A stretch of DNA of 35,157 nt from Bdellovibrionales bacterium (lineage in GTDB: Bacteria; Bdellovibrionota; Bdellovibrionia; Bdellovibrionales; UBA1609): the NCBI GenBank assembly GCA_019695175.1, contig JAIBAM010000027.1:1-35157 (forward strand), read 5' to 3'. The translations under genes and the position numbers were made by a program. The notes beneath the pieces were generated by a model. That model was not told the origin of the DNA. It saw only the letters and a list, made by a program, of their open reading frames with translations, and made no database searches. Shown here in pieces: positions 1 to 35,157 of this stretch (the first letter of the stretch is position 1; every line of letters starts with the position of its first letter).

Positions 1-233
1 TGCCATAAATCCTTATACCGATTGAGTAACTCTTGGGCAGACTCCTCTTTGGCATTGGTAATCATACCGTGCAAACCGTCCCAAAGACTGTCTTCTTGTA
101 TTTTTGTTTCATTCAAAGACGCGGTCAATTTGTTACAAATATTCTTACAATAAGATCGGCAAGAGTAGTTTACAATAAGATCCCGTTTTTGAGCCCGGGT
201 GGCTACAAAAATGACTTTTTTAAATCGACGAAG
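1..233 (-). pseudogene. Open minus-strand frame cut by the left edge, no credible start
   Basis: The minus strand is open from just after a TGA at 236-234 to the window edge, about 77 codons. The product contains VATRAQKRDL and, further on, SCRSYCKNICNKL. No ATG, GTG or TTG with a Shine-Dalgarno sequence lies near the beginning; the first ATG is about 57 codons in. The same frame is also open upstream of the TGA as far as 458, so this could be a decayed gene, a gene with an unusual start, or chance. A 13-bp direct repeat (145-157 and 170-182, period 25) sits inside it and is not in multiples of three, which weakens the coding case. I recognise no family. Confidence 0.25.
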
Positions 234-366
234 TCAGGATAAAAGTTGAGTCTTATTATCAAAATGAGACCAAAAAATTGGGGCTGGAAATGGAAAGAGT
301 TTTGGGAAGAATTTTTTATAAATATCAAAATAATAATAAGCTTTTACATTATAATTAAAAGGCTGT
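234..366. other. AT-rich spacer downstream of dsbD
   Basis: This short stretch lies between the end of dsbD and the left-edge open frame. It is very AT-rich. I see no convincing terminator hairpin followed by a T run on the minus strand, and no gene. Confidence 0.4.
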
Positions 367-2043
367 TTAGAACTGCCTTTTCGCGTTTTTGCTATTTTCT
401 GTGAGCTGAAGTAGTTTTTTGAGACGTAGAGTAAATGGCGCGACGGCTTCAAAACCATTTAAAGTAAGGTCTGTTTGTTCCTTGCCTGCGTTATTAATAA
501 AACTTAAATGGGGGAGACCCACAATATTAAATTGTTTCTGAAGTTCTTTAAATTCCTCAGTGGTTTGGGTGGCATCAAACCGTAAAAAAACAATTTCCTT
601 CGCGTAGGAAACCACTTCGGGTTGATTGAGAGTTTTAAGTTCTAATTCTTTGCAGGCAGCGCACCAGTCGGCATAGAAATCTATGACAACAGGTTTTTTA
701 TCTTTAAAAGCTTTTTGCATTAATTCGGGAGAATATTTTATCCACAGAGAAGAAGCATTAGTTTTGTGCACGGGCGAATCTACTTGGGGATTTTTGTTGA
801 TAAGGTTTGAAAACCAAGAACCACTATGGGTCCATAGAGGTTGCAAATAAAAAAGAGCGATGATGAAAAAGGTGAGAGAAAAAATATATTTGATGTAAAC
901 CATCCAAGGACCTGATTTGGGTAAGTATTTTTGCAACCCAGAAAAAGTTCCCAGCAATAAAAAAAGTTGTCCTAAGCCAAAAGCAAACACAAAAAGCAAA
1001 CCAAAACCTAGTTTGAGATTTTGGGTTTTGGCAACATAGGTTAAAATAGCGGCAAGGACAGGTCCAACACAGGGACTAGCAATAATTCCTGCGATGAGTC
1101 CAGTGAAGAAAGCACCCACTAATCCACCTTGAGTTTTATGTAAGGACAAATGTTTCCGGATAAAGTTTGGGGCCTGGAGTGTGAAAACATCCAATGAACT
1201 TAAAGCGAGAATGATGAATACAAAGGCAATCACTAGAGCCACAGCTGGATGGCCCAAAAAGCTTCCAAAAAGAACTCCGGTGGAGGCTGCAATTAAGCCC
1301 AGAGTAGCGTAAGTGATAGCAATCCCAAGAACATAGCAAAGGCTTAAGAAAAAACCTGATTTGCGATTGGACTTCTTTTGTCGAGCTCCTAAAACGGAGA
1401 GCGTGATGGGAATAAGTGGGAAAACACAAGGGGTAAAACTGGTGAGAATTCCTGCAATAAAAATGGCAAACCAAAGGCTTAGATCCGACTGTTGCTTGCC
1501 AAATAATAAAGGTGGATTTGAGTCCTTAGTTTTAACTGTAAAAGTTAGTGGAATGGTTTTTGGGAGTAAACATATTTCTGAAGAGCAAGCTTGGTAAGTG
1601 AGTTGAATTTGAACAGATATGTTGTGGCGATCTTGATCCGTGGGAAGTTCTAAATATTCAGGAAGTTCCAGAACGAAATCAAGGGTGCCTTCATCTTTAA
1701 CTCCACGACGTGATTTTTTGGTAAATTTGTCATAAAAGGTTTCAATGGGAGAAACCTCCTGCAGACTCACGTGAATTCCCTCTGGAGATTGCGTTTTCAA
1801 GATGAACTGATCTAAATAGGCGTGGAATCCTGGGGAAAGTCCCCAATGGACTTTTATGTTTGTGGAATCCCCGAACGCCATAGTTTTTTTTTGCACGTCA
1901 ATGGACTTGATGGTGAAGGGATTTGTGTTTCGAAGGGACGCGAAGATGGTTGGGTGAAAAAAAAATGTCAAAATAAAAAAGACGAGAAAGCGACGGAGCC
2001 AACTTGAGAATTGAGGGTTATAATCGAAGAAAAAATTCGTCAT
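367..2043 (-). CDS. dsbD: DsbD, thiol:disulfide interchange protein
   Basis: Carries electrons from cytoplasmic thioredoxin across the inner membrane to periplasmic thiol proteins. All three DsbD modules are visible. Numbered from the ATG at 2043: signal peptide to about residue 35; an N-terminal periplasmic domain with C153 and C158; a transmembrane domain (about 190-405) with TPCVFPLIP (C206) and SPCVGP (C325); and a C-terminal thioredoxin domain with DWCAACKE (C461, C464) and cis-proline GLP (P511). The length (558 residues) is normal for the family. A start at 2070 would add nine residues; neither start has a clear ribosome site. The 5' end overlaps the 3' end of the upstream lipase-like gene, suggesting co-transcription and translational coupling. 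The N-terminal Cys pair is spaced x4, where E. coli has x5. Confidence 0.95.
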   Translation of the reverse strand: MTNFFFDYNPQFSSWLRRFLVFFILTFFFHPTIFASLRNTNPFTIKSIDVQKKTMAFGDSTNIKVHWGLSPGFHAYLDQFILKTQSPEGIHVSLQEVSPIETFYDKFTKKSRRGVKDEGTLDFVLELPEYLELPTDQDRHNISVQIQLTYQACSSEICLLPKTIPLTFTVKTKDSNPPLLFGKQQSDLSLWFAIFIAGILTSFTPCVFPLIPITLSVLGARQKKSNRKSGFFLSLCYVLGIAITYATLGLIAASTGVLFGSFLGHPAVALVIAFVFIILALSSLDVFTLQAPNFIRKHLSLHKTQGGLVGAFFTGLIAGIIASPCVGPVLAAILTYVAKTQNLKLGFGLLFVFAFGLGQLFLLLGTFSGLQKYLPKSGPWMVYIKYIFSLTFFIIALFYLQPLWTHSGSWFSNLINKNPQVDSPVHKTNASSLWIKYSPELMQKAFKDKKPVVIDFYADWCAACKELELKTLNQPEVVSYAKEIVFLRFDATQTTEEFKELQKQFNIVGLPHLSFINNAGKEQTDLTLNGFEAVAPFTLRLKKLLQLTENSKNAKRQF

Positions 2044-3013
2044 TAAGTTTGGAACGATCCTTAGACTCATATTTTTTTGAGTACCCCATGAGTGATTGGT
2101 CCTCTTTATACCCTTCCACCTGAGACCAAAAACGAATGGCCTTTTCCACGACCGTTTTAAACTCCTGTTGGTGGCTTTTACGTTTTTTCAAGTCCCAACT
2201 CAGGTCGTACCCTATTTGGTTCATGTGGTCGAGGGACCCTTGATAAATTAATTTCCCCCACTTTTGGGAGGCGACCTCAACGAAACCATCATTTTCTTGC
2301 ATTTGACTTTTATGATCAACCATTTGGTTAGAAAACTTTACTGGCCAAGTGAGTTGTTCGGGATGTACGGCAAAAGCCATACTTGCATAAACTATATGAG
2401 GTAAATCAGGGTAGCGTTCGTTGAATTGGGACATACGTTGAGGAGTTAAATCTGAGAAGGTGGGTAATTTCTTTTTTATGTCATAATTTATAGAACATAA
2501 TAGTTGATAAACCATAGGGCGGAGGTGGGGGACTTGTTCAATCAGTTCCGCTAAAGGGGAACCTTGATGTGGGCTTGAGAGGGTTAGAATGCTTGCGACG
2601 GGGAGCAAAGAATTTAAGTGATGGGCTACTGCCCGAGCAATGATTCCTCCGGCTGAATGACCTAAAAAATGGACCTTAAAATCAGTTGATTTATTTGTGG
2701 AAGAGCCAAGAGAAAGCTTTTTATAAATAAACTCTGTTGCATTTTCAATTTGTTGCTCCAATGAGCCGCAACCCATGCCTATGACTGGGATACATTTAAT
2801 TCCCCGGGAGTTTAACTGGGAAACCCAGGGTTGAAACATTGGACCTAGGGCGAGCAAACCAAAACGAAGACGTTCATCCCCGTGGGAGTTCAATCCACGG
2901 AAATAAATTACCGGGTTTTTCACTTTGAATAAGGTTTCCATTTCGGACTGGAAACTAACTCGATTTACGTCTGAATTCAATCCCCAGATTGTATTATGTG
3001 GTTTATGAGTCAA
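2018..3013 (-). CDS. Alpha/beta-hydrolase, triacylglycerol lipase-like
   Basis: A serine hydrolase of the lipase type, probably acting on an ester or lipid; the substrate is unknown. Numbered from the TTG at 3013, the nucleophile elbow is GHSAGG (S120), a likely acidic residue is D242 in NDGFV, and the histidine is H263 in LDHMNQ. The order and the NDG...DH pattern match secreted bacterial lipases. An early strand, VIYFRGLNSHG (35-45), is the usual oxyanion-loop region. No signal peptide is evident, so it may be cytoplasmic or its start may be wrong. The TTG lacks a Shine-Dalgarno sequence; the ATG at 2941 (residue 25) is an alternative just before the conserved strand. It overlaps dsbD by 26 bp and is divergent from motA. 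Confidence 0.8.
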   Translation of the reverse strand: MTHKPHNTIWGLNSDVNRVSFQSEMETLFKVKNPVIYFRGLNSHGDERLRFGLLALGPMFQPWVSQLNSRGIKCIPVIGMGCGSLEQQIENATEFIYKKLSLGSSTNKSTDFKVHFLGHSAGGIIARAVAHHLNSLLPVASILTLSSPHQGSPLAELIEQVPHLRPMVYQLLCSINYDIKKKLPTFSDLTPQRMSQFNERYPDLPHIVYASMAFAVHPEQLTWPVKFSNQMVDHKSQMQENDGFVEVASQKWGKLIYQGSLDHMNQIGYDLSWDLKKRKSHQQEFKTVVEKAIRFWSQVEGYKEDQSLMGYSKKYESKDRSKLNDEFFLRL

Positions 3014-3077
3014 AGAAGTGTACCGATGAGGAACCTGATACGGTTGTACTTTTTAACTTGTGTAACAGGAAACTCTC

Positions 3078-3938
3078 ATGGGATTTGTCGGTATTTTAGT
3101 AGTGATTGTGTGTGTGTTTGGAGGCTATCTATTAGCAGGCGGACACTTGCATACAGTTTGGCAACCTTTTGAGGTTATGATTATTTTTGGTGCTGCCATT
3201 GGTGGATTTGTCATTGCCAATCCTATGTCGACTCTGCAAATGGCTATCAAATTAGCCATTAAAGGGCTTACTGCAAAAGGCCCTGGTAAAAAGGAATATT
3301 TGGATCTGTTGCAATTGTTATTTCAATTATTCCAAATTTTTAGAAAAGATGGCCCCCAAGCAGTGGAAAAGCATATTGAAGAACCTAATAGTTCAGAAAT
3401 TTTTAAGGCCTATCCAAATTTTTTGAAAAATCACCATGCCGTGGACTTTCTTTGTGACACTATGAAAATCACACTGTCCGCAGATCTCTCCCAGTACGAC
3501 GTGGATGACTTATTGGATCAAGATATCAAAGTGGCCCATGAACAGGAGCACTCGGCTCAGCATGCCGTTCAATCCGTGGCAGATGCTCTTCCAGGGCTAG
3601 GAATTGTGGCTGCGGTCTTGGGAATTGTGCACACCATGAGTTATTTGGATCAAGGAGCGCAAAAAATTGGGGAACTGGTGGCAGCAGCTCTGATTGGAAC
3701 CTTTCTCGGGGTTTTGTTTTGTTACGGTTTTATTGGGCCAGTAGCCACCAAAATGAAAAATGATATAGATGCCGAAGGTCGTTATTTGTCCGTTGTCAAA
3801 GCGGCTTTAGTGGCGTTGCAACGAGGAGCTCCCCCTCTGGTCTGTGTGGAGTTTGCAAGGCGAAGTGTTTATCCAACAGAAAGGCCAACTTTCGAAGAGA
3901 TGGATACTGCAACAAAGGAATCAAAAAAAGCAGCTTAA
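3078..3938 (+). CDS. motA: MotA, flagellar motor stator subunit
   Basis: Forms, with MotB, the ion-conducting stator that drives the flagellar motor. Four membrane segments are visible: two near the N-terminus (about 3-20 and 31-50) and two later (about 170-188 and 198-222), around a cytoplasmic loop. The functional prolines are present as P172 in LPGLGIVAAVLG and P221 in GFIGPVA. The rotor-contact charges R89 and E97 lie where E. coli has R90 and E98. The length of 286 residues is typical. An AGGA ribosome site lies 8 nt before the ATG. The motB gene follows after 21 bp. Bdellovibrio bacteriovorus is known to carry several motAB pairs; which one this corresponds to cannot be told here. Confidence 0.96.
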   Translation: MGFVGILVVIVCVFGGYLLAGGHLHTVWQPFEVMIIFGAAIGGFVIANPMSTLQMAIKLAIKGLTAKGPGKKEYLDLLQLLFQLFQIFRKDGPQAVEKHIEEPNSSEIFKAYPNFLKNHHAVDFLCDTMKITLSADLSQYDVDDLLDQDIKVAHEQEHSAQHAVQSVADALPGLGIVAAVLGIVHTMSYLDQGAQKIGELVAAALIGTFLGVLFCYGFIGPVATKMKNDIDAEGRYLSVVKAALVALQRGAPPLVCVEFARRSVYPTERPTFEEMDTATKESKKAA

Positions 3939-3959
3939 TGGGAACATAGGTGGGAGTTT

Positions 3960-4856
3960 GTGGCCGAAAAAGAACCGATCATTGTTGTAAAAAAAATTAC
4001 CATCGCCGCGGCCGGGGCCCATGGAGGTTCTTGGAAGGTAGCATTTGCTGACTTTATGACAGCAATGATGGCTTTTTTCTTATTGATGTGGTTATTGGGG
4101 CAAAGTGATCAGGTGAAGAAAAATGTTTCAGATTATTTTTCGACCCCCAGCGTGATTGAGTACAATTTTTCCAACTATGGTGTGGAGTTAACCTTGGAAA
4201 AATTGTTTTTGGATTTAATTAATGAGCCTTTAAAGGTTTTCCAAGAGTTTTCCCAACCCGTAGATTACACGCCAAACTTTTTACAAATGGGTTCGAAGAA
4301 CATCGTTATGGCTGAGGTGGCGGATCAGTTGGGTGATTTTGCTTCAAATATGTCCGTTAACGCCGATGAAATCATTTTGCAAGTTCCAGAACGGGTGTTG
4401 TTTAAGGGGAGAACCGCAGATCCTTCAGGGCAGTTTGCGGATGTTTTGGAGAGAGTTAAGAAAATAACTTCTGGTTTGGAGGAAGCCAATGTTTACATTG
4501 ATTCCCGAATTTATCGCTGGAGTTCAAAAATATCTGAAACCCAATTGGCTGCAAAAGTTGCAGAACATAGATTGGATTTGGTGGTATCTCAAATACAGAA
4601 AAGTTTAGAACATTCCACGGTGGACGTTTTTGGAAAAGCGGAAGATCTTCCGGGGCGAAGATTGCAGGATGGGCGTCCTGAAGAAGGTTTTATAAAGTTG
4701 AGTATTAAGCAAAAAAGTGTTTTTTCAGACGGAACTAAACCCCGAAAACTTGGGGAAGTATTTGGTTCGGGTAGCTCTACGTCCAATATTTATCATGATT
4801 TTGCCAAAAAAGTTTCTGATCGAAGAGACCGAAGCGAATCTCCGACCCAGCGCTAA
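3960..4856 (+). CDS. motB: MotB-like stator subunit with divergent C-terminal domain
   Basis: The N-terminus is a clear MotB: a cytoplasmic tail, HGGSWKVAFADFMTAMMAFF and one membrane helix with the ion-binding aspartate D31 (E. coli D32). The start is GTG, supported by a GGGAG ribosome site 5 nt upstream. The C-terminal part (about 138-252) has the length and strand-helix pattern of an OmpA-like peptidoglycan-binding domain, but the GHTD-type motif expected in MotB is replaced by YIDSRIYRW (179-187), and the later arginine-rich motif survives only as PGRRL (231-235). A hydrophilic tail follows to residue 298. It is probably a functional stator protein, but peptidoglycan anchoring may be altered. 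Confidence 0.9.
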   Translation: MAEKEPIIVVKKITIAAAGAHGGSWKVAFADFMTAMMAFFLLMWLLGQSDQVKKNVSDYFSTPSVIEYNFSNYGVELTLEKLFLDLINEPLKVFQEFSQPVDYTPNFLQMGSKNIVMAEVADQLGDFASNMSVNADEIILQVPERVLFKGRTADPSGQFADVLERVKKITSGLEEANVYIDSRIYRWSSKISETQLAAKVAEHRLDLVVSQIQKSLEHSTVDVFGKAEDLPGRRLQDGRPEEGFIKLSIKQKSVFSDGTKPRKLGEVFGSGSSTSNIYHDFAKKVSDRRDRSESPTQR

Positions 4857-4885
4857 GACGCATCATCTCCGGCGGAGCACTCACA

Positions 4886-5770
4886 ATGGTAATTGTCTTC
4901 AGAGTGGGAATCGCATACAGTGATCACATGATAAGTCGTTTCGGACCTAAAACTCCATGGAAAAAACTCACATTTGTTGCCTTAGATATTGAAACTACTG
5001 GAAAGTATCCATTGGATTCTGAAGTCTGTGAGATTGCTGCCGTAAAGTGGACTGATGGACAAATAGTAGACCAATTTCAATCACTGGTAAAACCGAATCA
5101 AATCATCGGTGAGGAAGTCATTGCTATTCACCATATTACTAATGAAATGGTGGCTCATCAGCCTCCTGTGGAAAAAGTGGTTCCAGATTTTTTAAAATTT
5201 TTAGGTGACTCTATTCCTATGGCCCACCATGCTCCTTTTGATATGGGCTTTTTAGCCTGGGAATTTGAAAAATTGCAATTAAAGGCACCGGCCAATGGAG
5301 CCTTATGTACGGCGATTATTTCTCGAAAGGCTCTTCCCCAATCTCCAAATCATCGTTTGCAAACATTGATTCGCCATTTGAATTTAACCCCTGGTGTTGC
5401 CCATCGCGCCCTTGATGATGCTCGCTCATGTATGGAGGTTGGGCTTAAGTGTTTTGAGACCATTGGTGCTGAGGCCACTTGGGAAGACTTGGTTCAATAT
5501 CAAGGTGAAAAAATTCTTTGGGAGCATTATTCGATCCATGCTTTGGAAGAACAGGAAAATATGCTAAATGTGATTTCCGCCATTCGAAAAAAAAGTCATA
5601 TAGAATTAATTTATTCTGGAGGATCTCGTCCCAATCAACCGCGTCGCCTGATTCCTGTGGGTATAGTCAGAAATGCTTTTGGAGGTTTTTTGGTGGCTCG
5701 GGAGTTGGCTGAAGAGCAAGTTAAAAGATTTTTTCTAAAACAAATTAAATCGGCTCGAGTGGTTTATTAA
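4886..5770 (+). CDS. DEDDh 3'-5' exonuclease (DnaQ-like) with C-terminal WYL-like domain
   Basis: Residues about 27-190 are a DnaQ/RNase T-type exonuclease with all acidic motifs: LDIETTG (D34, E36), HHAPFDMGF (D119) and HRALDDAR (H173, D178). This is the fold of the DNA polymerase III epsilon proofreading subunit, but the protein has an extra tail. Residues about 225-294 resemble a WYL domain: IELIYSGGS, a basic RRLIPVG segment, GGFLVAREL and a final QVKRFFLKQIKSARV. WYL domains bind ligands, often nucleic acid, in regulators. The start at 4886 has a GGCGGAG ribosome site; an internal ATG at 4928 is an alternative. The gene follows motB after 29 bp, and its stop overlaps the stop of the convergent lspA by 4 bp. 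A repair or RNA-processing role is inference. Confidence 0.85.
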   Translation: MVIVFRVGIAYSDHMISRFGPKTPWKKLTFVALDIETTGKYPLDSEVCEIAAVKWTDGQIVDQFQSLVKPNQIIGEEVIAIHHITNEMVAHQPPVEKVVPDFLKFLGDSIPMAHHAPFDMGFLAWEFEKLQLKAPANGALCTAIISRKALPQSPNHRLQTLIRHLNLTPGVAHRALDDARSCMEVGLKCFETIGAEATWEDLVQYQGEKILWEHYSIHALEEQENMLNVISAIRKKSHIELIYSGGSRPNQPRRLIPVGIVRNAFGGFLVARELAEEQVKRFFLKQIKSARVVY

Positions 5771-6732
5771 GAAGCTTCGGCACCTGTTTCCACTGGCTCG
5801 TCCTTATTAAGGGTTTTTTCATCATTTTTTGCTAATGTTTGAAAGTTAGTTTTTAAATGATGGCGCACACGTTCACTTAAATCCTCTAGGTGTTGAAAAT
5901 CATCGCCAGCACGGAGGCGAAGAGGTCGATCTTTACCTTGGAGAACATCCTCTAAAAACAATTCAAATGCATAAATAGGCCCTGCTATGCGGTGGGAAAT
6001 CAACCGTCCAATAATCAAAAGAAGAAATAGAAAACCTATGACAACGACGACAAAAGTCTCCAGAAAAGGAATTAAATACTGATCTTCAAAACCAGGGGCT
6101 TTTGAGGCTGCTAAAGCGTGAATGGAAACTTTTAAATAAGTGTAACTGTACACTCCACTGATAATAACAAAAGCCAAACCGATGGCCATGCTAACGAGAG
6201 TAAATTTTCTTTGAAATTTGGGAAGTACCCATGTTCTTTTACGTTCATTTTCGCTGGGCCAAAGTTGATCACCTTCTTTGAGAAGAGTAATAACTACCAT
6301 GCCGTAACCTAACCACTGAAAAGCATCGGCCAGATTAAAAGCAGGAGAAACGTGACCAAAAAAACGAATGACTAAAAAGTCCACGACAGCTGAGTCAAGA
6401 ATCCGATCGGTAACATTTCCTAAAATTCCCCCAAGAAGGATCGACATTCCTGAGCGAAGAACAAAAGATCTTCTTGGGAGTAAGTATTGTATGGAAGCAT
6501 AAATAGAAATTAAGAAGGCACCCCCAGTGGAAAGGGAGACAACACGAAGGAGGGGTGGAAGATGGGAAAACGCCCCTAATATAGCACCAGGATTTTTAAT
6601 GAGGACCAAACCGAAGGGGCCGTAAAATTTGAGCGAATATATATTTTGTAAGGCCCATTGTTTTGTTATCTGATCTAAAAACCAAACTAAAAAAACGGCA
6701 GCGATAATAAAGAACCAATCTTTTTTTTCCAT
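5767..6732 (-). CDS. lspA: Lipoprotein signal peptidase LspA with C-terminal HAMP-like extension
   Basis: Residues 1-155 are signal peptidase II, which cleaves lipoprotein signal peptides in the inner membrane. Visible signatures are LDQITK (D20, K24), GNVTDRILDSAVVDF with catalytic D118, and FNLADA with catalytic D136; N106, R110 and N133 are also conserved. LspA usually ends near 160-170 residues. Here there are about 150 more: a linker, a membrane helix at about 178-198, a periplasmic loop, a second helix at about 224-243, then a HAMP-like segment (about 244-295: SHRIAGPIYAFELFLEDV, LRAGDDFQHLEDLSERV). No kinase or methyl-accepting domain follows. The reading frame is continuous, so the fusion is not an artefact of joining frames by eye. 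Confidence 0.9.
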   Translation of the reverse strand: MEKKDWFFIIAAVFLVWFLDQITKQWALQNIYSLKFYGPFGLVLIKNPGAILGAFSHLPPLLRVVSLSTGGAFLISIYASIQYLLPRRSFVLRSGMSILLGGILGNVTDRILDSAVVDFLVIRFFGHVSPAFNLADAFQWLGYGMVVITLLKEGDQLWPSENERKRTWVLPKFQRKFTLVSMAIGLAFVIISGVYSYTYLKVSIHALAASKAPGFEDQYLIPFLETFVVVVIGFLFLLLIIGRLISHRIAGPIYAFELFLEDVLQGKDRPLRLRAGDDFQHLEDLSERVRHHLKTNFQTLAKNDEKTLNKDEPVETGAEAS

Positions 6733-6836
6733 TGAAATAAGTTTAATCTGAATTCATCATTGACGTCTAGTGTTCAAGTACGATCCGATTGAATATATTT
6801 ATTGGGTTTGTTTAATTGGGGAAAGAGGAAAACATT

Positions 6837-8345
6837 TTGGGGTGGTTTCATTTTTTAATTGAGATGGCACGCTTATTTTTTTTTGGCAGAGACAAGATAC
6901 TAGTCTTTAGTCTTTTGTTTAGCCTTTTATTTTGCGAAGCCGTAAGTAGCCTTGAGCCCAAGGAAGTTTCGAAAAGGTTGATCGACAAGTTAGATCAATC
7001 TAAAATTAAATCCAGTGAACTGGGGATTATGGTGGGGAAAACTCAAAATGGCTCCACTCAGACAATTTGGTCATTAAACGAAAGCAAAAGCATGATACCA
7101 GCTTCATTAACTAAAATCATAACAGCTGCGGGAATTCTGAGTGCGTTTAGTCCCAGTGATAAATTAGAAACACGATTGGTTTCTTCCGCCCCGATCAGTC
7201 AAGGAGAACTTCAAGGGGACTTGTACTTGTTGGGCGGTGGAGACCCAGGTTTTGTCTCTGAGACCATGTGGTTTTTGGTAAACGAATTGACTCGAAGTAA
7301 AATAAAAAGCATCAGGGGTGATATTGTTGTTGATGATTCCCGTTTTGATGCCATTCGCAATGATCCAAGTCGTCAGGAAGACCGAGTGGATCGCGCTTAT
7401 GATGCCCCCGTGGGAGCTATGTCCTTTAATTGGAATTCCGTAAATATTTTTGTTCGACCCGGAAATGAAGTGGGAGAATCCGGTCAAATATTTCTGGATC
7501 CAGAAAATACTTATTTTAGAACTGAGAACAAAGTTAAAACGGTACCCGGGACAAAAACACAGATTCAGGTACAACGAAAAATGGTTTCTCAAAAGGATAA
7601 ATTAACTAAAGATAAAGGGCGTGTTGAAGTTATCGAGGTTTCAGGAGTTATAGGAATACAAGCTAAAGAATTTGTGGCCTACAAAAATATTTTATCTCCA
7701 GATCTTTGGAGTGGAAATAATTTAGTTTCTTTTTTGGCACAAAGAGGAATTCAAGTTGCAGGACAAGTCCGCTTGGGACGAGCACCAACATCAGCTAAGC
7801 CATTGGCTCGGGCTGAGAGTAAACCAATGGGGTTGCTAGTCGCGGATATGATGAAGTTTTCGAATAATTTTGTGGCTGAGATGTTAGTTAAAAATATCGC
7901 GGCTGAAAAAAAATCAGTTCCGGCCCATTTAAATGAAGGGGTGGAGTGGATTCATAACTCTCTAAAGCAAATGGGTTTTAAGGAGAATGAGATTTTGTAT
8001 TTAAATCCCTCAGGTTTAACCCGTGAAAATCGAGTCACAGCCACAGCACTCCATCAATTGCTTATAAAAATGCATGAGAACTTCACTCTATTTCCTGAAG
8101 CCTTAGCGGCTTTTCCTGTAGCCGGCGTGGATGGAACATTAAAGTCACGAATGAAAAACAGTATAGCTGAAGGAAGGGTGCGCGCTAAAACGGGTTTATT
8201 AACAGGTGTGGTTGGTTTGGCTGGGTTTGGTGGAAAGACAGATGGAAGTCTTATGAGTTTTGTATTCATCTTCAATGGAAGACCCAGTCTTGGTGAATCT
8301 GCCAGACATTTATTTGATCAACTGGCGATTGAGTTGTTGAAGTAG
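6837..8345 (+). CDS. dacB: DacB-type D-alanyl-D-alanine carboxypeptidase/endopeptidase (PBP4, S13)
   Basis: Removes terminal D-Ala from, or cuts cross-links in, peptidoglycan in the periplasm. Numbered from the TTG at 6837, the active-site motifs are SLTK (S90, K93), SNN (S342, N344) and KTG (K451-G453), in the order and spacing of peptidase family S13 with its large insert between the first two motifs. A hydrophobic export signal spans about residues 21-38. The start choice rests on GAGG at 6825-6828, 8 nt before this TTG; a TTG at 6816 and an ATG at 6864 lack such a site. A transglycosylase gene follows after 12 bp. Two PBP4-type enzymes in B. bacteriovorus are known to act on prey peptidoglycan; whether this one does is inference. 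Confidence 0.93.
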   Translation: MGWFHFLIEMARLFFFGRDKILVFSLLFSLLFCEAVSSLEPKEVSKRLIDKLDQSKIKSSELGIMVGKTQNGSTQTIWSLNESKSMIPASLTKIITAAGILSAFSPSDKLETRLVSSAPISQGELQGDLYLLGGGDPGFVSETMWFLVNELTRSKIKSIRGDIVVDDSRFDAIRNDPSRQEDRVDRAYDAPVGAMSFNWNSVNIFVRPGNEVGESGQIFLDPENTYFRTENKVKTVPGTKTQIQVQRKMVSQKDKLTKDKGRVEVIEVSGVIGIQAKEFVAYKNILSPDLWSGNNLVSFLAQRGIQVAGQVRLGRAPTSAKPLARAESKPMGLLVADMMKFSNNFVAEMLVKNIAAEKKSVPAHLNEGVEWIHNSLKQMGFKENEILYLNPSGLTRENRVTATALHQLLIKMHENFTLFPEALAAFPVAGVDGTLKSRMKNSIAEGRVRAKTGLLTGVVGLAGFGGKTDGSLMSFVFIFNGRPSLGESARHLFDQLAIELLK

Positions 8346-8357
8346 GAAGGATTTTTT

Positions 8358-9725
8358 ATGAAAATAAAAATTTCTTTTCTAATTTACGAGGTATTTTTTA
8401 CTTTTTCCGTTTTGGCAGGGTCGAATTTTTCGGTCTTAACCCCTTCTTCTCCGGAAGACTTTGGAAATCTATTCTCCTCAGAGGACGCTCCCGTTCTTGT
8501 TGAACCCGCCAGGGAATCGGCACATCCTTTAACTGGAGACCAATTTTCGAATTGGAAACCCCCTGATTTTTCCGATCAGGAAAAATCTTTAGGTTATTCT
8601 CCAGAGGCATTTTCAGTCCCCAAGGGAATGGAAGAGCGAGTGGCTTTTTGGATTGATATCTACACCAAATTGACCACCGATCAGGGATGGCTTCATGACA
8701 GTAAATATGTTCATTTGGTATATGAAATGGTGGATTTTTCTGATCTAAACCAGAACAGTGTCTTATCACTTCGTCAGTTGGAGCGAAAACGGAAAGAGAG
8801 AATTAAACTGGCAAAAAAAAACATTCAAAACCGTTTGTTTTATCTTAGCAAACAATCTTCCGATCAGGGTTTAGCTGGAGATGATTTAAGGTACTGGAGA
8901 ATGTTTTCCTCTATTGATGAACCCCAAAAATTTATTCAAGCCAGTTTAAGGGGGCGATTGAGATTTCAATTAGGGCAAAGGGATCGGTTTATAGATGGAA
9001 TTTTTCAATCGGGAAGATATCTCAAAGAAATGGAAGAAATTTTTAAACGTGAGGGGCTTCCTTTGGAGCTCACAAGGCTTCCTTTTGTAGAGAGTTCATT
9101 TAATTTGAAGGCACGATCGAAAGTGGGAGCCAGTGGAATATGGCAATTTATGAGAACCACAGCCCGGGCCTATCTCAGGATGGATGCCAGTGCGGATGAA
9201 AGAAATGATCCTTTGCGTTCCACTGTAGCTGCGGCAAAAAAATTACGGAATAATTTTGAGATGTTGCAAAATTGGCCCTTGGCCGTCACTGGATACAATC
9301 ATGGCCCCTCTGGAGTGCAGCGTCTGGTGAAAAAATATCAAACAACACAACTGGCAGAACTTACAGATATTAGAAAAAACAGATTTGGATTTGCCTCAGC
9401 CAACTTTTATGCCAGTTTTTTGGCTGCAATTGCTGTGGAAAGGGAAGCTGAGAAGTATTTTGGTCCTTTACCGCGAATGTTAGAGTTGCGCGGAGTGGAG
9501 GTGCGGTTGGATAAGAACCTTAAGGTCGACCAATTGATCAAGTGGTTTGATGGTGATCAAGAGAAAGCTCGACTTTATAACCCACACTTACGTTTATCTG
9601 TCTGGCCCCACGGAGTCATTTTGGTAAAGAATTTTATCCGCATTTTGCCTGAAAAATTCAGTATTGTTTCTGAGGAGTTAAAAAATCTAAAACTTGTTCT
9701 CCAAGACAATCATTCCAGCAAGTAG
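8358..9725 (+). CDS. Secreted lytic transglycosylase, SLT/MltD-like
   Basis: Cleaves glycan strands of peptidoglycan, forming 1,6-anhydro-muramic ends. A signal peptide covers about residues 1-20. The catalytic domain (about 225-345) has the glutamate E245 in LPFVESSFN, then GASGIWQFM (257-265) and AVTGYNHGPSGV (309-320), the three signatures of the GH23 transglycosylases of the MltD/SLT type. The preceding 200 residues are charged and helical with no recognised domain. The C-terminal region (about 375-455) is short and shows no clear LysM repeats, unlike E. coli MltD. An AAGGA ribosome site precedes the ATG. It lies 12 bp after dacB, so the two murein hydrolases are probably made together. 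Confidence 0.88.
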   Translation: MKIKISFLIYEVFFTFSVLAGSNFSVLTPSSPEDFGNLFSSEDAPVLVEPARESAHPLTGDQFSNWKPPDFSDQEKSLGYSPEAFSVPKGMEERVAFWIDIYTKLTTDQGWLHDSKYVHLVYEMVDFSDLNQNSVLSLRQLERKRKERIKLAKKNIQNRLFYLSKQSSDQGLAGDDLRYWRMFSSIDEPQKFIQASLRGRLRFQLGQRDRFIDGIFQSGRYLKEMEEIFKREGLPLELTRLPFVESSFNLKARSKVGASGIWQFMRTTARAYLRMDASADERNDPLRSTVAAAKKLRNNFEMLQNWPLAVTGYNHGPSGVQRLVKKYQTTQLAELTDIRKNRFGFASANFYASFLAAIAVEREAEKYFGPLPRMLELRGVEVRLDKNLKVDQLIKWFDGDQEKARLYNPHLRLSVWPHGVILVKNFIRILPEKFSIVSEELKNLKLVLQDNHSSK

Positions 9726-9814
9726 CCACCATCTGTTTACAATCCGTCGTAAAAAATTTTCAAATATAAAATTTCAAACGGACCCATTGTTTTTTTTGAT
9801 TTTCTTGTGTAAGT

Positions 9815-9853
9815 GCCGGTCAGAGATGCTGTGTCAGAACTAGTTGAGACGGC
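9815..9853 (+). promoter_or_regulatory. Candidate structured RNA element A
   Basis: GCCGGTC (9815-9821) can pair with GACGGC (9848-9853) with one bulged G. Inside lies AGAGATGCTGTGTCAG (9822-9837), which matches 14 of 16 bases at 13269-13284 in another intergenic region; both differences are transitions. The 3' arm CGGC (9850-9853) can instead pair with GCCG at 9857-9860 across an AAA loop, and the adjacent AGCC (9856-9859) is also part of the lower stem of the terminator that follows. This is the layout of a transcription attenuator. The stems are short, so the proposal needs homologues. Confidence 0.35.
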
Positions 9854-9855
9854 AA

Positions 9856-9908
9856 AGCCGAACAAGCTCTTAGTTTTTTTTGAACAAGAGCTTGGCTGCA
9901 TTTTTTTG
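9856..9908 (+). terminator. Intrinsic terminator
   Basis: AAGCTCTT (9864-9871) pairs perfectly with AAGAGCTT (9886-9893), and AGCC (9856-9859) extends the stem with GGCT (9894-9897) across a 4-nt bulge. A T run starts at 9901. It either ends the dacB-transglycosylase transcript or attenuates the gene at 9950, whose start is about 40 bp downstream. Confidence 0.75.
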
Positions 9909-9949
9909 TTCCAGAGATATTTTTTTAAATTCTAAATTGGGGAAGATTT

Positions 9950-11362
9950 ATGAAAAAAATTATAATTTCAGCCTTACGTTTTTTGTTTTCCGGAGGGGTT
10001 GTTGTTTTTAATCTGACTTTAGGAGGTATGTTTTTTATTGAGAAGAGCTCTGCGAACTATTCAAGGCACGCAGTCCATTCATCAAAAGGTTGTTCTTCTC
10101 CGGAAGAATGCTTATCTTTTGTTAAAACAATCGGTTCTTTCTCTGATAGATTTAGGTTTAATGATGAGCAATTAACAACCTTAACTCAGCTTAAAAATCA
10201 GTTGGAAGATAAAAAAAATCGTTTTAGTAAAATTCGTACTGAAAGTTCTTTTTCCCTGACTCGTTTCTTTTCCATATACAATTATTATCTTAAATTTATA
10301 AATCACATTTTGGAGGGGGAGTCCCCAGGGAATTATCGCAGAGAAATTTTTGTAACTCAGGCCAAATGGATGCGGGCCCAAATTAAAAAGGCGTTTAGAA
10401 AATATAATAAGGGTCTTTCCAAAGGAAAAGACGTTATGAACCGGGATCATTTTGATTTTATAAAAAAATTTGATGATTCCCTTAACCGCATAAGTCTTCA
10501 GAAAGACCTGACCTATCATGAAGTGACTTTGTTATACATAAATTTCAACTATGTGGATTCTTTTTTTGATCTTTATTTTTATGGTTCAAAGGACTCCAAA
10601 GGGGGTGATTTATTTTTTGAAGGTGAATTAAATATTTTAAATAGTAATTATTTATATTACTTCACTTCGAAAAATTTAAATGTTCCTGATCTTGTTTTTG
10701 CCAGGGCCTTTGATTACGTTCTCCCGGTTAGATCTAGTGAATTGGCAGCTCCACAACAATTTGTAACTTCCTCTCAAACCTTTCTTTTCGATCTTGATTT
10801 AGCACAAAACCGGTTTAATCAGGATCCGATCGCTCAGAAAGAAAATCCCAATTTAAAAACTCGTGAAGAGGTATTCATTCAGCATCTACAGGGCACACTG
10901 AAACAATTGAGTTTTTTAGAGCACTTTTTAGTGTTTTTAAAAAATCCAAGGTTAGATGATATGGATCGTGAAACCATAGTATTAATGCTTTATTCCTTTA
11001 TTTATGCAGAACGGGGTCTGGGTTTGTTAAAAATAGATAATAAAGGACAGGTCGTCGAATCTAAAGGAGAATTAGTGCGGGATTATGCTAGCGAGGGCCT
11101 TTCCCCAAAACAATTACTGCAATTAATTCAGGATAACTTTAATTTCAGCTTGGATTATGGATTTTATTGGATTGATGTCTTGGGTCTAAATAAAGCTCCT
11201 TTATGGTATCAATACTTAAATAAGGGCGAGATTCCAGGACTGATCTCAAAAAATAAACAAAAAATGGCAGCGCAAAAAGTAAATGCTGCCTATAAACTGT
11301 TTCTAGAATTCTTAAAAAGTTATTTGGGTAAACCATGGGTTACTTATTCAGATGGCGAATAG
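9950..11362 (+). CDS. Secreted protein of unknown function
   Basis: A 470-residue protein with an export signal: MKKIII, a hydrophobic stretch to about residue 30, and a possible cleavage near EKSSA-NYS. The rest is rich in Lys, Phe, Tyr and Asn, looks mostly helical, and has no catalytic motif that I recognise. Only two cysteines are visible, close together in the mature N-terminus (GCSSPEECLS). A GGGGAAG ribosome site lies just before the ATG. Its 3' end overlaps the convergent SGNH hydrolase gene by 19 bp. Upstream are the structured element and terminator at 9815-9908, so expression may be attenuated. Low GC and absence of a known family suggest a lineage-specific gene. Confidence 0.75.
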   Translation: MKKIIISALRFLFSGGVVVFNLTLGGMFFIEKSSANYSRHAVHSSKGCSSPEECLSFVKTIGSFSDRFRFNDEQLTTLTQLKNQLEDKKNRFSKIRTESSFSLTRFFSIYNYYLKFINHILEGESPGNYRREIFVTQAKWMRAQIKKAFRKYNKGLSKGKDVMNRDHFDFIKKFDDSLNRISLQKDLTYHEVTLLYINFNYVDSFFDLYFYGSKDSKGGDLFFEGELNILNSNYLYYFTSKNLNVPDLVFARAFDYVLPVRSSELAAPQQFVTSSQTFLFDLDLAQNRFNQDPIAQKENPNLKTREEVFIQHLQGTLKQLSFLEHFLVFLKNPRLDDMDRETIVLMLYSFIYAERGLGLLKIDNKGQVVESKGELVRDYASEGLSPKQLLQLIQDNFNFSLDYGFYWIDVLGLNKAPLWYQYLNKGEIPGLISKNKQKMAAQKVNAAYKLFLEFLKSYLGKPWVTYSDGE

Positions 11363-12570
11363 AAACTTTCATTTAATTCTTTGAGCTGATGGAAGTAGGA
11401 GAGATCGCTTTCTAAAACTGCCTTTGCTATTTTTAGTTGACCAAAAAAATTTGGGTGGAAGCAATCATTGGCTATATCAGTACCTTCAAAAGTTATAGTG
11501 CTAGTTTGTGGGACAAAACGAAGATAGATTCCTTTTTGTGCCATATTATCTTTATAATCTTCGATGGCTTTTTGGTGGGCATAGAGATAGCTGTCATATA
11601 TTTCTTTTAGAATAACTCTTCTTTCTATCCCGGATTCATCGATAGGTGTGGAAAGTATAGCACCACATAAACCAAATAACTTTGAGATAAACATTTCAAC
11701 CAGTATTTTATTTGTATCTTGTTGAGTTTCAATATACTTACCCGCAAAAGGGTTTCTGAATTTTTGACAGGTTACGTTCTTACCGTTAAGCTCGACTGGG
11801 CGGTTAAGGACGGACTTATTGGTGAGCAAATTCATCACATTGAGGTTAGCTAACACAAAGATATCGCTAGTGTATTTGTTCGCAGGTAGTTTGAGGATTT
11901 TTTCATAGGCTTTTTTAAGCTCGTCATAGTAGTTTTCAAAATAAGTGTTTCCATGGACTCTAAACTTTTCAAAATCCACACTGCACATATTGTTTGCGGT
12001 ATAGGATACAAAGATGACTCTTGGCAGAGATCTTTCCTGAAACCGTTGATCCATAACTGTATAAAGTTGGTCAAATTGTTCGGATAGGGATTCGATCTTG
12101 GCTCCAAGATAAGATGTGTTTATGATTTTTTCCTGTCCCACGTTGAGCATTCTGGCAATGATTTGGGCAAAAGAAAAGTCAGGGACATTAACAAAATGAT
12201 AGTGTTCAGATTGAAAGTACTTTTTAAATTCTATGAGGTCATACCCCAGTCTTAGTAGAGATTGTGTGACTATTCCAGATAGACTGACGTTGTAATTTGA
12301 ATCAGTTACAGATCCAGCAGGTACGCTATCCCCCACTATGCCGATAGTGAAACCTTGGTGTGGATCGGGGGGATTAATATAATATTTCGCAAAAAAATTT
12401 TCAGGGTTTTCATGAGCCCATTTCAGTTGTTGTTCAAGTGACAATTTTGGTAAACAAGCTTTGTCATTTCTCTGATTTAATGGGGAAGAATATATATCTA
12501 AAGCTGCTACTGAGCTTATCAGCAGATTTAAAAGTAGAATCCCATTTTTAAAATAAATCAGAACGATCAT
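11344..12570 (-). CDS. Exported SGNH/GDSL-like hydrolase, phospholipase B-like
   Basis: Probably an exported esterase or lipase; the substrate is unknown. Numbered from the ATG at 12570, a signal peptide ends near SSVAA-LD (residue 23). The SGNH blocks are visible: IVGDSVPAG (block I, S82), NTSYLGAK (block II, G156), SYTANNMC (block III, N193/N194) and DCFHPNFFGQ (block V, D369 and H372). The block III form, followed by Cys, recalls the GNDLC of phospholipase B-like enzymes. GDSV replaces GDSL. A TTG start at 12591 is possible but would put a palindrome inside the coding region; neither start has a Shine-Dalgarno sequence. It lies downstream of hpt on the same strand. Confidence 0.8.
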   Translation of the reverse strand: MIVLIYFKNGILLLNLLISSVAALDIYSSPLNQRNDKACLPKLSLEQQLKWAHENPENFFAKYYINPPDPHQGFTIGIVGDSVPAGSVTDSNYNVSLSGIVTQSLLRLGYDLIEFKKYFQSEHYHFVNVPDFSFAQIIARMLNVGQEKIINTSYLGAKIESLSEQFDQLYTVMDQRFQERSLPRVIFVSYTANNMCSVDFEKFRVHGNTYFENYYDELKKAYEKILKLPANKYTSDIFVLANLNVMNLLTNKSVLNRPVELNGKNVTCQKFRNPFAGKYIETQQDTNKILVEMFISKLFGLCGAILSTPIDESGIERRVILKEIYDSYLYAHQKAIEDYKDNMAQKGIYLRFVPQTSTITFEGTDIANDCFHPNFFGQLKIAKAVLESDLSYFHQLKELNESFYSPSE

Positions 12571-12572
12571 AT

Positions 12573-12587
12573 TACTACTTAGTAGTA
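12573..12587 (-). repeat. Palindrome at the start of the SGNH hydrolase gene
   Basis: TACTACT-T-AGTAGTA is a perfect 7-bp inverted repeat with a single central base. It lies 3-17 nt upstream of the ATG at 12570, where a ribosome site would be expected but none is seen. It could be a protein-binding operator; as RNA its tight centre makes a good hairpin less likely. Confidence 0.55.
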
Positions 12588-12618
12588 GCAAGATTAGTAC
12601 TAGGACAGCGGTTTAACT

Positions 12619-13158
12619 TTAATTAAGGCTTTGTATTTGGGCGATATAGGGTAAGTTACGATAATAACCCTGATAGTCTAGGCCATAACCAACAACGAAA
12701 TCATTAGGGATTTCAAATCCCACATGGTCTAGTTCGCATTTCACCTTCAAAGCGTGGGGTTTTAAAAGAAGTGTGGCTGTTGTTAAAGAGGCCGGTTTTC
12801 GTGACATAAGATGAGTTCTTAGGAAGTTCATTGTAATTCCAGTGTCCACGATGTCCTCGATCAAAAGGACATGTCTATTTTTAATGGGAGAATTTAAATC
12901 TAAAGTGATTCTTACCTCGCCTGAAGATTTGACCTCATTTTGGTAACTAGAAAGGCCACAAAATTCGCAAGATAGATCTAAGTCGAGTTCGCGAATTAAA
13001 TCAGAATAGAACATGAACGACCCTTTTAACACACAGACAGCAAGCAAGTCTTTATTCCGGAATTGATCCGTAATGGCGGCCCCCATGGCTTGTACTTTTT
13101 GTCGGATTTGGTTTTCTTTAAGATAAGGGGTGAGTTTTAAAGGTCCCATTTCATCCAT
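12619..13158 (-). CDS. hpt: Hypoxanthine phosphoribosyltransferase
   Basis: Salvages hypoxanthine (and usually guanine) with PRPP to make IMP or GMP in the cytoplasm. Signatures are VCVLKGSFMFYSDLIREL, the SSY loop, the PRPP-binding motif LLIEDIVDTGITM and the C-terminal FVVGYGLDYQGYYRNLPYIA. The length, 179 residues, is normal for bacterial Hpt. The ATG is preceded by AAGGA with an 8-nt spacer. The gene is divergent from the peroxiredoxin gene across a 252-bp region with structured elements. The SGNH hydrolase gene follows on the same strand about 48 bp downstream. Purine salvage is common to predators that feed on host nucleotides, but the gene is widespread and not diagnostic. Confidence 0.96.
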   Translation of the reverse strand: MDEMGPLKLTPYLKENQIRQKVQAMGAAITDQFRNKDLLAVCVLKGSFMFYSDLIRELDLDLSCEFCGLSSYQNEVKSSGEVRITLDLNSPIKNRHVLLIEDIVDTGITMNFLRTHLMSRKPASLTTATLLLKPHALKVKCELDHVGFEIPNDFVVGYGLDYQGYYRNLPYIAQIQSLN

Positions 13159-13226
13159 AAAGGTATTCCTTATTGAGGGTATTAATTCAAACTAAGGATT
13201 CTGCCATTGCACGGGGCCGTTGACAA

Positions 13227-13260
13227 GGTTCCTGGTGAATTTTCCTTCTGGGGAACCAGG
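13227..13260 (+). promoter_or_regulatory. Quasi-palindrome with two exclusive stems
   Basis: GGTTCC (13227-13232) can pair with GGAACC (13252-13257), or CCTGGT (13231-13236) with ACCAGG (13255-13260). The two stems share bases and cannot form together. The sequence abuts candidate element B and may be part of the same leader for the gene at 13411. Confidence 0.35.
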
Positions 13261-13314
13261 GCCGGCTTAGAGATACTGCGTCAGCTGCTCCAGGTTGAAA
13301 ACTCCTCAGTCGGC
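13261..13314 (+). promoter_or_regulatory. Candidate structured RNA element B
   Basis: GCCGGCT (13261-13267) pairs with AGTCGGC (13308-13314) over seven positions if one G-U pair is allowed. Next to the 5' arm lies AGAGATACTGCGTCAG (13269-13284), matching 14 of 16 bases in element A at 9822-9837 with nearly the same offset from the arm. The 3' arm CGGCA (13311-13315) can also pair with TGCTG (13327-13331), which is followed by TCGTTTT. It lies about 100 bp upstream of the peroxiredoxin gene. I could not match it to a known riboswitch class. Confidence 0.35.
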
Positions 13315-13410
13315 ATTTTCACGTGGTGCTGTCGTTTTGGGGGAATTTTATTTCTCTTTGTAAGCGGTTAGGGTAGGAATAGCTTCTTTCACTTTTACCA
13401 GGAGAGTGTT

Positions 13411-13926
13411 ATGGCAAAAAAAATAGATGTCAAAAAATCGACGAAGACTGCTTCAAGTAAATCTAACTTGGGAGAAGGTCAGATGGTTGCTGACTTTTCT
13501 GTTGCTTGTACTGGAAATCGTCAAGTGAGTTTAAAAGATCTCCGGGGGAAGTTTGTTGTACTCTATTTTTATCCTAAGGATGCCACTCCTGGATGCACGC
13601 TCGAGGGCCATGAATTTACCAAATTAAATGAACAATTTAAAGCGCAGGAAGTTGTTGTCTTTGGTGTTTCTCGAGACTCGATGACTTCCCATGAAAAATT
13701 TAAGGCCAAAGAATGTTACTCTGTTGATCTGCTCAGTGACACAGACGAAACGCTTTGTCAGGCTTTTGCAGTAATTAAAGAAAAAAACATGTATGGCAAA
13801 AAAGTGAAAGGAATCGAAAGAAGCACCTTTGTTATTGATAAGGAGGGTCGATTACTTAAGGAGTGGAGAGGGGTTAAGGCCGAAGGGCACGCTCAAACAG
13901 TTTTAGACTTTATAAAAAATATTTAA
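13411..13926 (+). CDS. bcp: Bcp/PrxQ-type peroxiredoxin
   Basis: A thiol peroxidase that reduces hydrogen peroxide and organic hydroperoxides, normally recycled by thioredoxin. The active site YFYPKDATPGCTLE places the peroxidatic cysteine at C62. In most Bcp proteins the resolving cysteine is five residues later; here that position is H67. Other cysteines are C33, C102 and C116; C102, 40 residues after C62, could serve as in PrxQ members with a distant resolving cysteine. A Lys/Ser-rich tail of about 20 residues precedes the fold, longer than usual. AGGAG precedes the ATG. The long upstream region contains element B and may carry regulation. Confidence 0.93.
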   Translation: MAKKIDVKKSTKTASSKSNLGEGQMVADFSVACTGNRQVSLKDLRGKFVVLYFYPKDATPGCTLEGHEFTKLNEQFKAQEVVVFGVSRDSMTSHEKFKAKECYSVDLLSDTDETLCQAFAVIKEKNMYGKKVKGIERSTFVIDKEGRLLKEWRGVKAEGHAQTVLDFIKNI

Positions 13927-13939
13927 AGAATTTTCTTCT

Positions 13940-13985
13940 TAAAGGACTCAAACGTAAAGGAACCCAAACGTAAAGGAACTCAAAG
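13940..13985. repeat. Three imperfect tandem copies of a 15-16 bp unit
   Basis: The unit is close to TAAAGGAACCCAAACG. Three copies run at about 13940, 13955 and 13971 between the convergent bcp and methyltransferase genes. There is no spacer, so it is not CRISPR. It follows the bcp stop directly. Confidence 0.7.
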
Positions 13986-13989
13986 TAGA

Positions 13990-14673
13990 TCACGCCGCTG
14001 TATTATTTTTTTCTGATTCAAGGTTTTCTGCGAGATCATTTTTTGTTAAAGTGAAAAACTGAGTGAGAATCGTGGACCATACTCTAAATATTTCTAGTTT
14101 AGTTCCTTGGCTGGTTATTAGATCTTCTATTTCTCTAATTTGAATTGGTCTTTCGAAGAGAGGCGGAAATCGGTGGGTTATTTCGAGAAACTTTCTAAAT
14201 CCCTTATAAATAAGGGTTGGGGTTGGAAAAGACATAAATACCAGTCCATCTAGTTTTGTAAGCTTAAAATGCAATTCGGTTAATTTTTTTGTTTCTGCGG
14301 GAAGAAAATGTTCAATGAGGCCAAAGCTAAAAACAAGATCAGCAGAAAAGTGAATTTTTTTTAAAAAATCTTTATCCAATAAATCTAAATTATGGATAAC
14401 AACACCAGGGTCGGATTTATGGGGAAAGAGATTTAAACCAACCATATTGTTGTCCACAATATGGTACTCTTTTATATTAAATTCATTCCGAATTTTTTTA
14501 TAAAAATAGCTGTTGGCTCCACCGAGTTCAATAACCACAAGGGGTTGGCTTGACTTCAGATGTCGACAAAGTAAAGCCTTAAAATTTCTCCAAATTGCGT
14601 TGAGTATGAAATCAGGTACTTTAAACTCTTTTCGACTGTAGTAATCATTCCAATTTGATTTTGTATTTTTCAT
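13990..14673 (-). CDS. Class I SAM-dependent methyltransferase, substrate unknown
   Basis: The Rossmann-type methyltransferase pattern is visible: motif I VVIELGGANSYF (about 46-57), an acidic residue after strand 2 in YHIVDNN (about 70-76), and the motif IV region ADLVFSFGLIEHF (about 111-123), whose GLIEHF form is typical of Methyltransf_11-like enzymes. Such enzymes methylate small molecules, sugars or lipids; nothing here identifies the acceptor. The glycine-rich loop reads GGANS instead of the common GCGTG. The length is 227 residues. No clear ribosome site precedes the ATG. It is divergent from the AraC-type regulator gene and convergent with bcp. Confidence 0.8.
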   Translation of the reverse strand: MKNTKSNWNDYYSRKEFKVPDFILNAIWRNFKALLCRHLKSSQPLVVIELGGANSYFYKKIRNEFNIKEYHIVDNNMVGLNLFPHKSDPGVVIHNLDLLDKDFLKKIHFSADLVFSFGLIEHFLPAETKKLTELHFKLTKLDGLVFMSFPTPTLIYKGFRKFLEITHRFPPLFERPIQIREIEDLITSQGTKLEIFRVWSTILTQFFTLTKNDLAENLESEKNNTAA

Positions 14674-14699
14674 GTCTTTTAGGATAGATGTTCAACAGG

Positions 14700-14713
14700 C
14701 CCAATAATTTGGG
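14700..14713. repeat. Inverted repeat between the methyltransferase and regulator genes
   Basis: CCCAA-TAAT-TTGGG is a perfect 5-bp inverted repeat. It lies about 18 bp upstream of the -35 box of the proposed regulator promoter and about 27 bp upstream of the methyltransferase start, so it could be an operator serving both genes. Confidence 0.35.
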
Positions 14714-14730
14714 TTTTGTGATATTTTTTT

Positions 14731-14760
14731 TTGAACTGATAAGGATCTTAATTGTAAAAT
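14731..14760 (+). promoter_or_regulatory. Probable sigma-70 promoter for the AraC-type gene
   Basis: TTGAAC (14731-14736) and TAAAAT (14755-14760) are separated by 18 bp. Each matches the consensus at five of six positions. The GTG start is about 70 bp downstream. Confidence 0.5.
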
Positions 14761-14830
14761 AAGTTGGACCAAGAGAGGGGGGGTAGAACATCAAAACAAC
14801 TCTGAAACATAATCCAATGCGAAGCTGAAC

Positions 14831-15616
14831 GTGTCACAAATAAAATACACTCAAGGTCAAACCTTTCATATTCAGGCCTCTGATTTTAATTCTCAAATTA
14901 CTTGCATTGATTTACCTCATCAGTTGTTTCTTACGGTTCGAAAGCAAACCTACAAAACCTCAGCAAGTTTTATTGAAACGTATGCTTCTTCATGGTTTTT
15001 GGGTTTTATTGATAACTCCGAGGGAAATATTGGATTTAAGTCTGGGGGAGAAATAATTATTCCCAAGGGAAGAGTGGGAATATTTCTTCCACCATTTACG
15101 CTCATTGAGTGGGTTGTTCGTCCAGGAGTTATTTTTTGGCAGAGTTTGATGTCATCGTGTTTGGTGTTGGAGAAAGCTCCACATAATCCAGTGTATTTTT
15201 CTTGGACAGGGGAGATCCCCAAAACTCTTCCCGCATTAACTCACTTTTTTTCCTCTGCTGTAGAGAATGCGGTACTTATAAATGAGGGTCAATCCCCTTC
15301 CTCTGCTGCTCGAAGAACAAAAAAATTTATCGATAAACATTTCACTGGAGATCTTAAAGTTTCGATGGTGGCTCAAGCCATTGGAGTGTCTCGGGAAGCC
15401 ATGTCCCGGGAATTTAAAAAGACCTACGGGATTTCACCCATAAAATACAGACATATTTTACGAGTATTTGAGGCTTGTAACTATATGAACCGGGGTTTTG
15501 ATGTGACTCGGGCGCTGTTTGAGTCGGGGTTTTCCGATCCGAGTCAGTTTATCCATCATTTTTATAAATGTATGGGATTTCTGCCAACGCAATACAATTT
15601 AAATAAACGTAAGTAG
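14831..15616 (+). CDS. AraC-family transcriptional regulator
   Basis: A DNA-binding activator or repressor. The C-terminal about 95 residues hold the two helix-turn-helix units of the AraC family: LKVSMVAQAIGVSREAMSREF (about 175-195) and the second unit with FDVTRALFESGFSDPSQF and FYKCMGFLPTQY (about 223-254). The first 140 residues look beta-rich, as in a cupin-like sensing domain, with IIIPKGRVGIFLPPF. The ligand is unknown. The start is GTG with a weak ribosome site. The gene is divergent from the methyltransferase gene, which is therefore a possible target; this is inference from position only. Confidence 0.88.
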   Translation: MSQIKYTQGQTFHIQASDFNSQITCIDLPHQLFLTVRKQTYKTSASFIETYASSWFLGFIDNSEGNIGFKSGGEIIIPKGRVGIFLPPFTLIEWVVRPGVIFWQSLMSSCLVLEKAPHNPVYFSWTGEIPKTLPALTHFFSSAVENAVLINEGQSPSSAARRTKKFIDKHFTGDLKVSMVAQAIGVSREAMSREFKKTYGISPIKYRHILRVFEACNYMNRGFDVTRALFESGFSDPSQFIHHFYKCMGFLPTQYNLNKRK

Positions 15617-15630
15617 GTGTCAAGTCGGTA

Positions 15631-16134
15631 TTACTGTAAGGGTAAGGGGTTGTAGATAGCACTAACTAATTCCTCTTGATATCGTCCCTGTTTATTAACT
15701 TGCATCTGCAAACTTTTTTGGGAAATTTCATCATGGGCACCCTTCTGCTTGACTTTAATATGCAAGTAAAGTGTTTGGGTAGTCTTGTTGTAAGTTGACT
15801 TTAGATTTTCCACATCGACTTTCAAAAAACCAGGTATGAACCGGCAAAACTGTTGCCGTGTTTCCTGACTATTTCCCCTGTTAATGGTAACAGCGATCCC
15901 CATAGAAGAACCAACGGGTTCCTCCATGTCTATTCCAAAAACTTTAACTCCATTGGAAAAAATTTTCATGATAGTGACTGAATTAAGAGATAATAAATAG
16001 TCTTCGCAGGGCTTTACTGTAATTTGATTAGTTGAAGCAATTTTAATTTGTGAGGCGGAAGCAAAATGTAAAGGCCCTAAAAAAACTAAATGTAAGCATC
16101 CTAAAAAAACTAAAGCTGAAAAAACTTTTCTCAT
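15631..16134 (-). CDS. Small secreted protein of unknown function
   Basis: A 167-residue protein with a clear signal peptide (MRKVFSALVFLG to about SASA/SQ near residue 28). The mature part is predicted to be beta-rich by its alternating pattern and contains two cysteines, one in VKPCEDYLL and one in QQFCRFIPG, that could form a disulfide. I recognise no family. The ribosome site is strong: a GGAGGG-rich stretch ends a few bases before the ATG. It converges on the AraC-type gene with a 14-bp gap. The 273-bp region upstream contains a long-range inverted repeat. Confidence 0.75.
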   Translation of the reverse strand: MRKVFSALVFLGCLHLVFLGPLHFASASQIKIASTNQITVKPCEDYLLSLNSVTIMKIFSNGVKVFGIDMEEPVGSSMGIAVTINRGNSQETRQQFCRFIPGFLKVDVENLKSTYNKTTQTLYLHIKVKQKGAHDEISQKSLQMQVNKQGRYQEELVSAIYNPLPLQ

Positions 16135-16194
16135 ACTCCCCCACCCTCCTCAAGATTCAGTAGATCTTTGATGTTGTTTCATTTGTTGTAGGTA

Positions 16195-16220
16195 TGGTTT
16201 TTTCATTTATAGAAAAACCA
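16195..16220. repeat. Hairpin upstream of the small secreted protein gene
   Basis: GGTTTTT and AAAAACC form a perfect 7-bp inverted repeat with a 10-nt AT-rich loop. It lies within about 85 bp of the gene start on the minus strand, so it may be part of the leader or a binding site. Confidence 0.45.
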
Positions 16221-16251
16221 GGAAAGATATTTCTGCAGTTGTATCGCAGGA

Positions 16252-16358
16252 GGTGGTTCCCGTCATCAGCGATTTTTAATTAGAAATATTTTCAATTGAT
16301 TTTATTGGATTTCGAATCAGTTCTGGACTTGGAGCTCTCACGAAGATGCAGAACCACC
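16252..16358. repeat. Long-range inverted repeat in a gene-free region
   Basis: GGTGGTTC (16252-16259) and GAACCACC (16351-16358) are perfect 8-bp complements with about 91 bp between them. The region 16135-16407 has no gene and lies between two minus-strand genes. A structured leader or small RNA is possible, but an 8-bp match can occur by chance. Confidence 0.3.
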
Positions 16359-16407
16359 GAATAGGATCTTAGAGGTTTGACTTCTCTCAACCGGATTTTA
16401 GTGGAAC

Positions 16408-17490
16408 TTATTTTGTTTGGATAACTATTAAAAATTCTGAGATCCCTTCAATAAAGTCGGGTGAATTCAAAACAACCAGTGGAGAGCCTATGAGCTTTTC
16501 CCGTTCAGGCTCAGGCAAGGGTTTTCGCGGTAAAAGATTGTTGATAACAAGAGCCCCACCAGAGTGAAGATGGGCCACAGTTTCGAAACGAATGGAGTTG
16601 TCTGGAACACTCTCCTTTCGTTGCGCTGAGGGTGGTGCTGAATAGGGGGTGAAGGCAACGGAAGTGTCCAGCTCAATGGCAGAGTTATTTATTTTATTTA
16701 TATTTAAATTGACGAAAAGACCTAAAGTGGATTCGGGATTGGCACTATTAAATGGGAAATGTAGGTTTAAACTACCTGTGTTTTGTGAGTTGAGCAGTCG
16801 ACTTCCATGTATAGGTCGTGAATTATTGAGGAGGGAAAGAAGCTTTTCTTTTTGCACAAAAGAGCTCAATTTCATTTTTCCAGTATTGACAAGAATTTTA
16901 CCGTCTGTTTCAAGTTGGTTCCATAGATCCCGAGGAGTTTCATAAAATGAGACTTCTATTTGAATTGGAACTACAGCGCTTTCACTTGGTAAATTTTTAG
17001 GTTCAAAATCTTTACTTTTTATTTCGTTATCCTTGGGGGAGGGGGCCGGTGGGGTCATGGCTGGCTGCGGACCTTTAAGAGCTGGGGTTTCGTTTTCTTG
17101 AGTAGAAGATTCCGTGCCTTCCATTTTTTTGGATTTGGGCCTAATGGATTTTCGAGGGATTTGGGGTTGAGGTTTTGGGGTGGGACTTTCTCCTTCTGTG
17201 AGTTCTTGTTCTGTAGGTTCTTGATTAAGGGCCTTTGTGATGTGGGTTAGTTTTTGTGGAATGGATTCAAAGAGATCGGTTTTTTTTAATGAAGTTAATG
17301 AAGAAATTTGAATATACCAGTAGAGTGATCCAATCAAAAGCAAAGTCATGGAGATATAGAAAAGAGGATTGCTCAATATTTTTTGTAATAAGGGTTTGGG
17401 TTTGTTACGGAATAAGGCCACATTCAGGCCGCAGTTAGCACAGTACTTATCATCTGGTTGTTGAAAGCCACATCGTGGACATTCCATCAT
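16408..17490 (-). CDS. Zinc-ribbon, single-pass membrane protein with proline-rich linker
   Basis: The N-terminus is a zinc ribbon with C4-x2-C7 and C17-x2-C20 (CPRCG, CANCG). A membrane helix follows at about 40-60, so the ribbon is cytoplasmic and the rest is probably periplasmic. Residues about 85-170 are rich in Pro, Lys, Glu and Ser, a linker that could cross the periplasm. The C-terminal domain (about 175-360) is beta-rich, with SLNLHFPFNSANPESTLG, IELDTSVAF and LHSGGALVINNLLPRK then a hydrophobic end. Its end loosely recalls the last strands of secretin domains, but I cannot confirm this. It is divergent from rsmH, 107 bp away. Zinc-ribbon membrane proteins of this build are of unknown function. 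Confidence 0.78.
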   Translation of the reverse strand: MMECPRCGFQQPDDKYCANCGLNVALFRNKPKPLLQKILSNPLFYISMTLLLIGSLYWYIQISSLTSLKKTDLFESIPQKLTHITKALNQEPTEQELTEGESPTPKPQPQIPRKSIRPKSKKMEGTESSTQENETPALKGPQPAMTPPAPSPKDNEIKSKDFEPKNLPSESAVVPIQIEVSFYETPRDLWNQLETDGKILVNTGKMKLSSFVQKEKLLSLLNNSRPIHGSRLLNSQNTGSLNLHFPFNSANPESTLGLFVNLNINKINNSAIELDTSVAFTPYSAPPSAQRKESVPDNSIRFETVAHLHSGGALVINNLLPRKPLPEPEREKLIGSPLVVLNSPDFIEGISEFLIVIQTK

Positions 17491-17597
17491 AAATCACCAC
17501 ACATTGTTTTTTAATGCTAACTTGGTAGGGTCGAATTGGGCTAGATTAATTTAATTTGAACCTTTACCATAGCCTTGTTTAAGAGGGTTTTATTGTT
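17491..17597. other. Divergent promoter region in front of the dcw block
   Basis: This 107-bp region must drive rsmH and the genes after it. TTGGTA (17522-17527) and ATTAAT (17545-17550) are 17 bp apart, a weak sigma-70-like pair. I see no mraZ gene and no series of GTGGG boxes of the kind bound by MraZ. Confidence 0.3.
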
Positions 17598-18500
17598 ATG
17601 GATACTATAAATCAAGTCAGTTTACAAAAACATATTCCCGTAATGAGGGAAGAAGTGATTTTCGGGGTAGAACAGGGGGTTCGGACGCCATATTTTGGCC
17701 TTGATACGACTTTTGGTCGAGGGGGACATTCACAGGCACTTTTAGAAACATTTCCGCAACTAAAAATAACCGCATTGGATCAGGACCAGGAAGCCATTGA
17801 TTATGGCAGGGTCCATTATGCTCCTTATCTTTGTGCGGAACGTCTCACTTTAATTGCACAGAGTTTTCATGATCCTTTACCGAAATCTCCTACTCCAGAA
17901 GGGTGGGATTTTATTCTTGTGGATTTGGGGGTCAGTTCGCCTCAATTGGACAACCCAGCCAGGGGTTTTAGCTTCTATCATGATGGTCCCTTGGATATGA
18001 GAATGAATCAAAATGGGGAGCGAATGGCTTCTCATATTGTTAATTTTTGGCAGGAAGAGGAATTGGTGTCACTGTTTAAAGAATATGGCGAGATTCAAAG
18101 GCCTTATCGTGTGGTTCAGCAAATTTTACTTCAGCGCAAGCAAAAATTATTTACTCAAACCCTTGAATTGGCTCAATTAATTGAGCGTGTGGAAGGGTGG
18201 CGTCGTAAAGGGCATCATCCTGCCACTTCTTATTTTCTGGCCCTTCGTATGGAAGTGAATCAGGAGTTAGCTCCCTTAAGGTCTAGTATGGAAAATATGA
18301 TGGAGATATTGGCGCCAGGTGGACGTCTAGTTGTTTTGACATTTCACTCTCTAGAAGATCGAATCATAAAGTATACTTTTAGAGAAAACAAAAAATGGGG
18401 AGCTCCAGTCAATAAAAAGGTCATTACACCAACCCGTGAGGAGTGTGTGAGAAATCCGAGAGCACGCAGCTCTCAGTTACGACTTTTTCAAAGGGAGTAG
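17598..18500 (+). CDS. rsmH: RsmH, 16S rRNA (cytosine1402-N4)-methyltransferase
   Basis: Methylates the N4 of C1402 in 16S rRNA, near the ribosomal P site. Signatures run through the protein: HIPVMREEV, DTTFGRGGHSQALLE (SAM binding, about 36-50), DLGVSSPQLD, RGFSFYHDGPLDMRM and VLTFHSLEDRIIK. The length of 300 residues is normal. It is the first gene of the dcw block, as in many bacteria, but the usual mraZ in front is absent. AGAGGG precedes the ATG by about 10 nt. The ftsL gene starts 51 bp downstream. Confidence 0.97.
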   Translation: MDTINQVSLQKHIPVMREEVIFGVEQGVRTPYFGLDTTFGRGGHSQALLETFPQLKITALDQDQEAIDYGRVHYAPYLCAERLTLIAQSFHDPLPKSPTPEGWDFILVDLGVSSPQLDNPARGFSFYHDGPLDMRMNQNGERMASHIVNFWQEEELVSLFKEYGEIQRPYRVVQQILLQRKQKLFTQTLELAQLIERVEGWRRKGHHPATSYFLALRMEVNQELAPLRSSMENMMEILAPGGRLVVLTFHSLEDRIIKYTFRENKKWGAPVNKKVITPTREECVRNPRARSSQLRLFQRE

Positions 18501-18551
18501 ACCTTTCAATTTGTTATAAAAAAAAGGGTTGTTTACTGGAGGAAGTCAGAA

Positions 18552-18848
18552 GTGAAAAGAGTGAGTGTTCATTTAAAACCTTTTTTAAGTCTCTTTTTAA
18601 TTATATCAACATTATTTATTGTGGCTTTTACAAAGATGGAAGTCCGTCGCATGGGGTATGTGGTACTGAAAGAGTCAAGAAATTACAAGGCATTAAAGGA
18701 TCAAAAATTCCAAAAAAAAATGAAGTTGGCACATCTGTTAAGGTCGGAGCATATTCGGCATTATGCTGTTTCTCGATTGACCCTAAGTGAAGCTAGGAAT
18801 GGTCAAATTATTCAGTTGGTGGGGCAACGAATTGTTGTTCCTCAGTGA
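18552..18848 (+). CDS. ftsL: FtsL-like cell division protein
   Basis: A small single-pass protein of the divisome that, with FtsB and FtsQ, helps activate septal peptidoglycan synthesis. At 98 residues it has a short basic N-terminus, one membrane helix at about 11-27, then a helical, charged region with coiled-coil character (VVLKESRNYKALKDQKF) and an end rich in hydrophobic residues (GQIIQLVGQRIVVP). FtsL is poorly conserved, so the call rests on topology, length and its place between rsmH and ftsI. The GTG start has GGAGG 9 nt upstream. Confidence 0.88.
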   Translation: MKRVSVHLKPFLSLFLIISTLFIVAFTKMEVRRMGYVVLKESRNYKALKDQKFQKKMKLAHLLRSEHIRHYAVSRLTLSEARNGQIIQLVGQRIVVPQ

Positions 18849-18901
18849 TTGAACCTCTTATAATTTTAAATGTAGGCTGATATAAAGGGGGGGAGGGGAA
18901 C

Positions 18902-20902
18902 ATGGACCGTTCTCATGGAATTTCCTTTCGTGAACCGGCAAAGAAAGCGGTTTATCGTTTAGTATGGATATTTTCACTTTTGTTTGCTTTATGGTTTTTG
19001 CTTTTGGGACGAGCTGCTTATTTACAAATTTTACCTAACAAAAGACTCGATCAGTTGCAGAAAAAACAATACGCCACCACTTTGGAAATTCATGGCCGTC
19101 GAGGCACTATTGTAGATCGAAATGGTAAAGAGTTGGCGGTGAGTGTGGGGGCTTTAGGTTTGTTTGCGGATCCTTTTCTTTTAGATCGTCCCCTGTGGGT
19201 GGCGAGAAGGTTGGGATCTATTTTAAATCTTCCTGTAAAAGAATTGCAAAAAAAACTCAGAGATAAAAAGAAACGTTTTGTTTGGATTAAACATTATTTA
19301 CAAGATAAGGAAATAGCAAAAATCCGCAATTTGGAATTAAGAGGTTTGGGATTAGTTCCGGAATCTCGAAGGGTCTACCCCAACAACAGTCTGCTTTCTT
19401 CTTCGCTGGGTTTTGTTGGACTAGATAACCAAGGGTTAGAAGGACTGGAATTGCAATACAATGGAATTTTGCAGGGGGAATTTCGAAAAGTAATTTTGCC
19501 TCGAGATGCCCATGGTCGTCCTTTGCTTCCAGAGAGTCCTATTTTGAATGCAGTGAAAGATGGTTCCCAGCTCCAATTGACTATCGACAGTGAAATTCAA
19601 TTTATTCTAGAGAATGAGTTGAGTCAGGCGGTTTCCCAACATCAAGCCCATCATGGTGTTGGAGTGGTACTAGAGCCGCAAAGCGGTGAAGTATTGGCTC
19701 TCGCTTCTGCTGTGGGTAACGGTAATAAAGATTTTCAAAAAAATCGTCTCTTAAGAAACTATGTTCTGACCGATTCTTTTGAAGCAGGCAGTGTCATGAA
19801 GGCGTTTGTTATTGCCGGAGCCATTCGATCTCAGCAGGTAAAACCTTATACCAAAATTGATTGTGAAGAAGGGCGTTTTTTAGTCGGAGGGCATTGGGTT
19901 CGAGAAGCGGATTCGAATCATAAATTTGGGCAACTGAGTGTGGCGGAAATTTTAGCCTATTCTTCAAACGTGGGAACTGCAAAAATCGCGATGAAGATGG
20001 GGCAGGATTATTTACGTCAAACTTTAATTGATTTTGGTTTTGGACAGAAGCTAGGCATTGATCTTCCTGGAGAATCAAAGGGGATCTTGCAAGCACTTCC
20101 TTGGCCTCCTCACCTACTGAGCAATATTTCTTTTGGTCACGGAATTGCTGTGACACCGCTGCAAGTGGCAGCAGCCTATGCTGCCTTTGCTAATGGGGGA
20201 ATGCTAAGGAAACCTTATATTGTCAAAAAAATTATTGGTAGCAATCAAGAAGTCGTTATGGAACCACCCCCTATTCGAAGGGTGATGAGTGAAGAAGATG
20301 CAGCCACGATTCGTCATATGCTCAGAGCTGCAACAATGGAGCATGCGACAGGGGTAAAAGCGCGAATCCCTGGATTTCCTGTGGCTGGGAAAACGGGAAC
20401 GGCACAAAAAGTGGACTTGCAAAATGGAGGATATAAAAAAGGATCTTATTTGGCTAGCTTTGTTGGTTTTGTTCCAGCCCATGCCCCTAAGTTTGTTATA
20501 TTTATTACTATAGATGACCCTAAGGATGAATACTATGCCTCACAAGTTGCGGCCCCTGTTTTTGCTCGAATTGCACAGTACGCTGTAAGGCAACAAGGAT
20601 TGGCTCCGGTTCTATTAACGGATCAAGGGCAGGTGAACGCAAAAAAAATAAAACAGGACTCCACTCGCCCTAAGGAGGATAGTTTTGTTTTGCAAGTCAA
20701 AGGAACGGAGTCTTTGGAAAAAGACCTGATTGTACCTAATCTAAAGGGGCTTACTTTACGAGAGGTCTATCGTCAACTTCATAACTCTTCTCTTGAGATT
20801 TTGCCTCAGGGTCAAGGAGTGGTGGTCGCTAGTCTTCCCCAAGCAGGGAGTCCTCGACCTAAAAACAAGAAAATTCGTGTTTTCCTTGAGCCGCTCAAGT
20901 AA
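18902..20902 (+). CDS. ftsI: FtsI/PBP3, septal peptidoglycan transpeptidase with PASTA domain
   Basis: Cross-links peptidoglycan at the division site. After a membrane helix (about 18-36) comes the non-penicillin-binding module with HGRRGTIVDRNG (64-75), then the transpeptidase domain with SVMK (S297, K300), SSN (S354, N356) and KTG (K497-G499). A PASTA domain follows at about 605-666 (LIVPNLKGLTLREVYRQL); E. coli FtsI lacks one, but it occurs in many other bacteria. The length is 666 residues. GGGAGGGG precedes the ATG. murE starts 9 bp after the stop, so these genes are tightly linked. Confidence 0.96.
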   Translation: MDRSHGISFREPAKKAVYRLVWIFSLLFALWFLLLGRAAYLQILPNKRLDQLQKKQYATTLEIHGRRGTIVDRNGKELAVSVGALGLFADPFLLDRPLWVARRLGSILNLPVKELQKKLRDKKKRFVWIKHYLQDKEIAKIRNLELRGLGLVPESRRVYPNNSLLSSSLGFVGLDNQGLEGLELQYNGILQGEFRKVILPRDAHGRPLLPESPILNAVKDGSQLQLTIDSEIQFILENELSQAVSQHQAHHGVGVVLEPQSGEVLALASAVGNGNKDFQKNRLLRNYVLTDSFEAGSVMKAFVIAGAIRSQQVKPYTKIDCEEGRFLVGGHWVREADSNHKFGQLSVAEILAYSSNVGTAKIAMKMGQDYLRQTLIDFGFGQKLGIDLPGESKGILQALPWPPHLLSNISFGHGIAVTPLQVAAAYAAFANGGMLRKPYIVKKIIGSNQEVVMEPPPIRRVMSEEDAATIRHMLRAATMEHATGVKARIPGFPVAGKTGTAQKVDLQNGGYKKGSYLASFVGFVPAHAPKFVIFITIDDPKDEYYASQVAAPVFARIAQYAVRQQGLAPVLLTDQGQVNAKKIKQDSTRPKEDSFVLQVKGTESLEKDLIVPNLKGLTLREVYRQLHNSSLEILPQGQGVVVASLPQAGSPRPKNKKIRVFLEPLK

Positions 20903-20911
20903 GATTTCCCA

Positions 20912-22468
20912 ATGAAAAGATTATCTCAACTGCTCGCCTCTTTTCCCCACGAGAGAATTCTCAGGGGTCTGGAAAATGTTTCGAGAACAGACACAGCAAA
21001 TATTTTAGGTGTAACCCAGGATTCGCAACAGGGCTCACCCCATTGGATTTTTGTGGCTATAAGGGGTCATCAAAAAGATGGTCACAAGTATTTAAATGAT
21101 GTTTGTGCACAGGGAGTGTCAGCCATAGTGGTCGAAGACCTAAGCTCGGTCCCTAGAAGTTATTCCGGGGTCGTGGTGCAAACAAAAGATTCACGTAAGG
21201 CTTTGGAACTTTTATCTGCTTGCTTTTTTGAACAACCGTCAGAAAAACTTTTTTGTGTGGGGGTAACAGGTACAAATGGCAAAACCAGTACGTCCTATCT
21301 TTGTGAACAGATCTTAAATGCCTTTGGATGGGAAACTGGTGTGATGGGAACAATTAATCATCATTTCAAAAATCAGATTTGGAACTCCCAGTTAACCACG
21401 CCTGATCCCATCACTTTGCAAGGTCGTTTGGCGGAATTTGTTCGATTAGGGGCTCGTGCCGCTGTTTTTGAGGTCTCAAGTCATGCTTTAGAGCAGCATC
21501 GAGTGGATGAAATTTCATTTGATGTGGCTATTTTTACTAATTTAACTCGGGATCATCTGGATTATCACGAGACCATGGAAAAATATTTTCTGAGCAAGCA
21601 AAATTTATTTCAAACAGTACTCGCCCGATCTCAAAAAAAAACGCTCTGGGCCATCGTTAATGGCGATGACGAGTGGGCTGGTAAATTAAAGTTTGCCCCT
21701 CGAGCTCAGGTTTGGCGGTATGGTCGTCAGAATGATTGTGATCTACAATTTCGTATTCTCAACCAAAGTTTTCAAGGGGTAGATTTTTTATTGCGAACCC
21801 CTCAGGGAGAACATTTTTTTAATTTACCTTTGTTGGGAACTCACAATGTCTATAATGCAACGGCAGCCATTGCGGTGGGCTTAATCGCCGGAGCAAGTTT
21901 GTCCCAATGTGAAGAAGCATTGCGGACTTTTAAAGGGGTTCCCGGACGATTAGAAAAAGTAGTGGATCACCATGGGAATAGGCAGATTTTTGTAGATTAT
22001 GCTCATACGGATGATGCTCTTAAATCAGTGCTAAATGAATTGAGTCAGATTCGAATGGTTTCCAGAGAAGCCAAACCTCAGGGAAAAATAATTACCGTTT
22101 TTGGATGTGGTGGAGATCGTGATCAGGGAAAAAGACCCTTAATGACCCAGGCTGCTTTATGTTATTCTGATTTGGTTTTCATAACATCAGATAACCCACG
22201 GAGCGAAGATCCCCATAAAATTATTTTGGATTGTCTTAAAGCTGTACCCCATGAATTGAGTGACAAAAAAGTGTTTACAGAAGTGGACCGCCGTTTAGCA
22301 ATTGGCAAAGCCTTGCAAATGGCTGAGGATGGTGATGTCATTTTAATTGCCGGAAAAGGGCACGAAAATTATCAAATGATCGGTTCCCAAAAATTTCCTT
22401 TTAGCGATGTCGAGGTGATTCAAAGTTGGCTTCACAGCAAAAGTTCAAAACAAGAAATTGGCCAATAA
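20912..22468 (+). CDS. murE: MurE, UDP-MurNAc-tripeptide ligase (meso-diaminopimelate type)
   Basis: Adds the third amino acid to UDP-MurNAc-L-Ala-D-Glu in the cytoplasm. The ATP-binding loop GVTGTNGKTST lies at about 117-127. The specificity motif reads DNPRSEDP (427-434), whose DNPR form is characteristic of enzymes that add meso-diaminopimelate rather than lysine. The lysine normally carbamylated is likely K229 in LSKQNLF. The length of 518 residues is normal. The ribosome site is weak; coupling to ftsI translation, 9 bp upstream, is likely. The 3' end overlaps the start of murF by 43 bp. Confidence 0.97.
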   Translation: MKRLSQLLASFPHERILRGLENVSRTDTANILGVTQDSQQGSPHWIFVAIRGHQKDGHKYLNDVCAQGVSAIVVEDLSSVPRSYSGVVVQTKDSRKALELLSACFFEQPSEKLFCVGVTGTNGKTSTSYLCEQILNAFGWETGVMGTINHHFKNQIWNSQLTTPDPITLQGRLAEFVRLGARAAVFEVSSHALEQHRVDEISFDVAIFTNLTRDHLDYHETMEKYFLSKQNLFQTVLARSQKKTLWAIVNGDDEWAGKLKFAPRAQVWRYGRQNDCDLQFRILNQSFQGVDFLLRTPQGEHFFNLPLLGTHNVYNATAAIAVGLIAGASLSQCEEALRTFKGVPGRLEKVVDHHGNRQIFVDYAHTDDALKSVLNELSQIRMVSREAKPQGKIITVFGCGGDRDQGKRPLMTQAALCYSDLVFITSDNPRSEDPHKIILDCLKAVPHELSDKKVFTEVDRRLAIGKALQMAEDGDVILIAGKGHENYQMIGSQKFPFSDVEVIQSWLHSKSSKQEIGQ

Positions 22469-23964
22469 AGTTACCTGAAGTTTTGTCCGCAGTTCATGGA
22501 CAATGTTCCTATCCAATTCACCATGAATTTTGGGGTGTAGCGACAGATTCTAGAGTATCGTTGCAGAACCAGCTTTTCGTGGCCTTAGTGGGAGATCGAT
22601 TTGATGCCCACGAGTTTTTGGATCAGGCACTTGAACGTGGTGCTCGTGGGCTTTTAGTGCAAAAATCTGAAATGGAAAAGGAAGAAAAGACATTGTCGTT
22701 ATCCGCTGATCAGTTACAAAAATCCAAATTTTTTTTCCGTTCCCCCGAATATAAAAATAAAATAAGGGAACTGGAGCAACGGACGACGGTGATTCAGGTT
22801 GATGACACCCTGAAGGCCTTACAGGACCTGGCCAATTTCTGGAGAAAACAGCAGGATTATACCCTGGTGGGGGTTACTGGCTCCAATGGCAAAACCACAA
22901 CAAAAGAATTTGCGACTCTTATTCTTAATGACTATAAAAAATGCTTTTCCAGCCCTGGAAGTTTTAATAATCACTGGGGAGTTCCACTGACTTTATTGAG
23001 AGTGCCAGAGCAAACAGAAATTGTTGTTCAAGAAATGGGGATGAACCATTTGGGTGAAATCGCTCGTCTTTGTCATGTGGCTCAACCCGATATTGTTCTT
23101 GTAACCATGGTAGGGCAATCTCATATTGGTGAGGTTGGATCACAAAAAGCCATAGCTCAGGCTAAGGAAGAAATTTATCTAAATTGCCCGCAGGCCAAGC
23201 AAGTTTTTAATTTGGATAATGAATGGACTAGAGCTATGTATCAGCGGGCTCAAAAACATCTGGCTCGGGAGCAGCTATTAACCTTTTCTGGGTTTACTTC
23301 AGCTGTTGATGTTCATATGCGAGTGGAAGAAATGCCACATTATCAATTAAAAATTCAAGGGCATATAGGTGGTGTGCCTGGCCAAGCTTTGGTTCCCGTT
23401 TTTGGTCGTCACAATTTAGTCAATTTAATGGCAGCCTCGGCACTCGCTTTTGGATTGGGAATGCCTCCTCAAAAAATTTGGTTGAGTCTACCCAAGTGTA
23501 GAGGTTCATGGGGTAGGAACCAGCTCATGCAATTGCCTCAAGGTACACAATTATTGTTTGATGGATACAACGCCAATCCAGAGAGCATGTCAGCCCTGAT
23601 GCGGAATCTGCTTGAACTTGAAGTTAAGGGGAAAAAGGTGGTGGTGCTCGGACAGATGTTGGAACTTGGAGAAAAATCTGCTCAGGCTCACTTTGACTTG
23701 GGGGTTTTAGTTGCACAAACCTTTGGAGTGGAGATTGTGGTCTTTATGGGTTCTGATTCGTCTCATTTTCTTTCGGGATTGAAAAAAGAGAATTTTTCAA
23801 AAACTTATTTTGTCTTAGAACATTACGATGAAAATGTGATTGAAAAGGTAAAGAACCTGTTACATCCCACAGATTTTGTCGTTATAAAAGGATCACGTGG
23901 TATGAAAATGGAAAAAGTCCTCCAAGCTTGGAAGGCTCAAGATTTAGCAACAGTGGATAATTAA
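22426..23964 (+). CDS. murF: MurF, UDP-MurNAc-pentapeptide ligase
   Basis: Adds D-Ala-D-Ala to UDP-MurNAc-tripeptide. The ATP loop GVTGSNGKTTTK is at about 149-160; SPGSFNNHWGVPLTLL and the later QEMGMNHLGEI are conserved MurF segments. The start is TTG inside murE, supported by GAGG at 22412-22415, 10 nt upstream. Residues about 83-118, in the N-terminal domain, are a charged stretch (KEEKTLSLSADQLQK and on) that looks like an insertion compared with MurF of E. coli as I recall it. The mraY start codon directly follows the stop. Confidence 0.96.
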   Translation: MASQQKFKTRNWPIKLPEVLSAVHGQCSYPIHHEFWGVATDSRVSLQNQLFVALVGDRFDAHEFLDQALERGARGLLVQKSEMEKEEKTLSLSADQLQKSKFFFRSPEYKNKIRELEQRTTVIQVDDTLKALQDLANFWRKQQDYTLVGVTGSNGKTTTKEFATLILNDYKKCFSSPGSFNNHWGVPLTLLRVPEQTEIVVQEMGMNHLGEIARLCHVAQPDIVLVTMVGQSHIGEVGSQKAIAQAKEEIYLNCPQAKQVFNLDNEWTRAMYQRAQKHLAREQLLTFSGFTSAVDVHMRVEEMPHYQLKIQGHIGGVPGQALVPVFGRHNLVNLMAASALAFGLGMPPQKIWLSLPKCRGSWGRNQLMQLPQGTQLLFDGYNANPESMSALMRNLLELEVKGKKVVVLGQMLELGEKSAQAHFDLGVLVAQTFGVEIVVFMGSDSSHFLSGLKKENFSKTYFVLEHYDENVIEKVKNLLHPTDFVVIKGSRGMKMEKVLQAWKAQDLATVDN

Positions 23965-25041
23965 ATGCTATATAAATTTTTATTTATGATGTCCGATCAA
24001 TATTCCTTTTTGAATGTATTTCGTTATATCACCTTTAGGACTTTTCTTTCTTTTTTTACGGCCTTCTTGCTTTGTTGGTGGTTTGGTCCAAAATTTATTA
24101 GGATTTTATTAAGAAAACAAGTGGGTCAATCCATTCGCGATGACGGACCCCAGTCACACAAGAAAAAACAGGGCACGCCCACCATGGGTGGGGGGTTGAT
24201 TTTATTGGGGCTTTTGGCGCCAGCTTTGCTTTGGATGGATTTATGGAATTCTTTAGTTTGGTCGGTACTCATTGTGACGCTTGGATTTGGTCTTATTGGT
24301 TATATGGATGATTATTTTAAAGTGAGTAAAAAAAATCATCGTGGCCTTTCTGGAAAACTACGACTGGCGGGTGAATTTTTGATCTCGGGGGGCGTGATTT
24401 CTTTTTTGGTGTATTCCAATCAGATTCCGACCCTAGTGTATTTTCCGTTTTTCAAACATCTTGCGGTGGATTTGGGTTTCCTTTACATCCCTTTTGCTGC
24501 ACTCGTTATTGTTGGATGTGCTAATGCCGTAAATTTAACCGATGGTTTGGATGGTTTGGCCATCGTTCCTGTCATTATTTGTGCTGCCACCCTAGGAGTT
24601 TTAGCTTACACTGCAGGCCATGTTCGCATTGCCGAGTACTTGAATATCCCTTATATCGTGGGTGCCGGAGAGCTGGCTCCGTTGACGGCAGCCGTGGTTG
24701 CGGCGGGCTTGGGCTTTTTATGGTTTAACACTTATCCAGCTCAAGTTTTTATGGGAGATGTGGGGAGTCTGTCTTTGGGTGGTTTTTTGGGGATAGTTTC
24801 TGTTGTGACTCAAAACGAACTTTTATTGATCATTTTAGGTGGAGTATTTGTCATTGAAGCCATATCCGTGATATCGCAGGTGATATCGTTTAAGTTGACT
24901 GGCAAAAGAATTTTCAAAATGGCACCTTTACATCACCATTTTGAATTGAAGGGGTTGACTGAGACTAAAATTATTGTCCGTTTTTGGATTATATCTGTGT
25001 TGCTGGCCGTTTTAAGTTTAGCAACATTAAAATTGAGGTAG
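23965..25041 (+). CDS. mraY: MraY, phospho-MurNAc-pentapeptide translocase
   Basis: Transfers phospho-MurNAc-pentapeptide to undecaprenyl phosphate, making lipid I in the inner membrane. The family's marks are [27 protein letters not shown] (D115, D116), [10 protein letters not shown] (D193), [11 protein letters not shown] (D265) and [10 protein letters not shown] (H323-H325). About ten membrane helices are evident. The first ATG is kept because the N-terminus through FNVF-like [11 protein letters not shown] aligns by eye with other MraY proteins. The gene begins right after the murF stop codon. Length 358 residues, as expected. Confidence 0.97.
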
Positions 25042-25044
25042 TTC

Positions 25045-26430
25045 ATGCATAATCTTTCCGAGTTAAGTGGTAAAAGAATTTTAGTTGTGGGGATGGCCAA
25101 AACCGGTGTTTCCATGGCTCGTTTTTTAAAAAAATATGGCGCTATAGTCACTATCAGCGACCATAAGTCTAAAGCTGAGTTGACTTCTTCTTTAGAAAAA
25201 ATTGAAGGATTGGATGTGCAGTTGGAATTGGGAGGGCACACTCCCAAGACATTTTTAAATCAAGATTTGATTGTGTTAAGTCCAGGAGTGCCACCTCATT
25301 TAAAAATTTTTGATTATGCCAGGAGCCAAGGGGTCAAGGTCACCGGGGAGTTCGAGTTCTGTACTAAATTTATTAAAGAGCCCGTTGTTGCCGTAACTGG
25401 AACTAATGGTAAAACTTCAACGGTGACTTTGATTGAAATGTTTTTGCGGGAATCCGGGATCAAAGTTTGGGTTGGTGGTAATACCGGAACCCCGTTAAGT
25501 GAATACTTGACTGAAAATGATCCGGCTCAAGTCCTCATCTGTGAGGTTTCCAGTTTTATGTTGGAACATTTGGAAGGCTTCACTCCCAAAAATATTGTTT
25601 TCACTAACCTGGCTGAAAATCATTTGGATCGATACCGTACTATGGAAGAGTATGTGAATGCGAAGCGAAGGATTTTTCTTAACACCAATCAAGGAACCAC
25701 AAGCATTTTAAATGCAGATGACAATGCGGTGGTGGAATTGGCGCGAGATCCAGCGGTGCAACGGGGTCGGATTTTTTATTTTTCACGAAAGCCTACTCTC
25801 GAACCGCAAATTATGAATATTGGTGGTGCGGTTAATGTGAAGGATCAGATTCGGGTTCGTACTGGGCCAGAGATTGAATATTATTCTTTGGCAAACACCA
25901 AAGTACGTGGAAAACATATGTTTGAAAATATCATGGCGGCTATTTTGGCTGCACGTGAACATGGTGCCAAACATGAAGCCATTCAAAGAGTGATCGACCG
26001 GTTTCGTGGCATTCCCCATCGTTTGGAGTACGTACGTCGTGTGGGTGGCGTGGAATTTTACAATGATTCTAAGGCAACCAATGTTCATGCCGTTGTGCGA
26101 GCTTTAGATTCTTTTGATGAAAATGTGATTCTTATTATGGGCGGAAAAGACACTCACCTTAATTATGGTCCGCTTAAGGATCGCATTCAAAGAAAAGTCA
26201 AAACTCTCATATTAGTGGGTGAAGCTAAAGAACGTATCAACCGTGATGTGGGGGACTTCGCTGAAACATTTCTTATTGGAACCTTTGAAGAGGCTGTTCT
26301 GATTGCTTATCAGAAGTCCAGGATAGGCGACATTACCTTACTTTCTCCTGGTTGTTCTAGTTTTGATATGTTTGATAGTTATGTGGAGCGAGGCAATTAT
26401 TTTAAAGAAATTGTGAATAAATTTAATTGA
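25045..26430 (+). CDS. murD: MurD, UDP-MurNAc-L-Ala:D-glutamate ligase
   Basis: Adds D-glutamate to UDP-MurNAc-L-Ala in the cytoplasm. An N-terminal nucleotide-binding region (KRILVVGMAKTGVSMARFL), the ATP loop VAVTGTNGKTST (about 115-126), the FTNLAENHLDRY segment and NDSKATNVHA identify it. The length is 461 residues. GAGG lies 6 nt before the ATG, 3 bp after the mraY stop. In most genomes ftsW and murG follow; here the run ends and a 158-bp gap is followed by genes on the opposite strand, so the remaining dcw genes must lie elsewhere. Confidence 0.97.
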   Translation: MHNLSELSGKRILVVGMAKTGVSMARFLKKYGAIVTISDHKSKAELTSSLEKIEGLDVQLELGGHTPKTFLNQDLIVLSPGVPPHLKIFDYARSQGVKVTGEFEFCTKFIKEPVVAVTGTNGKTSTVTLIEMFLRESGIKVWVGGNTGTPLSEYLTENDPAQVLICEVSSFMLEHLEGFTPKNIVFTNLAENHLDRYRTMEEYVNAKRRIFLNTNQGTTSILNADDNAVVELARDPAVQRGRIFYFSRKPTLEPQIMNIGGAVNVKDQIRVRTGPEIEYYSLANTKVRGKHMFENIMAAILAAREHGAKHEAIQRVIDRFRGIPHRLEYVRRVGGVEFYNDSKATNVHAVVRALDSFDENVILIMGGKDTHLNYGPLKDRIQRKVKTLILVGEAKERINRDVGDFAETFLIGTFEEAVLIAYQKSRIGDITLLSPGCSSFDMFDSYVERGNYFKEIVNKFN

Positions 26431-26512
26431 TGTTTGCTTGCCTGGTAAAAGCTAAACTTGCCTTACTATAAAATCGCTGTGACCATAAGCCGTTGGCGAA
26501 CTATCCAAAATA

Positions 26513-26547
26513 CAATATTTTATAGTATTGAAGCCCCGCTTTTTTTA
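26513..26547 (+). terminator. Weak terminator-like hairpin after murD
   Basis: CAATA (26513-26517) pairs with TATTG (26526-26530), extended by flanking AT pairs, and a T run begins at about 26540. The hairpin is AT-rich and weak. The position, about 80 bp after the murD stop and before convergent genes, fits the end of the dcw transcript. Confidence 0.35.
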
Positions 26548-26588
26548 ACAAATGTGGTTTCCTCAAATCAAGGACTGATAAAATCATG

Positions 26589-27053
26589 TTAAGGAAACAC
26601 CGTGACATCGACATCATGAATGTGGCCGATCCATATGATTGAAAAAGTACCATCCGGTTCAGTGACACGCAAACTCTGGTTAGTGTAGGTAATAAAATTC
26701 AGACGAGCCAATTTCTTACTTACAAGTTCTAATTTTTCAAAGTTTTTAATTATTTTTGCGTTTATTATAGGGGAATCTGGTTGGAAACAGAGCTCGTACT
26801 TTAAAGGGACTGAATTACTATCTAGATAATTAAAAACAAAATTACGGTCTATAGTAACAAGGTGGCAATTTTCTTTGCCTTCAATGTAGCCTTCAAAGGA
26901 GGGTAAAACACCTGGAAAGTGGAATTCTAGCGAATTGTAGTAGGCAACGAATATTTCAGTACTACTAGGGAGTCCTGTAGGTATTGGGGCTTGATTTATT
27001 CCAAACGTGGGCGTGGAAATTAGGAGTGCAATTAAAAATAATAAAGCTCGCAA
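26589..27053 (-). CDS. Small secreted protein of unknown function
   Basis: A 154-residue protein with a typical signal peptide (MRALLFLIALLISTPTFG, cleavage near residue 18-20). The mature part contains a few aromatic residues, two cysteines (ENCHLVT and YELCFQ) that could pair, and no recognised domain. The start is TTG, strongly supported by an AAGGAGG ribosome site four bases upstream, one of the best in the window. It lies downstream of nagZ on the same strand but 239 bp away, so it probably has its own promoter. Confidence 0.75.
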   Translation of the reverse strand: MRALLFLIALLISTPTFGINQAPIPTGLPSSTEIFVAYYNSLEFHFPGVLPSFEGYIEGKENCHLVTIDRNFVFNYLDSNSVPLKYELCFQPDSPIINAKIIKNFEKLELVSKKLARLNFITYTNQSLRVTEPDGTFSIIWIGHIHDVDVTVFP

Positions 27054-27292
27054 AGGACCTCCTTAATTTTCCAGATTCAGTTTTTAAAATTATGTTTGAA
27101 CGTAAAGCTGACTCAGAATTTATCAACTTATGGCCCATTCATAATTGCAAACCAACCGAATCTCTACTCTAAAGTGGTTCAGTGTTTTTTTTCAATTTTA
27201 CCTATTTATATTTTTAGAGTGATCAACCGTTGGGGAAAAGTGTCCAGGAATAACTTTTTGGAGGTCTCAACTGAGACCCATTGTTAATAGTG
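27054..27292. other. Gene-free spacer with a perfect hairpin
   Basis: The spacer separates nagZ from the small secreted protein gene. GGTCTC (27263-27268) and GAGACC (27273-27278) form a perfect stem with a 4-nt loop just after the nagZ stop codon. No T run follows on the minus strand. The rest is AT-rich with no gene that I can support. Confidence 0.5.
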
Positions 27293-28357
27293 TTATTGGC
27301 ACTCCATTGCTGTTTTAAGGTGTTCGGGATGTCCAATTAATTTAGAAGCCTCATCCCAGGGCAGTGGATCTGGGTTCTGCAACATTTCTTTTTTTAGGGT
27401 AATAACTCTGCTAAGAGAAGCTTTGATTTGATCTTGAAATAAAACGCCATTTTGAATAGCCTTTTGTACAGCTTCTAGAGCTTTGGGCGGCCGTTCTGTA
27501 TCATTACAATACAACAAAATGTCACAGCCCGCAGCTAAAGCTTGGACTGGAATAAGATCTTTGTCATAATGTGAGGCCAAAGCTTTCATGTCTAAATCGT
27601 CAGTAATAATTATTTGTTTATATCTAAATTCCTCTCTTAATAACTTTTGCACAAAAACTTTTGAGAGTGTGACGGGCCATTGGGGGTCAATTTGAGGAAA
27701 TTTTATATGAGCTGTCATCACCATATCCAAACGGGCACGAAAGACCTTTTTAAAGGGGATGAGTTCTGTTCTTTGAAGTAGATTTAAATCGCTTTCTTCA
27801 ATCGGTAAATCAAAGTGACTATCGAGGAGTGTGTTCCCATGACCAGGGAAATGTTTGGCGCAGGGAATAATTCCAGACTTTATATAACCACGAACCAAAG
27901 CAGAGGCTATTTTAGCGACCAATTCAGGATCTGATGAAATGGCACGATCTCCAATAACAGCATTTTTGGGATTGGAAAACACATCCACACAGGGAGCAAA
28001 ATCCAAATTGATTCCCATAGCTCGAAGCTCTGTGCCCATAAAATTCGCCATTCGAAAGGCAAGAGTGGTGGAATTTTTTATACCTAAATTTCGTGCCGGA
28101 GGCCATTGGGTAAAGGGGGCTTTCAGGCGAGCCACCCGTCCCCCCTCCATATCGATACTTATAAATAAAGGATAATTGTTTTTGTGTCGGAGGGATTGGA
28201 TTTCTCCACATAAATTATGGATTTCCTGAGGAGAGCCTAAGTTTCGATCGAAAAGTATAACTCCACCGATATTGTTTTTAACAATGAAATCTTTTTCATC
28301 TTTTTGTAGGGTCTTGCCTTTCAAGCCTATAATGAATAGCTGGCCCAAATCATTCAT
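27293..28357 (-). CDS. nagZ: NagZ-like beta-N-acetylhexosaminidase (GH3)
   Basis: Removes GlcNAc from peptidoglycan fragments during cell-wall recycling, usually in the cytoplasm. The GH3 marks are SIDMEGGRVARL (about 67-78), KHFPGHGNTLLDSH (168-181), which holds the His/Asp pair typical of NagZ, and TDDLDMKAL, which holds the nucleophilic aspartate. There is no signal peptide, as expected. The length of 354 residues is normal. The start overlaps the stop of the upstream gene by 8 bp, so the two are co-transcribed and coupled. A role in recycling prey or self peptidoglycan fits the window's other murein genes but is inference. Confidence 0.95.
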   Translation of the reverse strand: MNDLGQLFIIGLKGKTLQKDEKDFIVKNNIGGVILFDRNLGSPQEIHNLCGEIQSLRHKNNYPLFISIDMEGGRVARLKAPFTQWPPARNLGIKNSTTLAFRMANFMGTELRAMGINLDFAPCVDVFSNPKNAVIGDRAISSDPELVAKIASALVRGYIKSGIIPCAKHFPGHGNTLLDSHFDLPIEESDLNLLQRTELIPFKKVFRARLDMVMTAHIKFPQIDPQWPVTLSKVFVQKLLREEFRYKQIIITDDLDMKALASHYDKDLIPVQALAAGCDILLYCNDTERPPKALEAVQKAIQNGVLFQDQIKASLSRVITLKKEMLQNPDPLPWDEASKLIGHPEHLKTAMECQ

Positions 28358-29327
28358 GGAGTTTTATCCTTTTGTTAGGGGGTTCCTGACTCTTTTCAGG
28401 ACTATTTATGGTAGTCTTTTTTGGGTAGGATGCGGGTTCTGGTAGTTTTGTTTTTGCAGAGATGGGAATTCCAGCTGGAATTTTTCCAAATAATGTTTGG
28501 ATGGTTTTTTCAGGAAAGTTGAAGGTGGCTACAGCTTGACTTTTATCTTCAACCACTTCGGTTGTTAAAGGTTGTGATAACGATGAGGTACTTAAAACTT
28601 CCCCTTTACTTGTGGTTGTATTTAGAAAAGATTCATTTTTAAAAGTATTTTTGATGGAAAAGATTTTTTGTCCAGAGAGAAGGGTTTCACTTTGGATGGT
28701 GGCGGTGCCACTAAAAGTCAGCCCTTCTTCTTCGGCGATGGCTTTGTAGGAAAAGGAACGTTTTATTTGATAACCCTTTTGTAGCATCAGGTAACCTAAA
28801 AAAGTACTTAAAAAAACCCCCTTTTCTAGGGGTAAGATTTTTTTAGTTTTTTTATCTCCGTCGCTTTGGATCAAAGTGTAATTTGAGCCAGTAAATTGGG
28901 CATCAATAATTTTTATTTTTTCTTTTCTGTCCGAAGTTTTTTTGTTTTGTGCAGGATTGGGAGCAGATACTGAAGGTTTTTCAACAGGGGAGGTTTCGTC
29001 TTTTTCTATGGTTTGAGAGGTGTATTGATAACTGATGGGTTCAAAATTTTTATTACTATAAGCTTTTAAACTTTCTGTGATTTCTGCCTGAGCCGTAACA
29101 ATTCTGATAAATGATATTGAAATGATTTGTTTGTTTTTAGGGTTGAGTTCGTACTGCTGGAGTGTGTACCCAATGGGTTTACCATCAAGTTTTACTGAGG
29201 AATAAGTTTCATAAATGACTTCTGCATGGAGAGAAGAGGGGAGACAAAACAAGATCCCGTAGGAAAAACAACACAGGGAAATCAAAAAAAGAAGTGTTGG
29301 CGGGTGGGCTTTAGTCCAGAACTTCAT
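28350..29327 (-). CDS. Secreted protein of unknown function upstream of nagZ
   Basis: A 325-residue protein with a signal peptide ending near SSLHA-EV (residue 35). The mature part begins VIYETYSSVKLDGKPIGYTLQQ and continues as a beta-rich protein, interrupted by a Lys/Glu/Pro/Ser linker at about 115-140. The pattern of a strand followed by GKPIGYT recalls periplasmic proteins of large beta-sheet folds, but I cannot name a family. The C-terminus is Pro/Lys-rich. It overlaps nagZ by 8 bp, so it may share a job in cell-wall turnover; this is inference from position. A TTGACA promoter is proposed just upstream. Confidence 0.75.
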   Translation of the reverse strand: MKFWTKAHPPTLLFLISLCCFSYGILFCLPSSLHAEVIYETYSSVKLDGKPIGYTLQQYELNPKNKQIISISFIRIVTAQAEITESLKAYSNKNFEPISYQYTSQTIEKDETSPVEKPSVSAPNPAQNKKTSDRKEKIKIIDAQFTGSNYTLIQSDGDKKTKKILPLEKGVFLSTFLGYLMLQKGYQIKRSFSYKAIAEEEGLTFSGTATIQSETLLSGQKIFSIKNTFKNESFLNTTTSKGEVLSTSSLSQPLTTEVVEDKSQAVATFNFPEKTIQTLFGKIPAGIPISAKTKLPEPASYPKKTTINSPEKSQEPPNKRIKLHE

Positions 29328-29336
29328 GTGTCACTC

Positions 29337-29352
29337 GAGATGTATTCATCTC
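29337..29352. repeat. Palindrome at the proposed transcription start
   Basis: GAGATG-TATT-CATCTC is a perfect 6-bp inverted repeat in the divergent region between the secreted protein gene (minus) and the TadG-like gene (plus). It lies just downstream of the proposed minus-strand -10 box, so it could be an operator or a 5' leader hairpin. Confidence 0.5.
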
Positions 29353-29355
29353 TAA

Positions 29356-29384
29356 ATCTTGGCTATAAAATAAAGAGGTGTCAA
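29356..29384 (-). promoter_or_regulatory. Possible sigma-70 promoter for the secreted protein-nagZ pair
   Basis: On the minus strand a perfect TTGACA (29384-29379) is followed after 17 bp by CAAGAT (29361-29356), a poor -10 box. The gene starts about 28 bp further on at 29327. Confidence 0.35.
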
Positions 29385-29442
29385 AAAAATAACTTAAGTT
29401 GGGTAAGCCCTTTTATCTGAGTGATCGGGATGAAGGGGGATC

Positions 29443-31584
29443 GTGGAGCGCTTTTCTGTGGCGGAGAGGCAAAAAAATCTAGCTTATTTTTTTAAGAGAA
29501 TTCATGATGGTGGTATGCCATTTAGGACTACAAAAAGAATATCACTCCCTTTGGTTGTGTCCCATATTGGGAGGAATTGCCAAGGCCAAATGGCTATATT
29601 TATCGCCCTTATTTTTCAGGTTTTATTTGTGTTATTTGCTATGACGATCAATGTGGCGTTAATTGTTCATGACAAAATTAATTTACAAAATGCTGTGGAC
29701 TTAGCCGTTTATTATGGGGCTCAGAAACAAGCCGAACTCTTAAATGTAATTGCCCATGAAAATTATGCCATTCGACAGTCTTGGAAGTTGTTGGCTTGGC
29801 GTTATCGTGTGGTCGGAAGTGCCGGCGTGATTGACCCCCAATATGTTCACCCTCTGCGCTACAATGCGCCACTGCCTGAAAGCCCCCACACTTTGATCAA
29901 TCCGTCGGTGTGTGTGACTTATCGTGATAATTGGTCGGATGTGGACAGCAATGAGTCCCTTTGTAAAACACCGCAAACCGCCATTCCACCTTTGCCCACA
30001 ATTAAAGTAGTGGCAGGATTTTTGGGATTTAATATTGTCTTTGCGGCTCTTGCCAATCGTTTACGACAAAAAATGGCTAATAATTGTAATGATTTGGGAG
30101 CTTATAATTGGTGGTTTGCCAATATTATTCTACAGGCGTTTCGAGAAGATCAGCGAAATCGTAAACAAATAATATTTGGTTTAGCAAAAAATCTAAGTTC
30201 AGGTCAAAACGGGGACTTTGTGGATTTAGATGGTAATTCAGTTGCCACTGGAGTGCAAAAAACACTGATAAAAAATCTCACCTTTACAAACAGCAGTTCT
30301 TTAAGTGAATTTAAAATGTTTAATTCCATGGAAGGGATTGACCCAAAACGCTGGCTTTCTGAAATTAAAATCAACCCCATTCTTTTGTACGTAGACCCTC
30401 AATTGGGGGACGGATGTGTGGCGCAACCACAGGTTTCTTCTACGCCCCCACAGCGAGATCCCCAAATGTTGATAGCTTCGAATCCCCCTCCGCAAGGATT
30501 GGGAGCAGCTGATTTAATACCATGGTCCACTGCGGGTTTTTTACCTGACAGTGAATATCAGTTTTCTTTAGGTGTGGAAAAAAACCCATGGATAATGACT
30601 TATGTGGGTGTTTCAGCAGAAACAGCACCACGTCAGATATTTTTCCCCTTTGGTCAGGCTGTGACCTTAAAAGCGCAAGCTTTTGCTAAACCCTTCGGGG
30701 GGAGAATTGGACCTTGGTATGGATCCAGGTGGTCAAGGGCGGCGGCTCAGTCTTCAGGAACTGAAACAGATCGTTTGGTGCCCCAACGTGCCGGGATTAA
30801 TGGGGCTATGGATGATTCCACGGATTTGCGAAGACTCCCCAATTATTCCCGATTTCCAGGAGATAGTTTGGGTTTAACTTCCAAACTGGCGTTAAGTTCT
30901 CTGGCCGGGCTTTCTAACTTAAGAACCCCTTATGATGTCTATAAAAACATTTGGATTGGGATGAGTCCTAATGGATACAATGATCCTTTGGCCTTTGACA
31001 GTTTCAGTCCTTCGGTTTTACCGGCGATTCGAAACTATGAGATTGCTGCCGTTGCTCCTGATTTATTTGATGTCACCTATTATTCCATAGATCCAAACTT
31101 TGGCATGATTTATTTGCCACGTTTAAAGGCCAATCGAGCTCGTCTTGGGTTGACCGACGTTCGTGTGCCTATTCGAGGGGATTTGGGTCAAAACGGGGTT
31201 ATAAACAATTTTGATTTTTCTGTGCAAGATCAAATGAAAGTGGGTGCCGGTTTAAGTAATCCCAATCAAAACACAGGGCCGCTTCAGCGTCCCGAGGCCT
31301 TTTATTTTTTGCGTGATCGCAGTCACCTACTGACGGCATGGACCAGCGGGGAGTTCTTATATGATTATCAAAATTTTCCTGTCGATCGGTTCGGAAATTG
31401 TCGTATCCCAGATGAAGCCTATCAGCGTGATTTTAAAGTGGCAGGTGGTTGTGCGGCTCGAGGAGGGAGAACTGGTTACTCTGTCCGGTTGATTTCAAAG
31501 GATTATCTGATGTCGCAGCGTCATACCATTGGTGGAGAACAGGAGGGTCCGGGTATGATTTTAAATCCGCCTCGTTTTAATTGA
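29443..31584 (+). CDS. TadG/TadE-like membrane-anchored protein
   Basis: The N-terminus has the pattern of TadE/TadG pseudopilin-type proteins of Flp pilus systems: NCQGQMAIFIALIFQ, one membrane helix (about 50-73), then HDKINLQNAVDLAVYYGA, the characteristic LQNAxDLA region. The remaining 620 residues are probably periplasmic or external, rich in Pro, Asn, Gly and aromatic residues, with no recognised domain. No other Tad genes (ATPase, secretin, prepilin) lie in the window. The start is GTG with AAGGGGG upstream; an ATG at 29515 is an alternative. Two further exported proteins follow on the same strand after a 417-bp gap. A role in surface attachment is inference. Confidence 0.8.
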   Translation: MERFSVAERQKNLAYFFKRIHDGGMPFRTTKRISLPLVVSHIGRNCQGQMAIFIALIFQVLFVLFAMTINVALIVHDKINLQNAVDLAVYYGAQKQAELLNVIAHENYAIRQSWKLLAWRYRVVGSAGVIDPQYVHPLRYNAPLPESPHTLINPSVCVTYRDNWSDVDSNESLCKTPQTAIPPLPTIKVVAGFLGFNIVFAALANRLRQKMANNCNDLGAYNWWFANIILQAFREDQRNRKQIIFGLAKNLSSGQNGDFVDLDGNSVATGVQKTLIKNLTFTNSSSLSEFKMFNSMEGIDPKRWLSEIKINPILLYVDPQLGDGCVAQPQVSSTPPQRDPQMLIASNPPPQGLGAADLIPWSTAGFLPDSEYQFSLGVEKNPWIMTYVGVSAETAPRQIFFPFGQAVTLKAQAFAKPFGGRIGPWYGSRWSRAAAQSSGTETDRLVPQRAGINGAMDDSTDLRRLPNYSRFPGDSLGLTSKLALSSLAGLSNLRTPYDVYKNIWIGMSPNGYNDPLAFDSFSPSVLPAIRNYEIAAVAPDLFDVTYYSIDPNFGMIYLPRLKANRARLGLTDVRVPIRGDLGQNGVINNFDFSVQDQMKVGAGLSNPNQNTGPLQRPEAFYFLRDRSHLLTAWTSGEFLYDYQNFPVDRFGNCRIPDEAYQRDFKVAGGCAARGGRTGYSVRLISKDYLMSQRHTIGGEQEGPGMILNPPRFN

Positions 31585-31586
31585 TC

Positions 31587-31626
31587 AAAGTCACAATAAA
31601 ATTACGAAAGTCACAATAAAATTACG
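31587..31626. repeat. Perfect 20-bp tandem duplication
   Basis: AAAGTCACAATAAAATTACG occurs twice in a row (31587-31606 and 31607-31626), starting 3 bp after the TadG-like stop. The copies are identical, so the duplication is recent or maintained. Confidence 0.95.
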
Positions 31627-32001
31627 ATGGGGTCAAATCATATTGATGTTCTTTAATTTTGGGAAAATAAAGAAGTAATTGAAAATAAAAAGTAATCCAA
31701 GAAAAATACCTAATAAATAATAATTATTTTAAATATGGTTCATCTTGAAACATTGGCCCTCCGTTCGCATGTTATATCACTAACAACTGTTTAAATGATT
31801 TTTATGAGATTTGTAGAGATGAAAAGGAAAAGGCTCGCATCATTTTTTGATCGAACCAACAAACCTTGTACAGTTTCCGAATTTATTTTTTGCAAGGTTT
31901 GAAGAGATCAACTCCAGTTGAGAATAAGCCGATAAGTCCAGCACGATGGTGGATTTTAAAAGTGTTCCAAACTTGGATAACGAATGAGGAGAGGGGATTT
32001 C
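31627..32001. other. Gene-free region with inverted repeats
   Basis: About 375 bp of AT-rich DNA precede the Cys/Gly-rich protein gene. CAAACCTTG (31860-31868) and CAAGGTTTG (31893-31901) form a perfect 9-bp inverted repeat with a 24-nt loop. TCAAC-TCCA-GTTGA (31908-31921) follows directly. Both lie within 150 bp of the start, so they may be leader structures or operators. I see no gene or tRNA. Confidence 0.55.
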
Positions 32002-33363
32002 ATGGGCAAATTCTATTTTGTGTTTGTGCATTTTTTGCTGGGATCTTATGCATTGTTTGTGGAGCCATCAGTGGCTCAAATGATTGATTTAGACAGAGCG
32101 GCTTCTGATACTATTGAAATTTGTAAGATGAATCCAAATAACCTAGACTGCAAAAATATGAGTAACTTTGGTATGAGTCAATCATCATCGGGTAAAAGTT
32201 CTTTGGCCTCAGACGCAACAAACGGTTCAAGCTCGCAACAAACGGTTGCAGACCCGGCTTCTGCCCTTGGAATCTGTGAGCAAGCTTCAAAAGATGCAAA
32301 AAACTTTTGTTCTGATCCAATTAATTATTCGACGGATGGCGAGGTCTCTTTGGCCAATAGTAAAAACGCAGGGTTGGTAGGGAATATGTTAATGGTGACT
32401 GCAAGCACAGTGGCGTCGGCTAATGGTGCCAAGGGGACTGCCGCGATTTGCAAACTGATGAAAGGAACGGGTGCGGGTTTGGCGGGAGTGAATACAGTTT
32501 TTGCCACTCGGTGCAACAACTTTGTCAGTGATTGTGAAACCAAATGTGAAGCCGCTTTAACGGCCGACAAAGCCAGTGGTGGTGTGAGCAGAAGTGAAAT
32601 CACAACATATATAAATGTTTGTAAGGCACAAACAAGTAAAGCTGTTGAAATGGGGGGGAGTGCCATGCAAAGTCTTTATGCCTCACAAATGGGGCGACTT
32701 TGTGAGGAGGCCGCCACTGCGGCTCAAAAACCATTAGCTGTTCCCAATATCGATACAGCTATTGCGCCAGTAGATTGCTCCAATGCTATCAACGCCGCAA
32801 ATCCAATTTGTCGTAGTTTAGATCCAGCTTCCACGCAAGGTACCGGTACCACTGATTTCGCAGGGAGTGGATCGGGTGATAAAGGAAGTGCCTTCGCTTT
32901 AGGGGATGCGGAAGATGGTTTAAGTCAAGAGGGAGTTACTGGCGGACAACTTCCCGCAGGTGAAATTAAAAATCCAGGGATTGCCAACGGTGGAGGATCC
33001 ATGCTCGGCGGCGGAGATAAATCTGGAATGGGTGGTGGAGAGGATCGTGGAGGCAGAGGACAGGGGCCAGGCTATAATGCAAATGTTCTTCAGGGTGAAA
33101 GGGGCGGTGGAGGTTACTCTCAAGGTGGTGGTAGCGGTGGCGGTTGGAGCGGTTATGGGGGCAATGATGAAAATCGTGCAAAAAGTTCCCCCTTCGATAT
33201 GAGCAAGTTTCTGCCAGGCCAGGAGAAAGGGCCAGCCCGAGGGCTGGCAGGGTTAGGTTCAGCTCGAATGGTATTAGCACCTATGAAGGATGATATTTTC
33301 AAAAGAATTTCTGACCAAGTTCAGGTAGCTTGTAAAACCCGATTTTTGAATTGTAATGATTAA
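32002..33363 (+). CDS. Exported Cys-rich and Gly-rich protein of unknown function
   Basis: A 453-residue protein with a signal peptide ending near VAQ (about residue 26). The region at about 40-275 is helical and holds twelve cysteines, many in CxxxC-like spacings (FATRCNNFVSDCETKCEAAL); two more lie at the C-terminus, fourteen in all, an even number that suggests disulfides. Residues about 285-390 are a glycine-rich linker. The end, MKDDIFKRISDQVQ then CKTRFLNC, shares a KxDDIF motif with the next gene's product. The start at 32002 has GGAG/AGGGG just upstream; an ATG at 31984 would put six residues ahead of the signal. No family recognised. Confidence 0.8.
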   Translation: MGKFYFVFVHFLLGSYALFVEPSVAQMIDLDRAASDTIEICKMNPNNLDCKNMSNFGMSQSSSGKSSLASDATNGSSSQQTVADPASALGICEQASKDAKNFCSDPINYSTDGEVSLANSKNAGLVGNMLMVTASTVASANGAKGTAAICKLMKGTGAGLAGVNTVFATRCNNFVSDCETKCEAALTADKASGGVSRSEITTYINVCKAQTSKAVEMGGSAMQSLYASQMGRLCEEAATAAQKPLAVPNIDTAIAPVDCSNAINAANPICRSLDPASTQGTGTTDFAGSGSGDKGSAFALGDAEDGLSQEGVTGGQLPAGEIKNPGIANGGGSMLGGGDKSGMGGGEDRGGRGQGPGYNANVLQGERGGGGYSQGGGSGGGWSGYGGNDENRAKSSPFDMSKFLPGQEKGPARGLAGLGSARMVLAPMKDDIFKRISDQVQVACKTRFLNCND

Positions 33364-33458
33364 TCGACATATAAACCGGGACTTTCTGACCCGAGTTTCT
33401 AGAAGGGTCTTTGGGAAATAAAATGGAATTGAATTTTAATTGAGGAAGGGGTGGAAAC

Positions 33459-34478
33459 ATGAAGTTATCAAGTAAATTAACCAAAATGGTTTTGCTGTGT
33501 TTTATGGTTGTTTTTGTGAGTCCCAGTGGGTTGAGCGCTCAGCAGGCCATTAATGAAACAAAAAATACCCAAACACCTTCTTCTTCGCAGTCGCCAAAAA
33601 TTTCGGCTCCTGGAGAATCAGGCCAAGGAATTAATGAAGGAGCTAGTCAAGGGAAAGCAGCTCAGATGATAGGAATGGGAATGAACTTGGCGATGGGGGC
33701 CATGTTCTTTTCAGAGTGTAGTCAACAACAATATTACATGTGTGTTTTAGGGGCTCTTTCTATGGCCCAGGCGGCACTTATGGGCGGAGCTGCTGGTAAG
33801 TCTGGAAAAGTTCATCAAGCGTCGCTTGCAGGAATTGGCACTCAAGGAATAGATACCTTAAACCCAAATGGAACTAATTTTGACACCAGTCTGCTTAATA
33901 ATCCGAATCTGACTCCAGAGCAAAAAGCAGCCTATCAGGGGCTAAAGGATAAGGGGTTTAAGATCAATGCGGATGGAAGTGTTTTTTCTCCTGATGGTAA
34001 ATTATATACAGCCAAGGATTTCTCTTCTGCAGATGCTATGGCTGCAGCCGGCGTTCCTTCGGGTTCTATTGCGGGGTTACAAGCGGCGATCCAAAAAGCC
34101 AATCAAGATGCAGAGGGAAAATTAAAAGATTTAGATGAAGGGGCTAATGTGGTTGCCATGGCCGTCGACGGTGGTGGTGGTGGTGGTGGATCAAGAAGTC
34201 CTTCAAATTATGAACAAAGTAGTTTGGATGATTATTTAAATAAATTGCGTAATCCCTTTGGAATGACTGCCCAGCAGAAAGCCGATTTGGCCTCTGGAAA
34301 ATCTGTGGCTCATGGTAACGATGTAATTGGAGTAAAAGTGGATGATATTTTTACTATGATTCATAGGAGATATCAGGAAAAAAGAATCAGTAAAGAGTTT
34401 TTGGAAGAATCAGTTGCCTCAGCAAACTATGGATTAGGAGTTCAGAAAATGAATTTCAAATCTACAAAAGGTCGTTAA
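33459..34478 (+). CDS. Exported protein of unknown function with shared C-terminal motif
   Basis: A 339-residue protein with a signal peptide ending near GLSA-QQ (residue 27). A small-residue hydrophobic stretch (MIGMGMNLAMGAMFF, then GALSMAQAALMGGAAG, about 67-115) could insert in a membrane or form helix pairs and holds two cysteines. A segment with LTPEQKAAYQGLKDKGFKINADGS resembles a short EF-hand- or PEP-like repeat but is not convincing. A run of seven glycines follows (about 239-245), coded largely by GGT repeats. The end, VKVDDIFTMIHRRYQEKR, matches the C-terminal motif of the preceding protein. GAGGAAGGGG precedes the ATG. Likely co-transcribed with the gene before it, 95 bp upstream. 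Confidence 0.78.
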   Translation: MKLSSKLTKMVLLCFMVVFVSPSGLSAQQAINETKNTQTPSSSQSPKISAPGESGQGINEGASQGKAAQMIGMGMNLAMGAMFFSECSQQQYYMCVLGALSMAQAALMGGAAGKSGKVHQASLAGIGTQGIDTLNPNGTNFDTSLLNNPNLTPEQKAAYQGLKDKGFKINADGSVFSPDGKLYTAKDFSSADAMAAAGVPSGSIAGLQAAIQKANQDAEGKLKDLDEGANVVAMAVDGGGGGGGSRSPSNYEQSSLDDYLNKLRNPFGMTAQQKADLASGKSVAHGNDVIGVKVDDIFTMIHRRYQEKRISKEFLEESVASANYGLGVQKMNFKSTKGR

Positions 34479-34493
34479 GGTCCAGTTTGGAGA

Positions 34494-34535
34494 GTTTGCC
34501 TCAGCTGAGATAACTGAGGTGTTTCGCAAATTTTT
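34494..34535. terminator. Bidirectional terminator between convergent genes
   Basis: CCTCAG (34499-34504) pairs with CTGAGG (34514-34519) around a 9-nt loop. TTTGC (34495-34499) and GCAAA (34526-34530) extend the stem with a bulge, and TTTTT follows at 34531 on the plus strand. It lies between the exported protein gene and the convergent nucleotidyltransferase-like gene. Confidence 0.6.
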
Positions 34536-35157
34536 AAACCAAAAATCTGTCGTGAACACTTTGCTCGGTGGTTTTAAATGTATAGTGATGATTCACCACA
34601 CATCTGGAGAGAGTTATTGGGTTTGAAAAAAGGATTTCTTTTCCTGCCACAATAAAATCTTCCACTTTAACATGATCCGGGAGAGAAGTTTGACTTAAGA
34701 TTTTAGTCCCTTGAGAATTTTGAATCCATCCCTCTTCCCATGAGGGACTGTATTTCTGAAGTATTTTTCTTAAGGTTTGAGCCAAGGGTCCGTCGAGACT
34801 CAGTATAGATAAAAATTTTGCCGTGGTTGAGAGGTAATCAGCTTCATTGCCGACTTCGAAGGAGATCGTGGGGTCCGTGTTTTCATAAGCCAGGATTTTT
34901 TTTCCTAGGTTTATTTGCTTCTGGAAAACATCATAAAATATATTTGAATTTATTTTGTTTACACATTGTATGATTTCCGGTTGCACAATCATAAATCCCG
35001 TAAAATGTCGAGCGATGAGATTTGGATTGTCTACAGGTTGGGTGGAAAAACACTGAACTTCTTGATGGGAGTTCACATAAACTCCACCAAAACTTTCCTT
35101 GGCAACGGGAAAATTGCCAACTAATAAAGTTGCCAAGGGTTTATGTCGTTGATGAAA
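34534..35157 (-). CDS. Sugar-nucleotidyltransferase-like protein, 5' end beyond the window
   Basis: The frame is open to the right edge, so the N-terminus with the nucleotide-binding signature is missing. The visible 207 residues begin FHQRHKPLATLLVG, typical of the middle of NDP-sugar pyrophosphorylases (H...LATLLV). They continue with FGGVYVNSHQEVQCF, HFTGFMIVQPEII and a segment ending VGNEADYLSTTAKFLSIL that occupies the place of the family's W-D-x-G...DYL motif. The conserved tryptophan-aspartate is replaced by SFEVG, so activity may differ from the standard enzymes. The last part (about 155-190) has the short repeats seen in left-handed beta-helix tails. Such enzymes activate sugars for envelope polysaccharides. 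The specific sugar is unknown. Confidence 0.78.
   Translation of the reverse strand, partial: FHQRHKPLATLLVGNFPVAKESFGGVYVNSHQEVQCFSTQPVDNPNLIARHFTGFMIVQPEIIQCVNKINSNIFYDVFQKQINLGKKILAYENTDPTISFEVGNEADYLSTTAKFLSILSLDGPLAQTLRKILQKYSPSWEEGWIQNSQGTKILSQTSLPDHVKVEDFIVAGKEILFSNPITLSRCVVNHHYTFKTTEQSVHDRFLV

Follow-up and report, generated by a model that had tools for sequence, protein, structure and literature searches.

A conserved LspA paralogue of the Bdellovibrionota fused to two transmembrane helices and a HAMP-like segment

The window, by which we mean the whole stretch of 35,157 nucleotides of Bdellovibrionales DNA that was analysed, carries a reverse-strand gene in which a signal peptidase II (LspA) domain, a linker, a fifth transmembrane helix (TM5), a short loop, a sixth helix (TM6) and an AS1-connector-AS2 segment resembling a HAMP domain follow one another in frame. 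The gene lies between a convergent exonuclease gene and two divergently oriented genes of cell-wall enzymes (Table 1).

Table 1. Features of the fusion gene and its neighbours, in window coordinates.
Feature	Position	Strand	Basis or remark
LspA-2TM-HAMP-like fusion gene	5767..6732	(-)	Uninterrupted ORF, 321 aa plus stop; kept in relatives
LspA (Peptidase_A8) half, residues 1-157, four TM helices	6262..6732	(-)	PF01252 1.5e-21; Foldseek to LspA structures
Catalytic Asp118 codon	6379..6381	(-)	Alignment to S. aureus LspA Asp118; in 113/114 distinct fusions
Catalytic Asp136 codon	6325..6327	(-)	Alignment to S. aureus LspA Asp136; in 113/114 distinct fusions
Cytosolic linker, residues 158-177, R..N/LP.FQ motif, Q174 invariant	6202..6261	(-)	C-terminal module starts here; common to stand-alone 2TM-HAMP-like proteins
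TM5, residues ~178-204	6121..6201	(-)	Hydropathy core 177-195; model helix 171-207
Short periplasmic loop, residues ~205-218	6079..6120	(-)	Model; 31% mean identity
TM6, residues ~219-243, runs on into AS1	6004..6078	(-)	Hydropathy core 227-245; model helix 215-264
Divergent HAMP-like module, residues 244-305	5818..6003	(-)	Profile chain; invariant residues; superposition on Aer2 HAMP 4i3m
PBP4 (D-Ala-D-Ala carboxypeptidase/endopeptidase), divergent neighbour	6816..8345	(+)	TIGR00666 8.7e-70
MltD-like lytic transglycosylase, conserved neighbour	8358..9725	(+)	NF008050 3.6e-18
Convergent DnaQ-type 3'-5' exonuclease	4886..5770	(+)	TIGR00573 2.7e-30; 4-base overlap with fusion gene end

Two AlphaFold2 models of the fusion protein (pLDDT 90.3 and 90.9) predict helices at residues 171-207 (TM5), 215-264 (TM6 running into AS1) and 281-309 (AS2), the last two separated by a 16-residue connector. 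Within the HAMP-like module, AS1 contains the motif SHRIAGP, the connector contains G266 and L273, and AS2 begins at D277. Mean identity among the fusions is 59.5% in the LspA half and 49.7% in the tail half, falling to 31% in the TM5-TM6 loop and 8.6% in the last 21 residues. The loop is only ~14-20 residues long and poorly conserved, and we therefore recognize no periplasmic sensor domain; nor does the window protein have an output domain after AS2, since it stops soon afterwards with only a poorly conserved tail. The anatomy proposed in the first-pass annotation, an LspA followed by a two-helix hairpin and a HAMP-like segment with no output domain, is borne out by profile matches, hydropathy and the models. 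Its finer layout needed adjustment: TM6 and AS1 form a single continuous helix, and the conserved C-terminal module starts already at the cytosolic linker (residues ~158-174, NERKRTWVLPKFQ) and not only past TM5.

The identity of the N-terminal half is clear from several directions. Residues 13-151 match Peptidase_A8/LspA (PF01252) with 77.6 bits against a Pfam cut-off of 25 (E 1.5e-21), all 46 aligned fusion members match the same family, and Foldseek relates the fold to the LspA structures 5dir, 6ryo and 6ryp (E 5e-7 to 4e-6). In Staphylococcus aureus LspA, 14 residues are highly conserved and the catalytic dyad consists of Asp118 and Asp136, the D118N and D136N variants being inactive (PMC6952399). 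All 14 are found in the window protein when placed by profile alignment to 6ryo and 5dir, and both catalytic Asp residues are kept in 113 of 114 distinct fusions, a retention that rules out a general pseudoenzyme. The protein thus shares with signal peptidase II (PF01252; 5DIR, 6RYO, 6RYP) the four-TM fold and the 14 conserved residues including Asp118/Asp136, but differs from canonical LspA in some 150 extra residues (2TM plus HAMP-like), in its separate branch and in falling under the lspA equivalog cut-off of NCBIfam (TIGR00077, 48.6 bits vs 73.95). On account of that score we regard it as an LspA-family paralogue and do not file it as canonical lspA, and its specificity may have changed.

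Erosion of the LspA half was seen in four degenerate copies from small genomes (L052 from G014, L053 from G028, L054 from G002 and L055 from G013). L054, whose genome is reduced, is the one fusion in which both catalytic Asp residues are gone, with the HAMP-like motif retained; L052, L053 and L055 have lost several other LspA residues and retain the tail motif S-[HN] .. GP ... R..D.F. In these copies the LspA half is decaying, so catalysis is not always the part that is kept.

The source genome encodes a canonical LspA on another contig (G000:C15; PF01252 2.6e-41; 178 aa from the start codon, the window protein being longer by ~150 residues), which rules out the fusion as the cell's only LspA. 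Nearly every one of 59 close genomes likewise has a canonical copy (~155-220 aa, 131-150 bits), and most also have a fused copy (~300-390 aa, mostly 75-95 bits). In a tree built from 71 fused and 30 canonical domains, an unrooted test of origin with some long-branched rows, a single branch with support of 99/98 splits the fused from the canonical group. This topology fits a single origin of the fusion followed by mainly vertical inheritance, and from its sequence the window protein is most likely a catalytically competent second LspA.

Multiple LspA copies have a precedent in another predatory bacterium, Myxococcus xanthus, with its paralogues lspA1-4 (PMC8689077); the portion of that account considered here mentions no C-terminal HAMP-like fusion, and it describes extra lspA genes of the Myxococcus myxovirescin cluster as proposed resistance or back-up copies (PMC8689077). 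Given these extra lspA genes in producers and the divergence of the fused LspA, one might take the fusion for such a copy, a safeguard against globomycin, myxovirescin or other inhibitors of LspA. We consider this very improbable, as the fusion is conserved across the phylum beside cell-wall genes, the gene maps contain no biosynthetic cluster, and the HAMP-like tail would be left unexplained.

Assignment of the tail required a chain of comparisons. Pfam HAMP (PF00672) matched neither the window protein nor any of the 46 fusion members. Over the span running from the FQ linker motif to AS2, however, the tail shares homology with stand-alone 2TM proteins found in the same bacteria (hhalign E 1.9e-25). 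A HAMP profile made from some two dozen HAMP domains of relatives matches these proteins in register (E 3.9e-7), and one of the stand-alone proteins stands above the Pfam HAMP cut-off (28.7 bits vs 25). Compared directly with that profile, the fusion family aligned in full register at E 0.017; control segments taken from the fusion protein scored 0.037-0.66. The earlier description of the segment as HAMP-like is supported indirectly, by way of the stand-alone proteins, and finds no backing in Pfam matches of the fusions themselves.

Structural comparisons point the same way. The TM2-AS1-connector-AS2 topology of HAMP is present in the AlphaFold2 models (helices 215-264 and 281-309), and the HAMP-like segment superposes on Aer2 HAMP1 (4i3m) at 2.3 A over 52 residues with a moderate Z, a fit which for helical segments is supportive and no proof. 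A Foldseek search of the C-terminal model against the PDB gave nothing below E 1, long helices being uninformative, and VIA-align listed HAMP-bearing chains (4i3m and 4gn0, and receptor chains of HAMP type, for instance 9a5d and 4i5s) mixed with helical chains that are unrelated, a list that supports the HAMP reading without proving it. The likeness to HAMP (PF00672) extends to a TM helix leading into AS1, a conserved Pro, a Gly ending AS1, a connector and a D-[DE] opening AS2, whereas the fusion family differs in its own SHR.AGP and LR.GD signature, in scoring under the Pfam cut-off and, unlike HAMP signalling proteins, in having no kinase, MCP or cyclase output. Taken together, the profile and model comparisons support, indirectly and through the stand-alone relatives, a divergent HAMP in the tail.

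Conservation within the tail is strict: Q174, S246, G251 and D277 do not vary in any of the 114 distinct fusions, and P252 and R274 are kept in 113 of them. This bears on whether the tail might be a dimerization or membrane-placement device only, attached to a constitutive, unregulated second LspA. The short loop with no periplasmic sensor and the missing output domain would suit such a device, but invariance at several positions, which holds across divergent classes as well, is stricter than an anchor needs, and the related stand-alone proteins exist without any enzyme; we judge this reading unlikely.

The stand-alone 2TM-HAMP-like proteins of Bdellovibrionota (e.g. L056, L063, L067, L069 and L175) have no output domain and form a family of their own, for which we know of no function. 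They come in types of ~150 and ~200 aa that are homologous to the fusion over the whole module but differ from it in lacking the LspA half and in having other neighbours. The ~150-aa type is flanked by an S41 peptidase-like gene and a trigger factor-like gene, and the ~200-aa type lies near smpB, these neighbours being named from reading the sequences, with no profile search. Also seen were long proteins of 1388-1657 aa in which HAMP domains are repeated many times in tandem (G041:C17, G037:C19, G004:C1).

The first-pass annotation had predicted conservation in Bdellovibrionota, and this proved correct: 94 of the 99 genomes sampled from the class (own genome counted) carry the fusion and, by a count from the table of matches, about 51 of 192 sampled genomes of the other classes of the phylum have a match below 1e-30, usually in a frame of ~280-320 aa. 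A scan of named genomes gave 133 relatives, and of the best 80 nearly all bear Bdellovibrionota-type labels (Bdellovibrionales, Oligoflexia and the like). Bdellovibrio bacteriovorus has the fusion as well (strain kdesi, L115). For a few metagenome bins among these best 80 of 133 the label is broader or doubtful, and one such bin is labelled Streptomyces griseus. The fusion is missing from, among others, strongly reduced genomes of 1.2-1.3 Mb (G017, G030) and some incomplete genomes, and a plasmid search gave no match for it. The same architecture in over 100 genomes is far more than chance would give. It also refutes an assembly or annotation artefact that joined two adjacent genes by error, a practically negligible prospect even though the source genome is a draft of 56 contigs, as the in-frame fusion recurs in single-contig genomes and in B. 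bacteriovorus. It had been set down beforehand that a failure to match HAMP profiles, coupled with absence or disruption in relatives, would count against the fusion; the mismatch is partly true, and the relatives have the fusion.

The neighbourhood is conserved in part. A PBP4-family gene lies divergently upstream of the fusion in 61 of 80 relatives (the best 80 of 133), the MltD family is present in 50 relative loci, and MotAB genes and the convergent DnaQ-type exonuclease also recur nearby. A MotB-like gene lies in the window at 3960-4856 (+); its best NCBIfam match covers residues 3-65 only, and the OmpA-like region usual at the C terminus may be absent or have diverged. The housekeeping-type PBP4 of B. 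bacteriovorus HD100 is the constitutively expressed Bd3244 (PMC3276566), which need not be the same gene as the PBP4 adjacent to the fusion. Promoter and terminator scans around the fusion gene stayed at chance level. Two further families occur directly upstream of the fusion in relatives: in 21 loci an SBP_bac_5-family gene, co-directional and no more than 175 bp away (one member confirmed by Pfam), and in 15 loci a gene of the REC-GGDEF family at a distance of up to 130 bp, the two occurring together in five loci in the order SBP, REC-GGDEF, fusion. Many of the SBP_bac_5 proteins have a signal peptide ending in Cys and are lipoprotein-like (14 of 29 when a strict pattern is applied, and more on visual inspection). 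Neither family adjoins the fusion in the window; SBP_bac_5 genes are found elsewhere in the genome.

The first-pass annotation suggested that the extension could sense the condition of the envelope or recruit LspA to a partner. HAMP modules normally carry signals, and the fusion might accordingly be a sensor of lipoprotein flux. Prolipoproteins would be captured, and perhaps cut, by the LspA half, and TM5-TM6 and the tail would relay the state of the active site to a separate cytosolic protein, such as the REC-GGDEF whose gene shares the operon in relatives. Besides the usual role of HAMP, the REC-GGDEF genes at those 15 loci, the persistence of the HAMP-like motif beyond the catalytic residues in reduced genomes, and invariant AS1/AS2 positions that suggest more than an anchor would speak for this possibility. 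It is nonetheless doubtful: nearly all members have no output domain, retention of the catalytic residues in 113 of 114 fusions exceeds what pure sensing needs, and REC-GGDEF is not adjacent in the window or in many relatives. A more elaborate form, in which a dedicated LspA acts as a receptor whose prolipoprotein occupancy or turnover is passed by the divergent HAMP to cytosolic partners (e.g. REC-GGDEF), so that both lipoprotein flux and the state of the cell wall would feed into c-di-GMP signalling, seems to us decidedly speculative.

We instead favour, at a probability of roughly 0.5, a catalytically competent second LspA that would be dimeric and either tethered or regulated by its divergent HAMP. 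The fusion would have arisen once, early in Bdellovibrionota, by the joining of an LspA to a 2TM-HAMP-like module. Judging from its residues and fold, the N-terminal half would bind diacylglyceryl-prolipoproteins within the membrane and use Asp118/Asp136 to cut them just ahead of the lipid-modified Cys, while the TM5-TM6 hairpin and AS1-connector-AS2 would make the protein a dimer with a parallel four-helix bundle like that of other HAMP domains. A cytosolic partner, or a partner HAMP protein, could then place the fusion LspA or set its activity. We infer that cleavage by the fusion may be confined to certain substrates or states, with canonical LspA as the housekeeping enzyme. The best candidate for a substrate or partner is the SBP_bac_5 peptide-binding lipoprotein encoded upstream; it is not adjacent in the window or in many relatives, so it would not be the only substrate. 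That the dyad is intact argues for a protease; that the tail is invariant and persists in reduced genomes argues for a role in signalling or with a partner. The two may both be right.

The fusion is real and conserved, and it is a variant of a known enzyme family and not a new kind of system. We found no description of an LspA-HAMP fusion in the literature searched, in which 'HAMP' mostly matched 'hampered'. The general view of LspA is that of a housekeeping enzyme without regulation, and many Bdellovibrionota are predators whose attack involves envelope remodelling. A paralogue that keeps its active site and carries a HAMP-like module would point towards lipoprotein maturation that is regulated or directed by a partner, or towards a sensor of lipoprotein flux, and its retention across much of the phylum hints that lipoprotein maturation may be tethered, regulated or monitored in these bacteria. 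As B. bacteriovorus carries the fusion, removal of the gene is feasible there.

A few genomes depart from the usual arrangement. Two different LspA-HAMP-like fusions per genome were seen in G205 (L166/L167), G260 (L168/L169), G092 (L170/L171) and G034 (L016/L051). In three genomes of one genus (L153 in G177, L154 in G234 and L155 in G271) the frame continues for ~370 more residues, which begin like a signal peptide and include a CxxCH motif; this may reflect gene fusion or overlapping translation, and the extra part of L154 had no Pfam match. The only clear output-like domain that we saw is in L156 (G068, 2434-3891), a protein of 485 aa in which the fusion runs in frame into a peroxiredoxin-like AhpC-TSA domain.
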